In this document: one piece after another, positions 1 through 64,000 of the stretch
How positions within the stretch are numbered: position 1 is the stretch's first letter
How the letters are laid out: every line of letters begins with the position of its first letter
Assembly: GCA_949293255.1 (NCBI GenBank)
Contig: CASFCL010000006.1
Span: 1-64,000, forward strand
Direction of reading: 5' to 3'
Length of the DNA: 64,000 bases
Source of the DNA: an uncultured bacterium
Lineage (GTDB): Bacteria; Bacillota_I; Bacilli_A; RFN20; CAG-826
Program-made: the position numbers and the translations under genes
Notes under the pieces: model-generated
What the model was told of the DNA's origin: nothing
The model's database searches: none
Seen by the model: the letters and a program-made list of their open reading frames with translations, nothing else

Positions 1-985
1 GACGAATTACTCGCTGAAATTGAAAAATTAAGAAAAGAAAGGAATGATTTAGAACTCGAGAATAAAATACTAAAGAAGGCAAATGAATTAATAAAAAAAA
101 GAAATAGGCGTTAATTACGGTAATTTGACCAACAAAGAAAAAACTATTGTAGTTAACGCCTTAAAAGGAGCATATCCGACCACAGCTTTATTAAAGAAAT
201 TAAAACTAAAAAGATCTACTTTTTGCTATGAATGTACTAGAAATTTAGTCGATAAATACGATGATATTAAAAAAAATAAAAATAATATTTAATGAAAATT
301 ATAAATGTTGCGGCTATAGAAGAATCAAAATAGCTCTTATTGATACTTTCGACATTAATATTAGTGAAAAAGTTATTAGACGCTTAATGAAACAAATTAG
401 CCTTTTTGTTTATCAAAAGAGAAAAAGAAAATACTCGTCTTATAAAGGGGAAATTTCCCTGAAGTTCCTAATTTATTAAATAGAGATTTTAAAACGGATA
501 AACCTTATACAAAAGTACTGACTGATATAACTGAATTCTCTTTAAAGGATGGAAAAGTATACTTATCTCCTTTAATTGATTGTTATGATGGTTTAGCAAT
601 AGTTTATACTTGTAGCACATCCCCTATTCTGAACTTACTAATACAATGCTTATAAAAGGACACGAAATAATTAAAAATAATAATTGTACTATTCATAATG
701 ATAGAGGATTTCATTATCGTCTCCAAAGTCGGATAACATTAATGGAAAAATTTGGTTATACAAGGTCTATGAGTAAAAAAGGTTGTTCGCCGGATAATTC
801 AATGTGTGAAGGTTTCTTTGGAACAATAAAAAACGAATTTTATTATCCTTACGATTGGACAGAGATAACATGCTCGGACTTCATTGATAAATTAAATAAA
901 TATTTAAAATGGTTTACAGAAAAAAGAATAAAAGTTAGGCTATGGAGAAATTTAAAAACTGTCCAATAAAATGTCCGCATCCCCT
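1..985 (+). pseudogene. Decayed IS3/IS150-family insertion sequence (orfA tail + orfB, frameshifted)
   Basis: Bases 1-114 encode the end of an OrfA-like coiled coil (LAEIEKLRKERNDLELENKI) that stops at TAA. The OrfB transposase follows in pieces in different frames: about 127-291, 261-479 (the HTH_21-like part with CCGYRRIKIAL), about 462-654 (first catalytic Asp in LTDITEF) and 646-969 (second Asp in HNDRG, Glu in CEGFFGTIKNEF). All three DDE residues are therefore visible but no single frame joins them, and the usual C-terminal end (YNEKRIKKSLGY-type) is scrambled after EKRIK. The right end probably lies near TGTCCAATAAAATGTCC at about 962-980. The left end is outside the window. An inactive relic; family assignment is strong, exact ends are not. 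Confidence 0.88.
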
Positions 986-1139
986 TTTGTACATTTTTAT
1001 CTTGAAATTAATAATTTTAACCATTCATCTAAAATTTCATAGCTAAAACTCTATGAGAAAATAAGAAATACAATTCTCATCTCAATTTCTTAGACTAGCA
1101 AATAAAAGAAAAAATGACCATCATATATATAACACTAAT

Positions 1140-4100
1140 TTAATTATTAGATAAAACTTTATCTAAATAATCTTCATATGTAATACCCCATTCGACTGGG
1201 CAATTTGACTCATTCCAGTCACTATCCCATCCGCTTGGTGTCGCTGATGCTTCACAATAAATTGTTAAATTATACAAACTTTGAAAAGGATTTTTCCCAA
1301 TTGTTGTAACACTACTTGGAATATAAATTGATGTTAAAGATAAACAATCTGAGAATGCATATTCCCCTATTTCTGTTAATTGACTATTTTCTTCAATATT
1401 TACTGTTGCTAAATTAGAGCAGTGGGCAAAAGCCCATTCTCCTATTTTAGTAACACTATCTGGAATAGTAATTGATGTTAAGGATGAACAACTAGAGAAT
1501 GCAGAACCTATTTCTCTCAATTGACTGTTCTCACCAAATGTAACTGTTGTTAGATTATAGCAACTTTGGAAAGCATTTTCTCCTATTTTAGTAACACTAT
1601 CTGGAATATTAATTGATGTAAAGCTATTAGAATCAAAACACCAATGCTCAATAGTTGTAGTTTGATTAGGTATGTTTATTGTACTTAAATTAGTACATTG
1701 ATAAAACGCTCCTTCTCCAAGATATGTAATCGTGTCAGGAAGATGAATACTTATTATATTTTCACAATATCCAAATGCAAATCCAGAAACGGCCCCAACG
1801 TAAATATTCTCGCCATTAAATGTAAAATAATCTGGCACAACTATGCTTTCTTCCAATCCATCATATTCTAAAATAGTTATGTATTTTGATCCATTTTCTT
1901 TTTTAGAAACAGCATATGTATAATTACCATCATGAAATTCTTGTTCGAGATAACTATTAAATATTAGCTTCCCTCCATCATAATTAAACAATTTATCCCA
2001 TCCAGATAATGGTGAACTAGTTTTACAATATATATTTCCTCTAACAAAAGTAAAAGCAGAGGCACCGATTTCTACTACACTTTCAGGTATATTTATTGAA
2101 TCTAATCCACAGCATCCAACAAAAGCTTCAGTACCAATACTAGTAATACTATTTGGCAAATGAACTGTTTTTAATCCGCACCAAGCAAACGCATATTGAG
2201 CTATTGATTTAACCTGAATTTTTTCTCCACCAATTATATAACTATCTAATAATGAAATATTATAATCAAATGGATTTAACTGGCTTACTGCTTCAATATA
2301 TTTATTATTATTAATATCACTGCATACTGCATAATTCACTCCATCATAATTAAAATTTTGTCCAAGGAAACTACCCCAAACTATACGGACTCTAGCTTGC
2401 AAACTAGATCCGCTAGCATACCAATTGTCTGCCCAATCATTTGGCTTAGTAAACGTCTCGCAATAAACATTAACAGAATGATTTACACTAAAAATACTAC
2501 CTTCAATTGTAGATACGCTTTGAGGAATAAAAATTTTTTCTAATTTGTTGCAACTAGCAAATGAACCTTCTCTGATAGTCGTCACAGAACTAGGAATATA
2601 TATTTCTAAAATGTATGGTGCCGATATCCCTTCAATTTCAGTTACAGGCAATCCATTATATTCACTAGGCACATTAACTATCACGTCACTACCTTTATAC
2701 CCTACAATCGAATAACCATTATCATTTTCAGCAAAACTAAATCCTTCCGAAACGACTTGATTTCTTTCAAAAATCGTAAAAGTAATCGAATCAGAATATT
2801 TCAAATATGATGCTGTAATAGTTACTTCACCAGCACCTAGTGCAGTAACACATCCGTTATCATCAACTTTAGCTATCTCATTGTTACTGCTTTCCCATGT
2901 TAATTGGCCGTTAATATTATTTGTTTTATAATTAATTTGAAAGATATCATTAATGAAAATTGGCTCGCCGGTTCCCTCCAAGATAATACTAGAATTATTG
3001 TCAAAGAGATTTCCATTTATAAAATCATTAACCCATTCCTCTTCAGTGCCAGTATATTCTGGATGATATTTAATATAAATTTCATAGGCTGATAGTCCAT
3101 CTTCGCCATCACCGCCAGCTTGACCATCATTTCCTTGATCGCCTTTAATCTTACCAACACAGTTCCAAGTTTCGCTTGTTTTTACATAAAAATCCCAGGT
3201 ATCTAAATCAATGTATGAGTCACCATTATTACCTAAATTAGCTGAAGGTTCACCACTACCAGTTAATAATGATGTTCCATCTTTACCCGGTTCACCCTGA
3301 GGACCTTGAACACCTTCTGCTAAAACACCAGTATCTTCACCATCAATATACCAATTGCCGTTTTTACCAATCGTAATAACTGGTGTATGACCATCTTCAC
3401 CAGGCTCACCTTGAATCCCTTGTTCACCATCAACACCATTAGTAACAGTAAAGGTTGACGTGTCACCATTATCATAAGTTATGGTATATGTATCTACATT
3501 ACCTGAGGAACTAGTTAACTCGATAGAAACTATTCCGTTTCCATCTTCACCATCTGTTCCATCACTACCTTTTATATTGCCTTTTAATACCCACTCATCG
3601 TTTTCTTTTACATAATAATTCCAAGTGGATAAATCAATGTATGAATCACCATTTTTACCTGTTCCCACTGAAGGTTCACCTTCACCTGTTAAAACGGCTG
3701 TGCCATCTATACCATCGATACCATTATTGCCTTGATTGCCTTGTTCACCTTTGATATTACCAGTATGAATCCAAGTACCACTTGTTTTAACATAAAAATC
3801 CCAGGTATCTAAATCAATGTATGAGTCACCATTTTTACCTAAATTAGCTGAAGGTTCACCACCACCAGTTAATAATGAAGTTCCATCTTTACCAGGTTCG
3901 CCTTGCTCGCCTTGAGCTTTTGTATTTGTTTTAACTCCATCAATAACCCAATAGCCATCACTGCTAATTGTTATAACTGGTGTATGTCCGTCTTGACCAG
4001 GAATACCTTGTATACCTTGTTCACCATCTTTGCCGTTAGTAACAATAAAATTAGATGTGGTTCCGTCTGAATAAGTAATGGTATAGATATCTACTAGACC

Positions 4101-4268
4101 ATCGCTACTAGTTAAATCAACAGAAACAATAGAAACACCGTCTTCCCCTCTTTGACCTGTTTCACCTTGGGGACCTTGAGGACCAACTACTGGTTCACTA
4201 TTACAAGAAGTTAATGCAAAAGCACTAAACAAAGCTAAAGCTAAACCGATAAATTTACTCTTTTTCAT
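1140..4268 (-). CDS. Surface lipoprotein with collagen-like repeats, Big_2 domain and BspA-type leucine-rich repeats
   Basis: This 1042-residue protein starts with a lipoprotein signal (lipobox LTSC, Cys22), so it should be anchored outside the membrane. Residues about 29-400 alternate short Gly-X-Y collagen-like runs (GPQGPQGETGQRGEDG) with a roughly 45-residue module ending in GKNGDSYIDLDTWDFYVK that occurs three times, and a DGxxxVSxxLTSSxGxVDxYTITY module that occurs twice. About 400-430 is the AYEIYIKYHPEYTGTEEEW motif common after such repeats, 435-505 is Big_2-like, and about 510-1030 carries tandem BspA/LRR_5 repeats (IPxSVTxIGxxAF). The start ATG follows AGGAGG. Adhesion or surface interaction is the usual inference for this architecture; no ligand can be read from the sequence. 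Repeat number may vary between strains. Confidence 0.9.
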   Translation of the reverse strand: MKKSKFIGLALALFSAFALTSCNSEPVVGPQGPQGETGQRGEDGVSIVSVDLTSSDGLVDIYTITYSDGTTSNFIVTNGKDGEQGIQGIPGQDGHTPVITISSDGYWVIDGVKTNTKAQGEQGEPGKDGTSLLTGGGEPSANLGKNGDSYIDLDTWDFYVKTSGTWIHTGNIKGEQGNQGNNGIDGIDGTAVLTGEGEPSVGTGKNGDSYIDLSTWNYYVKENDEWVLKGNIKGSDGTDGEDGNGIVSIELTSSSGNVDTYTITYDNGDTSTFTVTNGVDGEQGIQGEPGEDGHTPVITIGKNGNWYIDGEDTGVLAEGVQGPQGEPGKDGTSLLTGSGEPSANLGNNGDSYIDLDTWDFYVKTSETWNCVGKIKGDQGNDGQAGGDGEDGLSAYEIYIKYHPEYTGTEEEWVNDFINGNLFDNNSSIILEGTGEPIFINDIFQINYKTNNINGQLTWESSNNEIAKVDDNGCVTALGAGEVTITASYLKYSDSITFTIFERNQVVSEGFSFAENDNGYSIVGYKGSDVIVNVPSEYNGLPVTEIEGISAPYILEIYIPSSVTTIREGSFASCNKLEKIFIPQSVSTIEGSIFSVNHSVNVYCETFTKPNDWADNWYASGSSLQARVRIVWGSFLGQNFNYDGVNYAVCSDINNNKYIEAVSQLNPFDYNISLLDSYIIGGEKIQVKSIAQYAFAWCGLKTVHLPNSITSIGTEAFVGCCGLDSINIPESVVEIGASAFTFVRGNIYCKTSSPLSGWDKLFNYDGGKLIFNSYLEQEFHDGNYTYAVSKKENGSKYITILEYDGLEESIVVPDYFTFNGENIYVGAVSGFAFGYCENIISIHLPDTITYLGEGAFYQCTNLSTINIPNQTTTIEHWCFDSNSFTSINIPDSVTKIGENAFQSCYNLTTVTFGENSQLREIGSAFSSCSSLTSITIPDSVTKIGEWAFAHCSNLATVNIEENSQLTEIGEYAFSDCLSLTSIYIPSSVTTIGKNPFQSLYNLTIYCEASATPSGWDSDWNESNCPVEWGITYEDYLDKVLSNN

Positions 4269-4282
4269 ATATTTATCCTCCT

Positions 4283-4395
4283 AACAAAAATAGACCTAGT
4301 TTCTTTCACCTAGATCCACTTGAGGATATAACATTATTTACAATATTACCCCCTCCAAGCCTTTCGAGAGAGGCAAGGTATTATTAACTAGCAAC
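4283..4395 (-). promoter_or_regulatory. Possible structured 5' leader of the lipoprotein gene
   Basis: The leader can form a hairpin CCTTGCCT / AGGCTTGG (GCCT/AGGC stem, TT/TT internal loop, CC/GG closing pairs; around 4357-4380), followed by a GGAGGGGG run and then two direct CTAGGT copies before the AGGAGG ribosome site. I do not recognise a known riboswitch class. It may be a regulatory leader or just an mRNA-stabilising structure. Confidence 0.3.
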
Positions 4396-4398
4396 TTT

Positions 4399-4427
4399 AT
4401 TCTAGCTATGCAAAAAACAAATTTCAA
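4399..4427 (-). promoter_or_regulatory. Sigma-A-type promoter of the collagen/BspA lipoprotein gene
   Basis: On the minus strand TTGAAA (4427-4422) is followed after exactly 17 nt by TAGAAT (4404-4399). It lies about 130 nt upstream of the start codon, so the mRNA would carry a long leader. Seen in sequence; not tested. Confidence 0.6.
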
Positions 4428-4469
4428 TAATTTTAGAAATTAAGTCTTGACAAACATGATAGTTTTGTA

Positions 4470-4955
4470 TTAATACTCTGCCTTGATTGTCACTCCATAA
4501 CCAGAATAGAACTTAAATGTTATTGATTTATCTTTATGAACTATCGCTTTTTCTAATGTGAAATTAAATATTCTATCATCCCATTCAAGCAATATTTCAC
4601 CCTTTTTTAAAGTTTCGATGAATGAATTAATGTTGCTTTCTTTTAGTTTTCTTTCTTCTTTTTGACTAATCAAATTATTATATTCAGATTCCTTATTTTT
4701 ATATTTATCTTCAAGTTCTGCATACTTTTTCCACCAAATCGTTTGATCTTGCTGCGCGGTCGTATTCATTTTAACCAATAGTTCAAACTCTTTATTCATA
4801 TCATTGAGTTCATTAGATAATGCTTCTATTTGCTTATCCAAAGATGATGCATCAAGAGCTTTGCTTACTGCTTATATAAGATTAGTAATAAGAAGGTCTT
4901 TACTCCTAATCATCTCGTTATAGGCTTTAAGGAACATTTTGATAGGGGTATAAAT
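4470..4955 (-). pseudogene. C-terminal remnant of a large serine recombinase
   Basis: The longest open piece (123 residues from a TTG at 4841) is a coiled coil (WWKKYAELEDKYKNKESEYN) followed by FIETLKKGEILLEWDDRIFN and a TLEKAIVHKDKSITFKF strand pattern. That is the C-terminal signature of large serine recombinases/resolvases. Reading upstream in the same frame gives AYNEMIRSKDLLITNLI, an in-frame TAA at 4872-4874, then AVSKALDASSLDKQIEAL, which matches the usual pre-coiled-coil segment. The catalytic, recombinase and zinc-ribbon domains are missing. It is therefore a relic of an integrated element, lying beside tRNA-Leu and close to the IS3 relic. It differs from the intact recombinase at 15492, so it is not a duplicate of it. 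Confidence 0.72.
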
Positions 4956-4984
4956 TAAAAAAAGTAAAAAAATATTTCTAGGTA

Positions 4985-5022
4985 TAAAAAAGACCACCTA
5001 GCTCAATAAGAACCAGATGGTC
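4985..5022 (-). terminator. Rho-independent terminator after tRNA-Leu
   Basis: On the minus strand GACCATCT and AGGTGGTC form an 8-bp stem (one G-T pair) followed by TTTTTT. It lies about 36 nt downstream of the tRNA 3' end. Confidence 0.7.
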
Positions 5023-5058
5023 AATATAATTTTGTATTTTTATTTAAATTTAATTAGT

Positions 5059-5145
5059 TGGTGCCCCTAGTCGGGATCGAACCGACACAGTATCACTACT
5101 AAAGGATTTTGAGTCCTTCGCGTCTACCAGTTCCACCATAGGGGC
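5059..5145 (-). tRNA. tRNA-Leu (anticodon CAA)
   Basis: The minus strand gives acceptor GCCCCTA pairing with TAGGGGC, an A discriminator and an encoded CCA. The D arm is GGTGGAACTGGTAGACGC, the anticodon loop CTCAAAA sits between AAGGA and TCCTT, a long class II variable arm follows, then TCGGTTCGATCCCGA as the T arm. The anticodon 5'-CAA-3' decodes UUG. Confidence 0.97.
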
Positions 5146-5191
5146 AGTGTAAATATTGTATCATAACTAAAGTTAAAATTTTTAGAAAAAT

Positions 5192-5220
5192 AAATTGGCC
5201 TAGATTAACTAGGCCAATTA
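5192..5220 (-). terminator. Terminator of the potABCD operon
   Basis: AATTGGCCTAG (5193-5203) and CTAGGCCAATT (5209-5219) form an 11-bp stem with a 5-nt loop just past the potD stop. On the minus strand a T-rich tract follows (ATTTATTTTT). Confidence 0.85.
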
Positions 5221-5227
5221 ATAATTT

Positions 5228-6820
5228 TTATTGTTCTCTTAAAGCTCTTCTTCTCTTTACTTTAATCTTTTTAATAAGATTGTAACTTCCTAAGAAGCCT
5301 AAAGCACCAACGAAACATAAAATAACAATAACTGTAACCCAAACAGGTAATGGATTAACTTTGACATTTTCCCACATAGAGACAATTCTATCGTTTTGAA
5401 CGCCAAAATCTCTCATAATTGCAAGATGTGGTAAATCAGATTCCATTGGATATTGAGCTCTCATTTGACGGTTTAATTGCTCTTCTTCTACATGAACAAT
5501 ATATTGATTAGTATCATCAGCTCCTTGAGAGAAGAAATAAGTTAAATCATATCCAACTGTAGCGACACTATCATCAAAATTACCATCTTCATCATAACGT
5601 GGGTCATACCAATCGGTGACAAGATCGAATATATCTTCTCCACCAATAAATGGTGTATAACCAACATAATCCATGTTCATTGCAGCAACTTCAGGTTGAG
5701 ATAAATAATCTAAGAATGAATAAGCAGCATTTTCATGTTCTTCGCTTACTCCTTCAAGAATTGAAAATCCATCAAACCAAATGTTAGTTACATAATGTGG
5801 AATAGTGTAATAAAGATAATTGTCTTCTTCTTCAGCTAAATCCATAGCATAAACAGCATCACCACTCCATGCTAAGTTAATTCCAACTCTTCCTGTAACG
5901 ATATCAGTTTTTCCAGTATCGACTTCAAAACCATAAATAACATCTTTTAATTCAATTAAAGCATCTTCTACTAATTGAATTGTTTCATCATCACATTTAT
6001 TGAATAAATCACTGAGTTTTTTAGTGTATTCTTCATTGTAATTACCAGCATATTCTTCATAGAGTTTTTCAAACTCATTTTTACCACTTTCATCTACTAA
6101 AGCATGAGCGATACCCATTGCATATGTATCTCTCATTGAATCTTTAATTGAAGCACAGTTTGTGTAATATTCTGATTTTTCCCATAAAACATCCCATCCA
6201 TTAGGAGAGATAAAATCATCAATTACATCTTCAGGGTCTCTATCACGAATTCCATCATATTCAGGGTTAAACATCATTCCTAATGTTCCCCACATATAAC
6301 CAACTGTGTAATCATCAAGAGTTCCTAAACTTGGATCATCTTCACTAATTGTAAGTCCAGCAAGTTTTCCACTGTCTCCTGCTAAATATTTAGAAGCATA
6401 TTCAACATAATTTGGAATTCTAGACTTATCGATTCTTTTAACCATTTCTCTTTGGACAAGTTTTTGAATCATGTAATCACTTGTACAAATGAGATCATAA
6501 TTACTTTTACCAGTTAAAAGTTCGTTATACATGGTTTCATTAACATCATATTCATCGTAAATGATTTCAACTCTTTTATTGAAACCTTCACCAAAATATT
6601 CAGCTTTTGTATCTGGATCGTTGATCCATTCTTCATATTGATCAGTTAAATCTGGTAAATCATAACCATTATCAGGATCGTTACAATAAATATAATCCCC
6701 TGCGTTATAGACTCTTAAATAAAGAGTTCCTTCTTCACCATTTCCTCCAGAACAACTTGATAAAAGAGGAATAATTGATAAACCTATAGCAAAATTTTTA
6801 AATAAATTTTTTAATTTCAC
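5228..6820 (-). CDS. potD: Spermidine/putrescine ABC transporter substrate-binding lipoprotein PotD
   Basis: This 530-residue extracellular solute-binding protein should capture polyamines for PotABC. The N-terminus is a lipoprotein signal (lipobox LSSC, Cys23). The mature protein begins with the PotD-like LRVYNAGDYI, and GRVGINLAWSGDAVYAMDLA and the late binding-lobe segments follow. It is longer than a typical PotD (about 350 residues) and, unusually, ends in a second membrane anchor at about 492-515 (WVTVIVILCFVGALGFLGSY) with a basic tail (KKIKVKRRR). It would be tethered at both ends. It is the last gene of the operon, 12 nt after potC, and a terminator follows. Family call is firm; substrate specificity comes from operon context. 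Confidence 0.88.
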   Translation of the reverse strand: MKLKNLFKNFAIGLSIIPLLSSCSGGNGEEGTLYLRVYNAGDYIYCNDPDNGYDLPDLTDQYEEWINDPDTKAEYFGEGFNKRVEIIYDEYDVNETMYNELLTGKSNYDLICTSDYMIQKLVQREMVKRIDKSRIPNYVEYASKYLAGDSGKLAGLTISEDDPSLGTLDDYTVGYMWGTLGMMFNPEYDGIRDRDPEDVIDDFISPNGWDVLWEKSEYYTNCASIKDSMRDTYAMGIAHALVDESGKNEFEKLYEEYAGNYNEEYTKKLSDLFNKCDDETIQLVEDALIELKDVIYGFEVDTGKTDIVTGRVGINLAWSGDAVYAMDLAEEEDNYLYYTIPHYVTNIWFDGFSILEGVSEEHENAAYSFLDYLSQPEVAAMNMDYVGYTPFIGGEDIFDLVTDWYDPRYDEDGNFDDSVATVGYDLTYFFSQGADDTNQYIVHVEEEQLNRQMRAQYPMESDLPHLAIMRDFGVQNDRIVSMWENVKVNPLPVWVTVIVILCFVGALGFLGSYNLIKKIKVKRRRALREQ

Positions 6821-6832
6821 TTCACTCCCCTC

Positions 6833-7771
6833 CTATAAATTAATACAAATAATAACTACAAAGAAAATAACAATTGCAGCTAAAATTCCGTAGATAACTG
6901 AGTTCTTAATTCTACGTGCAACTATTTGCTTTTGAGTTAAAATCCTTGCAGAAGCCTTAAATTTTAAATGATTTTGATACATAACAAGTAAAACTGTAGC
7001 AATTAAAACTAAAGCAACAATAATTGTAGTTAAAGCTCTAACTTCAATTGGAACAATCTTCTTTTTAATTGAAGATTGAATGAATGTTGAAATAGTTTCA
7101 ATCTTTCCTGCTCCACTAAGTAAACCAGGTCCACTAGTAAAAGCTGTAACAATAAAATCATCTAAAGATAATGTAATTGATAACATGAATCCAGATAAAA
7201 CACCTGGAGCAATTTGAGGAATAGTTACTTTATAAAGTGCTTGTCTAGGAGAGCATCCTAAATCAAGAGCAGCTTCATATAAAGCTGGATCCATTTGTTG
7301 AAGTTTTGGTTTAACGTTAAGATAAACAAAAGGAACTTCAAGAATCATATGTCCAAAAAGTAACGTCCAGAACGAGAAAATGTTCTCATGGAAGATATAA
7401 GTTCCAATAAAAACAAACATGAAAGTTAAACTTAAAGCTAAAACAATTTCAGCATTAACAACTGGAATTTGGTTAATGTTTTCAATTATTGCTCTAGTTC
7501 TTCTTTTTGAATAATAGACACCAATTGCACCTAATGTACCAATAATTGTAGAACAAACTGAAGAAATTAAAGCGATGATTACGGTATTACCAACTGCTAT
7601 CATAATTTCTTCATTTCTAAATAATCTTCCATATAAATCAAAGGTGAATCCGTTCCAAATGCCAACGCTTTCTCCATCAGTGAATGAGAAAACAACAAGT
7701 ACTAAAATTGGAACGTACATTAAAAATAACATTAAATATACGTAACTTTTTGCTAATACTTTCTTTACCAT
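6833..7771 (-). CDS. potC: Spermidine/putrescine ABC transporter permease PotC
   Basis: A 312-residue inner permease of the polyamine importer. About six TM segments surround the EAALDLGCSPRQALYKVTIPQIAPG loop, the EAA motif that docks the ATPase. The family runs to about 260-280 residues; the extra C-terminal part (about 275-312) adds another TM helix (VIYGILAAIVIFFVVIICI). Its start overlaps the end of potB by 7 nt, indicating translational coupling. Confidence 0.92.
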   Translation of the reverse strand: MVKKVLAKSYVYLMLFLMYVPILVLVVFSFTDGESVGIWNGFTFDLYGRLFRNEEIMIAVGNTVIIALISSVCSTIIGTLGAIGVYYSKRRTRAIIENINQIPVVNAEIVLALSLTFMFVFIGTYIFHENIFSFWTLLFGHMILEVPFVYLNVKPKLQQMDPALYEAALDLGCSPRQALYKVTIPQIAPGVLSGFMLSITLSLDDFIVTAFTSGPGLLSGAGKIETISTFIQSSIKKKIVPIEVRALTTIIVALVLIATVLLVMYQNHLKFKASARILTQKQIVARRIKNSVIYGILAAIVIFFVVIICINL

Positions 7772-8562
7772 CTTGATGACTCCTTCGAAGCGTCTTTTTC
7801 AGTAAAATTACGTGTGATTAGCATGGAAATTCCAACTAAAGCTAACATAAATAACGAAATGAAACTACCATAGTTCCATTGTGAAGATGCGAAATTAAGG
7901 TAAATTAAGTTACCAAATAAAACAATTTGACCTTCACTTAAAACATCAGAAATAACATAACTAGACATGGTTGGCATAAATACCATCATGGCTGCACTAA
8001 CTACTCCTGGTATTGATTGAGGAATAATAGATTTAACAAAAACTTGTACTCTATTACATCCTAAATCCATCGCTGCTTCAATTTGAGATTTATCAAGTTT
8101 AAGCATGACGTTATATAAAGGAAGAATAACGAAGGGTAAATAGTTATAAACTAAACCAATCATTGTAGCTTCATAAGGATGAGAACCTCCATCAAGTCCT
8201 ATCCAAGATAAAACATCTCTAGTTGCCCATGTTCTTAAAACAAAGTTGATCCACATAGGCATAACAAATAGCATGACAATTACACCATTACTATTTAATT
8301 TTGCATTTGAAAGGATATAAGCGATTGGATAACCAATAAGTAAACAAATTACAGTATTAAGAATTGAAAACATCAAAGATAATTCCAAAACATTTAATTT
8401 ATTTGGTGATGTAAAAAAGTCTACTACTGCATCAAATGTAAAGAATCCATTACTATCAGTAAATGCATAAAAGATAATGAATAGAATTGGTAAAATAACA
8501 AATAAAATTAAGAAAAGGAAAAATGGGATGGCTAAGTATTTCCTTTGAAATCTAAATTTCAT
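7765..8562 (-). CDS. potB: Spermidine/putrescine ABC transporter permease PotB
   Basis: A 265-residue permease with six predicted TM segments and an EAA loop (EAAMDLGCNRVQVFVKSIIPQSIPG). It pairs with PotC to form the membrane pore for polyamines. The length matches the family. The start overlaps the end of potA by 11 nt and the end overlaps potC by 7 nt, so potA-potB-potC are tightly coupled. Confidence 0.92.
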   Translation of the reverse strand: MKFRFQRKYLAIPFFLFLILFVILPILFIIFYAFTDSNGFFTFDAVVDFFTSPNKLNVLELSLMFSILNTVICLLIGYPIAYILSNAKLNSNGVIVMLFVMPMWINFVLRTWATRDVLSWIGLDGGSHPYEATMIGLVYNYLPFVILPLYNVMLKLDKSQIEAAMDLGCNRVQVFVKSIIPQSIPGVVSAAMMVFMPTMSSYVISDVLSEGQIVLFGNLIYLNFASSQWNYGSFISLFMLALVGISMLITRNFTEKDASKESSRW

Positions 8563-10228
8563 ATTCCTTAGCCTCTTTCTTTAAACGCATTTTAATATCG
8601 GCTTTGTCAATATGAATACCAACTCTATCGTTATAGTTATAGGTATAAGGAGTATCTAAAACGAAATCTTCTTCATTTTCTGTTCTAACGATTAATCGAT
8701 AGTGATCTCCTTTATAAACTTGATCAACAATTTCACCGACTGCTTGAACTCTTTCATCTTCAATATCATCGATTACTTCGACTTTTTCGATGCTTACTTC
8801 TGCTACTACATCTGCATCTTTAAAGTCGTAACGGTGTTTTCCATCTTTTGAAACAACATAGCCATCATTATCAACAGTTGAACCTGGAATAAGTTGAGTA
8901 ATGTCGCATTCAAATGGTAGATCATCAATCATTATCTCATTTTTATTATTAATCCAAGCATCAGTATAGATATTCATTGTGAAATCTTTTTTCATGATGT
9001 GAATTGAATCTGGTTCAATTGAAATACCAATTTGGCTATTAACTTGATAATCTTTGGTTGATTTAACGATTAATTCGTTTTTACCAACCATTACTGTGTA
9101 TTGATAATTAACACCTTTAAATATTTTGTTATGGATATAACCCTTAATCATTCCTTTTTCTACTGGAACAATTTCAACATCTTCAGGTCTAATAACTACA
9201 TCGACTTTCTCATTGACTGGGAAATCATCGACACAAACAAAATTAAAATCTAAAAATCTAACATGTTTATCTTTTAACATTGTAGCATTATAGATATTTG
9301 ATTCACCTATAAAGTCCGCAACAAAGGCATTTTTTGGTTCATCATAAATATCTTTTGGTTTACCAATTTGTTGAATGACGCCATCTTTCATGACCACGAT
9401 TGTATCAGACATGGTAAGTGCTTCTTCTTGATCGTGAGTAACATAAATAAATGTGATTCCTAAACGAGTATGCATATCTTTAAGTTCAAGTTGCATATCT
9501 TTTCTCATTTTTAAATCAAGAGCACCTAAAGGTTCGTCTAATAAAAGAATCTCTGGTTCATTAACGATAGCTCTAGCAATTGCGACTCTTTGTTGTTGTC
9601 CACCACTTAAGGTTGAAATATCTCTTTCTTCAAGAGCATCAAGGTCAACAATTTTAAGTGCTTTTGCGACTTTCTCATCAATTTCTTTGTTGCTCAACTT
9701 CTTATATTTATAAGCAACTTCAGGGTTAGATGAAACAGCTTCAAGATTAGAATTAAGTTTTGCTAACTTTTCTTCTTTTTCTTGTTCTGTTAAATGCCTA
9801 TTCCTTTTTGTAGCATTGATCTCGTGTTTAATTTCTCTAATTTTTTTCTTATTAATCTTATAAACGAGATTACCTTGATCGTCTTTAAGTTCTACAGGAA
9901 TCTTTTTAAGACGAAGTCCGAATGCAACATTCTCGTAAACGTCTAAATGTGGGAATAATGCATATTTTTGAAAGACCATATTAATAGGTCTTTTGTTGGG
10001 TGGGAGAAGAGAAATATCTTTCCCATTAAGTAGAATTTCACCTTTAGATGGGAAATCAAATCCAGCAATCATTCTTAATGTTGTGGATTTACCACATCCG
10101 CTAGGTCCTAGAAAAGTAACGAATTCACCTTTTTTGACATAAAAGTTGAAGTTGTCGACAGCGACAGTATCATCATCGAATATACGTGAAACGTTCTTCA
10201 ATTCGATGATATAGTTAGCTTTTTCCAA
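8552..10228 (-). CDS. potA: Spermidine/putrescine ABC transporter ATPase PotA (with internal insertion)
   Basis: The cytoplasmic ATPase of the polyamine importer. Numbered from an upstream ATG (10249), Walker A is GPSGCGKST at about 48-56, the Q-loop is MVFQKYALFPH, the signature LSGGQQQR is at about 214 and Walker B is ILLLDEP. I prefer the TTG at 10226-10228 as start: GGAGGG lies 9 nt upstream of it, while the ATG has no ribosome site. About 75 extra lysine/glutamate-rich residues (about 116-195) separate the Q-loop from the signature, where ordinary PotA has a short helical stretch. The C-terminus has an extended TOBE-like regulatory region (about 310-565). First gene of potABCD. Confidence 0.92.
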   Translation of the reverse strand: MEKANYIIELKNVSRIFDDDTVAVDNFNFYVKKGEFVTFLGPSGCGKSTTLRMIAGFDFPSKGEILLNGKDISLLPPNKRPINMVFQKYALFPHLDVYENVAFGLRLKKIPVELKDDQGNLVYKINKKKIREIKHEINATKRNRHLTEQEKEEKLAKLNSNLEAVSSNPEVAYKYKKLSNKEIDEKVAKALKIVDLDALEERDISTLSGGQQQRVAIARAIVNEPEILLLDEPLGALDLKMRKDMQLELKDMHTRLGITFIYVTHDQEEALTMSDTIVVMKDGVIQQIGKPKDIYDEPKNAFVADFIGESNIYNATMLKDKHVRFLDFNFVCVDDFPVNEKVDVVIRPEDVEIVPVEKGMIKGYIHNKIFKGVNYQYTVMVGKNELIVKSTKDYQVNSQIGISIEPDSIHIMKKDFTMNIYTDAWINNKNEIMIDDLPFECDITQLIPGSTVDNDGYVVSKDGKHRYDFKDADVVAEVSIEKVEVIDDIEDERVQAVGEIVDQVYKGDHYRLIVRTENEEDFVLDTPYTYNYNDRVGIHIDKADIKMRLKKEAKEYEI

Positions 10229-10352
10229 TTTGTGTAACCCTCCATCCATAGAAGTAAAGTTCTTCTACACCTTAACTATAAAATTTCAATGAGAAAACTA
10301 TATATTATTTTGAATAAAAATGAAACAAAAATTTTTAAAAGAATATTATGTA

Positions 10353-10381
10353 AAAAAGTATCGATTGGGTCGATACTTTTT
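10353..10381 (-). terminator. Terminator of argS
   Basis: AAAAAGTATCGA (10353-10364) and TCGATACTTTTT (10370-10381) form a perfect 12-bp stem with a 5-nt loop. A T run follows on the minus strand, 23 nt after the argS stop. Confidence 0.88.
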
Positions 10382-10403
10382 CAACTTTTTTTGTTTTAAT
10401 TTT

Positions 10404-12047
10404 TTACATGACTTCTTTTGCTTCTATTCCAAGGCAATTTAATGCATTTTTTAAGGTAATTTTTGTAGCATTTATCATGTCTAATCTTTGGTTCGATAAA
10501 TCCTTATTTTCTTCATCAATTACTTTGGTTTCGTTATAGTAAGAATGGAATAATTGAGCTAATTTATAAGCGTAATTTGATAAGATATTAACTTCTTTAG
10601 ATTCACAAACTTCAATCAAAGAATTTTTAAATTCTCCAATGTGTTTAATTAAAGAAATTTCTTTTTCTAAAACTAATCCTTCATAACTTGAGGCAAGTTG
10701 TTTTGTATATCCTGCTTTATTTAAAATTGAATTACATCTAGCATAAGCATATTGAATGTAATAAACAGGGTTTTCACTGGAATTTTTTCTAGCAAGGTTA
10801 AGGTCAAAATCTAAATGTGAAACGATTGGTTTTGAAACAAAGAAATATCTAGCAACGTCAACTCCAACATCGTCACATAATTCTCTAATAGTAACGGCAT
10901 TACCAGTTCTTTTTGACATTTTTACTTCTTTTCCATCTTCCATTAATCTAACAATTTGGACGATTGAGAAGTTTAAATTATCTGGATTATAACCTAAAAT
11001 CTTTAATCCGGTTCTAAGTCTACAAGTATAGCCATGATGATCAGCACCAAAAACATTTAATAATTTATCGTATCCTCTATCAAATTTATCTTTATGATAG
11101 GCAATATCAGGTAATAAATATGTATAACTTCCATCACTTTTAATTAAAACACGGTCTTTATCATCCCCAAAATCAGTGGTTCTAAGCCATAAAGCACCAT
11201 TTTGTTCAAAGGTATATTCGCTATTTTTTAAATCTTCTAAAACTTTAGCGACTTTTCCACTAGCATAAATATCAAGTTCAGATTGATAGTGATCAAATTC
11301 AACTCTATATAAATCTAAGTCTTTTTTGATTTTATCTAATTCAAGTTTAGTTCCTACTTTTTTAAAGTAAGAAATTCTTTCAACTGAATCATCATTTAAA
11401 TATTTATCACCAACTTCTCTAGCAATTTTTTTAGCAAGTTCTTTGACATCTTTTCCTTGATAGCCAATTTTTTCGATATTAAAGTCTTTTCCTAAAGCTT
11501 CTTTATATCTTTCATATAAAGAATTACCTAAAACTTCAATTTGATTTCCAGCATCATTAACATAATATTCTCTTAAAACATCAAAACCTTCAAATTTAAG
11601 CACTCTAGTTAAAGAATCTCCATAAGCTGCACCTCTAGCGTGACCTAAATGTAAATCTCCAGTTGGGTTTGCACTAACATACTCAACCATGATTTTTTCA
11701 TTTTTTCCATAATTCGATGAACCGTATTTATCACCACTATTGATAACAACATCAATAAGAGAAGTTAAAGCTGCTTTATTGACAAATAAATTTATAAATC
11801 CAGGTCCTGCGATTTCAACTTTATTAATTAAATCAGATTCTTCTAATTTAGTTTTGATTTCGTTAGCGATTACTTGAGGATTTTTTCTTAAAACTTTAGT
11901 AAGTCTCATTGCAACATTAGTTGAAAAGTCGCCATGAATCGTTTCTTTTGGTATTTCAACCATTACTAAAGAATCTAATTCATCATTAGAATAGATTTCT
12001 TTAATAGTCTTTTTAATTAACTCAACTAATTCTGCTTTTAAATCCAT
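10404..12047 (-). CDS. argS: Arginyl-tRNA synthetase
   Basis: This 547-residue class I synthetase charges tRNA-Arg with arginine in the cytoplasm. An Arg_tRNA_synt_N domain (about 1-85) precedes the HIGH-type motif LHLGHARGAAYGD (about 133-145). The KMSKS equivalent is VKMSKRTGNAV, and a DALR anticodon-binding domain closes the protein. The length is usual. The start ATG follows AAGAGGATTTATT. A tRNA-Arg gene is transcribed divergently 125 nt away, a pleasing functional pairing though possibly coincidental. Confidence 0.97.
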   Translation of the reverse strand: MDLKAELVELIKKTIKEIYSNDELDSLVMVEIPKETIHGDFSTNVAMRLTKVLRKNPQVIANEIKTKLEESDLINKVEIAGPGFINLFVNKAALTSLIDVVINSGDKYGSSNYGKNEKIMVEYVSANPTGDLHLGHARGAAYGDSLTRVLKFEGFDVLREYYVNDAGNQIEVLGNSLYERYKEALGKDFNIEKIGYQGKDVKELAKKIAREVGDKYLNDDSVERISYFKKVGTKLELDKIKKDLDLYRVEFDHYQSELDIYASGKVAKVLEDLKNSEYTFEQNGALWLRTTDFGDDKDRVLIKSDGSYTYLLPDIAYHKDKFDRGYDKLLNVFGADHHGYTCRLRTGLKILGYNPDNLNFSIVQIVRLMEDGKEVKMSKRTGNAVTIRELCDDVGVDVARYFFVSKPIVSHLDFDLNLARKNSSENPVYYIQYAYARCNSILNKAGYTKQLASSYEGLVLEKEISLIKHIGEFKNSLIEVCESKEVNILSNYAYKLAQLFHSYYNETKVIDEENKDLSNQRLDMINATKITLKNALNCLGIEAKEVM

Positions 12048-12115
12048 AATAAATCCTCTTAAAAAATCGATAAAAATATATCATTTTCGTTTATTAAAGT
12101 CTATTCAATTATCTC

Positions 12116-12144
12116 TTGAAGATAAAATATTTATGTGATAATAT
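12116..12144 (+). promoter_or_regulatory. Promoter of tRNA-Arg
   Basis: TTGAAG (12116-12121), a 17-nt spacer and TAATAT (12139-12144) lie 27 nt upstream of the mature tRNA 5' end. Confidence 0.72.
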
Positions 12145-12171
12145 TTTTAGGCACCTAAGTTAAGGGCACAT

Positions 12172-12248
12172 GGTCCTGTAGCTCAGTTGGATAGAGCAAC
12201 AGCCTTCTAAGCTGTGGGTCAGGCGTTCGAGTCGCCTCAGGATCACCA
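12172..12248 (+). tRNA. tRNA-Arg (anticodon TCT)
   Basis: Acceptor GGTCCTG pairs with CAGGATC, and CCA is encoded. The D arm is GCTCAGTTGGATAGAGC, the anticodon loop CTTCTAA lies between ACAGC and GCTGT, and the T arm is AGGCGTTCGAGTCGCCT. Anticodon UCU reads AGA/AGG, the main Arg codons of this AT-rich genome. Confidence 0.97.
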
Positions 12249-12309
12249 AGAAATGAATACTCGAACTGTTATATAGACTACGGAGTTTATATAGAAGTTT
12301 ATGAAAAAT

Positions 12310-12330
12310 AGACCAATAGGTCTTTTTTTT
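12310..12330 (+). terminator. Terminator of tRNA-Arg
   Basis: AGACC (12310-12314), loop AATA, GGTCT (12319-12323), then a run of T to 12330, 62 nt after the tRNA. Confidence 0.8.
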
Positions 12331-12386
12331 ATGCTTAATTTTTGTTATATTATGCACATATAAAAATACCAAGCACGAAATATTTT

Positions 12387-12428
12387 ATTTCTATAAAGAA
12401 ATATAATTAATATGCAATTCATATTAAT
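12387..12428. promoter_or_regulatory. Inverted repeats before the methyltransferase, probable operator
   Basis: ATTAATATG (12406-12414), spacer CAATT, CATATTAAT (12420-12428) is a perfect 9-bp inverted repeat ending 14 nt before the start codon and abutting the GAGGG ribosome site. A second, smaller one, ATTTCT-ATAA-AGAAAT, lies at 12387-12402. Since the downstream methyltransferase has an N-terminal HTH domain, these are natural candidates for autorepression, as known for M.SsoII and M.EcoRII. The binding is inferred. Confidence 0.6.
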
Positions 12429-12442
12429 AAAAGAGGGAATTT

Positions 12443-13882
12443 ATGAAAGTCAACTATAGCAAATTATGGAAATTATTAATTGATAAGAAAATGTCTAAAA
12501 CCGATTTGAGACAAGCTGCAGTTATTAGTACGAGCACTTTAGCAAAATTAGGAAAGGACGAGCTTGTTAGTTCGGATGTTTTATCTAAAATATGTAAAGT
12601 TTTAAATTGCGAGCCAAAGGACATTTTAAGTTTTGAAAAAGATGATAATGAAAATTTTGAAGTTAAACCCGATTCTTCAAAATATAAAGTAGTTTCTTTA
12701 TTTTCAGGTGCTGGAGGAATGGATCTAGGATTTATTCAAGCTGGGTTCCAAATTATTTGGGCAAATGACAATTTTAAAGAAGCTATCGAATCATATAAAA
12801 CAAATGTCGGGAATCATATAGTTTTTGGAGACATTACAATGATTTCTAGTGATGATATACCAAATGACGCAGATGTTATTATTGGCGGCTTTCCTTGTCA
12901 GGGATTTTCAATTGCTAATAAAAATAGAAGTATGAACGACCAACGAAATTTTTTATATAAAGAAATGTTACGCATTATAAAAGACAAAAAGCCTAAGATG
13001 TTTGTTGCGGAAAATGTTAAAGGATTACTTTCGATGGAAAAAGGGAAAGTATTTGAAATGATAAAGAATGATTTTATTTCTCTAGGTTATTATGTTGAGG
13101 CAAGAATTTTAAATGCTGCAGAATATGGAGTTCCGCAACAAAGAGAAAGATTAATTATAATAGGAAATAGAGTAAGTAATAATATAACTTTTCCTCTTAA
13201 AACTCATTATTTAGATGACCGTAATAGAGAAATCGGTTTAAAACCTGCGATAACAACGAAGGAAGCTATAGGTTGGCTTGCTGACATTAGATGTCAAGAT
13301 TCTCCAATAATAATGAACAACGGTAAAATAATATATCAACACATTGCTTTAGAGAATGTGGCAGATAAATTTTGGGCTCGAAAGTATGACGTTAATCAAC
13401 ATGAATTATGTGATTATCTAGTTGAATGGAGAAAAAAAGCGAAGTTAAGTACTAAAAAAATAGATGAATATTTCGGTTATAGATATACCGCTGGGCATTG
13501 GTTCAGAAAAGATAACAATAGCGGGAGTATACCAAAACCAGAAGATTGGCGGAATTTAAAGAAATTATTGAAATTTGATGATAAATATGATGAAGCAGTA
13601 ACGACTTTAGTAGAAAAAAATGTTAGTTTTGAACAATCTCTAAGAATTACTAATTGGGACAGGCCTAGCGACACTATTACTGCAACAAGTCCAGAAATTC
13701 ATGTTAACAAAAAAAGAAGATTAAGCGTAAGAGAGTGTGCAATTTTACAATGCTTTCCAGAGAACTATATTTTTTCAGGTTCGACAATCGGCGTTATGTA
13801 TAAACAAATAGGAAACGCTGTTCCGGTAAAATTGGCATATGAAGTAGCTAAATGTGTGAAAAGTGAATTGGATAAAATGTGA
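12443..13882 (+). CDS. DNA (cytosine-5-)-methyltransferase with N-terminal HTH regulatory domain
   Basis: A 479-residue type II modification enzyme. Residues 1-65 form an Xre-like HTH (LRQAAVISTSTLAKL). The C5 methyltransferase core begins with motif I SLFSGAGGMDLGF (SAM binding), has motif IV GGFPCQGFS with catalytic Cys152, motif VI AENVKG, motif VIII YGVPQQRERLIIIG, and motif X QIGNAVPV at the C-terminus. The target-recognition region (about 300-420) includes YRYTAGHWFRKDNNSGSIP, a segment that also occurs in phage-type methylases. It stops at TGA, 2 nt from the end of a convergent nuclease gene, its presumed restriction partner. The ATG follows AGAGGG. Target sequence cannot be read. Confidence 0.93.
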   Translation: MKVNYSKLWKLLIDKKMSKTDLRQAAVISTSTLAKLGKDELVSSDVLSKICKVLNCEPKDILSFEKDDNENFEVKPDSSKYKVVSLFSGAGGMDLGFIQAGFQIIWANDNFKEAIESYKTNVGNHIVFGDITMISSDDIPNDADVIIGGFPCQGFSIANKNRSMNDQRNFLYKEMLRIIKDKKPKMFVAENVKGLLSMEKGKVFEMIKNDFISLGYYVEARILNAAEYGVPQQRERLIIIGNRVSNNITFPLKTHYLDDRNREIGLKPAITTKEAIGWLADIRCQDSPIIMNNGKIIYQHIALENVADKFWARKYDVNQHELCDYLVEWRKKAKLSTKKIDEYFGYRYTAGHWFRKDNNSGSIPKPEDWRNLKKLLKFDDKYDEAVTTLVEKNVSFEQSLRITNWDRPSDTITATSPEIHVNKKRRLSVRECAILQCFPENYIFSGSTIGVMYKQIGNAVPVKLAYEVAKCVKSELDKM

Positions 13883-13884
13883 AA

Positions 13885-14922
13885 TTATTTTATTTTGAAA
13901 CTTTTAATACCCAACCGCATTTTATCTTCGGAATCAAAGCGATTCATTAATCTTAAGTTTGACACTCTGTTTGTGTTACCTTTTTTTACTGCTTCTAAAT
14001 AAAATTTTGTTTCTGATCCGCCTTTTTTAGCTTTGCGCTCAACAGGAAACCAAGATACACCTTTAATTCTATTATCCGGATGTACTTGGTATTTATTAAA
14101 AGCACCAACTTTGCTTCTGCCATTAATAAGCTGAAAATCAGGAAAATCTTTAACATATTTTTTTACTGAATCAATAACTTTATTGGAATCATCGGTTAAA
14201 TAAACTCGTTCAAACCCTTTTTGAATATCGTAATACGAATAAGTTTTAAAATTTGTTACTATATCATAATTAAAAAGAGGGCTTAACAAACCATTTGGTA
14301 AGCATTTTAAATATATTGTATCAAATGCATCTTCTCTATATAGTCGAAAAGAATGGTTATCATCGTAATAAACTATAACTAAAAAATATGTTAATACAGG
14401 TTTTTCAGGTTCAAAATTAAAAGAATATTCATCAGGTAACAAGCATTCTACTTTAACTCCAGAATTAGGAATATTTGGATCTGAATCTAAATATTTATTG
14501 TGAAAAGATGATTGATTATTTTCAAATTGCAAATTATGAATATCACCTTTATTTCCTTTATAATCTAAAGTTTTAACGTCGATATTTATTACAGCATCAT
14601 TTGTAATGAAAGCTATATCTGAAGAAACCGGGGAAGGATATATGCTCGTTATCAAATTTGATAAATTCTTATAGATATATTGTCTTGCTAGTCGTTCAGC
14701 AGGAATCTTAATTTTATTTTTTTCACCCCACACATTAGATAAGAATTGGTAGTTCTTTTGTATTTCTAATTCAATTATTTTTAAATCATTAATAAAGTTA
14801 AAAGATGTAAAAAGATTAAATAATAAGTTAAAATATTTCTTCTCTAAATCAAGAACTTTTTTAATTTTAGTAATGTCAAATTTGGATGAATCTAATTCAG
14901 AGACTTTAATTTGAGAACTCAT
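13885..14922 (-). CDS. Putative type II restriction endonuclease, PD-(D/E)XK-like
   Basis: I do not recognise the subfamily. The context is strong: it is convergent with a C5 methyltransferase, with 2 nt between the stops. A nuclease core can be proposed at SDIAFITNDAVINIDVKTLD (about residues 110-130), where Asp-x(n)-Asp-Val-Lys fits a PD-(D/E)XK active site after a beta hairpin. The C-terminus (KGVSWFPVERKAKKGGSETK) is basic and could contact DNA. I start at ATG 14922 (345 aa) rather than the TTG at 14943. Neither has a clear ribosome site, and a TATCAT box lies just upstream of the ATG, so the mRNA may be nearly leaderless. Alternative: a non-restriction nuclease or accessory protein. Confidence 0.68.
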   Translation of the reverse strand: MSSQIKVSELDSSKFDITKIKKVLDLEKKYFNLLFNLFTSFNFINDLKIIELEIQKNYQFLSNVWGEKNKIKIPAERLARQYIYKNLSNLITSIYPSPVSSDIAFITNDAVINIDVKTLDYKGNKGDIHNLQFENNQSSFHNKYLDSDPNIPNSGVKVECLLPDEYSFNFEPEKPVLTYFLVIVYYDDNHSFRLYREDAFDTIYLKCLPNGLLSPLFNYDIVTNFKTYSYYDIQKGFERVYLTDDSNKVIDSVKKYVKDFPDFQLINGRSKVGAFNKYQVHPDNRIKGVSWFPVERKAKKGGSETKFYLEAVKKGNTNRVSNLRLMNRFDSEDKMRLGIKSFKIK

Positions 14923-14975
14923 AATGAAATTATGATAACACAAAATAATTAATAAAAATACTAAGTATGAGCTAG

Positions 14976-15000
14976 GAGGGGTGTTACTAAACCCCTCTTT
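14976..15000 (+). terminator. Terminator-like GC-rich hairpin
   Basis: GAGGGGT (14976-14982), 8-nt loop, ACCCCTC (14991-14997), TTTT. No plus-strand gene ends here, so it may insulate the nuclease promoter from the downstream region or be left from an earlier arrangement. Confidence 0.5.
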
Positions 15001-15015
15001 TAAAATAATTTTTAG

Positions 15016-15076
15016 TTTTTGAAATAGAAACTGTTCATGTGCCTAGCACATCTGGAGCAGTTTCTATTTTCAAAAA
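15016..15076. repeat. Large nested inverted repeat (cruciform) upstream of the Xre-recombinase pair
   Basis: TTTTTGAAATAGAAACTG (15016-15033) pairs with the segment 15058-15076 over 18 bp with one bulged base. The 24-nt centre holds a second perfect stem, ATGTGC/GCACAT around CTA. No protein is encoded. It could be a recombinase-related site, a small structured RNA or a transposon end. Location between the R-M genes and the recombinase favours a mobile-element role, which is inference. Confidence 0.6.
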
Positions 15077-15092
15077 CACTAAATAACTATAA

Positions 15093-15120
15093 ACACTATT
15101 ATTCTATAATAAAATAGTGT
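15093..15120. promoter_or_regulatory. Xre operator overlapping the promoter of the Xre-recombinase operon
   Basis: ACACTATT (15093-15100) and AATAGTGT (15113-15120) are perfect inverted arms around a consensus TATAAT (15105-15110). A further ACACTA half-site sits at 15077. A repressor bound here would cover the -10 box, so autorepression by the adjacent Xre protein is likely. A -35 box is weak. Confidence 0.62.
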
Positions 15121-15145
15121 ATTATCTATTCACGGAGGTCAATAA

Positions 15146-15499
15146 ATGAAAATAAACAATATCGTAGGTAACCGCTTAAAAACGCTTAGAAAAAGAAACA
15201 AACTTACTCAAAGTGATATTGCAAAACTTTTAAATTGTAGCCAAAATGCTATTTTTTCTTATGAGAGCGGGATTAATGAGCCACCATTAAAAGTATTAAA
15301 GTTTTATTCAGATTATTTTAATGTTTCTTATGATTATTTATTTGGAAAAGCAAATAAAAAAGTTTTTCCAAATGTTGATGCTCAAGAAGACATTAAAAGC
15401 TTTATTGAATATTGCTTTACGCCAGAAAGTGGCGAAATATATGAAGAGATAAAATCATATATTTATAAAATAATTGATCGAGGTATGAATATTGATTAG
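15146..15499 (+). CDS. Xre-family HTH repressor
   Basis: A 117-residue DNA-binding protein. The HTH_3 domain occupies about 6-60 (LKTLRKRNKLTQSDIAKLLN, then SQNAIFSYESGINEPP), and a short variable C-terminus presumably mediates dimerisation. The start has an excellent GGAGG ribosome site. The gene overlaps the recombinase gene by 8 nt, so it probably controls its own expression and that of the recombinase from the upstream operator. This is the usual regulator-integrase pairing of mobile elements. Confidence 0.88.
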   Translation: MKINNIVGNRLKTLRKRNKLTQSDIAKLLNCSQNAIFSYESGINEPPLKVLKFYSDYFNVSYDYLFGKANKKVFPNVDAQEDIKSFIEYCFTPESGEIYEEIKSYIYKIIDRGMNID

Positions 15500-16967
15500 T
15501 GTCGTAATATATGCAAGATATTCTTGCGATAATCAAAGAGAAGAATCGATTGAAGGCCAATTAAGGGAATGCAGAGATTTTTGTAAAAAACACAATTTTT
15601 GCGTGGTTAATGAATATATTGATAGAGCTTTATCAGCAAGAACAGACAATCGACCACAATTTAAAAAGATGATAAACGACTCGCAAAATAAAACTTTTGA
15701 AAAAGTAATTGTATGGAAATTAGATAGATTTGCAAGAAACAGAAATGACTCGATAATTTATAAAATGAAGTTACTAAAAAATGGAGTTAAAGTTGTTTCA
15801 GCTACTGAGCATATTTCAGATTCGCCAGAAGGTGTTATTTTAGAATCCGTATTAGAAGGATTTGCTGAATATTATTCTAAAGATTTATCACAAAAAGTTA
15901 CTCGTGGAATGAAAGAAAACTTTCTTAAGGGCAAATTTAATGGGGGAATTCCAGCCTATGGATTTAAAGTTGTAAATAATAAATTAGTCATCGATGAAAA
16001 TGAACAAAAAATTGTAAAAAGACTTTTTGAAATTTATACAACTACAAGTTTATCATTAAATAAAATTGCGATGATGTTTAATGAAGAGGGTTTAAGAAAT
16101 AGACAAGGCAAAAAATTTACACAACATCAAATGAATTCTCTTATTAGTAACAGAAAATTCATAGGCGAACTATCATTTAATGGAGAAACAATCTCAAACG
16201 CACTACCAATCAGTATTGATTTAAAAACTTTTGAACTTGCTCAACAAAAAAAGCAGGCTAACAAAATTAATTCTTCACATTTTAGAAACGAAGATAAATA
16301 TATATTGAGTGGTAAATTATATTGTGGCGAATGTAATCATAAAATGATTGGAGAAAGTGTTAATAAAAGTAACGGCAAAACTTATCGTTATTATAAATGC
16401 CAAGTAATTAAGAACAGATTAAAAGATTTTAAATGCGATAATAGACCTATTAAAAAAGATTTTATAGAACATCTAGTTTTTGATAAAGTTTGGGATTTGA
16501 TTACTGATTCGTCTTATTTAGAAAAACTAGCAAATAAAATTTTAGAATATTTAAGTAACCAAAATCCTTTAATACCTCAATTAATAGCCACTTTAACTGA
16601 TATTAATAAGAAAATAAACAATCTTTTAAAAGCCATTGAGGACGGTGCACCATATAAAATTGTAAAAGAAAAATTAGATAAATTAGCTACTGAAAAAGAT
16701 GAAATATCTAATAGACTAGAAATTGAAAAAACAACAATTAAAACCTTAACTTATGAGCAAATAATTTATGCCTTAAGTAAAAAGCCGCCTTTTAAAGATG
16801 GAGAAAAAGATTTATCTTTTAAGGAACAATGTATTAATCAAATTGTAAATAAAGTTATCATTTATAAAGATGGAAGAATAGGTATCATTTTTAACTATAA
16901 AAACGGAAATGAACCTTATTCTTTTGATTTGAATAGTTCGAGTTTAAAAAGTCTAGGCTCACTATAA
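15492..16967 (+). CDS. Large serine recombinase (site-specific integrase/resolvase)
   Basis: A 491-residue large serine recombinase. The resolvase domain (1-150) holds the nucleophile Ser11 in YARYSCDNQ, and further active-site arginines are visible in KLDRFARNR. A Recombinase domain (about 160-260, IPAYGFKVV onward) and a zinc ribbon (CGECNHKM with later Cys residues, about 277-320) follow, then a coiled-coil tail. It appears complete. Start is the TTG at 15492, preceded by GAGG 8 nt away and overlapping the xre gene. It most likely integrates or excises the surrounding R-M segment; no attachment-site repeats are visible. Confidence 0.94.
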   Translation: MISVVIYARYSCDNQREESIEGQLRECRDFCKKHNFCVVNEYIDRALSARTDNRPQFKKMINDSQNKTFEKVIVWKLDRFARNRNDSIIYKMKLLKNGVKVVSATEHISDSPEGVILESVLEGFAEYYSKDLSQKVTRGMKENFLKGKFNGGIPAYGFKVVNNKLVIDENEQKIVKRLFEIYTTTSLSLNKIAMMFNEEGLRNRQGKKFTQHQMNSLISNRKFIGELSFNGETISNALPISIDLKTFELAQQKKQANKINSSHFRNEDKYILSGKLYCGECNHKMIGESVNKSNGKTYRYYKCQVIKNRLKDFKCDNRPIKKDFIEHLVFDKVWDLITDSSYLEKLANKILEYLSNQNPLIPQLIATLTDINKKINNLLKAIEDGAPYKIVKEKLDKLATEKDEISNRLEIEKTTIKTLTYEQIIYALSKKPPFKDGEKDLSFKEQCINQIVNKVIIYKDGRIGIIFNYKNGNEPYSFDLNSSSLKSLGSL

Positions 16968-16977
16968 ATTTGAAATT

Positions 16978-17006
16978 AAAAGAGGCTTTGATTCAAAGCC
17001 TCTTTT
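16978..17006. terminator. Bidirectional terminator
   Basis: AAAAGAGGCTTTG (16978-16990), loop ATT, CAAAGCCTCTTTT (16994-17006) is a perfect 13-bp stem with T runs on both sides. It serves both the recombinase (plus) and the HAD phosphatase (minus). Confidence 0.9.
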
Positions 17007-17651
17007 TTACTTTAATAAATCTAATACTCTATTTTTTAATTCCTCAGTTGTTGTAACAACGTTGCCTGGATTAAAGCTATTTAATCTATCAAATGATTCA
17101 GGTCTATCATAAGCAACTGAAATTATATCGACTCCTATTTTTTTACATTGTTGAATATCTTGTAAAGAATCACCGATATAAAGAATGTCTTTTAAATCAA
17201 TGTTATGATCTTTTGATAAATTAGTAATTAATTCGTCTTTTACAGCTCCTTTTGGATCGCCATAATATAAATCTTTAAAATATTTCCAACCATCTAATTT
17301 TGTTAAAGAGATACATGTTGATTCTAAAGTTCTACCAGTAAGTAAATAAACATCGACATTCTTTTCTTTTAAAATTTCTAAAAATTCTCTAATTCCTGGG
17401 ATGAAGTCTTTAACAAATTCATCATGAACATCATTATAAATCTTTAAATATTGATAAAAAGCTAATCTTGCATTTTCTTTTCCAACAAGTGTTTCAAAGA
17501 TACCAAATTCGTTTGGTCCATAAAGAGGAATTAAATTTTCTTTAGTCATTTCTTTGCCTGTAAAGTCTTTATAAACCTTAATAAATAAATATTCAACAAG
17601 TGGAAATGAATGACATAAAGTTCCATCAAAATCTATAACAATTGTTTTCAT
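17007..17651 (-). CDS. HAD-family phosphatase, phosphoglycolate-phosphatase-like
   Basis: A 214-residue HAD hydrolase. Motif I is IDFDGTLC at the N-terminus, motif II includes LLTGRT, and motif IV is YIGDSLQDI. A helical cap lies between about 15 and 85. Substrate unknown; such proteins dephosphorylate small phosphorylated metabolites. The ATG at 17651 is preceded by AAGGAGAGATT, better than the in-frame ATG 21 nt upstream. It borders the inserted R-M/recombinase segment. Confidence 0.82.
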   Translation of the reverse strand: MKTIVIDFDGTLCHSFPLVEYLFIKVYKDFTGKEMTKENLIPLYGPNEFGIFETLVGKENARLAFYQYLKIYNDVHDEFVKDFIPGIREFLEILKEKNVDVYLLTGRTLESTCISLTKLDGWKYFKDLYYGDPKGAVKDELITNLSKDHNIDLKDILYIGDSLQDIQQCKKIGVDIISVAYDRPESFDRLNSFNPGNVVTTTEELKNRVLDLLK

Positions 17652-17681
17652 AATCTCTCCTTTTTCACTCATTTTATAAAG

Positions 17682-17705
17682 AAAACCTTGCTAATCCAAG
17701 GTTTT
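17682..17705 (-). terminator. Terminator after the small membrane-protein gene
   Basis: AAAACCTTG (17682-17690), 6-nt loop, CAAGGTTTT (17697-17705), overlapping the stop codon at 17704. Confidence 0.75.
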
Positions 17706-17973
17706 ATTTATATTTTCTCATTATTCTATCTTTAATGGTTTCTCTATTTTTATAAAAGTCTATAAATTTATAAATCATTACCGCGCCTAGTAAAACTAGA
17801 CCAATTATGATTTCAATCATATACCATAAATATTTAGTTCTAGCATGAAGATAATCGATTCCAAGAAAAACAAAAATAACTATCAAACCAAGTAATGATA
17901 TGATGCCGATGACTAAACACGCTATATTTAGTGAAAGTCTTTTAATATATTGTTTCTTTTGGTTTTCGTTCAT
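17704..17973 (-). CDS. Small two-TM membrane protein, unknown function
   Basis: An 89-residue protein with two hydrophobic helices (about 14-40, LVIGIISLLGLIVIFVFLGI; about 49-70, WYMIEIIIGLVLLGAVMIY), a charged N-terminus (NENQKKQYIKR) and a basic tail (KNRETIKDRIMRKYK). No family recognised. It lies between fba and the HAD gene, with terminators on both sides, so it is probably its own unit. Confidence 0.6.
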   Translation of the reverse strand: MNENQKKQYIKRLSLNIACLVIGIISLLGLIVIFVFLGIDYLHARTKYLWYMIEIIIGLVLLGAVMIYKFIDFYKNRETIKDRIMRKYK

Positions 17974-18006
17974 AGACTTGCTTAATAGATTAGCACTAAT
18001 TTTAAA

Positions 18007-18032
18007 AAAAGGCTATGAAAACATAGCCTTTT
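18007..18032 (-). terminator. Terminator of fba
   Basis: AAAAGGCTATG (18007-18017), AAAA loop, CATAGCCTTTT (18022-18032); T-rich on the minus strand, 15 nt past the fba stop. Confidence 0.88.
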
Positions 18033-18046
18033 ATGGATTTTATTAG

Positions 18047-18913
18047 TTATTCTGCTTTCCCGATACAGCCAAATACTTCACATTTAGCTTTGACAACGTC
18101 TCTGATTCCTTGCTTTGCTGGTCCTAAAATTTTACGTGGATCATAAACTTTTTCAGGATCAGTTGTAGCACAAATGTTACGAACGATTGCTGCAAATGCT
18201 TGTTGATTTTCGGTATTAACATTAATTTTGCAAGTACCTCTATCAATAGCCATTTTTAATTGGAAATCAGGAATTCCACTACCACCATGTAAGACAAGTG
18301 GGATACCAACTAATTCGTTGATTTCTTGCATTTCTTTAAATCCAAGTTTTGGTTCTCCATGATATGGTCCATGGACTGAACCAAGAGCAGGTGCCAAAGC
18401 ATCAATTCCAGCTTCTTTAACAAGTCTTAAACATTCATCTTTATCAGCATATAAGACACCTTGAGAAACAACGTTATCTTCTTGTCCACCAACGTGACCT
18501 AATTCTGCTTCAACTGATGCTCCGTGAGCATGTGCATAATCAACTACTTGTTTTGTAAGTTGAATATTTTCTTCAAGTGGGTGATGACTTGCATCGATCA
18601 TAACTGAAGTAAATCCAGCATCAATAGCTTTTTTACAAACTTCAAATGATGAACCGTGATCAACGTGAAGAGCTACTGGAACTGTAATGTTATTTTCTTC
18701 AATATAGCCTTCAACTAATCCAACGATTGTTTTGCATCCACCCATATATTTAATAGCTCCTTCTGAAACTCCTAAAATAACAGGTGCTTTAAGTTCTTGG
18801 CATTCATCTAAAATGGCGCTTACCCATTCAAGGTTGTTAATGTTGAATTGTCCAACAGCATAATGGCCTTCATGTGCTTTTTTAAGCATTTCTACCATAC
18901 TTACTAATTTCAT
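18047..18913 (-). CDS. fba: Class II fructose-bisphosphate aldolase
   Basis: A 288-residue zinc-dependent aldolase of glycolysis, splitting fructose 1,6-bisphosphate into DHAP and glyceraldehyde 3-phosphate. The start [12 protein letters not shown] is typical. Metal and substrate residues are visible in [29 protein letters not shown] and VLHGGSGIP. The closing KINVNTENQ is also characteristic. Tagatose-bisphosphate aldolase is the close alternative; housekeeping context favours FBP. AGGAGG precedes the ATG. Confidence 0.93.
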
Positions 18914-18939
18914 TGTATATTCCTCCTTAAAATTAGTTA

Positions 18940-19341
18940 CTATTCATTATCTGATTCGTACTCATCTTTTTGATAAGTTTCATCACTATCATCGTCAGGG
19001 TCGGCATTTAAATTGTCGCCTTGATCATCATCACCTGTTACAGGTTGAGCATCTTCTTCTTCAATTTCTTGATAAATGTCTTTCATTGAGATGTGATATT
19101 CATCAAATTTGTGTTTAGTTTTTAAATCCCAAACATTAGTTTTTGGAATAAAAACGATTCTTCCATCTAAAGACAAGTTTGTATAGAATTTTGAAATTCT
19201 TGCTTCTGCTTCTTCGTCACTTAATCCAAGTTCTTTTTTAACAACGTCAAATAATTCTGTAAAAGTGAAGGCTCTTCCTTCGTTTACAATATATTCATAT
19301 GCTATATCGACCATTGATTTATTGTTTGCATTTTCTACCAT
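18940..19341 (-). CDS. rpoE: RNA polymerase delta subunit
   Basis: A 133-residue protein with a folded N-terminal HARE-HTH domain (about 1-85, [20 protein letters not shown]) and a disordered, very acidic C-terminal tail ([19 protein letters not shown]). Both features are diagnostic for the Firmicute delta subunit. It raises RNA polymerase recycling and promoter selectivity. It lies between gltX and fba in a minus-strand run. Confidence 0.92.
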
Positions 19342-19395
19342 ATAAATCTCCTTAAACCGCTAATATTATATATAAATAATATTCAATAATCTATT

Positions 19396-20835
19396 TTAAT
19401 TTAATCTAGAAAGACATTCGTCTTTTCCTAGAATACCAATAATGTTATACATCTCAATTCCATGAGGTACTTTTGTTAATTTTAATCTAATTGGCATATA
19501 TAAATTTTTACCTTTTACGCCAGTTGCAGCTTGAACGTTTTTGAATAATGCTTTAACTGTTTCATGGTTAATTTCATCTAAATTACTTAATTCTTTTTTG
19601 AACTCATCAATAACTAATTTTGATGAATCTAAAGACATCATCTCTTCATCTTCTTCACTCATACTCTTGTTAAGATCAAAAATTTCATTTAAATGTTCAA
19701 CAATTTCAGCCCCAGTATTGATTTCGTTTTTGAAAATTAAGGCTATTGATTTTAACTCATTTTCTGATTTTGAGTTGAGTTCTGCAACCTTTTTGACAAA
19801 AGGAAGGACAAATTCAAAATATTTTTCATCATCTAAATGTTTGATGTAATATGAATTTGTATACTTTAATCTCTTATTATCAAACATTGATGGAGATGAA
19901 GATAATCTCTTTGGATCGAAGGCTTTGATAGCCTCTTCTTTAGTAAATATTTCGTTATTATCTTCGCTTGTCCAACCTAATAAGAATAAGAAATTAAAGA
20001 TGGCTTCAGGAAGATAACCGAGTTCTTTATATTGAGAAACAAATTGAACAATGTTGTTATCTCTTTTTGAAAGTTTCTTTCCGTTTTCATTAACAATAAT
20101 TGTCATATGTCCGAAAGTTGGAGCTTCCCATCCAAAATATTTATAAATTTGTAATTGTTTTGGGGTGTTTGATAAATGTTCTTCACCTCTTAAAACGTGA
20201 CTAATTTCCATTAAATGGTCATCGACAACAACTGCAAAATTGTAAGTTGGAATTCCATTTGATTTCATAATAACGAAATCACCAATATCATCTGATTTAA
20301 AAGAAACTTCACCACGAACTAAATCATCAAATTTAAAGGTAACACCACTTTCCATTTTTAATCTGATAACTGGTTTTCTACCTTCAGCAATGTATTTTGC
20401 TTTTTCTTCTTCAGTAAGATTTAAACAATGCCTATCATATTTAAAAGATTTAACTCCGCGTGAAAGTTGTTCTTCTTTCATTTCAGCTAATTCTTCTTCA
20501 GAACAATAACATTCATATGCATAACCCTTTTCAACTAATTCATCAGCATATTTTTTATAAATATCTAACTTTTCCATTTGTCTATAAGGAGCATATTTTG
20601 GATTTGGAATTTCTGGCGATTCATCAGGAATGATTCCAAGCCAAATTAAATCATGTAATTGACTTACTTCTGCACCAGGAATATTCCTTTCAACATCAGT
20701 ATCTTCAATTCTAAAAACAAAGTCACCATTGTACTTTTTAGCATATAAATAGTTAAAAAGTGCAGATCTAGCTCCGCCAATATGTAAATATCCAGTTGGA
20801 GATGGTGCATATCTTACTCTAATCTTTTTAAACAT
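19396..20835 (-). CDS. gltX: Glutamyl-tRNA synthetase
   Basis: A 479-residue class I synthetase charging tRNA-Glu (and in many Firmicutes also tRNA-Gln). HIGH motif APSPTGYLHIGGARSALFN is at the N-terminus, KLSKRDN is the KMSKS motif, and the C-terminal anticodon-binding region follows. The start overlaps the end of ispF by 8 nt, the gene pairing well known in Firmicutes. Confidence 0.97.
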   Translation of the reverse strand: MFKKIRVRYAPSPTGYLHIGGARSALFNYLYAKKYNGDFVFRIEDTDVERNIPGAEVSQLHDLIWLGIIPDESPEIPNPKYAPYRQMEKLDIYKKYADELVEKGYAYECYCSEEELAEMKEEQLSRGVKSFKYDRHCLNLTEEEKAKYIAEGRKPVIRLKMESGVTFKFDDLVRGEVSFKSDDIGDFVIMKSNGIPTYNFAVVVDDHLMEISHVLRGEEHLSNTPKQLQIYKYFGWEAPTFGHMTIIVNENGKKLSKRDNNIVQFVSQYKELGYLPEAIFNFLFLLGWTSEDNNEIFTKEEAIKAFDPKRLSSSPSMFDNKRLKYTNSYYIKHLDDEKYFEFVLPFVKKVAELNSKSENELKSIALIFKNEINTGAEIVEHLNEIFDLNKSMSEEDEEMMSLDSSKLVIDEFKKELSNLDEINHETVKALFKNVQAATGVKGKNLYMPIRLKLTKVPHGIEMYNIIGILGKDECLSRLN

Positions 20836-21310
20836 TTCTTTTTTCCTCCAAAAGAACTACAACTGTTGCTTTAATTGCTTCTTTACGACCAATAGCGTCG
20901 ACACCTTCATTTGTGCCGGCTTTAATATTAATTTGTTTTTTTGATATATCAAGGATTTTTGATAAATTTTCTTTAATTTTTTCTTTAAAATTCTTTAAAG
21001 AAGGTGTTTCTAATAAAATTAATGTATCAATATTAGAAATTTCATATTCACTATCATCAAGAAGTTTTTTAACTTCTATTAAAAATTCAGTCGAATTTCT
21101 TCCTTTATTTTTTGGATCATTAGGTGGAAACATTTCACCAATATCACCTTTTCCTAATGCTCCTAAAATTGCATCGCATAAAGCATGAATTAACACATCT
21201 CCATCCGAAACTGATTCTGCAGTTAAAGGTGATGGGATTTTTACACCACCAAGGTTTAAAAAATCACCTTTTTTTAATATATGTAAATCTTTGCCAAAAC
21301 CTATTCTCAT
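20828..21310 (-). CDS. ispF: 2-C-methyl-D-erythritol 2,4-cyclodiphosphate synthase
   Basis: A 160-residue MEP-pathway enzyme making the cyclic diphosphate intermediate of isoprenoid synthesis. The zinc ligands Asp8 and His10 lie in GFGKDLHIL, with a third His in VLIHALCDAI. GDIGEMFPPNDPKNKG and TNEGVDAIGRKEAIKA are family motifs. It implies a MEP pathway in the host genome; ispD is not next to it. Tightly spaced after ychF and overlapping gltX. Confidence 0.95.
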   Translation of the reverse strand: MRIGFGKDLHILKKGDFLNLGGVKIPSPLTAESVSDGDVLIHALCDAILGALGKGDIGEMFPPNDPKNKGRNSTEFLIEVKKLLDDSEYEISNIDTLILLETPSLKNFKEKIKENLSKILDISKKQINIKAGTNEGVDAIGRKEAIKATVVVLLEEKRNV

Positions 21311-21313
21311 AAA

Positions 21314-22417
21314 TTAAACATTAAATCTAAAGAAGAAAATATCTCCATCTTTAGCTACATAATCTTTTCCTTCGATACGAAGTTTTCCTGCATCTTTTAA
21401 AGCTTGTTCAGTTTTTTCTTCCATAATGTCTTCGTATGTATAAACTTCAGCTCTAATAAATCCTTTTTTGAAATCTGTATGAATAATTCCAGCACAATCA
21501 GGAGCAGTCATTCCGTTTTTAAATGTCCAAGCTCTTACTTCATCACTTCCAACAGTAAAGAAAGTCGACAAATTGAGTAATTTATAAGAAGCTTTGACTA
21601 ATTTGTCTAAACCACTATCACTTACACCTAAAGTTTGTAAGAATTCTTCTTTTTCTTCTTTTGAGTAAGTTGAAAGTTCAGCTTCAATTTCACAACTAAT
21701 AGCAATACATTGTGAATTTTCATTTTTTGCGTATTCAACAACTCTTTGATAATATTCACAAGAATCTAAATTTGCTAAATCTCCATCACTTACATTAGCA
21801 ACATAAATAATTGGTTTTGCAGTTAAAAAACTAAAGTTTTTGAGAATTTTTGTTTCTTCTTCACTAAATGAAAGGCTTCTTATTGCTTTTCCAGATTCTA
21901 AAACAGGTTTTATTTTATCTAAAAGTCCAATTTCAACTAAAGAATCTTTATCTTTTGAGATTCTTGCTTTGTTACCAATTCTTGAAATTCTATTGTTAAC
22001 TGATTCTAAATCAGCCATAACTAATTCAAGATTAATAATTTCAATATCTCTAATTGGATCAACTGAATTTTCCACATGAATAATTTCGTTGTTATCAAAA
22101 CATCTAACAACTTCAACAATTGCGTCAACTTCTCTAATGTGAGATAAGAATTGATTTCCAAGACCTTCTCCCTTAGATGCTCCTTTTACTAATCCTGCAA
22201 TATCAAAAAATTCAAAAGTAGAATAAATTGTCTTTTTTGGATTAAATAATTTAACTAAATTATCAACTCTTTCATCTTTAACAATAACAGTTCCTACATT
22301 TGGTTGAATTGTTGCAAAAGGATAATTTGCAGCTTCGACATGATTATTTGTTATTGCGTTGAACAATGTTGACTTTCCAACATTTGGTAAACCTACTATT
22401 CCTGCTTTTAATCCCAT
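21314..22417 (-). CDS. ychF: Redox-regulated ATPase YchF
   Basis: A 367-residue Obg-like P-loop ATPase associated with ribosomes. Walker A is GLPNVGKSTLFNAIT, followed by NYPFATIQPN and the DIAGLVKGASKGEGLGNQFL switch region. The C-terminal TGS-like domain has VRAWTF and GFIRAEVYTYED. ATG at 22417 is preferred because GAGG lies 7 nt upstream of it; an in-frame TTG lies 12 nt further upstream. Universally conserved housekeeping gene. Confidence 0.95.
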   Translation of the reverse strand: MGLKAGIVGLPNVGKSTLFNAITNNHVEAANYPFATIQPNVGTVIVKDERVDNLVKLFNPKKTIYSTFEFFDIAGLVKGASKGEGLGNQFLSHIREVDAIVEVVRCFDNNEIIHVENSVDPIRDIEIINLELVMADLESVNNRISRIGNKARISKDKDSLVEIGLLDKIKPVLESGKAIRSLSFSEEETKILKNFSFLTAKPIIYVANVSDGDLANLDSCEYYQRVVEYAKNENSQCIAISCEIEAELSTYSKEEKEEFLQTLGVSDSGLDKLVKASYKLLNLSTFFTVGSDEVRAWTFKNGMTAPDCAGIIHTDFKKGFIRAEVYTYEDIMEEKTEQALKDAGKLRIEGKDYVAKDGDIFFFRFNV

Positions 22418-22471
22418 AAAATACCTCAAAAATCTTAAATATTATAAACGAATTGCTTATTATAAGCAAAA

Positions 22472-22503
22472 ATAAAAGCCATTATTATAATAATGACTTT
22501 TAT
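22472..22503 (-). terminator. Terminator of the cold-shock gene
   Basis: ATAAAAG, one mismatch, CATTATTATAATAATG core, one mismatch, CTTTTAT. A long AT-rich hairpin 19 nt after the csp stop. Confidence 0.65.
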
Positions 22504-22521
22504 GTAAGAGCCCATAAATAT

Positions 22522-22728
22522 TTAAATTATGTCAACGTCCTCAGCTCTAAACCCTTTTTCGGTTTCAGTCTTAACAAACTTTACTTTTTGGCCTGCTTTA
22601 ACAGTTTTAAATCCGTCCATGTTAAGTGACGAGAAATAAAAAAAGCAATCGTTATTTTCCTCATCAACGATAAATCCATAGCCTTTAGCATTGTTAAATG
22701 ACTTAACCACACCTAGAACTTTTTTCAT
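22522..22728 (-). CDS. Cold-shock-domain protein
   Basis: A 68-residue single OB-fold nucleic-acid chaperone. RNP1 is KGYGFI and RNP2 is the divergent CFFYFS (usual form VFVHFS). The KSFNNAKGYGFIV and GQKVKFV patterns are typical of Csp proteins. ATG at 22728 is preceded by GAGGG; an in-frame upstream extension has no ribosome site. A TATAAT box at 22757-22762 (minus) gives it its own promoter, with a weak -35. Confidence 0.9.
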   Translation of the reverse strand: MKKVLGVVKSFNNAKGYGFIVDEENNDCFFYFSSLNMDGFKTVKAGQKVKFVKTETEKGFRAEDVDII

Positions 22729-22756
22729 TTTCGTCCCTCTTTCTTTAATAGTAATA

Positions 22757-22785
22757 ATTATAATGGAATAACTTAATGTTTGCAC
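22757..22785 (-). promoter_or_regulatory. Promoter of the cold-shock gene
   Basis: The minus strand has a consensus TATAAT (22762-22757). Only weak -35 matches (GTGCAA at 17 nt, TGCAAA at 16 nt) are present. Confidence 0.45.
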
Positions 22786-22795
22786 TATATTATTT

Positions 22796-25597
22796 TTAAT
22801 GCAAATTCGAAGAAATTTTAAACTTATAAATTGGTTGAATTATAAAGACTAAAGAGATAAATAATATTAGTGTTACACATGCTAAAATTGCACCTATTGC
22901 CTCTAGCGGAAAATTATAAAACCCTGCAAAACCAACTTCTTTTGCAATAATTTTGTTTAAAAAGACACTTAAAAATATTACCGAAATAATCGAAGAAAAT
23001 ATCGCACTTAACAATATAAAAACAACATCAATAAAAGAGACTTTCACTATTTCAAATGTTGAAAATCCTAGTAGAGAAAGAATTGCTATTTCTTTTTTAT
23101 TCTCTTTTAAATTTACATAAGAGATTATTATCAAAACAACAATTGAGCTAAGTGCTGTTATAAGAGAAAAACAAAATAGAATAATTTCAAGATATAACAA
23201 AACCTCATTTATTGAATTATTAATCGTGCTCATAGGATTAGTAAGCTTATATTCCGATAGATATTTATTAATTTTATCTATTCTTTCGTCTTTAATATCT
23301 GAATCAGTGATGAATATTATTGAAGATGGGATCATATAAAAGCCGTTTATTTTAAATAAATCTCTAAAAAGTGCTAAAGAATAGTTTTCATCATGATAAA
23401 TATTGAGTCCTAAATCATCTAAAACTACCCCAACTACTTTTAGTTGAATAGTTTTAAAAGACTTTCGCATATAATCGTCAAAATAATCAACCCTATCATT
23501 TAAAGTTAAATAAATGTCTTTATTTAATAAATTCTCACCACCTAGATAATCGATAACTCCTTTAGAAATCGCTATTTCATTAACTTTTAAAGGATAGTTT
23601 CCACTTACAATTCCATCTTTTAAAGTTGAAAAACGTAGTGTTTTCTCAGATGAATTTAATGCATAACCCTCAATTGCATAGTTTGGAACTACTATTGAAT
23701 CTTTTTCTTCATTTTTAATAATTGTAAATGAATCAATAATTTTATCTGCGTCTTCTTTTGATTTTGTTAGATAAATTGGATTAGCAAAACCACAAAGTAA
23801 AGATGAACCATAATTTATATAACCTCCTATTGTCGAGAAGTAATAACTTTTAATCTCTGGAACATTTTTAATTATTGAATCAATCAAAGTTATATCAATT
23901 CCTTTAACAACGGTTTCATAAACATAAACTTTATTAGTATATGAACCTTCTTCAGAACAAGTTTGAGGTGAATAATCTTTATTATCACTATCAAAGACCA
24001 TATTTTTATATTTTTTGTCATAAATTAACTTATTTATGAGATAACTTTGAAATTCTTTTGTCTTAAAATAATAAATTTTCTTCATAATCCAAGGAAATTC
24101 TTCTTCTTTTAATAAATCTAAAGAACTTGGGAAGCGTAAAGTATCCTCAAAAAATGATTCATTAAAGAAATTATTGGTGTGATATATACAAGGTCTAGTT
24201 GTTGGAATGATTCCTTTAACTTTAAAAGTTATTTCATCAGAATATGACCAATATGAATTAACTAAATATATACAAACTAATAGTTCATTATTTTCAATAA
24301 ATCTCCCTAACGATTCATAGGTCCTGACAATTTGAAGATTTAAACAAATATTTTTTACTTGAGTAAAGTTTAATCCTAAAACAATCTCATCATCTTCTAA
24401 TGTATCATTAAAAAGTGGGTAAATTTCTTGATTGGTAAAATCTTTTACATAGGTAAATTCATTAAAATGTCGAGCTGTTATACCAGTAATGATTTGAGAT
24501 GGATATTTAGTAACATTATATAAAGAATTTCTATCTCTAAAATATGATTCAAAATCTATCAAATAATTACATCCAATATAATCAACATCGTCCCCATAAT
24601 CTCTTACAATATTTTGTAAAACATCAATTTTGGCACTTTCATAATATAAGAGTTCACTATCTTCATCTTTACGAGATAACACCAAAGTATTTTCACCTAT
24701 AATTGATGAAAAACTAGCTTTTAATGACGAAGAAATACTAGATGATACAAGAAGAGCTAACCCTAAACATATGAGACAAAAACTAACAAGAATTGAAGAA
24801 ATTGAAAATCTAATTTTTTTGTTTTTTGCCTTATTAAAAAAGTGCTTCAGAGCAAATTTAATTGATATTGTAGGTCTAAAATTTACCTTTTGTTCTTTAA
24901 TTATTTTTAAAGAATATTCATGTTTTGCAGGTTTTTCAATTAAAATCTCAGTAATTTTTCCTTTTTCTAACTGCAATATTCTATCTGAATATTTTTTAGC
25001 TAAAGTTGTATCGTGTGTGACACAAATTACTAAACATTCTTGAGATAAAATTCTTAAAAGTTGAAATATTTTTTCACTATTTATTACATCTAAAGAACCT
25101 GTTGGTTCATCACAAAAGATAACTTTTGGGTTGTTAATAATTGCTCTACCAATAGCAACTCTTTGTTTTTCTCCACCACTTAATTTCGAAACAACATTAT
25201 AACGAAGATATGATATTTCCAGTTCATCTAATATTTCAGAGATTTTTTGATTTTTAAAATTATTGCTTAAGTTATGGTTGGAGTTTAAAACCAAGGCTAA
25301 ATTATTTTCTACAGTATCGTTTTCTAAAAGATTAAACGATTGAAATATATAACCAAATTCATTAGCTCGAAGATTTCTTTTTTCTTTATTTTTTAAATTG
25401 GAAATGTTTATATCTTTAAATTTAACTTCACCACTATAATTTTCTTCTATTGTACTAAGAATATTTAATAATGTTGACTTTCCACAACCACTTTCTCCAC
25501 AAATAGAAACTAGACCATTACTTGGAAAAACATATGAAATGCTGTCTAAAATTGTTTGCTCACCAAATTTTTTAGTCAAATTTTTGAATTCAATCAT
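22796..25597 (-). CDS. ABC transporter, fused ATPase and FtsX/MacB-type permease
   Basis: A 933-residue fusion. Residues 1-225 are a complete ATPase (Walker A GESGCGKST, signature LSGGEKQRVAIGRAI, Walker B VIFCDEPTGSLD). A TM helix at about 265-290 is followed by a large extracellular segment (about 290-790) and three TM helices at the C-terminus (about 795-925), the MacB/FtsX permease layout. Such proteins couple ATP use to extracytoplasmic work or export of peptides and antimicrobials, not import. It follows the similar gene at 25599 after 1 nt, with AAGGAAGAATGAG as ribosome site. They may form a heterodimer. Substrate unknown. Confidence 0.88.
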   Translation of the reverse strand: MIEFKNLTKKFGEQTILDSISYVFPSNGLVSICGESGCGKSTLLNILSTIEENYSGEVKFKDINISNLKNKEKRNLRANEFGYIFQSFNLLENDTVENNLALVLNSNHNLSNNFKNQKISEILDELEISYLRYNVVSKLSGGEKQRVAIGRAIINNPKVIFCDEPTGSLDVINSEKIFQLLRILSQECLVICVTHDTTLAKKYSDRILQLEKGKITEILIEKPAKHEYSLKIIKEQKVNFRPTISIKFALKHFFNKAKNKKIRFSISSILVSFCLICLGLALLVSSSISSSLKASFSSIIGENTLVLSRKDEDSELLYYESAKIDVLQNIVRDYGDDVDYIGCNYLIDFESYFRDRNSLYNVTKYPSQIITGITARHFNEFTYVKDFTNQEIYPLFNDTLEDDEIVLGLNFTQVKNICLNLQIVRTYESLGRFIENNELLVCIYLVNSYWSYSDEITFKVKGIIPTTRPCIYHTNNFFNESFFEDTLRFPSSLDLLKEEEFPWIMKKIYYFKTKEFQSYLINKLIYDKKYKNMVFDSDNKDYSPQTCSEEGSYTNKVYVYETVVKGIDITLIDSIIKNVPEIKSYYFSTIGGYINYGSSLLCGFANPIYLTKSKEDADKIIDSFTIIKNEEKDSIVVPNYAIEGYALNSSEKTLRFSTLKDGIVSGNYPLKVNEIAISKGVIDYLGGENLLNKDIYLTLNDRVDYFDDYMRKSFKTIQLKVVGVVLDDLGLNIYHDENYSLALFRDLFKINGFYMIPSSIIFITDSDIKDERIDKINKYLSEYKLTNPMSTINNSINEVLLYLEIILFCFSLITALSSIVVLIIISYVNLKENKKEIAILSLLGFSTFEIVKVSFIDVVFILLSAIFSSIISVIFLSVFLNKIIAKEVGFAGFYNFPLEAIGAILACVTLILFISLVFIIQPIYKFKISSNLH

Positions 25598-25598
25598 C

Positions 25599-27590
25599 TC
25601 ATTCTTCCTTTAACTCACTAGCAATATCAATCTTTTTTGAGAACTTAAGTGGCATATACGTAAATAAGGCAGTTGCAACTAAAGAAAATAACAAAAGTAA
25701 AGCAATAAAAATAATATCTATTTGTAAAAGTGACTGTATTGAAAATATATTAAATAAAAATTTATTGATGCTTGATTTAATAACGAAAAATATTCCAAGT
25801 GATATTAAAAAACCAATAAATGTGACAAATAGTTTTTCATAAATAAACACTTCTTCAACTGAAGTTTCACTCGCGCCTAATGATCTTAAAATTGCTACTT
25901 CTTTTCTTCTACTTATAAAGGACGAAAAAGAAATAAAGCCAATCAAAAATAAGCTACACAGAGTTGATATTCCTAGAAATATTTGAATTCCTAAATAAAG
26001 AGATTCAGAAAGCGAAATAAAAGAGCTGACAATAGTATATTTATTACTTTCTATCTTTAAATAATCTTTTTGGATATCATAATCATCAATAAGTGAATAT
26101 ATTGAGGCTTTATCTTCATCATCTACAACTATTAATTTTGAATATGAATTAATTTCGTTATTGCTATCTGATAATTTTAAAACATCTAACCAACTATAAT
26201 TAGTTCCGATTTGTTTATTAATATTATTTGTTTTTATGCTGTCCAAAATATCTAAAAAGTAACTGTAAGGATAATAAACAGCTGGTGTATTTAAATACTT
26301 GAATTCTTCATTAATACCTGAAATTTTTATATTTAATTCGTAATAAAATTCTTCTTCGATTAAAGCATTATTGTTTTTATCGTAATAATTATAAATTCGT
26401 TTAAAGCTAGGATTGATTTCACTTACATCATTGCCAAATTCATCACGAAAAACATTATTAACATAGAATTTAATCTTTCTATCTTGATTAAAATAAGGAT
26501 AAAAAGTGCATTCCTTGCTTTCAATATTATTAACTTTAATTAAATTAACAGAACTGAAAAAATAATCTAAATTTTGATAAATTTCATAATTTATATTTCT
26601 ATCAAGATAACGAATAATCTCTTTATCACTAGGCATTTCTTTCTTTAATAAAACTAAATTTGAACCATTACTTTCTTGTTCATATACTTTAGAAATTGTG
26701 AATATATTCGAGTTAAAATAATTATCTAAAATATCAATTTTATAGTTGTTTAGCCCTTGATAAAAAGCAAAAGAAACAAGAAAAATTAGAAATGTTATTA
26801 TGATGGAAATTACACAAATTATATTTAATTTCTTATCCTTTTTGGTAAATTTTCGAGCCAAAAACCCTGTAAAACCCCTATATTTTATTCTTTTTTTAGG
26901 TAAAACATTGAAATTATTATTAGCTGATTCTTTCCTAATAAATAACTTTCCAGACTTCAATTCAAAGCTTCCATCAGCATATTCTTCAATTAACTTTTCA
27001 TTATGAGTAACAACAATTACAATTGAATTTTTAGATAACTCTTTTAAAGTCTCCATTACAATTTTTGAATTCTTATGATCAAGAGCACCAGTTGGCTCAT
27101 CGCATAAAATAATTTTTGGTTTACTAATTATGGATCGAACTATTGCTACTCTTTGTTGTTCCCCTCCACTTAAACTATTCACTTTTCTATCTAGTAAGGA
27201 TCTTAAATTATATTTGTCTATTAATTCATTTATAAAAACTTTGTCATTAACACCTTTAATTCTTGATGATAAAAATATATTTTCTTTAACAGTTAGAAAA
27301 CTAAACAAATTAAAATTCTGAAATATAATCCCAATTTCTGATTTTAGATAGTTATTTTTTTCTTTATTAGAAAAGTTTTGAATTTCTTTTCCATTATATA
27401 AAATTTTTCCACTATCAACCGAACTTAATCCCTGAAGAATATTTAATAAAGTTGTTTTTCCACAACCACTTTTTCCAAAGATAAAATAAAGACCATTTGA
27501 GGAAATTTTTAAATTTAAATCATCAAGTATAAGATTAAATTTGTTACTATCAATTTTATAAGATTTAGTTATGTTTTTTAATTCAAGCAA
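25599..27590 (-). CDS. ABC transporter, fused ATPase and FtsX/MacB-type permease
   Basis: A 663-residue fusion of the same type as its downstream neighbour, with a shorter extracellular region. Walker A is GKSGCGKTT, signature LSGGEQQRVAIVRSI, Walker B IILCDEPTGALD. TM helices lie near 255-280 and in three segments after about 545, the last ending before KKIDIASELKEE. The start is TTG (27588-27590) behind a GGGGG ribosome site. That TTG lies inside the 3' arm of an 11-bp inverted repeat whose other arm is in the leader, so initiation could be structurally controlled. It shares its unusual leader with recA. Confidence 0.87.
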   Translation of the reverse strand: MLELKNITKSYKIDSNKFNLILDDLNLKISSNGLYFIFGKSGCGKTTLLNILQGLSSVDSGKILYNGKEIQNFSNKEKNNYLKSEIGIIFQNFNLFSFLTVKENIFLSSRIKGVNDKVFINELIDKYNLRSLLDRKVNSLSGGEQQRVAIVRSIISKPKIILCDEPTGALDHKNSKIVMETLKELSKNSIVIVVTHNEKLIEEYADGSFELKSGKLFIRKESANNNFNVLPKKRIKYRGFTGFLARKFTKKDKKLNIICVISIIITFLIFLVSFAFYQGLNNYKIDILDNYFNSNIFTISKVYEQESNGSNLVLLKKEMPSDKEIIRYLDRNINYEIYQNLDYFFSSVNLIKVNNIESKECTFYPYFNQDRKIKFYVNNVFRDEFGNDVSEINPSFKRIYNYYDKNNNALIEEEFYYELNIKISGINEEFKYLNTPAVYYPYSYFLDILDSIKTNNINKQIGTNYSWLDVLKLSDSNNEINSYSKLIVVDDEDKASIYSLIDDYDIQKDYLKIESNKYTIVSSFISLSESLYLGIQIFLGISTLCSLFLIGFISFSSFISRRKEVAILRSLGASETSVEEVFIYEKLFVTFIGFLISLGIFFVIKSSINKFLFNIFSIQSLLQIDIIFIALLLLFSLVATALFTYMPLKFSKKIDIASELKEE

Positions 27591-27641
27591 TTTTGACCCC
27601 CTTTACTAACAAGATTGCTTGAATTTCAAAAATTTACCAAA
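27580..27641 (-). promoter_or_regulatory. Bipartite conserved leader element, copy A (before the twin ABC genes)
   Basis: On the plus strand CTTTACTAACAAGAT (27601-27615), 12 variable nt, AAAAATTTACCAAA (27628-27641) recur identically before recA at 35383-35423. In this copy AATTCAAGCAA (27580-27590) and TTGCTTGAATT (27615-27625) form a perfect 11-bp inverted repeat. The transcript can thus fold with the ribosome site (GGGGG) in the loop and the TTG start in the stem. Promoter, operator or RNA element cannot be decided by eye. Confidence 0.65.
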
Positions 27642-27646
27642 CTTTT

Positions 27647-29254
27647 TTAAAAATTTACTGCAGCAGGAACTTTTGGAAGTCCTGGCATTGTTAAAATGCT
27701 ACCACATAAGACTACAATAAACTCTGCACCATTACTTAATTTAACTTCTTTAACTGTAATTCTAAAGTTTTTAGGAGTATTAATTAATTTTGGATTATCT
27801 GAGAATGATGATTGAGTTTTAGCCATGCAGATAACTAATTTATCTCTACCTAAAGCTTCAATTCTTTTAATATCTTCTTTTGCTTTTTCAGTAAAATCAA
27901 CTCCATCAGCTCTATAAATCTCTTTTGCGATTATGTTAATTTTATTTTCAATTGTGTCGTTTACATCGTATAAATATTTAAATTTATTAGCATTTGTTGT
28001 AGCTAAAGTTTCTAAAACTTTGTTAGCAAGTTTTGTGCTTCCTTCTCCACCTTTTAAGAATCCATCCAAGAAAGCATAGCGAATTCCAAAAGAAGAACAC
28101 CAATTTTCTAATAATTTAATCTCGTTTTCTGTATCATCTTTAAAATGATTAATTGCAACTACAACTGGTAATTCATATTTTCTTAAGTTCATATAATGTT
28201 GATGTAAGTTAGCAATACCTTCTTTTAAAGCATCTAAATTTTCTTTATCTAAATCTTCAAAAGCAACTCCACCATGCATTTTTAATGCTCTAATAGTTGC
28301 AACTAAAACAACCATTGAAGGTTTTAAATTTCCAATTCTACATTTAATATCTAAGAATTTTTCAGCACCTAAATCTGCAGCAAATCCAGCTTCAGTAACT
28401 ACAATTGGTGAAAGTTTTAACGCAAGTTTTGTTGCGATTAAGCTTGAACATCCGTGGGCAATATTTGCAAATGGTCCACCATGAACAAATGCTGGTTCAT
28501 TTTCAGAAGTTTGAACTAAATTTGGAGATAATGCTTTATCCATTAATTTCATTACAGCATTAACAATCTTTAAATCTTTTAAATAAACAGGCTCTTCATC
28601 AAAAGTATAAGCAACAATTATATTTGAAATTCTTCTTTTGAAATCTTCTTTTGAAGATGAAATACACATGATAGCCATTAATTCACTTGCAACAGTGATT
28701 TCAAAATGTTCTTCTCTAACAATTCCATTAATTTTTGATCCTTGACCAATTGTGATACTTCTTAATTCTCTATCATTAGTATCGATAGCTCTTTTCCAAA
28801 CAATTCTTTCAGGATTAATGTTAAGTTCATTTCCTTGGTAAATATGATTATCAATTACTGCACTGATTAAATTAATTGATGAGGTTAGAGCGTGCATATC
28901 ACCAGTGAAATGTAAATTGATATCTTCTTGAGGTTCAATTGTAACTTTTCCACCCCCAGTTGCTCCGCCTTTAAGTCCAAAAACAGGACCCATTGAAGGT
29001 TCTCTCAAACATAAAAGTGCATCTTGTCCTAATCTATTTAATCCTTCAACAAGAGCAATTGAAGCTGTCGTTTTTCCTTCGCCTGCTTTTGTAGGAGTAA
29101 TTGCAGTGACTAAAATAAGTTTTCCATCTTCATTATTTTTCACTTTTTCATATAAAGAAAGATCAACTTTTGCTTTATATTTTCCATACATTTCTAAAAA
29201 ATCACTGCTAATCTTAACTTTTTTTGCGATTTTATCAATTGTCTCTAACTTCAT
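27647..29254 (-). CDS. fhs: Formate-tetrahydrofolate ligase
   Basis: A 535-residue ATP-dependent enzyme that forms 10-formyl-THF from formate, supplying one-carbon units. The ATP-binding segment is TPTKAGEGKTT, followed by SMGPVFGLKGGATGGG and FTGDMHALTSS, all typical. HHGGPFANIAHG-like FVHGGPFANIAHGCSS and the VVTEAGFAADLGAEKF motif are also seen. I choose the ATG at 29254 because AAGGAG lies 7 nt upstream; the ATG at 29260 is too close. It overlaps the end of tcdA by about 20 nt. Confidence 0.95.
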   Translation of the reverse strand: MKLETIDKIAKKVKISSDFLEMYGKYKAKVDLSLYEKVKNNEDGKLILVTAITPTKAGEGKTTASIALVEGLNRLGQDALLCLREPSMGPVFGLKGGATGGGKVTIEPQEDINLHFTGDMHALTSSINLISAVIDNHIYQGNELNINPERIVWKRAIDTNDRELRSITIGQGSKINGIVREEHFEITVASELMAIMCISSSKEDFKRRISNIIVAYTFDEEPVYLKDLKIVNAVMKLMDKALSPNLVQTSENEPAFVHGGPFANIAHGCSSLIATKLALKLSPIVVTEAGFAADLGAEKFLDIKCRIGNLKPSMVVLVATIRALKMHGGVAFEDLDKENLDALKEGIANLHQHYMNLRKYELPVVVAINHFKDDTENEIKLLENWCSSFGIRYAFLDGFLKGGEGSTKLANKVLETLATTNANKFKYLYDVNDTIENKINIIAKEIYRADGVDFTEKAKEDIKRIEALGRDKLVICMAKTQSSFSDNPKLINTPKNFRITVKEVKLSNGAEFIVVLCGSILTMPGLPKVPAAVNF

Positions 29255-29942
29255 ATTCATACTCCTTTATAAAATATTTTAAAACAAAACTAGCCATTAA
29301 TAGTCCTGATGCATTAGGCACAAAAACCATCGAACTAATTACTCTAGAATTGATTATAGGCTTTTCTAAAGAAAAAGAAACATCTAATTTCGATATATCA
29401 ACATTTTCTTTTTTAAGTTCATATCTTAACTTTCTAGCAAGAGGATCATCGGTTGTTTTATTAAGCTTAGTAATTATAACTTTTGAGGGATCAAGACGAT
29501 TTCCCATACCCAAAGAAGATATGATTCTAATATTATTTTGAAGACAGTATTTGATTAAAAGTATCTTTCCTTTTAAATCATCAATACAATCGATTACATA
29601 ATCATAAGAATCTAAAATTGAGTAATCAAAATTTTCATCAACTTTAGAGTTTAATGAAATAACATTTAAATCATCTCTAATGTTATTCAATAAATTTTTG
29701 GTAACTTCACTTTTGCTTTTTCCTACATCTAAAGAAGTATATGCGAGTTGTCTATTCAAATTAGATTCACTGACTTTATCAAAATCAACAATCAATAAAT
29801 TTAAAATTCCACTCCTTGCTAAAGAAATTGGAACGATAGAACCAACTCCACCAAGACCAAAAATAGCAACCTTTTTATTTTTAAGATAATTTGTTGCTTC
29901 TTCTGTTATTAATAAAGAGGAACGATTATCAATTTCTTTCAT
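29235..29942 (-). CDS. tcdA: tRNA threonylcarbamoyladenosine dehydratase
   Basis: A 235-residue E1/ThiF-fold enzyme that cyclises t6A37 to ct6A in tRNA, using ATP. The nucleotide-binding loop is FGLGGVGSIV, then LLIVDFDKVSESNLNRQ; ISSLGMGNRLDP is the TcdA-specific motif. KTTDDPLARKLR follows where many Firmicute homologues have a Cys (KTSVCPLA-like). ATG at 29942 has GAGGAAG upstream and overlaps the miaA stop by 14 nt, so two tRNA-modification genes are coupled. Confidence 0.9.
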   Translation of the reverse strand: MKEIDNRSSLLITEEATNYLKNKKVAIFGLGGVGSIVPISLARSGILNLLIVDFDKVSESNLNRQLAYTSLDVGKSKSEVTKNLLNNIRDDLNVISLNSKVDENFDYSILDSYDYVIDCIDDLKGKILLIKYCLQNNIRIISSLGMGNRLDPSKVIITKLNKTTDDPLARKLRYELKKENVDISKLDVSFSLEKPIINSRVISSMVFVPNASGLLMASFVLKYFIKEYEYEVRDN

Positions 29943-30813
29943 TTTTAACTTCCTCTTCAAAGAAATTTAACGTTTCTTCTTTAGATTTAAACCAATTAAC
30001 GTTTTCAAATTGATGTCTAAAGAATGTCATTTGTCTTTTTGCATAATTTCTACTATGTTTCTTGATTAATTCTTTGATTTCTTCTTCGCTTTCAAGTTCA
30101 AAAAATTCTTTATAGCCAATAGCTTGAAGCCCTCTAGTTGTTTTTCCATACTTATTTATAAGTTCGCGAGCTTCTTTAACAAGACCACTTTCAAACATTA
30201 TATCAACTCGAAGATTAATTCTTTCATAAAGTTTTTCTCTATCGATATCAATACCGATATATTTCACATCTTTATATAAAAGTTCGTCTTTTCCGTTTTG
30301 ATTAAGTTCGGTTTTATTAACTTTATGGGTTTCATAAATATAAATTGCTCTTAATAATCTTTTTCTATTGTTGACACCGATTTTTTTAGCGTCTTCAGCA
30401 TCAAAACTTTCGACTTTTTTATAAAGTTCTTCATTACTTAAATCTGATAAATAATCCTTTGGCATCGGATCTTCTTCATTAAAAGTGTAATTATAAAGTA
30501 AGGCCTTTAAATATAATCCATTTCCACCAACTAAAATGACATCTTTATGTTCTTTTAATAAAAAATCTAATGTTTTTCTCGCCTCTTTTTGATATGAAGC
30601 AACATCATAAGCTTCATTTAAATCGATACAATCATATAAATAATATCTACCACTATTGATTAATTCTTTTTCAGGTTTAGCTGTTCCTTTATCAATTTCT
30701 TTATACATTTGAAAAACGTCAAAATTTATAACAGGAATGTTATATCTTTTTGAAACAGTTTCTACGATGTCACTTTTTCCTGAACCTGTTGAGCCAAGAA
30801 TTGCATAAATCAT
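29929..30813 (-). CDS. miaA: tRNA dimethylallyltransferase
   Basis: A 294-residue enzyme that transfers a dimethylallyl group to A37 of tRNAs reading UNN codons. P-loop GSTGSGKS, DVFQMYKEIDKGTAKP and ILVGGNGLYLKALL are family motifs; KHSRNYAKRQMTFFRHQ closes it. Its partner miaB, which methylthiolates the same base, is two genes upstream. It overlaps ricA by 4 nt and tcdA by 14 nt. With ispF it links isoprenoid supply to tRNA modification. Confidence 0.96.
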   Translation of the reverse strand: MIYAILGSTGSGKSDIVETVSKRYNIPVINFDVFQMYKEIDKGTAKPEKELINSGRYYLYDCIDLNEAYDVASYQKEARKTLDFLLKEHKDVILVGGNGLYLKALLYNYTFNEEDPMPKDYLSDLSNEELYKKVESFDAEDAKKIGVNNRKRLLRAIYIYETHKVNKTELNQNGKDELLYKDVKYIGIDIDREKLYERINLRVDIMFESGLVKEARELINKYGKTTRGLQAIGYKEFFELESEEEIKELIKKHSRNYAKRQMTFFRHQFENVNWFKSKEETLNFFEEEVKNERN

Positions 30814-31103
30814 ATATCTAAAATATCCTTTATCTCTTTTAATAATTCAGTTTTCTCATTTTCTAATTTTATATAATTTTGTACAAAAGGATCGTTTTTA
30901 AATTCGTTTAATGCTTTATCGTATTCTCTTTTTTCTTCTTCGCTCATATCACACTTTTGCAAATATTTTAAAATATTTTCGTAGTTTTGCAGGGTTTTTG
31001 AATCAAAAATAGCATTTTTTGATTTTATATACTCTTTAATTAACTCTTCAGATAATAAAGAATCTTTTAAATCTTTAACTTTTGATTCAATATCTTTATT
31101 CAT
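30810..31103 (-). CDS. ricA: YlbF/YmcA (RicA-like) family protein
   Basis: A 97-residue helical protein of the Com_YlbF family. The order miaB-ymcA(ricA) is as in Bacillus subtilis, where RicA works with RicF and RicT to direct RNase Y; rny lies just upstream of miaB here. The core is SKTLQNYENILKYLQKC and KEYDKALNEFKNDPFVQNYI-like. Only one Cys is present, so the C-terminal Fe-S cysteines of the Bacillus protein are lacking. The ATG at 31103 overlaps the miaB stop. The symbol rests on synteny as well as family. Confidence 0.75.
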   Translation of the reverse strand: MNKDIESKVKDLKDSLLSEELIKEYIKSKNAIFDSKTLQNYENILKYLQKCDMSEEEKREYDKALNEFKNDPFVQNYIKLENEKTELLKEIKDILDI

Positions 31104-32538
31104 CGACAAGTTCCCCAATTAATGAATATGTATGACTTTCTATTACTTTAATGTTTACAATTTTTCCAACTAAAGAAAGATCACCTTTAAAGTGAATTGT
31201 TTTCATATTGTAAGCAGTCCCACTTAAAATATCTTTATTCTTTTTAGATAATCCTTCAACTAAGACTGGATAAACTTTTCCAACCATATTTTCAGCATTT
31301 TTACTTACATCTTTTTCTAAAACGCTGACAAGTTCTTTAAATCTTTTATTTTTAGTTTCATAATCGACATTATCAACTAATCTAGCGGCTGGAGTTCCTT
31401 TTCTAGGAGAGTAAATAAAAGTAAATGCTGAAGTATAATCAACCTTACTTGCTAAATCAGCAGTTTCTAAAAATTCTTCGTAACTTTCGTTTGGGAAGCC
31501 AACAATAATATCAGTTGAAAATGCCATATTTGGAATTTTTGCTCTAATTTTATCAACTAATGCTAAATATTGTTCTCTTGTGTATCTTCTTCCCATCTTC
31601 TTTAAAACAGAATTACTGCCAGATTGAACAGGAAGATGTAAATATTTCATGATGTTGTCATATTTTGCAATGACATCGATGACATTATCTTTAAAATCAC
31701 TTGGATAGGAAGTCAAAAATCTAACTCTTGGAATCCCTAATTTTGCAACTTCTTCTAAAAGATGAGCAAAATCGATACCACTATCTAAATCTTTTCCATA
31801 GCTATCAACATTTTGACCAAGTAATGTTACTTCTTGATATCCATCATCTTTTAATTTTTGGCATTCGTTTAAAATATCTTGGATATCTCTACTTCTTTCT
31901 TTTCCTCTTGTATAAGGAACGATGCAATAAGTACAGAACTTATCGCAACCATAAGTAATATTTACAAATGCTTTAAATTCACTAAGTCTTTTAACAGGTA
32001 AATTTTCATAAATATCACCTGATTTTGATGAAATATCAACTATTCTTGTTGAGCGATCTTGAATGTAAATATCTAATAATTTAATAAAATCTTGAATGTT
32101 ATGAGTGCCGAAAAATATATCGATATAATCGAACTTTTCAAGTAAGAAATCAACTACGTGTGGTTGTTCTACCATACATCCACAAATACATAAAATAAGA
32201 TTTTTATTCTTTGCTTTTAAATTTTTAAATTCACCGATTTCACCATAAACTTTATCTTCAGCATTTTCTCTAACTGCACATGTATTTAAGATTGCAATAT
32301 CAGCTTCATTTTCGTTTTCAACTCTAACCATATTTAGGTTGTTTAAAAAACCAGCTAAGGTTTCTTCATCACGAATATTAGCTTGGCAGCCATAAGTTCT
32401 TATAAAGTAATGTTTATTTCTTAATTCATCAAAAAGTTGATCGCTAGCTTCGTAAGAATATAAAAAAGTATTAACGCATTTTGATCTAATGCGTCCTTTT
32501 TCAATACTAGGTAAATCTAAAGTCTTTATCTTTCTCAT
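31096..32538 (-). CDS. miaB: tRNA-2-methylthio-N6-dimethylallyladenosine synthase
   Basis: A 480-residue radical-SAM methylthiotransferase acting on i6A37 in tRNA. The N-terminal UPF0004 domain has YGCQANIRDEE; the radical SAM cluster is CDKFCTYCIVPYTRGKERSR; a TRAM domain closes the protein. Other cluster cysteines are visible in NTCAVRENAEDKV and CICGCMVEQP. Coupled to ricA and miaA downstream. Confidence 0.97.
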   Translation of the reverse strand: MRKIKTLDLPSIEKGRIRSKCVNTFLYSYEASDQLFDELRNKHYFIRTYGCQANIRDEETLAGFLNNLNMVRVENENEADIAILNTCAVRENAEDKVYGEIGEFKNLKAKNKNLILCICGCMVEQPHVVDFLLEKFDYIDIFFGTHNIQDFIKLLDIYIQDRSTRIVDISSKSGDIYENLPVKRLSEFKAFVNITYGCDKFCTYCIVPYTRGKERSRDIQDILNECQKLKDDGYQEVTLLGQNVDSYGKDLDSGIDFAHLLEEVAKLGIPRVRFLTSYPSDFKDNVIDVIAKYDNIMKYLHLPVQSGSNSVLKKMGRRYTREQYLALVDKIRAKIPNMAFSTDIIVGFPNESYEEFLETADLASKVDYTSAFTFIYSPRKGTPAARLVDNVDYETKNKRFKELVSVLEKDVSKNAENMVGKVYPVLVEGLSKKNKDILSGTAYNMKTIHFKGDLSLVGKIVNIKVIESHTYSLIGELVDE

Positions 32539-32558
32539 AATCCAAAAATATAAAATTT

Positions 32559-32582
32559 AAGGAAGGATACCAATCCTTCCTT
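32559..32582 (-). terminator. Terminator between rny and miaB
   Basis: AAGGAAGGAT (32559-32568), ACCA loop, ATCCTTCCTT (32573-32582). The T tract on the minus strand is short, so some read-through into miaB is possible. Confidence 0.65.
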
Positions 32583-32591
32583 TTTAAAATA

Positions 32592-34154
32592 TTATTCAGC
32601 AGTTTCGATTGCTCGATATTCCCTAATTACGTTGACTTTGATTGTTCCAGGATATTTCATCTCGTTTTCGATTCTTTCTTTAATATCTTTCGCAAGTTTG
32701 AAAGCTCCTAAATCATCAATTTTTTCAGGAATAACCATGACACGAACTTCTCTTCCAGATTGCATTGCATAACAGGTTTGAACACCATCATATGATTTAC
32801 AAATATCTTCAAGTTGTTCGATACGTTTAATATAAGTTTCAAGTGTTTCACTTCTTGCACCTGGTCTAGCAGCTGATAAGGTATCAGCAGCATTAACTAA
32901 ATATGCAATAACACTTTTTGCTGGTACATCACCGTGGTGACATTCAATAGCATTAACAATTAAATCGTTTTCACCGCACTTTTTGGCAATTCTTGCACCG
33001 ATTTCAGTGTGGCTTCCTTCTACTTCAAAATCCATGCTCTTACCAATATCATGAAGTAATCCGGCTCTTTTTGCTAAGTTTTGATCTAAACCTAATTCAG
33101 CAGCCATTGCTCCACAAAGTTGAGCAGTTTCAACACTATGTTCTAATTGATTTTGACCATAGCTTGTTCTGAATTTTAATCTTCCAATGTAAGGAATTAA
33201 ATCTTTTGAAACATTACTTAAACCAAGTTTGAATACAGCTTCATCACCTGCTTTTTTAATAATTTCATTAACTTCTTTTTTACATTTTTCGATGACTTCT
33301 TCAATTCTACCAGGTTGAATACGTCCATCTTTAATTAAAAGATTTAATGCTCTTGAAGCAATTTCTCTTCTAACTGGGTTAAAACAAGAAATTGTAATTG
33401 CTTCAGGTGTATCATCAATTAAAATATCAACACCTAATGATTGCTCTAAAGATTTGATGTTTCTACCTTCTCTACCAATAATTCTTCCTTTCATTTCATC
33501 GTTAGGAAGATTAATAACATTGATAGTTCTTTCAGTAGTAACTTCTTGAGCGTGTCTAGCCATTGCTAAGGCTAAGATATCTCTACTTTTTTCATCTGCA
33601 ATTGATTCAGCTTTTTCTTCTTGCTCTTTAATATATTTAGCAATATTTAAAGCTTCTTTTTCTTTAACTCTATTAAAGATTTCTTCCCTTGCTTCTTTTT
33701 CAGTCATGTTAGCAACTTTTTCTAACTCACCAAGTAAGGAATCAACCTTTTCTTGAAGGAATGCATTTTTCTTTTTAGCTTCTTCATTTAACTTATCGAG
33801 ATGTTTTTCTTTATCTTCTAAAGATTGTTCTTTTCTCATAAGTTGAGCATCTCTTGCATCGATGCTTTGCTCTCTTTGAAGCAATTTGTTTTCTTGTATA
33901 ACAACTTCTTGTTTTCTTTCTTTGATATCTTTTTCAGCTTCTTGCTTCATCTCGTAAACAGTTTGTTTAGCGTCAAGTTGTGCACTTTTTGTAATTTTTT
34001 CAGCTTTTATATTAGCATCATTAATTATTTTATTTGCATCATTTTGTGCCCTTTTAGCACGGAAATGAGGTAAAAATGCGATAACAACACAAGCAATTAA
34101 ACCGATTACAAGACCTATAGCTCCGCCGATAATACCAGCCATAAGTGGGTCCAT
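32592..34154 (-). CDS. rny: Ribonuclease Y
   Basis: A 520-residue membrane-anchored endoribonuclease that starts mRNA decay. One N-terminal TM helix (about 5-30) is followed by a long coiled coil (about 40-200), a KH domain with IIGREGRNIKSLE, and an HD domain with LLHDIGKSMD and CHHGDVPA. AAAGGAG precedes the ATG. Its proximity to ricA fits the known functional link. Confidence 0.97.
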   Translation of the reverse strand: MDPLMAGIIGGAIGLVIGLIACVVIAFLPHFRAKRAQNDANKIINDANIKAEKITKSAQLDAKQTVYEMKQEAEKDIKERKQEVVIQENKLLQREQSIDARDAQLMRKEQSLEDKEKHLDKLNEEAKKKNAFLQEKVDSLLGELEKVANMTEKEAREEIFNRVKEKEALNIAKYIKEQEEKAESIADEKSRDILALAMARHAQEVTTERTINVINLPNDEMKGRIIGREGRNIKSLEQSLGVDILIDDTPEAITISCFNPVRREIASRALNLLIKDGRIQPGRIEEVIEKCKKEVNEIIKKAGDEAVFKLGLSNVSKDLIPYIGRLKFRTSYGQNQLEHSVETAQLCGAMAAELGLDQNLAKRAGLLHDIGKSMDFEVEGSHTEIGARIAKKCGENDLIVNAIECHHGDVPAKSVIAYLVNAADTLSAARPGARSETLETYIKRIEQLEDICKSYDGVQTCYAMQSGREVRVMVIPEKIDDLGAFKLAKDIKERIENEMKYPGTIKVNVIREYRAIETAE

Positions 34155-34350
34155 TTTTAAAATCTCCTTTGCCTAACGGATCGAGCGACACTCATTAAAA
34201 TCTAAATCTATTTTTTTATATAAATTAATATAATTAAGTCGATTAAATAAATATATAACAAGTATCTCTTGATACCTCTTATAAGTATATCAAAAAAGGA
34301 CCCTTATTTTCTAGATAATATATTTAAGGATTTAAAGAAATATATTCTAC

Positions 34351-35373
34351 TTATTCAGTTGATTCTTTTTTTGCAAAACTTGGAACTTCGCCAGTTTTGA
34401 TTTGACGTTTAGCTGCCTCAAATATTTCTTCGTGCTCTCTTAAAAATTCTTTGGCTGTTTCTCTTCCTTGGCCAATTCTTTCGCCATAAATTTCATACCA
34501 AGATCCAGCTTTTTTAGCGATACCTTTAGCAAGAGCTAAATCTAAAAGTTCGCCTTCTTTAGAAATTCCTCTTCCATAAACAATGTCTAATTTACATGTT
34601 TTAAATGGAGGAGCAACTTTGTTTTTGACTACCTTAATTTGGACAACGTTTCCAATAACATTGTATCCATCTTTAATAGCCTCAGTTCTTCTAATATCAA
34701 GCCTTACAGTTGAATAGAATTTTAAAGCTCTTCCACCAGTAGTTGTTTCATTACTTCCATAAATTACACCTACTTTTTCTCTTAACTGATTAATAAAAAT
34801 AACAGTACAATCATTTTTATTTAATAAACCAGCGATCTTTCTTAAGGATTTTGACATCATCCTTGCTTGAAGACCAACTGAATTATCAGTCATCATTCCT
34901 TCAAGTTCAGCTTGAGGAACAAGAGCTGCAACGCTATCAACAACAATTAAATTAAATGCGCCGCTTTTTGCTAGCATTTCGACAATATCGAGAGCTTCTT
35001 CTCCGCTTGATGGTTGAGAAAGAATCAATTCATCGATATCGACGCCTAGATTTTTGGAGTATTCGGGATCAATTGTGTTTTCTGCATCAATAAAAGCAGC
35101 ACGACCGCCATTTTTTTGGCATTCAGCAACCGCAGTAAGTGCTAAAGTCGTTTTGCCGCTGCTTTCTGGGCCGTAAATTTCAACAATTCTTCCTTTTGGA
35201 TAACCCCCGATCCCGAGAGCATCATCTAAGAGGATTGAACCTGATGGAATGGTACCAATTTCTGTAGTAGGACGGTCTCCTAATCTCATTAAGGCACCTT
35301 TGCCGAATTCATGTTCGACTTGTTGAATGACCGATTTTAAAATTTCGTCTGTTTTTGTTTTTTCGTTAGCCAT
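34351..35373 (-). CDS. recA: Recombinase A
   Basis: A 340-residue homologous-recombination ATPase. Walker A is [12 protein letters not shown], Walker [13 protein letters not shown], followed by the [13 protein letters not shown] and [17 protein letters not shown]-binding loops. ATG at 35373 follows GAGG; an upstream TTG in frame has no better site. The ribosome site AAAGAGG can pair with CTCTTT in a leader element that is shared with the ABC operon at 27.6 kb. No LexA-type palindrome was recognised. Confidence 0.98.
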
Positions 35374-35379
35374 AAAATA

Positions 35380-35423
35380 CCTCTTTACTAACAAGATGCC
35401 AGCAAAGAGAAAAATTTACCAAA
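35380..35423 (-). promoter_or_regulatory. Bipartite conserved leader element, copy B (before recA)
   Basis: On the plus strand CTTTACTAACAAGAT (35383-35397), 12 variable nt, AAAAATTTACCAAA (35410-35423); both arms and the spacing are identical to the copy at 27601-27641. Within it CTCTTT (35381-35386) and AAAGAG (35404-35409) are inverted, so on the transcript the recA ribosome site (AAAGAGG) can be masked. Unknown type of element. Confidence 0.65.
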
Positions 35424-35462
35424 AAAATTATTTTTTTAAAATTTTTTATTTTTTTTAAAAAA

Positions 35463-35936
35463 TTATCTGCCTAAAATTGAGCAAACTGCGTTAATAATTG
35501 AGTCAACACAGACTTGTCTAATTTGTTCTCTATCTAAATCTGGTAATCTTAATGGAATTTGCCAAACTTGTCCGTTATAAGCAATACCCATATAACATTC
35601 ACCAACATCTGTACCTTCTGAACAAACTGATGGACCAGCATTTCCAGTGAATGAAACACAAATATCAACGCCTAAAACTTCAAGACCTTTGATTGCCATT
35701 TCTTGAGCAACTGCCCATGAAACAACACCATATTCTTTAATTGTTTCAGGATCGACACCAATAAATTTTTCCTTCATTTCATCAGAATAGCAAACGATTC
35801 CCCCTTTATAAACTTCGCTTGCTCCACTTACATCAGTAATTGTTTTTCCAAATAATCCACCAGTAAAAGATTCAACGCTACCAATTGTAAGTTTTTCTTT
35901 TGTAAGAAGATCAACAAGTTTAACTGCATTATTCAT
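35463..35936 (-). CDS. cinA: CinA C-terminal domain protein (nicotinamide-nucleotide amidase)
   Basis: A 157-residue stand-alone CinA C-terminal domain (PncC type), which deamidates NMN to NaMN in known members. SVESFTGGLFGKTITDVSGAS and GDICVSFTGNAGP-like motifs are diagnostic. The N-terminal MoCF-like domain of full CinA is absent. ATG at 35936 follows GGAGG. The cinA-recA order is the common Firmicute one. Confidence 0.9.
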   Translation of the reverse strand: MNNAVKLVDLLTKEKLTIGSVESFTGGLFGKTITDVSGASEVYKGGIVCYSDEMKEKFIGVDPETIKEYGVVSWAVAQEMAIKGLEVLGVDICVSFTGNAGPSVCSEGTDVGECYMGIAYNGQVWQIPLRLPDLDREQIRQVCVDSIINAVCSILGR

Positions 35937-36603
35937 TTTTATTACCTCCAAAAACCTGTTTATTATCAATTAAATAAATTATACCACTTAATAAACTAAC
36001 AAATGTTGCAACATAACAAATAAAATCACTTATGTGTAAATATTGTACCCAGTTAGAATCAAAATAACTAAATGGCCAACCATTTAATAATACAAAACTA
36101 ATAGCAACCATTTGTAAAACTGTCTTCAGTTTTCCAAATATATTTGCAGCGATAACAACATTTTTACTTGCTGCCATAAATCTAAGACCATCAACTATTA
36201 AGTCTCTAATAACCATTAAAATTACACAAAAGAAAGGAAATCTAACATCACTTCCTAAGCTTACAAAATTCAAAGCACAAAAAATTGATAAACCATTAAT
36301 TAACATCTTATCAGCAATTGGATCTAAAAATTTTCCTAAATCAGTGACAAGATTATATTTTCTAGCGATATATCCATCTAAAAAATCTGTAAATGAAGCT
36401 ATTATAAATATTATAAAGATTATTATATTAATAAGATTTATAGTAGCTCCGTTATTATTTAAATTAATATTAAATGAAGCAACATTAATAACACTAAATT
36501 CATCTAAAAGATAAATAACAAAAATCCCAAGTAAAAGAACAGTTGCAAGAGCAATTCTTGAAATCGTAATTTTTGTAGGTAAATTTATACTTTTTTCTTT
36601 CAT
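35929..36603 (-). CDS. pgsA: CDP-diacylglycerol-glycerol-3-phosphate 3-phosphatidyltransferase
   Basis: A 224-residue membrane enzyme making phosphatidylglycerol phosphate from CDP-diacylglycerol and glycerol 3-phosphate. The CDP-alcohol phosphotransferase signature DGYIARKYNLVTDLGKFLDP (DG-x2-AR-x8-G-x3-D) is complete and about five TM helices surround it. It overlaps cinA by 8 nt; pgsA-cinA-recA is conserved in Firmicutes. Confidence 0.94.
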   Translation of the reverse strand: MKEKSINLPTKITISRIALATVLLLGIFVIYLLDEFSVINVASFNINLNNNGATINLINIIIFIIFIIASFTDFLDGYIARKYNLVTDLGKFLDPIADKMLINGLSIFCALNFVSLGSDVRFPFFCVILMVIRDLIVDGLRFMAASKNVVIAANIFGKLKTVLQMVAISFVLLNGWPFSYFDSNWVQYLHISDFICYVATFVSLLSGIIYLIDNKQVFGGNKNE

Positions 36604-36620
36604 AAATCCTAAAATGAGTA

Positions 36621-36957
36621 TTCAGTCCATAAGCCATGTTCTGTTTTATGCAATCATTTATCTAGGCTTACACCTATTCCCTTGAATTCGAATTCTTCTT
36701 AGGAATTTCCCCTACCAAATTTGGGTTTCTCGCTTAAGGGGTTTACCAACGTTTCATCTTATTTTTTCAAATAAGCTCGTCTCTGTGGCACTTTATCAAC
36801 TCTATCCATGGATGAACTTTAGGATATCATTGGCCGTTACGTGCTCCCACGTACTTAGTTTTATTTTTTCAACTAACATAATCACTACAATCATCACAGA
36901 TTGTGCGAGCATGGACTTTCCTCTAACTATTTCTAGCCAGCGATTGCATAGACTGAA
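36621..36957 (-). ncRNA. rnpB: RNase P RNA
   Basis: The catalytic RNA that trims tRNA 5' leaders. The minus strand has the conserved GAGGAAAGTCCATGCTCGCA near the 5' end, AAGTGCCACAGAGACGA centrally and ACAGAACATGGCTTATGGAC at the 3' end. Helix P1 pairs TTCAGTCTA (36957-36949) with TGGACTGAA (36629-36621) over 9 bp, which sets the ends. At about 337 nt it is shorter than typical bacterial P RNAs. It lies next to gpsB, as in Bacillus. Confidence 0.95.
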
Positions 36958-36968
36958 GTATTTAAAAA

Positions 36969-37322
36969 CTATTTAATTTTGCTAGGGTCAACACCCATTT
37001 GATATAGCTTTTTTTCATATTTGCTACATCTTTGAAGTAATTCAAGATTGTCTAGACTTCCCTCATTATGCCTTAAAACTATATTTTTTGATTTTTGAAT
37101 CGATATTTCAGATTCTTTATCTCTAATACTAGCTTTTAAAGCCTCATTTTCTCTTTTTAAAGTAACAATTTGTGAATTTAAAGACTGAACAACGCCATCA
37201 ATCATTCGGTAATCAATTAAGACTTTGTCTAAAAATTGATCAACTTCATCAGCATTATAACCTTTAACGTTTTTCTCAAATTTTTTCTCTAAAATTTCTT
37301 TTGCACTAAGTTGAAGTCTCAT
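36969..37322 (-). CDS. gpsB: GpsB/DivIVA-domain cell-division protein
   Basis: A 117-residue coiled-coil protein. The DivIVA N-terminal domain is clear (LSAKEILEKKFEKNVKGYNADEVDQFLD), a coiled coil runs to about 80, and the C-terminal LELLQRCSKYEKKLY matches GpsB's short trimerisation domain. GpsB coordinates cell-wall synthesis enzymes with division. Position next to rnpB is the same as in Bacillus, supporting GpsB rather than DivIVA. Confidence 0.88.
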   Translation of the reverse strand: MRLQLSAKEILEKKFEKNVKGYNADEVDQFLDKVLIDYRMIDGVVQSLNSQIVTLKRENEALKASIRDKESEISIQKSKNIVLRHNEGSLDNLELLQRCSKYEKKLYQMGVDPSKIK

Positions 37323-37462
37323 CTTAAAAATCCTTCTTAATAATTATAAAGAAGGACGCTTTAATTTTCAATTAAAGGCAAAAGAAATTATATCTCTAAT
37401 ATTTAGAGCATAATTATTATAAAAAACTCAGTATTTTCAAGTAAAAACCTTGTAAAACTCGA

Positions 37463-38323
37463 TTATTTTATATAATTTATCTTTAATTTAGGTTTAATTT
37501 TACTATCTTTAGTATAGATTAATTCTTTAACACCGACACAACTAATTGCTCCTCCTTTAGGATTTTTAATTGAGTCAATAACTGAATGAATATCACCTTT
37601 GACAGTTGAATATTCAAAGGCTAAATCACAATCTTCCATAGTGCAATTTATTAACTTTAAATTTTTGGTATAACAAAATGGTTGTGTACCAATAATTCTA
37701 CAATCAATAAAAGTAAGATTTTTAGAATACCAAGCAAGATATTCACCCTTAACAGTTGAGTTTCTAATTACCACATTTTCAGTATGCCAAAAGCAATCTT
37801 TTGTATCTAAATATGAGTCTTCAATTTCAACATTTTTACAATATTGAAATGAATATTTTCCACTAAATTTTAAATTTCTAATTTTAATATTTTTAGAAAG
37901 CAAAAATGCATACTCACTTGTAATAGAACTATCGACCAATTCGATATTTTTACATTTCCATAAGATTTCTGGAGAAGTTGCTTCAATTCTTTTTAAATTG
38001 ATATTTTTACATTCTCTTAAAGCTTTAATTCCATCTAAAAAAGAATCCTCGATCAAAATGTTATTTGTATACCAAAGTGCTGCTCTACTTAATTCAGTAA
38101 ATTTAGAATTTTTAACTTCTAAATTGTCTACATGCCACAATGGATAACGTAAATTGAAAAAGGTATCTTCAATTTTAATATTTGATGATTCTTTTAATGC
38201 ACTTTCACCATCTTCTACACCATCAAATCTTAAGTTTTTTAAATGTAAGTGATGCGTGTTATACAAATCCCTTTCGTGAGGAAAACTTTTATCTTCAATC
38301 AATTTATATTCTATCTTCTTCAT
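37463..38323 (-). CDS. DUF3737-family beta-helix protein
   Basis: A 286-residue protein made of short repeating strands (ALKESSNIKIEDTFF, LWYTNNILIEDSFLDG, FWHTENVVIRNSTVKG), typical of a right-handed parallel beta-helix of the DUF3737 family. Function unknown. No signal peptide, so cytoplasmic. ATG at 38323 (MKKIEYKLIEDKSF) is preferred over an in-frame TTG 21 nt upstream; neither has a strong ribosome site. Confidence 0.75.
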   Translation of the reverse strand: MKKIEYKLIEDKSFPHERDLYNTHHLHLKNLRFDGVEDGESALKESSNIKIEDTFFNLRYPLWHVDNLEVKNSKFTELSRAALWYTNNILIEDSFLDGIKALRECKNINLKRIEATSPEILWKCKNIELVDSSITSEYAFLLSKNIKIRNLKFSGKYSFQYCKNVEIEDSYLDTKDCFWHTENVVIRNSTVKGEYLAWYSKNLTFIDCRIIGTQPFCYTKNLKLINCTMEDCDLAFEYSTVKGDIHSVIDSIKNPKGGAISCVGVKELIYTKDSKIKPKLKINYIK

Positions 38324-38432
38324 ACGCAAATATTTTATTATCAAGTACTCATTATTTCAAATAACATGCTCATATTATTATCTATAATTAAAAATTATAG
38401 ATATACAATTTATAATCTTTTAGAATATTTTT

Positions 38433-39089
38433 ATGAAAAAATTAAAAAATATTAAAGCTGCGTTTATTGATCTTGATGGAACACTACTTGATTCAGAGAG
38501 GATATACCAAATTTTTTGGAAAGAATCTTTTAAAAAGTGTGGTTATGATGTTTCTTTAATTGACCCGCTTAATTTAAGAAGTTTAGATAGAAATTTAGCA
38601 AACGAATACATTAAATCCATTTATGGAGAATCAATTAATTTAGATGAAATTAGATCTACAAGAAATAAATTAATGAAAGAATATCTAGATAAAAACGATT
38701 ATAAAATTAAACCTTTTGTAAAGGAAGGTTTATCCTACTTAAATTCAAAAAACATCGATTGCTACGTAGTTTCTGCAACCAAAAAAGAAGAAATTATAAA
38801 TTTATTAAATAAATATGATTTAGCTAAATATTTTAAAAACGTCTTTTCAACTAAAGACATAAAAAGAGGAAAACCATATCCTGATGTTTATTTAGAAGCT
38901 TTAAAATTCGCAAATGTTAATCCTAAAAATTCAATTGCTATTGAAGATTCACCAAACGGAGTTTTAAGTGCTTTTAATGCAAAAATGAATGTTATTATGA
39001 TTATTGATTTAACTTATCCAACTAAAAAATTAAGAAAAAATATCTATAGAACAATTAAAAACTTTAATTCATTAAAATATATTGTTTAG
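38433..39089 (+). CDS. HAD hydrolase, beta-phosphoglucomutase-like
   Basis: A 218-residue HAD-superfamily enzyme. Motif I AFIDLDGTLLDSE, a cap domain at about 18-85, VVSATKKEEI as motif II region, KRGKPYPDVY with the motif III Lys, and AIEDSPNGVLSA as motif IV place it in the PGM-like/phosphatase group. Substrate unknown. A TAGAAT box (38421-38426) lies only 6 nt before the ATG and no Shine-Dalgarno is present, so the mRNA is probably leaderless. Confidence 0.82.
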   Translation: MKKLKNIKAAFIDLDGTLLDSERIYQIFWKESFKKCGYDVSLIDPLNLRSLDRNLANEYIKSIYGESINLDEIRSTRNKLMKEYLDKNDYKIKPFVKEGLSYLNSKNIDCYVVSATKKEEIINLLNKYDLAKYFKNVFSTKDIKRGKPYPDVYLEALKFANVNPKNSIAIEDSPNGVLSAFNAKMNVIMIIDLTYPTKKLRKNIYRTIKNFNSLKYIV

Positions 39090-39203
39090 TTATCTAGTAA
39101 TTGAATTAATAAGTAAAAATATATAGAAAAAACCTTTAATTTCCATCAAAAACCTTGCAAAATTCAAGTTTTTTAAAATATTTATTTTTTCTTTGTATAA
39201 AAA

Positions 39204-39223
39204 AGGGCAAATTTAATTGCCCT
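39204..39223 (-). terminator. Terminator of the SDR gene
   Basis: AGGGCAA (39204-39210), ATTTAA loop, TTGCCCT (39217-39223), with T-rich flanks on both strands; it can also stop the convergent HAD gene. Confidence 0.75.
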
Positions 39224-39240
39224 AAAATTTTTATTTTTCT

Positions 39241-40005
39241 TTATAAAGTTGAGCCGTAATCACAAACAATTACTTGGCCAGTAATTGGTTTTGAATCATC
39301 ACTTGCTAAGAATAAACAAACTCTAGCAACATCAATAGGCATACATGGTTGAATCTTTAAATCAGCATGTTTTGCCATTTGTCCCATCATATCCATATCT
39401 AAAGTTCTAGGATCCATTTGAGCAACCATTGGTGTAACAATTGTGCTTGGGCAAACTGAGTTACATCTAATTCCTTTACCAGCAAATCTTAAAGCAGTAT
39501 GTTTTGTAACACCGATGACTGCAGCTTTACTTGCAACATATGCAGCACCACCGCAACCATGATGACCTGCAACTGAATCAAGATTAATAATTGATCCGCT
39601 TCCTTTTGCTTCCATGATTTTGCTTGCAGCTCTTGAACAATACATTGTTCCTTTTGTATTAATATCGATTACTCTATCAATATCTTCTTTTAAACATCTA
39701 TCAATTGGTTTAAGTCCTGCTTCTAATACACCAGCATTATTTAATAAAACATCGACTGTACCGAATTTTTCGACCACTTCTTTAAATAATCTTTCAACGT
39801 CTTCTTCATTAGAAACGTCACATCTTACAGCTAAGACTTCGCCACCTAATTCTTGAATCTTCTTTACTTCTTCATCAAGTTTATCTTGTCTTCTAGCAGT
39901 AATAACAACTTTAGCACCCTCACTTGCAAATAGTTCGGCAGCAGCTGCTCCAACTCCTGAATTTGAACCTGTGATTACACAAACTTTTCCATCTAATCTT
40001 CCCAT
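39241..40005 (-). CDS. Short-chain dehydrogenase/reductase
   Basis: A 254-residue classical SDR. The NAD(P)-binding motif is TGSNSGVGAAAA, NNAGVLEAG is the NNAG motif, and the catalytic Ser-Tyr-Lys is NLDSVAGHHGCGGAAYVASK. Substrate unknown; it resembles hydroxysteroid and 3-oxoacyl-ACP reductases. Basic ITARRQDK after the first fold suggests NADP(H). A TATAAT promoter (40041-40046, minus) and tandem direct repeats lie upstream. Confidence 0.88.
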   Translation of the reverse strand: MGRLDGKVCVITGSNSGVGAAAAELFASEGAKVVITARRQDKLDEEVKKIQELGGEVLAVRCDVSNEEDVERLFKEVVEKFGTVDVLLNNAGVLEAGLKPIDRCLKEDIDRVIDINTKGTMYCSRAASKIMEAKGSGSIINLDSVAGHHGCGGAAYVASKAAVIGVTKHTALRFAGKGIRCNSVCPSTIVTPMVAQMDPRTLDMDMMGQMAKHADLKIQPCMPIDVARVCLFLASDDSKPITGQVIVCDYGSTL

Positions 40006-40040
40006 TTAAAAATCTCCTTAAAATGATTAAATCTTTAAAT

Positions 40041-40117
40041 ATTATACTATTTAAAAGAATTAAATTTCTCTACTATTTTTAAAGTGGTTAATAAAACAAT
40101 ATAAGCGGTTAATAAAA
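40041..40117 (-). promoter_or_regulatory. SDR promoter with two upstream direct repeats
   Basis: A consensus TATAAT on the minus strand (40046-40041) lies 35 nt before the SDR start. Upstream, AAGTGGTTAATAAAA (40082-40096) and AAGCGGTTAATAAAA (40103-40117, plus-strand reading) repeat with a 21-nt period and one mismatch. A pair spaced two helical turns apart suggests a dimeric regulator. Confidence 0.5.
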
Positions 40118-40146
40118 AAGTGACCCCCCTACAAGAGGCATCACTT
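40113..40146 (-). terminator. Terminator of tmRNA
   Basis: On the minus strand AAGTGA and TCACTT enclose a CCTC/GGGG inner stem, followed by TTTTTT; 13 nt after the tmRNA end. Confidence 0.8.
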
Positions 40147-40159
40147 AAACTTTCTAATA

Positions 40160-40525
40160 TGGTGGAGATGCGGGGAGTTGAACCCCGGTCCATAAATAGA
40201 TCCACAAAGACTACTACAGTTTAGTAGAATTTAGAATTTAATGACTTTATTAATATCTACTAATTTCAAGTCACTAGATTATAAGTTTTCGTCTCCTATA
40301 CATAATCATCTATAAGAGCTTATCTTCTTTAAATAACAGAGAAATAAATACCAGAAGATGAATATCTAATCTCCGCTTGCACTAAGATAAATTTATCTTA
40401 TTAAGAGACTAAGCAGCAAATGCAAGATTGTTAACTCTGTTGCCAGATAATTTTTTGTGGTCTTTAACGCAACCATACGACTGCAATCTAAGCCAAACTA
40501 CCAATGTCGAAACCTAGACATCCCC
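40160..40525 (-). ncRNA. ssrA: Transfer-messenger RNA (tmRNA)
   Basis: Rescues stalled ribosomes. The 5' end GGGGATGTCTAGGTTTCGAC and 3' end GGTTCAACTCCCCGCATC followed by TCCACCA are diagnostic and pair as the tRNA-like acceptor (GGGGATG with CATCTCC). The tag reading frame ends at TAG (40411-40409) and encodes ...DHKKLSGNRVNNLAFAA, close to the usual ALAA-type degron. The exact resume codon is uncertain. CCA is encoded. Confidence 0.97.
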
Positions 40526-40536
40526 ATGTGAGTAAT

Positions 40537-40565
40537 AATATAAGGATTATGAAAAAAGATTTCAA
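40537..40565 (-). promoter_or_regulatory. Promoter of tmRNA
   Basis: Minus strand TTGAAA (40565-40560), exactly 17 nt, TATATT (40542-40537), 11 nt before the mature 5' end. Confidence 0.78.
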
Positions 40566-40768
40566 GACCTTATTTATAATGCCAAAAAAAGTGGATAAAT
40601 CTTATTTTATTTCAAGATTTACTACATTTTCTTAACTAATTTAAACTTTAAAACTAATTATACTATCTAAAATTTAATATACTTTTATTAATCTAGATAA
40701 TTTGAGTGAGGTTTTTTGCTGCTCTTATAAATAAATATGTTACTATATGAAGAAAGGAGCTGATAGTT

Positions 40769-42604
40769 ATGAACAATATTAACAAAGATGTAGCTGACTA
40801 CTGTAAAGATTTAAACGGAGTTAATTTTATTAAATTAATTAATGATAAAGATTATGATAACGGTAGTTTACAAAAGAGAATATCTTTCGTTATAGAATAT
40901 AAAGAACCTGCTTTTATTAATTTTAATAACTCTAATAAATTAAAATATTACTACGGTTTATCACCTGAATTAAAAACAAATGATATTAAGAATATTATAA
41001 CTACTGATATATTGATTAATAATGATAAGCTTAAAACATATCTAAAAGATCATGGTCAATACTTTAATCTAGATAAAAAAGATTTAATGAATAAATATGG
41101 AGAAGCTTTATTTGCTAGATGTATCTTAGGTATATCACTCCATTATGGGTTTATATTTAAATATAAAGAAGAAGATTTATCTATATTAGAAGAATTTATA
41201 GATTTAAAAAATAACAAATTACATTTAAAAATGGATAAAGAAAAACATTTTATTGCTATTAAAGGTAGACCAACAAAAGAATTTATTGAAGATTTCCCTT
41301 TTAATATAAAAATAGAAGAACTATCTAATGAATCATATAAAGCTAGTTTAATTAAAAAAGACAAAAGTGAATCTAGTAATATAGTTACTCTTTTAGATAT
41401 ATATGAAGGTAAATCAAAACTAACAATATCTTTACTTGATGAAATTTACTATTCTGGTGTATTACCAAAATTAAAGAAAATAGTCGAATTAGAAAAGGAA
41501 AAAAAGGAAAAAAATCCTAATAATATAACTTATAAATTAATAGTTGAAAGAACTACTTTTGCTTTTTTAGAATCATTTGATAAAACTGAATTATTAAAAT
41601 ATGAAATTATGGCTAAATATAAAGATATTTTAATTGAATTTAATGAGAATGAATATAAATTAGAAAATGAATATATACATCAAAATAAAATAGATATTGA
41701 TTTGATTAATAAATATTTAAATGAAACCTCAAACATTAATAATATAGCTGTATCAGCCAATATTATAACTAAAGATAATTATGTTATTTATGGTTATAGA
41801 AATGGCACTTCTATCGATGCTAATAGTATCTATTGTTCATTCAATGGTCAATCTGAAATATTAGATAAGAATGTTGATTATTATAATGATTCAGCCTATG
41901 AAGATTATCCAACTATTGATCTTAATTCAGATATGAGAAAAGACTTTAAAAATGAATTTGCTAGAGAAATGATGGCTGAATTATCTTTAACAGGGTTTGA
42001 AAAAGATTATAGATATTTAGGTATATCTATATTAGGTATTCATAATGAAAAATTTGATCCTGCGTCTCCAAGAAGACTTCATTTTAATATCTTAGCTGAG
42101 CATAAAACAGATTATACATTTAAAGATGTCTTAGGTGTTTGGGATAAATCATTAGAAGCATTTGAAAATAAATTGATATTAGGTATAAAACATAAACAAT
42201 ATAAATCTAAATGGGAAATGTTTTATAAAAGCGCTATTTCATTTCTAAAATATATTTCATCTTCAAAAGAAATAATCCTTTTATTAATAGCTCTTATTAC
42301 AGGAACATTAACTTTTGGTAAGTTAAACTTAAGTTCAACTATGAGTAATATATTTACAGGAATCTCTATTTCTTTATCTATTATTTCAATTGGATTTTTT
42401 ATATATAATTTAATAAAAATAAAGAAAAAGACTAGAGCAAAAATATATACAAATACAATAGATGAAATGAAATTTTTAACTAGTATTGATAAGAAATTAT
42501 CTAAATTAGTTAATAATAAGGCAAAAAATAATAAAGTTTTATCACCTATTGGTGTGTTAATGACATATCTAGATATTTATAATAGAAAAGGCAGTAAATT
42601 CTAA
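40769..42604 (+). CDS. Unknown membrane protein with a Nudix-like segment and two C-terminal TM helices
   Basis: A 611-residue protein I cannot assign. Residues 1-310 are charged and helical with no recognised motif. Residues about 325-445 resemble a Nudix fold: strands NIAVSANIITKDNYVIYGYR, then EFAREMMAELSL, which matches the RE-U-x-E-E-x-G-U half of a Nudix box imperfectly, then YRYLGISILG and RRLHFNILAEH. Two TM helices (about 501-519 and 529-549) lie between soluble parts, with no signal peptide, so the large domain is cytoplasmic. The gene is very AT-rich and sits beside tmRNA, a common integration site. AAAGGAG lies 9 nt before the ATG. The Nudix relation is tentative. Confidence 0.65.
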   Translation: MNNINKDVADYCKDLNGVNFIKLINDKDYDNGSLQKRISFVIEYKEPAFINFNNSNKLKYYYGLSPELKTNDIKNIITTDILINNDKLKTYLKDHGQYFNLDKKDLMNKYGEALFARCILGISLHYGFIFKYKEEDLSILEEFIDLKNNKLHLKMDKEKHFIAIKGRPTKEFIEDFPFNIKIEELSNESYKASLIKKDKSESSNIVTLLDIYEGKSKLTISLLDEIYYSGVLPKLKKIVELEKEKKEKNPNNITYKLIVERTTFAFLESFDKTELLKYEIMAKYKDILIEFNENEYKLENEYIHQNKIDIDLINKYLNETSNINNIAVSANIITKDNYVIYGYRNGTSIDANSIYCSFNGQSEILDKNVDYYNDSAYEDYPTIDLNSDMRKDFKNEFAREMMAELSLTGFEKDYRYLGISILGIHNEKFDPASPRRLHFNILAEHKTDYTFKDVLGVWDKSLEAFENKLILGIKHKQYKSKWEMFYKSAISFLKYISSSKEIILLLIALITGTLTFGKLNLSSTMSNIFTGISISLSIISIGFFIYNLIKIKKKTRAKIYTNTIDEMKFLTSIDKKLSKLVNNKAKNNKVLSPIGVLMTYLDIYNRKGSKF

Positions 42605-42703
42605 TATATTTAATAACAGGTAAAGAAGGATTTATAGCTGTTAATTTCTTCCATACTAGATGGATCTAAATTTGAACTGCTCTTTTTTTCTTTATTATGT
42701 TTA

Positions 42704-42732
42704 TTTAAAAATTATTTATTAATCGATAAAAT
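42704..42732 (+). promoter_or_regulatory. Promoter abutting the esterase start codon
   Basis: TTTAAA (42704-42709), 17 nt, TAAAAT (42727-42732); the ATG begins 9 nt later at 42741, so transcription would start at or within a few bases of the ATG. Confidence 0.5.
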
Positions 42733-42740
42733 ATAAGGGT

Positions 42741-43670
42741 ATGTTTTATAAATTATTTAAATCTCAATATTTTAAACTTTGGAAAAAAGTTGAAGATGAT
42801 GATCGTGCTAGAATTGAAGCTATCACTTTTGATGATGATGTAATTATGAGTACTTCTCATTATGATGAACCAATTCAAGATAATAACGAATATAAGCTCT
42901 TTAAACTTAAAAATGCTTCAAAAGATTATCCTTTAATTATTGATATTCATGGTGGTGCCTGGGCTATTATGGACTATAAAGGATACGATGGATTTTTCCA
43001 TCATCTTGTATATAAAAAGTTTAACCTTATCTCAATGTCTTATCCTATTCTTCAAGAAGATGCATTATTAATAGATATGATTAAACAAATATTTAAATTT
43101 CTTGAATATTTACTAAAAAACCACGATTCAATCGGAGTTTCTTTAGATAATGTCTTTTTAACAGGAGATAGTGCTGGAGGTCAACTTGCCTTATTAATTT
43201 ATGCAATTAATCAAAATGAAAAACTTCAAAAAATATTTGAAGTAAGTCATGTTGATATTTCTTTTAAAGCTATCGCATTAAATCATCCTGTACCATTTTT
43301 AAAAGAAGCTACTATTTTAAAAGGATATGAACTTTTAGGAAAATTAGTTATGTCGCCATCATTTTTAAGAATGATGTTTGGAAAAAAATATAAAAATAAA
43401 ATGACTTATATTTTTTCTAATCCTCGTAACTATTTACCATTAATTGATTCTTTCCCACCTATCTTACTTATCACCTCTACTAAAGATGAAAGTTATGGAT
43501 CAAATGCACTTCTTTTAAAACAAACTTTTGATAAATATCAAATCCCATATACTTATTATTTTGAAGATAATGAAGAAGCAGTTCATGTCTATAATATCGC
43601 TAGACCTTTAAAAGAAATTTCTATTAAATTAAACGATTACATTGTAGACTTTTTCCTAAAAAATAAATAA
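42741..43670 (+). CDS. Alpha/beta-hydrolase (esterase/lipase, HSL-like)
   Basis: A 309-residue serine hydrolase. The oxyanion motif is DIHGGAW, the nucleophile Ser is in LTGDSAGGQLA, an Asp in TSTKDESYGSN and the His in EAVHVYNI complete the triad. Cytoplasmic; substrate unknown, likely short-chain esters. AAGGG lies too close to the ATG (1 nt) for a normal ribosome site, while a promoter ends 8 nt before it, which suggests leaderless or near-leaderless translation. Confidence 0.85.
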   Translation: MFYKLFKSQYFKLWKKVEDDDRARIEAITFDDDVIMSTSHYDEPIQDNNEYKLFKLKNASKDYPLIIDIHGGAWAIMDYKGYDGFFHHLVYKKFNLISMSYPILQEDALLIDMIKQIFKFLEYLLKNHDSIGVSLDNVFLTGDSAGGQLALLIYAINQNEKLQKIFEVSHVDISFKAIALNHPVPFLKEATILKGYELLGKLVMSPSFLRMMFGKKYKNKMTYIFSNPRNYLPLIDSFPPILLITSTKDESYGSNALLLKQTFDKYQIPYTYYFEDNEEAVHVYNIARPLKEISIKLNDYIVDFFLKNK

Positions 43671-43711
43671 AAAAACCTGCAAATCTGAGATTTTTTTCAA
43701 AAATAATAAAT

Positions 43712-43741
43712 AAAATCAGAGGACCGAAGTCCTCTGATTTT
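43712..43741. terminator. Bidirectional terminator
   Basis: AAAATCAGAGGAC (43712-43724), CGAA tetraloop, GTCCTCTGATTTT (43729-43741); T-rich on both sides. Serves the esterase (plus) and the ABC operon end (minus). Confidence 0.9.
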
Positions 43742-44164
43742 TTATTTTCTTAATGCTTTTTTGAAGTAGTCTTTTCTTTGAAGTGCCATTATTAATCTAA
43801 CTGTTCCAAACGTTAATGAAGCGATTGATAAAGTTAAAAAAATAATAGCAAGTAAGAATTCAAGCGACCATGGTTTAAATTCTCTAAGACCACTAGGAAG
43901 ACGTTTAAAAGTTAATACCAAAAATACGACACCAACAATAAGTAAGATTGCTCCAATAATTATAAAACATAATGAGTTATCTTTAAGATCATTAGCTTTA
44001 GTAATATTGTTATGAACTGACTGATTGTATTTATGAATTTCGTATTTTTCAAGAACTTCATCGTCATTTAAAGTATTGCATTTTTTGCAGACTAAATGTT
44101 CTTCACCATTTTCATCAGTGATCTTTTTAACTTCTCGCCCACATTCAATACAATACTTTTTCAT
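43742..44164 (-). CDS. Zinc-ribbon membrane protein, unknown
   Basis: A 140-residue protein with an N-terminal zinc ribbon (CIECGREV and CKKCNTL, two CxxC pairs) and two TM helices (about 66-88 and 103-130). No family function known. It is the last gene of the sugar ABC operon, 19 nt after the substrate-binding gene and before a strong terminator, so it is probably cotranscribed. Confidence 0.68.
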   Translation of the reverse strand: MKKYCIECGREVKKITDENGEEHLVCKKCNTLNDDEVLEKYEIHKYNQSVHNNITKANDLKDNSLCFIIIGAILLIVGVVFLVLTFKRLPSGLREFKPWSLEFLLAIIFLTLSIASLTFGTVRLIMALQRKDYFKKALRK

Positions 44165-44183
44165 ATGTTTTTCCTCTTAAATA

Positions 44184-45851
44184 TTAGTTAGCACCGATAG
44201 CGGTGTTATAAGCATCACTAACAGCTTGATCAACAAGAGCTGTAATTTCTGCATCAGTTTTTGCTGTCTTATTGTCAAAAATTGTTGTGATCATATTACC
44301 AACTGCGGTTCTAGCTGTTGATGAATAGTCAAAGACATCTGATAAGAAGTAATCATCAGCGTTAAGATAAGTTTGGTTAAGGTTAAGAGCTTGACCAATA
44401 TAGTTAACTCTCTTATCGTTATATGATGAACTTGTAGTTACACTTGTTTGAGCAGCATTTGTATATTCTTTAACTGCTTTTGTGTTATATGAACTTGTTC
44501 TTAATGGGAAGTATGCTGTGTTTGTAGCAAGTGTTGCTGAATTTTCGGTATTTGTTAAGAATTTGTAGAATAACCAAGAAGCGACGTTTTGATTATCATC
44601 TGCTTTTTCAAAGAATGTTAATGATGGTCCTTGTGAGATAACTTTGTGTGCATCAGCATTAACTGTTCCAGTTGCTCCATCATAGCATTCTTTTGTGAAT
44701 GTTGGAGTTGGATTTAATGATGCTCTAACACCATCAGTTGCAAAATATCTTGCACCTGCTGTTGATGATAAGCACATAAAGATTTTACCATCAGCAAACA
44801 TATCTGAAGAATATGCGTGATATCCTAATGCAGCATTTGTAATTGGTAATTGATTTTGAGTAGCAATTAAACCTTCATTATTCCATTTCTTTAATTGGAC
44901 TAACATTGCTTTTGCATCAGCGTTGTTGAATAAAACTTGATTTGTAACACCATTACCAGTTGCATCTGTGTAGTCAATTCCTGCCATTTCAAAGAATGAA
45001 ATAACCATATTTTCTGATGAATCGTAGCAGAATGGAACTGCATTGAAGTATCCATCAGAATTCTTTTGAACATCATCACCAAATAATTCTGGGAAGTCAG
45101 CTTTCATTTGTCTTGCTAAAGCAATAAGTTCTTTCCAGTTGGTTGGAACTGAGTAAGCTTTTTTTGAAGCTGCTGCGACTGGAGCTGTATATCCATCTTT
45201 AACTGTTGTTCCGCATTCACCTGCACCAACTTTTTCAAAAACATCAACGTTAACTGCTAATGTTTCTGATGATTTTGAATATGGTAAGGAAAGAAGTTCG
45301 TTACTTGCATACATACCTTTTTCAGCATTTAAATAGCTTTGATTGAAGTCATCATAACTTGTTGTTGCATCATCGGTAATGTTTCCTTCTGCATCAACAC
45401 CTTTTCCAAATCCGATATTTGGATCTTGAATATATTTATCCATTGCTAAGGTAGCACCACTGTTGTAATAACCTGCAACGTGATCACCATAACAAGAAGC
45501 GATATTTGGAGTGTTTCCACCACCTAAACCTTGGTTAACTTGTTCTTGAATTGTGCTATAACTACCAATATATGTTGATTGAACTGTAATTTTTGGATAA
45601 ATTTCATTGAATTCAGCAATTAAATCAGTGGCATAGTAATATTCTCTATAATCAGAATCTTGACGTGCTTCTTCTTCTGTTAAATTATCGCCAAGTTCTG
45701 GTTCTTCATAGTTGTTCCACCAAACGATAGTAGCTTCAAGTTCTTTTGGATTACCGCTATAAACTGAAGTTTGTCCACAGCTTACTACCATCATCATTGC
45801 TGCGCCAAGAGCCAATACTGGTAGTGCGCCTTTTTTAAATAAATGTTTCAT
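44184..45851 (-). CDS. Sugar-type ABC transporter substrate-binding lipoprotein
   Basis: A 555-residue family 1 extracellular solute-binding protein. The lipobox is VVSC (Cys25). The mature start ATIVWWNNYEEPE and later NWKELIALARQMKADFP and SWLFYKFLTN are typical of UgpB/MalE-type sugar binders. It serves the permeases and ATPase encoded upstream. Substrate uncertain: oligosaccharide or glycerol-3-phosphate. It is longer than usual (about 400-450). Confidence 0.87.
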   Translation of the reverse strand: MKHLFKKGALPVLALGAAMMMVVSCGQTSVYSGNPKELEATIVWWNNYEEPELGDNLTEEEARQDSDYREYYYATDLIAEFNEIYPKITVQSTYIGSYSTIQEQVNQGLGGGNTPNIASCYGDHVAGYYNSGATLAMDKYIQDPNIGFGKGVDAEGNITDDATTSYDDFNQSYLNAEKGMYASNELLSLPYSKSSETLAVNVDVFEKVGAGECGTTVKDGYTAPVAAASKKAYSVPTNWKELIALARQMKADFPELFGDDVQKNSDGYFNAVPFCYDSSENMVISFFEMAGIDYTDATGNGVTNQVLFNNADAKAMLVQLKKWNNEGLIATQNQLPITNAALGYHAYSSDMFADGKIFMCLSSTAGARYFATDGVRASLNPTPTFTKECYDGATGTVNADAHKVISQGPSLTFFEKADDNQNVASWLFYKFLTNTENSATLATNTAYFPLRTSSYNTKAVKEYTNAAQTSVTTSSSYNDKRVNYIGQALNLNQTYLNADDYFLSDVFDYSSTARTAVGNMITTIFDNKTAKTDAEITALVDQAVSDAYNTAIGAN

Positions 45852-45908
45852 CGAAATGTTCTCCTCCTTACGAAATAATATATCAATCGATAAACTATAT
45901 TACCATCT

Positions 45909-46874
45909 TTAGCCTTTAATACCTGCTCGACCAACGCCACGCATAATATATTTTCTAAAGATAATAAATAAAACTAATAATGGAACAACTGTTAAACAAG
46001 TTGCTGCCATTTGCCAAGTATATTGAGTTCTCCATTCATCTGGACGAATCTCAAGTTGGAATGCTGCACTACGAAGAGCAACTGAAATTGGATAGAAGTC
46101 GTCATTCATAACTGCAAGACTTGGCCAAACATAAGCATTCCAAGATCCAATAATATTTAAAATAAAGATTGTAATTAATGTTGGAGAAGCAAGAGGAACC
46201 ATAACTTTCCATAAATAATTCCAATCGCTCTTACCATCAACTTTAGCTGCAAGATAAAGTTCATTTGGTATTTGCTTAAACGTTTGTCTAAGCAAATAAA
46301 TGTAGAAAACACTTGTTAAGAAAGGAAGAATCATAACAAGATAAGCTTGAATTTGATTTTGATTTAAAGAAATAAGACCTAAATTTGATAGTGTTGGGTA
46401 ATTTGAAATAACCATCATTTCTCCAGGAATCATCATTGTTGCAAGGAAGCAAGTAAACAAGAAATCTCTTCCTCTAAATTTAAGTCTAGCAAATGCAAAA
46501 GCAGTTAAAATGGTAATAACCATACCAACACAAGTTGTGCATAAACCAACAATAAGTGTGTTTCCAACTAATTTTAAGTAGTTAAAACTACTATTATTGA
46601 TTGTCTGTGAATAGTTAAAAGCAATATTATCAAAAATATTTCCTTCCATTGGAAAGAATGCACCAGCACTTAAATCATCTTCAGTCATTGCACTTGCTGC
46701 AATCATGTAATAGAAAGGGATTAAAACAATAAGAGCAAAAATTACTAAAATAGCATAAGTAAAAATTAAAGATGTAGTTTTAATAATTTTATCTTTCTTT
46801 TCAACACTCTTGATATCTTTACTTTTACCAGGAATGATTAACGTTAAATTTGTACGAATATTTACTGGACCCAT
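45909..46874 (-). CDS. Sugar ABC transporter permease (MalG/UgpE-like)
   Basis: A 321-residue permease with six predicted TM helices and the EAA-type loop NELYLAAKVDGKSDWNYLWKVMVPLASP. The SWNAYVWPSLAV segment is typical of the MalG/UgpE side. The N-terminus is extended by about 40 polar residues. It starts 2 nt after its partner permease, with a rather distant GAGGG. Confidence 0.9.
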   Translation of the reverse strand: MGPVNIRTNLTLIIPGKSKDIKSVEKKDKIIKTTSLIFTYAILVIFALIVLIPFYYMIAASAMTEDDLSAGAFFPMEGNIFDNIAFNYSQTINNSSFNYLKLVGNTLIVGLCTTCVGMVITILTAFAFARLKFRGRDFLFTCFLATMMIPGEMMVISNYPTLSNLGLISLNQNQIQAYLVMILPFLTSVFYIYLLRQTFKQIPNELYLAAKVDGKSDWNYLWKVMVPLASPTLITIFILNIIGSWNAYVWPSLAVMNDDFYPISVALRSAAFQLEIRPDEWRTQYTWQMAATCLTVVPLLVLFIIFRKYIMRGVGRAGIKG

Positions 46875-46876
46875 AA

Positions 46877-47833
46877 CTAATAATGTACCCTCTTCTTTGA
46901 TATCCGCATTTGGACAAATGTAAATAACATAATAATTACAAATAATATAACTGCACCAGCAGCTGCATAAGCCATTCTACCTACAGTTGTAGATTGATTT
47001 AATTGATCATAAATATAATAAACAACTGTATATAAATCATGAACGTTTCTATCACCAGTTGAAGGACTATTGAATATACCAACTACAGCTGTATATTCTT
47101 TAAACGATCCAATAAATGATGTAATCATGATGTATAAAATTTGAGGCGATAATAATGGAATTGTAATTTTTAAAGTTGTTTTCCATTTTGGAGCTGAGTC
47201 AATTTTTGCAGCTTCATAATATTGTTTATCAATTCCTTGAAGACCACTTAAGAAAATAAGAATCTTATATGGAAGGGCGTTCCAAATAATATAAAGACAT
47301 AAAACAAACATTGCTTTTCCCCAACTTGATGGAGCGTTTCCAATACCTGTCCAGTTCCATTCACTTGGATTTAAACCAAAAACAGTATTAACAACACCAG
47401 TTGAGCTAAACATAATTGCAAAAACCATACCAACAGCAATGACATTGGTAACATATGGTAAGAAGAATATTGTTTGGAATAAACCTTTTAACCATTTAAT
47501 TGAATTAAGCCAAATTGCAATAAATAAAGCTAAAATAATTGAGATTGGAACAGTTACTACTGTAATAAATAAGGTATTAGGTAAAGCGTACCTAATAAAA
47601 TCTGTCATATAAATTGTTGTTTCAGGAGTTGCGCCTTGTGCATAAGGAACAATACCTAAAACTTGTCCAACATTATCAAATGTAAAGCCCTCATATGTAC
47701 CCCTAATATAGTTAAAGTTCTTTAAAAATGCCATTACAAAGGTACTAATTAATGGATAGAATGTAAAAATTGCCATTAATATTAAGGCAGGAGATAAATA
47801 TAACCAAGCTTTCCAGTTGTTTTTACTTTCCAT
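46877..47833 (-). CDS. Sugar ABC transporter permease (MalF/UgpA-like)
   Basis: A 318-residue permease with six TM helices. The start WLYLSPALILMAIFTFYPL is the common MalF/UgpA N-terminus and the ATPase-docking loop is DKQYYEAAKIDSAPKWKTTLKITIP. It is encoded 8 nt after the ATPase gene and immediately before the MalG-like permease. Confidence 0.9.
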   Translation of the reverse strand: MESKNNWKAWLYLSPALILMAIFTFYPLISTFVMAFLKNFNYIRGTYEGFTFDNVGQVLGIVPYAQGATPETTIYMTDFIRYALPNTLFITVVTVPISIILALFIAIWLNSIKWLKGLFQTIFFLPYVTNVIAVGMVFAIMFSSTGVVNTVFGLNPSEWNWTGIGNAPSSWGKAMFVLCLYIIWNALPYKILIFLSGLQGIDKQYYEAAKIDSAPKWKTTLKITIPLLSPQILYIMITSFIGSFKEYTAVVGIFNSPSTGDRNVHDLYTVVYYIYDQLNQSTTVGRMAYAAAGAVILFVIIMLFTFVQMRISKKRVHY

Positions 47834-47841
47834 AAACTAAA

Positions 47842-49290
47842 TTAGAATAAAATTCTTTCCTCTGTTTCATGATCAAATATAAAAATCTTTGTATTTCTAA
47901 CAGCAAATTTAGTATCACCAACTTTTGGATCTAAATCACTATCGACAATGATTTTGATTTTTTCATCACCAACATGGAGTGTAGAAGAACAAACAAGCGT
48001 TAAATCTCTACCCATTGTGACAATTTCATCTACTTTTAATGTAAAAACTTTTTCTTTTGCTGGTGCATCAAGGACAAATCCTTCTGGTCTAATACCAACA
48101 TAAACTTTCTTATCTTCTTTTAAGTCTTTACTAGAAAGAATTTTTTCATTTCCAATATATAAAGCGCCATCTTGAATGTAACCTTCAAAAACATTGATTG
48201 GAGGTGTACCTAAGAATTTAGCGACAAATAAATTGTCTGGATTTCTATAAACTTCTTGAGGATGATCTTTTTGCATCGTCTTTCCGTTTTTCATAACAAC
48301 GATACTATCACAAATTGACATTGCTTCTTCTTGGTCGTGTGTAACAAAGATTGTAGTAATGCCGGTTTCTTTTTGAATTCTTTTAATTTCTTCTCTGGTT
48401 TGAAGTCTTAATCTTGCATCTAGATTTGAAAGAGGTTCATCTAAAAGTAAAACTCTTGGTTTTTTAACTAAAGCTCTAGCAATAGCAACTCTTTGTTGTT
48501 GACCACCGCTAAGTTCGCTTGGTTTTCTATCTAAGTAATCTTGAATTTGAACAAGTCTAGCTGCTTCTCTAATAAGGGAATCAATTTCATCTTTTGTAAG
48601 TTTTCTTTTTATAAGAATTGTTTCACCATTTTCATCTAAATATTCAAATTTTTCATTTAAATTTGGGATTTTAGCAAGCTTTTCATCTAATTTTGCTTGA
48701 AAATTTGCACTTAATGCATCAGCAGCATCTTTTAAAGCTCCTTCATCAAGAGTATGTAAATTTAATTTAAATAATTCACTTGCTAAATATTTTGATACTT
48801 TATATTCTTCACAAATAAATCTAACGGCACCAGCTTTTCTAATTCTTCCTTCTAAAGCAGAATCTAAAATAACTTCTTTAAGACTTGCTGGTTCTTTTAA
48901 GATTTCAATTATCTTTGCATATTTTTCACATTCAAAATCTTTTTTATTTTCTTCAACTAATAAATTAGTTAATGGGAAAGCAATATTATTATAAACAGTC
49001 ATGTGAGGATAAAGAGCATAGTTTTGGAAAACTAATCCGATACCTCTTTTTTCAGGAGCAAGGTGAGTAACATCTTGGTCATCAAACCAAATTTCTCCAC
49101 CAGTTGGATCTTTAAGTCCAGCAACCATATAAAGTGTTGTAGATTTTCCACATCCACTAGGACCAAGAAGTCCAATTAATTCGCCATCGCCAATTACGAT
49201 ATCTAAATTGTCGACAGCAACAGTTTCAGGAATATTCTTTTTAGGATCTCCTGGAAAGGCTTTTGTTAAGTTGACAAGTCTAATTTGCAT
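47842..49290 (-). CDS. Sugar ABC transporter ATPase (MsmX/UgpC-type) with large internal insertion
   Basis: A 482-residue importer ATPase, first gene of the operon. Walker A GPSGCGKST (about 43-51), Q-loop GLVFQNYALYPHMTVYNNIAF, signature ELSGGQQQRVAIARAL (about 260) and Walker B LLLDEPLSNLDARLR are intact; a TOBE domain closes the protein. About 125 extra, mostly helical residues (about 112-245) lie between Q-loop and signature, so the protein exceeds the usual 365-370. PotA in this window has an insertion at the same place. Confidence 0.92.
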   Translation of the reverse strand: MQIRLVNLTKAFPGDPKKNIPETVAVDNLDIVIGDGELIGLLGPSGCGKSTTLYMVAGLKDPTGGEIWFDDQDVTHLAPEKRGIGLVFQNYALYPHMTVYNNIAFPLTNLLVEENKKDFECEKYAKIIEILKEPASLKEVILDSALEGRIRKAGAVRFICEEYKVSKYLASELFKLNLHTLDEGALKDAADALSANFQAKLDEKLAKIPNLNEKFEYLDENGETILIKRKLTKDEIDSLIREAARLVQIQDYLDRKPSELSGGQQQRVAIARALVKKPRVLLLDEPLSNLDARLRLQTREEIKRIQKETGITTIFVTHDQEEAMSICDSIVVMKNGKTMQKDHPQEVYRNPDNLFVAKFLGTPPINVFEGYIQDGALYIGNEKILSSKDLKEDKKVYVGIRPEGFVLDAPAKEKVFTLKVDEIVTMGRDLTLVCSSTLHVGDEKIKIIVDSDLDPKVGDTKFAVRNTKIFIFDHETEERILF

Positions 49291-49317
49291 AACTTTTTCC
49301 TCTAAGATTATCTATTT

Positions 49318-49346
49318 ATTTTATAAGTTAAATTCACCCCGTTCAA
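49318..49346 (-). promoter_or_regulatory. Promoter of the sugar ABC operon
   Basis: Minus strand TTGAAC (49346-49341), 17 nt, TAAAAT (49323-49318), 28 nt before the ATPase start. TAAGTT and AACTTA are inverted around the spacer, a possible operator. Confidence 0.6.
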
Positions 49347-49401
49347 TCAACTTAATAAAATATTAATATAAAAGGGCTTTCATAAAAACCTTTAAGATAA
49401 G

Positions 49402-49450
49402 AAAAACCATATGTTTTTTAGCATTTAATTTAGAAAACATATGGTTTTTT
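49402..49450 (-). terminator. Terminator of the endonuclease I gene
   Basis: AAAAACCATATGTTTT and AAAACATATGGTTTTT form a 16-bp stem around an AT-rich loop, 41 nt past the gene's stop. Confidence 0.82.
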
Positions 49451-49490
49451 AAGTTTTTTTAAAATTAATTGAGATAAAATTTTTGAATTA

Positions 49491-50996
49491 TTACTTATCA
49501 TTTAAAGCTCCTGGACCATTATAATTTTTATCATAAATCATCTCGATAAATTCTGGATGATCGATAAATGGATTGCGGTTATGTTGATATTCTTGATCGA
49601 TAATATTGTTTCTATTAACTTCAAAATCACTGACTGGATCGATAGTACTGGTTGCCCAATCATATAAATCTACAAAATTTCCATGACGTCCATCGGCTGA
49701 ACCATAATTAAATGTATTGTATCTAGAAGTATCTCTATTTCCGCTAACTTCTAAATTAAGTTCACCATTACTTCCATCATATCTAACCGCCATATAGAAA
49801 ATCATTCTTGCAACATCGCCTTTAAATTCATCTTTTGGTTCAAAAACAGTTGCAGTTGTGTTTAATCCTGTCCCTACATAGTTTCCATCCATTGCATCGG
49901 TCCACCAACTTTTAGATTGTTGAGTATTAGAAGATGAATGACTTGCAACTACACCAAAATCATAGTTTCCTCTCCATCTATTTAAATCATAATCAGCTGG
50001 TCTAAGATGGTGCATGTCAGTTCCACAAGGTGCACTTTCTCCAAAACCACCATGAGATTTTGCCCAAGTATGCTCTCTATTAAAGGTAGAAGATCCATTC
50101 TCATTGACACTTCCTTCGTAAGTTCTAATTATTTTACTTGGATTATCTATATCGACATCTGTCTTTGGCATTGACTGCCAAAGAGCAGAATAGCTATATT
50201 CAGTGTGTTCATGAATTATTTGATGAAGACCATTTTTTAAAGCTTCTCCACTTAATCCTCTAATAGGTTCATAATATTCGTCAATATCAACGCTTTGAGA
50301 ACCTCTTGAAGGAGAAATTCTTGTATTTGCATAAAGGTAATCGTAGTTAGCTTCACCATCATAACTACTAGCAAAAGTAGCACTTACTGTATATGTAATT
50401 GCCTCGCTAGCGACAAAATATTTTGATGATAAAATATTGCTTCCATTAACAGTTAAACTTGATAAATAATATCCCTTATTTGGTGTATAAACTATATAAA
50501 TTGTTGAATTTAATTCCACTTCTGCAGGGTTATTAAAATTTCTAAAGGAAATTTGTCCATTTTGAATATCCTCAGAAATCTGAATTGTTGCTTTCTTTTC
50601 TTCCTCATTATTTCCGTTTTCTTCTTCAATCAAAGCAAAAGTAACTTCAACTTGATAGGTTGTTGCAAGAGAAAATGTGAACTCTAATGAATCAGAAATA
50701 TCAACGCCATTAATAGTCAATGAAAAAAGTTTATAACCCTCATTTGGAGTTACTACAAAGGTTGCAGTTTTGTTTAAATCAATTTGATAAGTACCCTCTG
50801 AAGTAGGTAAAATATTTGCACCGTCAACTAATAAATTAACTGTTCCGTTTGAAAATTCATTTATGGAAACTACTGCTTTTTGATGAATTTCAGTAACATC
50901 ATTAGAAATATTACGTGTACAAGAAACTAAAGAAATAGTACCAATAGAGGCTACTAAAAATCCTGTTAATATTTTCTTTTTAAATATCTTTTTCAT
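49491..50996 (-). CDS. Extracellular endonuclease I family lipoprotein
   Basis: A 501-residue surface nuclease. The signal ends at Cys26 (lipobox LVSC). Residues about 40-210 contain two similar repeats of the bacterial-repeat type (VNLLVDGANILPTSEGTYQI then YKLFSLTINGVDISDSLEFT, with a second set downstream). The endonuclease I domain (about 240-500) has NREHTWAKSHGGFG, DMHHLRPADYDLNRWRGNYD and EFKGDVARMIFYMAVRY, with likely catalytic His residues in EHTWAKSH and DMHHLRP. Likely role: degrading environmental DNA or RNA for nutrients. A frameshifted paralogue follows. Confidence 0.92.
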   Translation of the reverse strand: MKKIFKKKILTGFLVASIGTISLVSCTRNISNDVTEIHQKAVVSINEFSNGTVNLLVDGANILPTSEGTYQIDLNKTATFVVTPNEGYKLFSLTINGVDISDSLEFTFSLATTYQVEVTFALIEEENGNNEEEKKATIQISEDIQNGQISFRNFNNPAEVELNSTIYIVYTPNKGYYLSSLTVNGSNILSSKYFVASEAITYTVSATFASSYDGEANYDYLYANTRISPSRGSQSVDIDEYYEPIRGLSGEALKNGLHQIIHEHTEYSYSALWQSMPKTDVDIDNPSKIIRTYEGSVNENGSSTFNREHTWAKSHGGFGESAPCGTDMHHLRPADYDLNRWRGNYDFGVVASHSSSNTQQSKSWWTDAMDGNYVGTGLNTTATVFEPKDEFKGDVARMIFYMAVRYDGSNGELNLEVSGNRDTSRYNTFNYGSADGRHGNFVDLYDWATSTIDPVSDFEVNRNNIIDQEYQHNRNPFIDHPEFIEMIYDKNYNGPGALNDK

Positions 50997-51043
50997 CCTT
51001 TTTATTTTAAATATTCCTAATTAAATTGTAAATAAAGGAAGTT

Positions 51044-52635
51044 TTATAAATCGTTTAAAGCACCTGGGCCACTATATGTTTTATCATAAATCATCTCAAT
51101 AAATTCAGGATGATCAATAAAAGGATTTCTATTATGCTGATATTCTTCATCAATAATATTGTTTCTATTAACCTCAAAATCACTGACTGGATCGATAGAA
51201 CTTGTTGCCCATTCATATAAATCTACAAAATTTCCGTGTTGACCGGTTGCTGAAGAATAGTTATATGTATAAAACCTTGAAGTATCTCTACTTCCACCAA
51301 CTTCAAGATTTTTCTCGCCACTACTTCCATCATATCTAACAGCCATATAGAAAACCATTCTAGCTACATCGCCTTTAAATTCATCTTTTGGTTCGAAAAC
51401 TCTTGCAGATGTATTTAAACCTGTTCCACAATAATTTCCATCCATTTCATCAGTCCACCAACTCTTGTCAGACCAATCATTACTACTTGAATGAGTAGCT
51501 ACAGTTCCAAAATCATAATTACTTCTACAAGAATTTAAATTTGAAAAACATGGTCTAAGATGATGCATATCGCTTCCTGCTGGTCTACTTGTTCCAAAGT
51601 TACCATGTGATTTTGCCCATGTGTGCTCTTTATTAAAACTTGAACCTTTACTTACTGAACCTTCATAAGTTCTAATATATCTTCCTGAATTATTAGGATC
51701 GACATCAGTTACCATCATTGAACTATTTAATGAGTTATAACTATAAGCAGTGTGATCATCAATAATTTCATGAAGAGCATCTTTAAGTTCTTCACCATAT
51801 AAACCTCTAACTGGTTCATAATATTCATCAATATCTACACTTTGAGAACCTCTTGATGGTTTTATTGTTTCATTTCCATATAAATAACCATATTTTCCAG
51901 TTGCCGTTGATTCTTTAAATTCAGCACTTACAACATATGTTTTTTCTTCAGAAACAATAAAACTTTTTGATGTTTTAATGCTAATTCCGTTAACTGTTAG
52001 TTTATCAAGATAATATCCACTATTTGCTTTAGCATTAACTTTAACTGTTGTACTAAGTTGAACTTGTGAGTTATTTGAATAATTTGCAAAAGAAACAGTT
52101 CCATTAGTTATCGAACTATCAATTTGAATAGTTCCATACTTAATAACAGGGGTTTCATCTTCTTTGTTATCTTCTTCAGTTGAAGAACCACTATTATTTC
52201 CGGAATTATTATCACCATCTAAATCATTATCACTACTATTATTTTGACTATCATCTTCTTGAATTAAACTAAAAGTAGCATCTAAATAATATAAAGTAGA
52301 TAAATTAAAGGTATATATGCTTTACTTTCAAGAATATCAACTTCATTTAAAGTTAAACTTGAAAGAGTATAATTCTCGCTACAAACAGGAACAAAATCGA
52401 CAGTTTTGCCTAAATTTACTTCGTAATAGTTTTCTTGAACAGGTAAAAGATTAGCTCCTTCACTCATTAAAACTATACTTCCGTTTTCAATATTATTAAT
52501 TCTTATAAAGGCTTTTTGAACTTTTTGAATTACATCATCGATTCGAAAATTTAAATCACAAGATGCTAAAGTAATTACACTAGCACTTGCTAATCCGATA
52601 ATAGAAAATAGTTTAAATTTTCTTCCCTTTTTCAT
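51044..52635 (-). pseudogene. Second endonuclease I lipoprotein, disrupted by a frameshift
   Basis: This is a paralogue of the gene at 49491. The first part (52635 to about 52318) encodes a lipoprotein signal (Cys26 from this start) and a bacterial-repeat domain up to LNEVDILESKAY. There the frame shifts at TATATA (52312-52317). Removing one TA restores SKAYTFNLSTLYYLDATFSL and an open frame through to the stop at 51044. It then passes a Ser/Asn/Asp-rich linker, a second repeat and a complete nuclease domain (NKEHTWAKSHGNFG, DMHHLRPCFSNLNSCRSNYD). As it stands translation ends early (stop at 52282). A real mutation, slippage polymorphism or sequencing error are all possible. The distal part alone has no signal peptide. 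Confidence 0.85.
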
Positions 52636-52716
52636 AGCCACAATATTCTAATTAATTAGGTCTATACTTTCAACCATAAGGAAGAAATAAAAAGCGATTC
52701 AAATCGCCTTTTTAAT

Positions 52717-53724
52717 TTATTCATCAATATAAGGTTTAAAGCTAGGATCTTCAAGTTTTTTCGATCCAGTCTTTCTTTTTGAAAGAACATATTCATAAAT
52801 ATCTTTATAAATTGTTCGATTATCAATTGAAACACAATAAGTTGAAAACAAATAATCATGTAATGTTTGATGAGATTTTGACATTATCATCATTGTTAAA
52901 GAAAAAGCTAAAGGAATTAAAAAAGCAACTAAAGAAAATAAAATTTCAACTACATAAAAGAATAAAAATCTTAATGTAAACTTGCCTAGTTTTAAAGCTA
53001 AACCATCATAATTAACAATTGCAATTTTACATAGTTTCATTCCTAAAGTTTGTCTTGTTCTAACAAAAAATAAAGGAACAATGTAATAAAAAATTATGAA
53101 CGGAAAAACTAATGTTGCAACAATTGATAAAGAATAAATGATAATAAAATCACTATTTGCTTTACTATAATTTGAATCATTAAATAAATATCCAAAACTA
53201 GTTTCAAAGATGCCATTATAAAATTCTAAATAAACATAATCGTAGTCGCTACTTGTATAAATTCTATTTAAATCATCATCAAATAATCTTTTATTATCAT
53301 CATTTGTCGCTTCAATAAAATAGTTTTTATAAATCTCAATTCCTTCGTTTCCATCGAAGAAATTTGAATTTCTATAAAAGGAAAATAAGATATTATTCAT
53401 CCTTTCACTTTTTTCTAAAGCAGTCATATCTTCAGAATCATAAATAATATCGTTTGCTCTAATTGCGTCTCCATTAGAATCGACTTGATATAACCCAGCA
53501 TCAAGAGCAATATTTTCTCTAACTTCTCTTAACTCAATCATACCAGGAGCATTAGCTAAAATTAAAAAAGTTAAAGATAATAAAATAAAACCAGTAAGCA
53601 AAGATAAAAAAGTATCTAATAAATTAGCAGAGAATCTTTTAAAGTTATTTGCTCTTTCATAACTTATTTCTTCAACTGGAATTTCTTCATTAATTTGAGG
53701 ATCTAATTTCATCTTTGATTTCAT
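52717..53724 (-). CDS. RDD-family membrane protein
   Basis: A 335-residue membrane protein with TM helices near 30-55, 190-225 and 245-280. The RDD signature is FVRTRQTLGMKLCKIAIVNYDG, followed by FTLRFLFFYVVEILFSLVAF. A soluble extracellular loop (about 65-185) is rich in Asp, Asn and Tyr. Function unknown; RDD proteins are often transporters or channels. It overlaps the related upstream gene by 35 nt, so the two are coupled. Confidence 0.82.
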   Translation of the reverse strand: MKSKMKLDPQINEEIPVEEISYERANNFKRFSANLLDTFLSLLTGFILLSLTFLILANAPGMIELREVRENIALDAGLYQVDSNGDAIRANDIIYDSEDMTALEKSERMNNILFSFYRNSNFFDGNEGIEIYKNYFIEATNDDNKRLFDDDLNRIYTSSDYDYVYLEFYNGIFETSFGYLFNDSNYSKANSDFIIIYSLSIVATLVFPFIIFYYIVPLFFVRTRQTLGMKLCKIAIVNYDGLALKLGKFTLRFLFFYVVEILFSLVAFLIPLAFSLTMMIMSKSHQTLHDYLFSTYCVSIDNRTIYKDIYEYVLSKRKTGSKKLEDPSFKPYIDE

Positions 53725-54925
53725 TATTTTCTATTTCCTTTTTTTCTTCTATAACATTAAATTCATCGATATCTTTAATCACAATTTGGGCTAAAAATTC
53801 TTCTACATTTTGATGTGTATCTTTATTAATAAATGTAAATATAAATGAGAAAACTGCTAAGCAAAAAGAGACTAATCCTAAGATATAAATATTAATAAAT
53901 CCTAATAAATTTACATCAAAAAAATACATTGCTTGACTACCAAATAAGAAGAAAATAACGGGAATTTGCAGGGAAAACGATGAAAATAACTGGATTATTA
54001 GTCTAATTACATCATTTAAAATTGTTGTTTTTGATCCATCAATTTTACATGCTCCTTGCTTAAATAATTTCATTCCTAAAGTCTTTGAATTTTTATAAAT
54101 TAAAGGAAATAAGAAATAAGTAATTATTAAAGAAATTAAAAAACTAATAAGAATAATATTTCCTCGTATATTCAACATTGAGTTAGTGTTTTCACTAAAT
54201 CTAGAATATAAATTTACATAAGGAATATATGTAGAAATTACATCATTAATTCCATTTCTTAATCCTTCATAATAAATAGTATAAATTTCATCATAAATTT
54301 CTACTCGATATGTTTCATTATGAAAATGTTCATCTAAAGCTAAAGCATACTCTAATTTTAAAAGTGGATAATTTAAGTCTTCATTATATTTTCCGACTTC
54401 AAAATATTCATTTTCGTTGATCTTTATAATGTTATTTAGATAATATTCACTTCCATAATTATTTATATCATTAAAATCATCAATGTTATTTGTTTTAAAA
54501 GTAACAAAATAAGTATAAAGTCCATCACCTTCTTTTAAAGAAGTTAGATCCAAACTATTAAATCCATTATAAATAACAGAATTAATTCTTGATGAATATT
54601 CATCTCCATAGGAATTTAAAACATACAAAACATTATTTTTTAATATTCTTTCAATTTGAACTTCTCTATCTATTAATAATCCTGTTGATTTATCAACATA
54701 AGATAAATATGAATCCTCTACTGTTTCATATAAATCTTGTTGAATATTCATACTATCTTCTTGAATCGAAGTTACATAAGGAAAAAATCCATTAACAAAA
54801 TTTATACAAGTATATAAAACAAAAGTTAAAACTAAACATAAGAGATAATCAAATAAATAAACAAGTATCTTCTTTTTAGGAGATACTACTACGTTTTTTG
54901 AATAAATACTTTCTGCCTTTTGCAT
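53690..54925 (-). CDS. RDD-family membrane protein
   Basis: A 411-residue relative of its downstream neighbour. TM helices lie near 20-45, 245-265, 300-330 and 340-365, with a large outside loop (about 45-240). The RDD motif is YKNSKTLGMKLFKQGACKIDG. The acidic C-terminus (EKKEIENNEIKDE) is cytoplasmic. Likely partner of the second RDD protein. Confidence 0.8.
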   Translation of the reverse strand: MQKAESIYSKNVVVSPKKKILVYLFDYLLCLVLTFVLYTCINFVNGFFPYVTSIQEDSMNIQQDLYETVEDSYLSYVDKSTGLLIDREVQIERILKNNVLYVLNSYGDEYSSRINSVIYNGFNSLDLTSLKEGDGLYTYFVTFKTNNIDDFNDINNYGSEYYLNNIIKINENEYFEVGKYNEDLNYPLLKLEYALALDEHFHNETYRVEIYDEIYTIYYEGLRNGINDVISTYIPYVNLYSRFSENTNSMLNIRGNIILISFLISLIITYFLFPLIYKNSKTLGMKLFKQGACKIDGSKTTILNDVIRLIIQLFSSFSLQIPVIFFLFGSQAMYFFDVNLLGFINIYILGLVSFCLAVFSFIFTFINKDTHQNVEEFLAQIVIKDIDEFNVIEEKKEIENNEIKDEIRSSN

Positions 54926-55016
54926 ATCGATAATTATATATATTTAATATGAAAAAGTAATTAAACAAAATGTAAAATACTTAAATTACATCAAAAAAAA
55001 TATATTTTTTTAGAAT

Positions 55017-55530
55017 TTAATTCTCTATAAAATTAGTATAAACCCTGCAAAACTTCACTTTTTTTAAAAATATTAACAAGTATCTTCTTTTATTTAAAAT
55101 ATTTCTTTTAGCAATTACAAACGATGCTGACACGAGGTAAGCAAGCAAAAATAACATTAAAATTCCAAAAGATATTCCGTTTAATATTATTATACTTGTC
55201 GAGGTCGTTAAATTATAAATTAACGCTACAATAGGCAATGCCACTACATTAAATAACACATCAATAATTATCATGCTTAATAATTCAAGAATAGATATCG
55301 ATGCTATTGATAATCTTGAAGCACCAAAAAGCATTAAATTTTTATATGGTGATTTTTTTAAATCAAAGGTAATTTTAAATAATTTAAATGTTAGGATTAA
55401 TGAAATTAATAGTGAAACGCTAAAAGTTAAATAGGCTGAGAAATCATAGTAGAGATGATAATTTTTATGAATTGTTCGATTTAAGTAATTCACATATCTA
55501 AGAAAATAAGGGCCATTATAAAAGGATCTT
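55017..55530 (-). pseudogene. Remnant of an FtsX-like ABC permease
   Basis: The reading frame (158 residues from GTG 55493, open a little further upstream) holds four hydrophobic helices and NLMLFGASRLSIASISILEL, which resembles the FtsX LRxLGASRxxI motif. A full permease would have a large extracellular domain and another TM helix upstream. Only the C-terminal part is left, and it directly follows a decayed ATPase. Confidence 0.6.
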
Positions 55531-56232
55531 AAAAATTATAATCTTTGAGGTAATCCCATTTTATTTCATTTTCTTTATCTTCGGTTTTCTTAACTTTTAA
55601 TACTAAATTGTCGAAATTAATGATTTTTGTAGCTATATCAGCATATTCCGCATCGTTTGTTTTAATAATTAAAATCTTATCTTTAAATAATCTTTTAAAC
55701 TGTCCTTTTATATCTACGTTTAATGAATCTTTTAAACTAGAAAAATCCACAATTAATATAGTTGGATTTTTAATCATAGTTAAAGCTAAAATGACATATA
55801 TCTTTTCTAAATCACTTAATAATGAACATTTATCATTTTTATTATTTCATAATCAAAATTAAAACCTAACTCACGGAAAGCTTCATTTACTTTATCTTCA
55901 TTATAATTAACTTTAATTAGATTAAAACATAGTTTGAAATGTTCTTTTAAAGTTAATTCTTTAATTAAAGAATTTTCAAAATTGATTTTGAAAACATATT
56001 TATTTCTATATTTATCAATATTTTTTCGATTTAATTTTGTATCATTAAAGTAAATTTTACCTTCATAATCATTGTTTATTCCAGATAAAATATCAATAAA
56101 TTTATCAACAAGTAAACTATTATTTCCTTGTATATTATAAATATTATTTTCTATGAATTCATTACAAAAACCCTGCAATACACCATAATTTTTGTTAATA
56201 TCTATTCTTACTTTTTTTAAATCTAGTCGCAT
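55529..56232 (-). pseudogene. Decayed ABC ATPase
   Basis: The first part (56232-55816) has an ATPase-like N-terminus (DIDILSGINNDYEGKIYFND-like pattern, then KYVFKINFENSLIKELTLKE), but the Walker A position reads GNNSLLVDKF and lacks GK(S/T). One base (A) is missing in the AATAATAAAAATG run near 55835-55845. Shifting there gives NDKCSLLSDLEKIYVILALT (signature region) and MIKNPTILIVDFSS (Walker B without its Glu). Hence both a frameshift and loss of catalytic residues. The start follows GAAGGAG and overlaps the region of the upstream pseudogene. Confidence 0.68.
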
Positions 56233-56234
56233 AG

Positions 56235-56732
56235 TTATGCTCCTTCTTCACTCCATTTTACTACTCTATGAAGTACATTGAATGTTTTATTCGTTTCATT
56301 TAAATTAGTTGCAATTGTTATTGTTCTAAAATCCAGATTCTTTATTTCTTACAGCTATACAATTTCCACCATTATCGCTAGCACTTGATGAGCTGCTTTG
56401 TGTTTCAATAATGACTCCCGATTCTTCAAAAGTACTTTCTACAACTGATAAATTATCATTTTCTTCTGCCAATTTTAATGTGTGCTTAAGAATATTCCTA
56501 TCACTGTCTTCTGAATAAATTTCTTCATAAAACTCAGGATATGTTGTAGAAGGATTATTGGTATTACCAATTGCAAGATTATAATAGTTTTTAATAATGT
56601 CTTGGTATGTAACAACTTCATGAGTACGTTTATCTTCTTGATTATTCTTTATAAATGATTCTTTATTATTCGCAAATATCCTAGGGCGATAAAGAATAAT
56701 CCTGTTATTATAAATAAATTATTCTTTTTCAT
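56235..56732 (-). pseudogene. Decayed membrane-anchored extracytoplasmic protein
   Basis: From ATG at 56732 a signal-anchor (MKKNNLFIITGLFFIALGYL) runs into a stop. Two frame changes recover IFANNKESFIKNNQEDKRTH..., then a Ser-rich segment (ETQSSSSSASDNGG), and finally RTITIATNLNETNKTF ending at TAA 56235. The last gene end lies 3 nt before the ATPase pseudogene, so these were one operon. The role was probably an accessory subunit of the transporter; that is inference. Confidence 0.6.
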
Positions 56733-56850
56733 AGGTATACTACTTTAACCTAATCATAACCAATTAAATTGATTAATTAAAGCAAACTATCTAAACATCA
56801 TAGATTTTTATATATAAGTTCATAAATTTTTATATATAAATCTCAAAAAT

Positions 56851-56885
56851 TTTGGATGTAAGCGCTTACTGTAAGCGCTTCCAAA
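56851..56885. promoter_or_regulatory. Tandem cre/LacI-type operators
   Basis: ATGTAAGCGCTTACT (56856-56870) fits the CcpA cre consensus WTGNAANCGNWNNCW fully and contains the 12-bp palindrome GTAAGCGCTTAC. TGTAAGCGCTTCCA (56870-56883) is a second copy, 13 bp further. TTTGGA (56851-56856) and TCCAAA (56880-56885) flank both as inverted repeats. They precede the lipoprotein/GH3 genes and point to sugar-responsive control by CcpA or a local LacI-family repressor. Confidence 0.75.
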
Positions 56886-56983
56886 GTGAGAAAGTACGCC
56901 AAAATTAAGGTATTGTGTGCCAAATTTTTGATATTTAATTCTCTTTTATTTAATTTTAAATCACTTAATAAAGGAGAAAATAT

Positions 56984-58126
56984 ATGTCTAAAAGAAAATT
57001 TTTATTACCTTGCATCTCATTATTAGTTGCAGGAATTATTATGGGTGGAGTTACTAGTTGTGGAGAACCAACCACCGACGACCCAATTCAAAATGGAGAC
57101 GATGATGGCGATAAAGATCAACCAATAGAAGAAACAAAAGTTCCATCATTACTATCTTCATACGTTTTAGGTGAAAGAACTGCAGGATCATATGGTGACA
57201 GTTCATGGAATGCATTAACATATCAAGTTAATCTTTATGAAGATAATGTTTATCAATATATCCAAACCGAACTTAAATATGGTTATAGCATGGTTTTAGG
57301 TACCACTGTCACAGTTAATTATGGTACTTATGTTGCTGGAGCTAGCGAAGATGGTATTACAAAATATACTTTAAATAAAGCAAGTGAAGTTATTTTAGGA
57401 TCATTCTCGTTAGCAGGAGGCTTCTCAATTAGCATCAATACACAAAATCAAACATATCCAGTCGAACTTCCAGCTGTTACTCAAGGTGAAAAGAACATGG
57501 CTGAAGATAAAGATGATGTTATTAATTATGGTGGTTTAGGTGCAGAAATTTATTGTGATGCAACAAATACATTCTCATTTGTTAATCCAAACGATGATTC
57601 AACCGAAGTAAATAAGAGTGTCACTACTGCTAGTGATGATGCTTCAGTCGCAAAATTATTAGTTAAAGAATATGATAAATTTGGAATTCAAAATGAACTT
57701 GTAAGTCCAGGTAGTTATGGAGATAGCTCATGGATTGCAAAAACTCACACCGTTCTTACCTATACAGATGGTTCATATGAATTATATGATTCAGAAGTTA
57801 CTTATGGTTATAGCATGGTTTTAGGTACAACTACAAATCATACAGTTGGTGAATATACCAAAGGAACTGCTGAAGATGGCTATACCAAATATGATTTTAA
57901 AGCTGCAAATGATGTTTTACTTAATTCATATTCAAAAGCAGGTGGATATAACATTAGTATTGATACAAAAACCTGTGAATATCCAGTAGAAATGCCAGCT
58001 AAAGTTCAAGGTGAAAAGAATATGGCTGAAGATAAAGATGATGTTATTGCTCAATATGGCGTAGCAAAATCATACTATATGTCAGATTCATCAGTTAGCT
58101 TTGCTTTAACCGATCCAAACGCTTAA
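56984..58126 (+). CDS. Lipoprotein with duplicated domain, unknown
   Basis: A 380-residue lipoprotein (lipobox VTSC, Cys26). After an Asp-rich linker (GDDDGDKDQP) the protein consists of two copies of a roughly 150-residue domain, about 65-215 and 240-378. Both contain GSYGDSSW, YGYSMVLGTT and QGEKNMAEDKDDVI almost unchanged, so the duplication is recent or strongly conserved. I do not recognise the domain. AAAGGAG precedes the ATG. Adjacent to a membrane-anchored glycosidase and behind a carbon-control operator, it may bind a carbohydrate; that is inference. Confidence 0.82.
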   Translation: MSKRKFLLPCISLLVAGIIMGGVTSCGEPTTDDPIQNGDDDGDKDQPIEETKVPSLLSSYVLGERTAGSYGDSSWNALTYQVNLYEDNVYQYIQTELKYGYSMVLGTTVTVNYGTYVAGASEDGITKYTLNKASEVILGSFSLAGGFSISINTQNQTYPVELPAVTQGEKNMAEDKDDVINYGGLGAEIYCDATNTFSFVNPNDDSTEVNKSVTTASDDASVAKLLVKEYDKFGIQNELVSPGSYGDSSWIAKTHTVLTYTDGSYELYDSEVTYGYSMVLGTTTNHTVGEYTKGTAEDGYTKYDFKAANDVLLNSYSKAGGYNISIDTKTCEYPVEMPAKVQGEKNMAEDKDDVIAQYGVAKSYYMSDSSVSFALTDPNA

Positions 58127-58186
58127 TAATCTTATATATAAAAGATATAAATAATAAAAAAATAATAATTATTTTGGAGGGTTTCT

Positions 58187-61063
58187 ATGAAATTTAAAAA
58201 ATTCTCTTTAAAAACTAAAATTATTGGTACTTCAGTTGGAACAGTTTTATCAATTGGTTTAATTGTTGGATCAGTAATTGCTTATCAATACGAAAGTTTA
58301 CTTGATGTTTTCTTAACATTTGGTGAATATCAAGCAGGTGCAAACTCAGTTAGAACATGTGAACAAGTCGTTGAAGAGGGTTTAGTTCTTCTTAAAAACG
58401 AAGACAACGCTCTTCCACTTTCTTCAAAGGAAACAAAAGTTGCCCTACTTGGTCAAAACTCTGTCGATTTTGTTTATGGCGGAAGCGGATCAGGAAGTGT
58501 TGATGCTTCAACAGCAAATAATTTAAAACAAGCTTTTGAAGCAAGTGGGTTTGAAGTAAATTCAACTTTATGGAATTTTTATACCACTGGAGCAGGAAGT
58601 TCATATAGAAAAGAAATGCCAGATAGTGCTGGTGATGGCGATTTTGCTATTAATGAAGTTCCTCAATCAGTTTATACAAGTGATGTTATCTCTTCTTTAA
58701 GTGGTGATGATATTGCTATAGTTAGTGTTGGAAGAGGGGGCGGAGAAAGTGCTGATATTCCTACTTCACCACTTCCAACAGGTTATACTTATCTTCAACT
58801 TGATAAAGATGAAATGGATTTAATTGACCTTGCTTGTGATAATTTTGAAAAAGTTATCCTGTTAGTTAATGCCAATAACCCTGTAGAACTAGGCTTTTTA
58901 GAAGAAAATGCATATTCTAATGTCAAAGCTGCAATCTGGGTTGGAGGTGTTGGTCAAGAAGGTATCAAGGCAATTCCTAAAGTTATAAAGGGTGATGTTA
59001 ATCCTAGTGGTAGACTTCCAGATACCTATGCTTATGATTCATTAAGTGCACCATCAAGTGCAAACTTAGGAAACTACACTATTTCAAATAGCAGTGTTTC
59101 AAATGGTAATAAATATTTAGTTTATGGTGAAGGTATCTATGTTGGTTATAGATATTATGAAACTAGATATGAAGATATCGTTTTAGGAAATACCACTAAT
59201 TATGATTACTCTTCAGAAGTTCAATACCCATTTGGATATGGACTTTCATATACTGAATTTACTTATAGTGATTTCACAGTCAATGTAAATTCAAGTGATG
59301 ATGAATTATTTGATGTCAGTGTAAAAGTTACTAATGATGGAAGCGTTGCTGGTAAAGAAGTTGTTCAACTTTACGTTCAAAAACCTTATGTTACTAATGG
59401 TCCAGAAGTTGCTAGTATTGAGTTAATTGATTTTGATAAAACTGCATCATTAAGACCAGGAGCAACTGAAACTGTTACTTTCACTGTTTCAAAAGAAGAT
59501 TTAGCTACTTATGATAGCGAAACTAATAAAACTTACATTTTAAATCAAGGTGACTACTACTTTGCAGTTGGTAAATCATCTCATGATGCATTAAATAACA
59601 TTCTTGCTTTAAAAGGTAAAAATACCTCTCATGGAATGGATTATAATGGTGATTCATCTTTAGCAAAAGTTGCCTTTAGACAATCAAGTTTAGATGCATC
59701 AACTTATTCAAAATCAGAAACCGGAGCAACAATTACCAATCAATTTGATGATGTAGATGTCAATTATTATGAAAATTTTGATTATTTAAGTAGATCAGAT
59801 TGGCAAGGAACTTACCCAACAACCTTTAAATCAGGTTCATGGGAGGCATCTTCTAATATGTTAGCTGATTTAGAATTCTATGATATTTCAACAGATACTA
59901 GTGATGATTCAAAAATTAATGCATTTACATTTTCACAAAATAATGAATCTTCAACTTATACTGTTCAAGATTTAATTGGAGTTGATTATGATGATGAAAA
60001 ATGGGATTTAATTGTTTCTCAACTTTCATACACTCAAATGACTAGATTAATCAGAATGGGTGGTTATTCAACTCAACAATTAGATAGAATCAATCTTCCA
60101 CCAACTGTTGATAAAGATGGTCCGTCTGGAATTAGTGGAACTCTTGTTGGAGGTATCTCCACTATGGCTTGGCCAGCAGAAGTTGTTATGGCTGCAACAT
60201 TCAATAAAGATTTAATTAATAGATTAGGTGTTTTATTTGGAGAAGACTCTATTGCAGCTGGCGTTGCTGGAGTTTATGGTCCAGCAGCAAACATCCATCG
60301 TTCACCATATTCAGGTAGAAACTTTGAATATTTCAGTGAAGATCCAATGCTTTCTTACCATATGGCAAAAGTTGAAACCGAAGGATTAAGAAGTAAAGGT
60401 ACTATCACCTATATGAAACACTACTTCTTAAACGATCAAGAAACTAATAGATATGGCGGAGCAATCTTTGCAAACGAACAATCAATTAGAGAAATTTATA
60501 CCAAAGGTTTTAAAGGTGCTGCTGAAGGTGGAACCAATGCCTATATGTGCGCTATGAATAGAATCGGTACAAGATGGATTGGTGCTCATAAAGGTGCAAT
60601 GACTTCACTTTTAAGAGATGAATGGGGCTTTGAAGGTATGGTTATTACCGATCAAGCTAGCGTTCCAGCAATGTTTTATCAAGATATTATCTCTGGTATG
60701 TGGGCAGGAACTGATTTATGGTTAAATACAAATAGTGAATATTGGTCACTTTCTAACTATAAAGATGATAAAAATGTTCAATATTATGTCCATAGAGCTG
60801 CTAAAAACATCATTTATGCAATTACAAATTCATGGGCTGTTGATGAATCATATACTGTTGTAACTGATGAAAATGAAGGCGGAAGTAACGCTAACACTTG
60901 GACACTTGCTTGGAGAGAATTATTAATCACTGCTAATGTCTTAGTAATTGGATTTACTCTTGCTTTTGCAATCTACTCTTGGGTACCATTTGATAAAATC
61001 TTCAAATCAAAAGATGTAGTTACTGAAGTAATTGAAGAAGAAAATTCATCATCAGAAGAATAA
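58187..61063 (+). CDS. Membrane-anchored GH3 beta-glucosidase-like enzyme with swapped domain order
   Basis: A 958-residue glycoside hydrolase family 3 protein. One TM helix near the N-terminus (about 13-35) and one near the C-terminus (about 908-930) would tether it outside. The usual GH3 C-terminal alpha/beta-sandwich (about 50-300, EGLVLLKNEDNALPL, GVGQEGIKAIPKV) and Fn3-like domain (about 365-470) come first. The catalytic barrel comes last (about 600-880), with DKDGPSG, GPAANIHRSPYSGRNFEYFS, TYMKHYFLNDQE and the nucleophile Asp822 in GMVITDQAS. This order is known from Ruminococcus-type enzymes. Acts on beta-glucosides or xylosides at the cell surface. A strong terminator follows. Confidence 0.9.
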   Translation: MKFKKFSLKTKIIGTSVGTVLSIGLIVGSVIAYQYESLLDVFLTFGEYQAGANSVRTCEQVVEEGLVLLKNEDNALPLSSKETKVALLGQNSVDFVYGGSGSGSVDASTANNLKQAFEASGFEVNSTLWNFYTTGAGSSYRKEMPDSAGDGDFAINEVPQSVYTSDVISSLSGDDIAIVSVGRGGGESADIPTSPLPTGYTYLQLDKDEMDLIDLACDNFEKVILLVNANNPVELGFLEENAYSNVKAAIWVGGVGQEGIKAIPKVIKGDVNPSGRLPDTYAYDSLSAPSSANLGNYTISNSSVSNGNKYLVYGEGIYVGYRYYETRYEDIVLGNTTNYDYSSEVQYPFGYGLSYTEFTYSDFTVNVNSSDDELFDVSVKVTNDGSVAGKEVVQLYVQKPYVTNGPEVASIELIDFDKTASLRPGATETVTFTVSKEDLATYDSETNKTYILNQGDYYFAVGKSSHDALNNILALKGKNTSHGMDYNGDSSLAKVAFRQSSLDASTYSKSETGATITNQFDDVDVNYYENFDYLSRSDWQGTYPTTFKSGSWEASSNMLADLEFYDISTDTSDDSKINAFTFSQNNESSTYTVQDLIGVDYDDEKWDLIVSQLSYTQMTRLIRMGGYSTQQLDRINLPPTVDKDGPSGISGTLVGGISTMAWPAEVVMAATFNKDLINRLGVLFGEDSIAAGVAGVYGPAANIHRSPYSGRNFEYFSEDPMLSYHMAKVETEGLRSKGTITYMKHYFLNDQETNRYGGAIFANEQSIREIYTKGFKGAAEGGTNAYMCAMNRIGTRWIGAHKGAMTSLLRDEWGFEGMVITDQASVPAMFYQDIISGMWAGTDLWLNTNSEYWSLSNYKDDKNVQYYVHRAAKNIIYAITNSWAVDESYTVVTDENEGGSNANTWTLAWRELLITANVLVIGFTLAFAIYSWVPFDKIFKSKDVVTEVIEEENSSSEE

Positions 61064-61112
61064 AAAAAAGATAAATTAACGAAATATCTAGTTATAGACT
61101 TATATTTCTTTC

Positions 61113-61152
61113 AAAAAAGAACATGAATTTTTAAAAATTCATGTTCTTTTTT
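61113..61152 (+). terminator. Terminator of the lipoprotein/GH3 operon
   Basis: AAAAAAGAACATGAATTTTT and AAAAATTCATGTTCTTTTTT are complementary around the centre at 61132-61133, with a T run; 49 nt after the GH3 stop. Confidence 0.92.
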
Positions 61153-61179
61153 TACATTAAAAATTGTCTATGATAAAAT
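61151..61179 (+). promoter_or_regulatory. Promoter of the two-component operon
   Basis: TTTACA (61151-61156), 17 nt, TAAAAT (61174-61179) with an extended TGn (61171-61173). The ATG begins 11 nt after the -10 box, so the leader is only a few bases. Confidence 0.65.
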
Positions 61180-61189
61180 TTTAAAAGGT

Positions 61190-61906
61190 ATGGATAAGAT
61201 AAACATTGCCATTCTTGAAGATGATTTAAAAGAATTAGAAATTACCTTTAAGATGCTTAAAGAATTTTTTGATAACGAGAAAATTTCTTGTTACATTACA
61301 ACTTTTTCTGATCCAAATGAATTTTTAAAACTTAATTTTGAGATTTATGATTTAGCACTTTTAGATATTTTACTTAACACTTCAATTAATGGAATGGATG
61401 TAGCAAAAAGAATGCGTGAAAAAAATAAAAATATCGCAATAATGTTTATTACTAAAACTGCTCAATTTGCTTTAGAAGGATATAGTGTTGATGCAGTTGA
61501 TTATGTTTTAAAACCACTTTCATATTATGAATTTTCTTTAAAGCTTAAAAAGGCACTTAACTTTATTAAAAACAATTCTTCAAAAACATTAGCATTTAAA
61601 ACAGTCGATGGAATCGTAAAACTTAATGAAGATGATATTTTATATATCGAAGTTATTAGCCACTATTTATATGTTAATACAGTTGATAATCATTCCTATA
61701 AAGTAAGGGGAACAATGAGTAATATCGTTGATAGTTTATCTTCTAAATTTTCTAGAACTTCCAACTCATTTTTAATAAATCTTAAACATGTTAAAAAGGT
61801 TTCTTCAAAAGAAGTTACCCTATCGAATTCTAAAGTAATTCCTTTAACTTCTTTATATAAAATGAGCTTTTTAGAAAGCTTTATGATGTTTACTTCAAAT
61901 AGTTAA
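61190..61906 (+). CDS. LytTR-family response regulator (AgrA/VirR-like)
   Basis: A 238-residue regulator. The receiver domain (1-125) has acidic EDD (10-12), the phosphoacceptor Asp59 in LALLDILL and Lys near VDYVLKPLSYYE. The LytTR DNA-binding domain (about 140-235) has DILYIEVISHYLYV and FSRTSNSFLINLKHV. It should act with the sensor kinase encoded 14 nt downstream. The promoter nearly touches the ATG; AAAAGG is only 1 nt away. Confidence 0.93.
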   Translation: MDKINIAILEDDLKELEITFKMLKEFFDNEKISCYITTFSDPNEFLKLNFEIYDLALLDILLNTSINGMDVAKRMREKNKNIAIMFITKTAQFALEGYSVDAVDYVLKPLSYYEFSLKLKKALNFIKNNSSKTLAFKTVDGIVKLNEDDILYIEVISHYLYVNTVDNHSYKVRGTMSNIVDSLSSKFSRTSNSFLINLKHVKKVSSKEVTLSNSKVIPLTSLYKMSFLESFMMFTSNS

Positions 61907-61920
61907 TTTTAAAAAAATAT

Positions 61921-63261
61921 ATGGATTTAGTGGCGTTTTTCATATTAAGATGGTCTTTATTACTATTTGAAACAGTCTTTGCTTCGATACCTTTTTTCGT
62001 TCATAAAGAAAAACATAAATACCATTATTTAAGAATAATTGCTTGTATTGCAATCGATATTGGATTAATTGTTGGTCTATCTTATTTCCAATATTTTATA
62101 TTTTCTACATTTGGATTTGATAAGTTATATTACACCTTTTTTGGTTTAGCATATTATTTAATTTTCTTTGGTTTCCATGTTGCTTCAATTCAGTTCATTT
62201 TTAAAGGCAAGCTTTATGATAATTTCTCTTTAATTACTAAAAGTTATGCAATTAGACAACTAGCTTTTGTAATTTATATTTTAATTGTCCACTTAATCAA
62301 TATCGAACTTAATTTCTTAAGTATAAACTATGTCACATGGCAAAATGGTTTGATTTATGCATCTATTTTCATTGTTGTATATTTAGTTTCTTTCTATTTG
62401 ATCTTCAAACTTCAAAAAGAACCAATTAATAACACATTAGAAAAACCTATTTTACTATTTTATGGATTAATTATTTTAATTAATATCGTTATCAATTCAA
62501 TGACAGAAACATACTCTTTAGATAATAAAGATTTATACATTTTACTTATGTTTTCCCAGTTATTTTCACTTATTTTAATCTTAGCAATAGATGAAATTAT
62601 TAGAAGAAATAACAATTTAAAAATTGAAAACTATTTAAATGATCAAATGCTTAGACACCAAGAAATGCAATATAAATATGCTAAAGAAAACGTTGAACAA
62701 CTTCGAATCAAGGCTCACGATTTAAAACATCAAGTTAGAATTTTAAAAGAAGGCGGAGATGAAGCTAAAAAATTAATTTCAGAACTTGAAAATGATATCT
62801 CAAGTTATGACTCAATTTACATCACCGATAACCAAGTTTTAAATTTAATTCTTTCAGAAAAATGGGGCTATTCAAGAAAACACGGAATCACTCTTACTCC
62901 TTCTATTGCTCCTAACGCATTTAAAAATATCGAAACATCCGATTTATATTCTTTAATTGGTAATATTTTAGATAACGCTATTGAAGCTGTTTTAAAGATC
63001 AAAGAAAAAGAAAAAAGAATCATTTCATTAGAAATTAATAATAAGAACTCTTTATCTTATTTAAAATGTGTTAATTACTTTAAAAAAGATGAATTAGATA
63101 CTTCTTCAGCTAATTTAAAAACAACTAAAAAAGATAAAATCAATCATGGCTTTGGTTTAAAAAGTATCGAACACATCACTAAAAAATATAAAGGTCAAAT
63201 GAATATCAATGTTGAAGAAGATCTATTTTCTTTAACAATTATGATTCCTGATTTAGAGTAA
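61921..63261 (+). CDS. GHKL sensor histidine kinase (AgrC-like)
   Basis: A 446-residue kinase. Residues 1-225 contain about six TM helices, the sensing module. The dimerisation segment has the phosphoacceptor His266 in KAHDLKHQVR, and the ATPase domain has the N box NILDNAIEAVL and G box HGFGLKSIEHITKKY. It has no visible Shine-Dalgarno and may be translated by coupling with the regulator gene. Peptide-sensing is typical of this type, but no AgrB/AgrD-like genes are nearby, so the signal is unknown. Confidence 0.92.
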   Translation: MDLVAFFILRWSLLLFETVFASIPFFVHKEKHKYHYLRIIACIAIDIGLIVGLSYFQYFIFSTFGFDKLYYTFFGLAYYLIFFGFHVASIQFIFKGKLYDNFSLITKSYAIRQLAFVIYILIVHLINIELNFLSINYVTWQNGLIYASIFIVVYLVSFYLIFKLQKEPINNTLEKPILLFYGLIILINIVINSMTETYSLDNKDLYILLMFSQLFSLILILAIDEIIRRNNNLKIENYLNDQMLRHQEMQYKYAKENVEQLRIKAHDLKHQVRILKEGGDEAKKLISELENDISSYDSIYITDNQVLNLILSEKWGYSRKHGITLTPSIAPNAFKNIETSDLYSLIGNILDNAIEAVLKIKEKEKRIISLEINNKNSLSYLKCVNYFKKDELDTSSANLKTTKKDKINHGFGLKSIEHITKKYKGQMNINVEEDLFSLTIMIPDLE

Positions 63262-63508
63262 GTTATAAAAACATTACCATATATAAAAGAAGTGTAATTT
63301 GTTTATTATAAATTAATTCTTATTGCAAATATTTATATAATCTTCGAATCCAAAAATGCAGCGTATGTTTAGATTATATTTTGAATTTATTATGAAATTA
63401 TGCCACTAAATCCATGGAATCATATTAAATATTAAAAATAAAATCCTTAAAAAACCATGTATTTTTCAAAAACCTTGCAAATCTTAAATATTTTTTTAAA
63501 AACACAAG

Positions 63509-64000
63509 TTATTTAATTAAAAAAGTAGCATATAAAGGAATCGATTTTATATTATTACTAAATCCAAAGTTTTTCGATGATATTCTAAGCCCATATTTTG
63601 AGCTATATTTTTTCATAAAAGCATTTAAACTTTTTGACTGTGTATGTTCAGCTGATTTTACTTCAATAGGAATAATGCCATCTTTATTATAAAGCAAAAA
63701 ATCAATCTCATAACCACTATTGGATCGATAATAAATTAGAGGTATTCCATTTGAATTTAATTCAGTTGTAACATAGTTTTCTGTTCTTACTCCTTTATAT
63801 TGACCAACAGTATTAAACAAAATATCCTGATAATTTGTTTTAAGCATACTTATTAATATGCCTAAATCATTTATGTATAGTTTAAATATTTCATCATCTA
63901 TTAATCCTAAAGTAGGAATAGATTTATAAATTTTTTCTATTTTTATAGTCATCAATAGAATTTGTGGGTAATAGTTATTCATAAGCAGGTTTAATATCAT
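63509..64000 (-). CDS. DUF4143-domain protein (AAA ATPase C-terminal region), partial
   Basis: The gene runs off the window at 64000. The visible C-terminus shows IFKLYINDLGIL, RTENYVTTELNSNG and YYRSNSGYEIDFLLYNKDG followed by IIPIEVKSAEHTQSKSLNAF, the nuclease-like DUF4143 end of the AAA_14 family. The first 30 residues (MILNLLMNNYYPQILLMTIK) do not match. Another frame of the same DNA gives DIKPAYE and LLPTNSIDDYKNRKNL, so a frameshift near 63930-63990 is possible and the gene may be broken. Confidence 0.65.
   Translation of the reverse strand: MILNLLMNNYYPQILLMTIKIEKIYKSIPTLGLIDDEIFKLYINDLGILISMLKTNYQDILFNTVGQYKGVRTENYVTTELNSNGIPLIYYRSNSGYEIDFLLYNKDGIIPIEVKSAEHTQSKSLNAFMKKYSSKYGLRISSKNFGFSNNIKSIPLYATFLIK

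Follow-up and report, generated by a model that had tools for sequence, protein, structure and literature searches.

A putative natural-competence promoter overlapping a ribosome-site hairpin in a genus of uncultured Bacilli

Introduction

What would recA share with a membrane exporter? In the 64,000-nucleotide stretch of DNA that we analysed (the window), recA and a gene for an ABC/FtsX exporter protein are each preceded by a copy of the same 41-nt element. An earlier note on this DNA left three options for the element: an RNA switch, a protein-binding leader or an unusual promoter. We arrive, with a probability of roughly two-thirds, at the reading that it serves a natural-competence regulon as promoter, that a SigH/ComX-like sigma factor encoded beside rlmB probably reads it, and that it is combined with a hairpin lock on read-through RNA. 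As judged from sequence, the gene set and the layout are well supported; from these we infer the mechanism.

Results

The element in the window

Read on the gene strand, both elements have the form TTTGGTAAATTTTT-N12-ATCTTGTTAGTAAAG, and a purine-rich ribosome site follows directly (Table 1). A pattern search bore out the earlier observation that 29 of 29 arm bases are identical in the two copies while the 12-base middle differs. The number of occurrences expected at up to three mismatches, estimated from 100 dinucleotide shuffles of the window, was 0.00. Both copies can be read as a promoter with GGTAAA as the putative −35 and ATCTTG as the putative −10 hexamer. A comparison with Rfam 15 gave no family at the gathering score on the element; four matches lie elsewhere in the window. 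The core of the LexA/SOS box is GAAC-N4-GTTC. There are 0 exact matches to this core within the window, and LexA control was rejected for its absence.

Table 1. Coordinates of the element copies and surrounding features in the window; promoter hexamers and transcript starts are putative
Feature	Position	Strand	Basis
ABC/FtsX exporter protein 2, 933 aa, next gene on same strand	22796..25597	minus	ORF; ABC_tran + FtsX
ABC/FtsX exporter protein 1, 663 aa, TTG start, behind copy 1	25599..27590	minus	ORF; ABC_tran + FtsX
12-bp inverted repeat (27614-27625 with 27580-27591)	27580..27625	minus	leader folds
Element copy 1, ahead of ABC/FtsX gene	27601..27641	minus	sequence + pattern search
Copy 1, downstream block ATCTTGTTAGTAAAG	27601-27615		
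Copy 1, spacer	27616-27627		
Copy 1, upstream block TTTGGTAAATTTTT	27628-27641		
Copy 1, putative −35 GGTAAA (17 nt from −10)	27633-27638		
Copy 1, putative −10 ATCTTG	27610-27615		
Copy 1, putative start	near 27603		
Formate-tetrahydrofolate ligase, upstream of ABC genes	27647..29260	minus	ORF; NCBIfam PRK13505 above cut-off
recA, 340 aa from ATG at 35373	34351..35373	minus	ORF; TIGR02012 above cut-off
14-pair recA hairpin with G-U pairs; 3' arm holds ribosome site	35380..35410	minus	fold + terminator scan
Element copy 2, ahead of recA	35383..35423	minus	sequence + pattern search
Copy 2, downstream block	35383-35397		
Copy 2, spacer	35398-35409		
Copy 2, upstream block	35410-35423		
Copy 2, putative −35 GGTAAA	35415-35420		
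Copy 2, putative −10 ATCTTG	35392-35397		
Copy 2, putative start	near 35385		
CinA-type C-terminal (PncC domain) gene upstream of recA	35463..35969	minus	ORF; TIGR00199 above cut-off

Copies across the genome

The window belongs to contig 6 in a genome of 1.25 Mb and 41 contigs (G000). A search of this genome for the arms yielded 9 exact copies and 21 at up to three mismatches (0 in a reversed-pattern control). With one copy at four mismatches and two with a changed second arm, the total is at least 24, and the element is thus not limited to two genes. The final genome pattern had a gap one base too short and was therefore less sensitive; it still brought out the two G000 copies with a changed arm.

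In five copies a start codon lies 7–10 nt past the element. These precede recA, the window ABC/FtsX gene, comEA(-comEC), dprA and the first gene of a pilus operon with a TadA/ComGA-like ATPase. Counting these five, 11 of the 24 copies have a same-strand ORF of at least 90 aa within 300 nt, including copies ahead of rpsF-ssb-rpsR, a DAC-domain gene and an AlbA_2 gene; in three more the first such ORF is found at 365–580 nt. The genes behind the copies are largely a late-competence set. Two copies run into a contig end and eight face a convergent gene, which counts against a competence promoter. Streptococcal SigX boxes that fire antisense are described in the available part of PMC6328492. Behind some copies there are tiny ORFs only, e.g. 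ATG-ACT-TAA, and the ABC genes near the contig 12 copies sit on the opposite strand.

Layout in the genus

DprA, RecA and ComEA are present in all 26 genomes of the genus, and a search of these related genomes showed that the same layout precedes comEA, dprA and recA across the 26 species. In G000 the ssb and pilus-ATPase operons, too, stand behind a copy of the promoter-like element. The nearest named relatives by dprA, among the matches listed, are unclassified Bacilli or Bacillota MAGs, several of them from animal gut or faeces.

The downstream block (e.g. CTTGTAT, TTCTTG, GTTGT or TTCGTA) lies just ahead of the ribosome site. The upstream block is constant within a genome and different between clades, at a nearly fixed distance from the downstream block. 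It reads TTGG[TG]A in G000 and G019 (distance 26 in 6/6 leaders), GATAAA after AG-repeats in G002 and G023 (27 in 6/6), CGGAA in G004 and G024 (25 in 6/6), TTTAAC in G012 and G025 (25 in 6/6), AAGAAAA or ATAGAAAA in G008 and G014 (25–26), GAATA or variants in G003, G013, G021, G022 and G005 (25–27 in 15/15), and ACCCCC in G006, G007, G017 and G020 (26–28 in 11/11). Upstream blocks are weak, irregular or less clear in clade J (G001, G010, G011, G016) and in G009/G015, and the recA leader of G018 has no recognisable one.

We compared upstream blocks anchored on the downstream block, with anchors and expressions picked after the sequences had been looked at. Identity between two genes of one genome was 0.71 in register and fell to 0.57 when one block was shifted by 1 nt and to 0.30 when it was shifted by 5 nt; between clades it was 0.39. 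Spacer identity was 52% within a genome and 36% between clades. A flanking 12-nt window further up, taken as control, gave no difference (0.49 within versus 0.48 between). The motif found by Gibbs sampling was the ribosome site, and the result was used only as an alignment table. An upstream block common to the genes of one genome at fixed spacing is what one would expect if a promoter and its sigma factor evolve together.

A predicted hairpin over the ribosome site

In both window copies the spacer can pair with the gene's own initiation region, as the earlier note had proposed, and the repeats are longer than it had claimed (Table 1). At the ABC gene the inverted repeat is predicted to enclose the ribosome site, with the TTG start among the paired bases. 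Its leader folds at −18.2 kcal/mol (z −3.7) and that of recA at −17.7 kcal/mol (z −6.0); in each case 0 of 200 shuffles were as stable. The z-score of the ABC leader is only −0.8 in a shorter window, which cuts its 3' arm. The recA hairpin is terminator-like, having been picked out by a terminator scan. Among other G000 leaders, comEA has z −3.1, dprA −0.4 and −0.1 in two separate scorings, and the pilus operon 0.3; by these folds dprA and the pilus operon of this genome have no predicted hairpin, or one little better than chance. Most G000 spacers have no special pairing. Own-versus-swapped pairing in 22 G000 copies gave p values of 0.004, 0.007, 0.008 and 0.06 on four measures, an effect weaker than in the relatives.

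For the genus we scored 26 comEA, 23 dprA and 25 recA leaders, leaving out dprA of G009, G015 and G020 and recA of G009, whose starts were not placeable, and three distant dprA paralogues (L050–L052). The mean folding energy of the comEA leaders was −16.2 kcal/mol, compared with −7.8 kcal/mol once their 5' half had been shuffled (mean z −3.5). The corresponding values were −12.5 versus −7.4 kcal/mol for dprA (z −2.2) and −8.8 versus −7.1 kcal/mol for recA (z −0.9). As a baseline, 102 ordinary ORFs of G000 and G019 had a mean z of −0.34, with 6% below −3. Housekeeping starts of the genus gave z −0.9 for secE (n = 18), 0.5 for rplA (n = 14), 0.4 for ffh (n = 8), −1.3 for rpmG (n = 3), 1.2 for nusG (n = 3) and −2.4 for ftsY (n = 1). 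One such control, rplK, also reached −2.6 (n = 6), and this counts against the hairpin layer.

Own spacers folded better than swapped ones, a result equalled in 0 of 10,000 permutations for comEA and likewise for dprA; for recA the figure was 18 of 10,000 and the effect small. The earlier argument that different sequences with the same outcome indicate a selected structure was upheld by these permutations. Swapping the spacers between two genes of one genome lowered stability in 18/23, 19/25 and 19/23 cases. In a MAFFT alignment of 20 of the 26 comEA leaders the promoter was aligned and the hairpin arms were not, and we therefore counted pairs relative to the ribosome site. Both sides of the pair change at comEA column +4 (CG 11, AT 7, TA 3, TG 2, unpaired 3) and at dprA column +5 (AT 8, GC 5, CG 2, TA 2, GT 1, unpaired 5), in counts that include related species. 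The folds suggest that the hairpin is strongest where the gene serves transformation only.

In the scored folds the 5' arm stops before the downstream block or extends at most 6 nt into it, so that an RNA started past this block would be without the 5' arm. For RNA from the predicted start, the predicted openness of the ribosome site rose from 0.05 to 0.68 for comEA (26/26) and from 0.15 to 0.78 for dprA (23/23), a gain that is weak by itself since a shorter RNA should be more open in any case. Literature searches for ribosome-site hairpins combined with promoters inside or outside them showed no earlier instance for competence genes.

A candidate sigma factor beside rlmB

Through searches with region 4 and NusG we arrived at a protein, about 200 aa long, whose gene adjoins rlmB in the usual order rlmB-X-rpmG-secE-nusG, which we take to be the sigH position. 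This very divergent SigH-like protein adjoins rlmB in 23 of the 26 genomes. It was not found in G007, G017 and G020, which carry the layout and in which neither NusG nor a close RlmB was found. In G000 (L247:2223-2864, contig 27, 214 aa) and G019, rlmB and the sigma-like gene are separated from secE-nusG. In several genomes the best region-4 matches belonged to YlxM, a different protein of about 105 aa encoded next to ffh, which was set aside.

A profile of the 22 full-length members, from which the partial G001 sigma (L227) was left out, had sigma-H 3mzy as its best PDB match (E 3.6e-7). The remaining PDB matches were mostly LuxR-type HTH domains and covered the C-terminal part only. At E up to 1, TIGR02937 (sigma-70 superfamily) matched 18 of the 22 members and Pfam Sigma70_r4_2 matched 12. 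The G000 copy scored 2.5e-6 with TIGR02937, below the curated cut-off, as were all NCBIfam and Pfam scores seen for it, and a PF04542 search missed it. A literature search on a competence sigma factor in Mollicutes gave no match.

The protein evolves fast: the G000 copy is 16–43% identical to the other members, compared with 43–56% for DprA and 67–82% for RecA. Members from one promoter clade share 51% identity on average, and members from different clades 21.5%. This pattern is suggestive of co-divergence of sigma factor and promoter block, and not proof of it, because clade J itself stands at 18–37% sigma identity.

Discussion

The nearly fixed spacing, the clade-specific upstream block, the presence of much of the competence set and the SigH-like gene together point to a competence promoter. 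From the earlier note, the selected structure and the unusual promoter are retained. An RNA switch peculiar to recA and the exporter is not supported: the element is a genome-wide promoter-like motif common to comEA, dprA, ssb and pilus genes, and its upstream arm varies by clade at nearly fixed spacing.

We propose that the fast-evolving SigH/ComX-like sigma factor encoded beside rlmB would read the element, with a start about 7 nt past ATCTTG and hence an mRNA beginning at the ribosome site. The DNA between the blocks would be adapted for pairing with the ribosome site, or the start codon, of the gene that it precedes. Read-through RNA from an upstream gene would then fold, be poorly translated and perhaps terminate; RNA begun at the competence promoter would be without the 5' arm and open for translation. 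Such a lock would be tightest at the competence-only genes comEA and dprA and loose at recA, a gene that cells also require for other purposes. A lock against read-through from a same-strand upstream gene would be the simplest joint explanation of the two features. The same-strand upstream neighbour in G000 is a GreA-like gene for comEA, an RNase HII-like gene for dprA (both named by eye) and the CinA-type gene for recA; the ABC genes may receive read-through from the formate-tetrahydrofolate ligase gene. More tentatively, and at somewhat less than even odds, the lock may be double and genus-wide: a promoter within a hairpin, remade clade by clade, with competence sigma and −35 diverging together unusually fast. 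Only the promoter-started mRNA of dedicated competence genes would then be translated, and the divergence of sigma and −35 would separate the regulons of neighbouring species.

The hairpin could instead belong to a transcribed RNA leader that starts further upstream, is opened by a ligand, a protein or temperature, and uses the arms as RNA recognition sites. The strong covarying hairpins over the ribosome site of comEA and dprA are what such a leader would show, but the blocks keep their spacing and clade identity in recA leaders too, despite the weak hairpin there, and the paucity of special pairing among G000 spacers also argues against it; we consider it unlikely. An RNA switch as sole explanation was rejected, given the retained block spacing where the hairpin is weak and the lack of an Rfam match. 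The arms could instead be bound by a DNA-binding activator (e.g. of LytTR/ComE or ComK type) that recruits the housekeeping sigma factor; in favour of this, a kinase and LytTR-like regulator pair (named by eye) ends 128 nt before the copy at C14. This is improbable, since the G000 arms are not repeats of each other, the upstream block of other clades is ACCCCC or CGGAA, and the 17-nt spacing and distance to the start suit a sigma factor. A ComE-type box with a 12-nt gap was rejected on the same ground, that the arms are no repeats.

Reading by another sigma factor, such as an ECF factor with a neighbouring membrane protein (L023), is distinctly improbable. Most genomes of the genus have ECF genes, and two element copies share a contig with the G000 ECF operon; yet no match at E up to 1 was obtained in G018 and G022 (96% complete) or in G024 and G007, where the layout is present, and no element copy was seen upstream of the G000 ECF gene. 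The ECF sigma factor was rejected for want of a match in such layout-bearing genomes. Most improbable of all is a mobile or duplicated repeat that lies near genes by chance. The near-identity of the copies, the position of several near contig ends or facing other genes and the exact recurrence of certain 12-nt spacers would fit a repeat, but orthologous competence genes across the genus carry the element in the same position with clade-specific sequence, and the flanks of the G000 copies have no sequence in common beyond A+T richness, except between two contig 12 copies.

On the competence-promoter reading, uncultured Bacilli with small genomes should be capable of regulated natural transformation; the reading also supplies a candidate sigma factor with part of its gene set. 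For the study of sigma–promoter specificity the genus would offer a natural series, with several apparent joint changes of sigma factor and upstream promoter block. The reading also suggests a simple way of silencing a gene behind an active neighbour, by a promoter within a hairpin that hides the ribosome site.

Beyond the genus, we listed 80 dprA loci from many phyla, of which 48 were scored and 32 were not scorable. The lowest z-scores among the 48 were those of Schleiferilactobacillus perolens (−9.3) and an Enterococcus (−5.0), the only two below −3. Next came four of the five near-relative MAGs among the loci listed (L123–L127), at −3.0 to −2.3; the fifth, L126, has no dprA ribosome-site hairpin. 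Averages over the scored loci were −1.09 for Bacillota (n = 25) and −0.12 for others (n = 23). The predicted Enterococcus and Schleiferilactobacillus hairpins are a hint that the lock may be wider in Bacilli.

Among known systems, Lactobacillus sakei has a SigH-like sigma factor recognised by its conserved gene context; its overexpression strongly raised com operons and dprA, and recA and ssb little or not, according to the available excerpt of PMC3364868. Identification by gene context and com/dprA-type genes are, as far as that excerpt goes, common to both cases. Unlike the L. sakei SigH genes, the promoter proposed here is clade-variable, overlaps a predicted hairpin and is itself predicted from sequence. 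In S. mitis, the available part of PMC6001120 places the ComX/SigX box about 20 nt before the start codons of comEA, dprA, coiA, cinA and others, a distance similar to that of our element, as judged from that part and from one streptococcal leader (L135). In a streptococcal dprA leader the box is TACGAATA, just before the ribosome site, whereas that of G000 is ATCTTGTTA and those of relatives are CTTGTATT, TTCGTA and others. The upstream block is conserved here, unlike in the streptococcal SigX regulon, and the streptococcal leader scored (L135) is without a ribosome-site hairpin (z −0.5).

The predicted lock resembles the leaders of T4 gene e (lysozyme) and the IS10 transposase, where a hairpin sequesters the ribosome site of long transcripts and transcripts started inside the hairpin are translated. 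The same pairing of the ribosome site in a long transcript is predicted for comEA and dprA in the genus and for recA and the ABC gene in the window. T4 gene e and IS10 are single phage and transposon genes, whereas here, as a prediction, the arrangement would form a promoter class extending over a regulon and a genus.

Ribosome-site hairpins

In the dprA leaders L142 and L187 (Schleiferilactobacillus perolens and an Enterococcus), the ribosome site lies under a strong predicted hairpin. These two leaders suggest that the hairpin feature may reach past this genus. The ribosome site of the DinB/UmuC-like gene in locus L117 is closed by a long predicted hairpin (z = -4.9).

Sigma genes and gene order

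In the genome carrying the window (G000) and its relative G019, an opposite-strand Xre-like gene lies between a yebC-like gene and rpmG-secE-nusG (loci L229 and L235), and in relatives the slot that it holds is occupied by rlmB and the SigH-like gene. In 7 genomes of the genus (G021, G003, G013, G017, G022, G018 and G009), rpoD has a second sigma gene of RpoD-like type at most about 2 kb away. A Sigma70_r2 search of the G000 assembly did not find rpoD, and this probably reflects an assembly gap.

Genes beside element copies

Only tiny ORFs follow the copies of the promoter-like element at L005, L006, L007, L011, L015, L016 and L021. Some encode 12-aa peptides that are nearly identical to each other, MLILKLIFLWFP and MLILKLIFLYFP; the others read Met-Thr-stop or Met-Ile-stop. 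At L109, an element copy is located 128 nt past the end of a kinase/LytTR-like pair, which is a candidate quorum-sensing input.

Coordinates of genes assigned by eye
Feature	Locus	Position	Strand
Kinase and LytTR-like response regulator pair	L109	712-2740	same as element copy
DinB/UmuC-like polymerase gene	L117	start near 10302	minus

By eye, the L109 pair was typed as AgrC/AgrA or ComD/ComE.

What the first reader, a model, noticed from the sequence alone, without database searches (positions are those of the whole stretch)
40769..42604. Unknown Nudix-like two-TM protein beside tmRNA
A long AT-rich orphan gene next to ssrA, a classic integration site, combines an N-terminal unknown domain, a degenerate Nudix-like segment (EFAREMMAEL) and a two-TM hairpin. 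Nucleotide-acting enzyme domains tied to TM effectors recall some phage-defence designs; that comparison is speculative.
Basis: inference. Interest (0 to 1): 0.6.

Follow-up and report, generated by a model that had tools for sequence, protein, structure and literature searches.

The report
Rare Nudix-like membrane-anchored orphan protein
This is a real but very rare bacterial gene for a large inner-cell protein held in the membrane by a two-helix hairpin; it resembles a nucleotide-sensing (Nudix) domain only faintly, one decayed relative sits among anti-virus genes, and what it does is still unproven.

Summary
The gene is real: one 611-residue ORF (40769-42604, +) with a clear ribosome-binding site, the lowest G+C of 41 window genes checked, and a C-terminal two-TM hairpin. 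tmRNA lies 243 bp away (40160-40525, minus strand). But the gene sits at the 5' end of ssrA. No displaced ssrA fragment and no nearby integrase were found, so 'integrated at ssrA' is not supported.

No Pfam, NCBIfam, PADLOC or PDB sequence family matches. Three species among roughly a thousand genomes carry the family. G008 has a decayed copy inside a phage-defence island (retron RT-Toprim, AbiL, DpdB-like gene, methyltransferase). G866 has an intact 718-residue relative with the same core plus 2TM order, inserted between two genes that are adjacent in sister species. So it is a sporadic single-gene accessory family found in three unrelated contexts.

Nudix: suggestive at best. A first beta-hairpin and an RExxxE helix occur in the right order, and weak non-significant matches point to Nudix proteins. 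The catalytic residues are lost in G866, so catalysis is not the family's common property.

Best reading (inferred): a cytosolic, Nudix-derived ligand-sensing module tied to a membrane hairpin, working like CBASS Cap16 or the TRPM2 NUDT9-H domain, probably a defence or conflict accessory.

The parts
40769..42604 (+). Coding sequence, 611 aa, single-gene accessory protein
40753..40759 (+). Ribosome-binding site AAAGGAG
   Evidence: read from sequence
40674..40701 (+). Sigma-70-like promoter match (weak; such matches are no more frequent than in shuffles)
40769..41566 (+). N-terminal region, residues 1-266, no known family; residues 157-170 (KEKHFIAIKGRPTK) recognisable in the G008 relic, loose alignment with G866
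41732..42106 (+). Conserved core, residues 322-446, divergent Nudix-like (ITKD hairpin, GxxEIxD, FxNEFxR, GxS, FxxL invariant in three species)
41837..41860 (+). SFNGQSEI (residues 357-364), at the place of the Nudix G...E segment
41945..41986 (+). FKNEFAREMMAELS (residues 393-406), Nudix-helix-like; RE..E not kept in G866 (RHAFLQQ)
42263..42319 (+). TM helix 1, residues 499-517
42347..42412 (+). TM helix 2, residues 527-548
42413..42601 (+). Basic, helical cytosolic tail, residues 549-611 (topology inferred from the positive-inside rule)
40160..40525 (-). tmRNA gene (ssrA); its 5' end, not its 3' end, faces the gene; neighbour only

Best explanation
A rare, patchily distributed single-gene accessory protein of the window's bacterial class. 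About 490 residues lie in the cytosol and include a divergent Nudix-like domain. A C-terminal 2TM hairpin (both ends inside) holds it in the membrane, followed by a basic helical tail. Most likely the Nudix-like domain no longer needs catalysis and binds a nucleotide-type ligand; binding changes the oligomeric state of the hairpin and perturbs the membrane, as part of a conflict (phage-defence) function. Shown: the ORF, the hairpin, homology of core plus hairpin to an intact relative, sporadic insertion, and one relic in a defence island. Inferred: Nudix fold, ligand, membrane effect, defence role.
For: Core plus hairpin align with the G866 protein (BLASTP 2e-18, residues 267-562), so the two parts are kept together. 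G866's gene is absent between SpoU methyltransferase and acylphosphatase in sister species G808 and G964, where those genes are 5-20 bp apart. Found in 3 species only. The G008 relic lies beside a retron RT-Toprim, AbiLi/AbiLii, DpdB-like and methyltransferase genes. Fold hints: hhalign puts residues 326-351 in register with the first Nudix hairpin (E 0.063; 1 of 60 shuffles as good). The order beta-beta-alpha-beta-beta-alpha appears in two low-confidence models, and the best PDB fold matches of the core model are RppH Nudix enzymes (E 0.29, not significant). Design precedents: CBASS Cap16 (TM + NUDIX, still toxic with the NUDIX domain mutated; PMC10419184) and human TRPM2, whose NUDT9-H domain is catalytically inactive (PMC6461439).
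Against: AlphaFold models are poor (pLDDT 32 and 37), so the fold searches carry little weight; the full-length model matched kinesins. No Pfam, NCBIfam, PADLOC or PDB sequence match. R399 is kept but E400 and E404 are lost in G866. Two of three copies sit beside ordinary genes. No partner synthase or toxin-type gene lies beside any copy. The defence-island copy is decayed and has lost the hairpin. The island contig is short (12.6 kb) and from a metagenome bin, so its host is not certain.
Confidence: 0.35

Rival explanations
1. Membrane-anchored accessory protein with a non-defence role (for example an envelope, stress or regulatory protein) whose soluble part is not Nudix at all; the island location of one decayed copy is a coincidence of where mobile genes gather.
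For: No family match at all; Nudix catalytic-type residues not conserved; two copies beside ordinary genes.
Against: Patchy presence and gene-sized insertion are typical of accessory or conflict genes; weak but concordant Nudix hints.
Confidence: 0.35
2. Active membrane-tethered Nudix hydrolase: R399, E400 and E404 bind metal, with a 25-residue insertion in the box, and the enzyme cleaves a nucleoside-diphosphate ligand at the membrane.
For: R-E...E kept in the window and G008 proteins; G360 and E363 lie where the box glycine and the PGGxxE segment would be.
Against: The first glutamate of the E-E pair is replaced (A403), the box glycine is S406, E400 and E404 are lost in G866; no Nudix HMM match.
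Confidence: 0.12
3. Cargo of a mobile element integrated at ssrA.
For: 243 bp from ssrA; AT-rich; no conservation of this neighbourhood among congeners.
Against: It lies on the 5' side of ssrA; no ssrA fragment duplicated beyond the gene, no flank repeat above 10 bases; the nearest recombinase is about 24 kb away; in G866 the same family is inserted at a protein-gene junction.
Confidence: 0.06
4. A remnant or precursor of a CBASS, Thoeris or type III CRISPR system in which this is the TM effector and the signal-making gene lies elsewhere in the genome.
For: 2TM effectors with nucleotide sensors are common in such systems (PMC12642688, PMC10419184); weak CARF_TM match of the G866 hairpin region (E 0.007).
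Against: None of the neighbouring genes of the three copies that were tested or read is a cyclase-like synthase, TIR or Cas10 gene; the CARF_TM match may be hydrophobic background.
Confidence: 0.12

Closest known systems
CBASS effector Cap16 (TM helices + NUDIX domain)
   Same: Same two kinds of part in one protein; the NUDIX domain of Cap16 can be mutated without loss of toxicity (PMC10419184), which fits a sensing rather than catalytic role
   Different: No CD-NTase beside any copy; no PADLOC match; much longer soluble part; core only faintly Nudix; hairpin is C-terminal here (Cap16's domain order was not checked)
TRPM2 channel with NUDT9-H domain
   Same: Nudix-derived domain with a broken Nudix box, cytosolic and attached to membrane helices (PMC6461439)
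   Different: Eukaryotic multi-TM tetrameric channel; no detectable sequence relation; functional analogy only
SLATT 2TM effector family
   Same: 2TM hairpin, predicted pore effector in conflict systems (PMC9503650, PMC7159879)
   Different: No SLATT Pfam or PADLOC match; sensor domain differs
Nudix hydrolase superfamily (PF00293)
   Same: Possible first hairpin and RExxxE helix in the right order
   Different: No HMM match; box interrupted by about 25 residues; key acids lost in one member
The family in G008 (L009 3115-3834) and G866 (L060 6293-7651 with L063)
   Same: True homologues: 44% identity over residues 211-447 and 26% over 267-562
   Different: G008 copy decayed and lacks the hairpin; G866 copy has a longer N-terminal part and no RE..E

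Membership tests
Nudix hydrolase superfamily | Match to Pfam NUDIX PF00293 profile | tested here: not met
   No match up to E = 10; 14-sequence Nudix HMM gives at best E 0.002 for G008 and 0.06-0.08 for the others, in a 3-sequence search
Nudix hydrolase superfamily | Nudix box GX5EX7REUXEEXGU | tested here: not met
   Strict pattern absent; R399-E400-E404 only, absent in G866
Nudix hydrolase superfamily | Nudix fold | tested here: inconclusive
   Models pLDDT 32 and 37; best fold matches RppH, E 0.29; hairpin aligned at E 0.063
CBASS / Cap16-type effector | Adjacent CD-NTase gene | tested here: not met
   No such neighbour of the window gene, the G008 relic or the G866 gene
CBASS / Cap16-type effector | TM helices in the same chain as the sensor | tested here: met
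   Hairpin 499-548; homology to G866 spans it
CBASS / Cap16-type effector | Toxicity triggered by a nucleotide signal | not testable with these tools
   Needs an experiment
SLATT 2TM effectors | Match to SLATT profiles | tested here: not met
   No Pfam or PADLOC match of residues 465-611
ssrA-integrated genomic island | Displaced ssrA fragment or att repeat on the correct side | tested here: not met
   principle as in PMC4383910
Phage-defence gene by association | Repeated location in defence islands | tested here: inconclusive
   One of three copies (G008, decayed) in such an island

The most novel reading that the evidence does not exclude
A stand-alone, single-gene anti-phage membrane effector in which a Nudix-derived domain that has lost its need for catalysis senses an infection-linked nucleotide and gates a 2TM hairpin, without a partner synthase: a bacterial one-protein analogue of Cap16 or of the TRPM2 gating idea.
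Probability: 0.15. Interest if true: 0.65.

Novelty: new variant of a known kind. Interest (0 to 1): 0.3.

Why it matters
If right, it adds an undescribed protein family, missed by Pfam, NCBIfam and PADLOC, to the small set of membrane effectors with a built-in nucleotide-type sensor. It would also be a bacterial case of a Nudix domain kept for binding rather than cleavage. If wrong, it is one more rare orphan membrane protein.

Tried and rejected
Whole-protein searches of Pfam, NCBIfam, PADLOC, PHROGs and PDB sequences gave nothing usable. The PHROGs hits of the tail (E 0.003-0.009) and the CARF_TM hit of G866 (0.007) lie in hydrophobic segments and were not used. tblastn of phages and plasmids, five viral-contig scans and two genome-contig scans gave no relative except G008 again. 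Weak genome hits L003, L005-L008, L054 and G1065 (rpoB) were dismissed as chance or unrelated. First hhalign against five Nudix sequences: no signal. dN/dS between window and G008 was uninformative (0.51/0.65; one copy is a pseudogene and the divergence is high). Foldseek of the full-length model gave kinesins and was rejected as meaningless. An empty site for the window copy could not be shown, because the ssrA neighbourhood differs in the 15 congeners examined.

Full report
What is there. The ORF at 40769-42604 (+) codes for 611 residues, preceded by AAAGGAG. It is far longer than chance allows: the longest open stretch in 300 base-shuffles is 180 codons. It has the lowest G+C (21.6%) of 41 window genes. 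The product has a soluble part of about 490 residues, two hydrophobic helices (about 499-517 and 527-548) and a basic helical tail. Positive charges before TM1 (6 K/R) and after TM2 (8 K/R), against one in the loop, put both ends inside (inference by the positive-inside rule).

Neighbourhood. Rfam finds tmRNA at 40160-40525 on the minus strand; ARAGORN does not. The gene therefore lies 243 bp from the 5' end of ssrA and is transcribed away from it. An integrated island is marked by a displaced fragment of the target gene on the proper side (PMC4383910). None was found: no ssrA copy beyond short chance matches, and no repeat over 10 bases between the two flanks of the gene. The nearest recombinase gene is about 24 kb away. 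The other neighbours are ordinary genes: SDR dehydrogenase, esterase-like hydrolase, sugar ABC transporter. The ssrA surroundings differ in the 15 congeners examined, so an empty site for this copy could not be shown.

Relatives. Family libraries and PDB sequences give no match. Genome searches with the protein or its alignments (59, 279, 395, 392, 196, 216 and 160 genomes, partly overlapping, roughly a thousand distinct) found only two true relatives. G008 (same genus) has 44% identity over residues 211-447 with an in-frame TGA; upstream and downstream parts are recognisable only in other frames, and the hairpin is missing: a pseudogene. It lies in a 12.6-kb contig with a DNA methyltransferase, a DpdB/DGQHR-like gene, a PD-Lambda-3-like gene, a retron RT-Toprim (type I-C) and an AbiLi/AbiLii (RloB) pair: a defence island. 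G866 (another family of the class) has an intact gene split over two contigs with an 87-base overlap, 718 residues, BLASTP 2e-18 over window residues 267-562 including the hairpin. Its start codon overlaps the stop of a SpoU methyltransferase gene and its end abuts an acylphosphatase gene. In sister species G808 and G964 those two genes lie 5-20 bp apart with nothing between. So the family occurs as a single inserted gene in three unrelated places.

Is it Nudix? Against: no HMM match; the strict box is absent; A403 and S406 replace box residues; in G866 the stretch FKNEFAREMMAELS reads FQNEFSRHAFLQQD. For: residues 326-351 align in register with the first Nudix hairpin (hhalign E 0.063; 1 of 60 column shuffles reached the score). 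An R-E...E helix follows at the right side in two members. Two poor models give the element order beta-beta-alpha-beta-beta-alpha. The best PDB matches of the core model are RppH enzymes, but at E 0.29 and with pLDDT 37. I rate a Nudix-derived fold at about 50% and conserved family-wide catalysis as unlikely. Residues invariant in all three proteins (I333-T-K-D336, G360, E363, D366, N395-E-F397, R399, G418, S420, F439) mark the site to test.

How it may work. Two precedents fit a Nudix-type module tied to membrane helices: CBASS Cap16, whose toxicity survives mutation of its NUDIX domain (PMC10419184), and TRPM2, whose human NUDT9-H domain is catalytically inactive through changes in its Nudix box (PMC6461439). 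By analogy I propose ligand sensing in the cytosol and a membrane action through the hairpin, with a defence role the most likely use because of patchy presence, gene-sized insertion and one island location. Every functional step is inferred. It is not filed as a CBASS effector, because no CD-NTase gene lies beside any copy, nor as a Nudix hydrolase, because the tested defining features were not met.

Verdict. It is a small undescribed family with an interesting but unproven design.

Noticed in passing
window 12172-16967: tRNA-Arg followed by a C5 DNA methyltransferase with an HTH, a convergent gene of unknown family (possible restriction enzyme) and a large serine recombinase: looks like a small mobile restriction-modification element.
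   Followed up: partly
window 40160-40525: Divergent tmRNA found by Rfam (112.5 bits) but missed by ARAGORN.
   Followed up: yes
L039, L040, L042, L043, L044, L045, L051 (congeners): In seven of the congeners examined a genuine MutT-type Nudix gene lies directly upstream of ssrA on the same strand; in the window a Nudix-like orphan lies upstream on the other strand. Probably coincidence.
   Followed up: partly
L009 1-12643 (G008): Compact defence island: methyltransferase, DpdB-like/DGQHR gene, PD-Lambda-3-like gene, retron RT-Toprim I-C, AbiLi/AbiLii pair.
   Followed up: partly
window 49491-50996 and 51044-51718: Two neighbouring Endonuclease I-type (secreted nuclease) genes, apparently paralogues; only the first was tested by profile.
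   Followed up: no
window 43712-43741: Strong two-way terminator hairpin between the convergent esterase-like and zinc-ribbon membrane protein genes.
   Followed up: no
window 37463-38344: DUF3737 right-handed beta-helix protein (E 5e-111).
   Followed up: no
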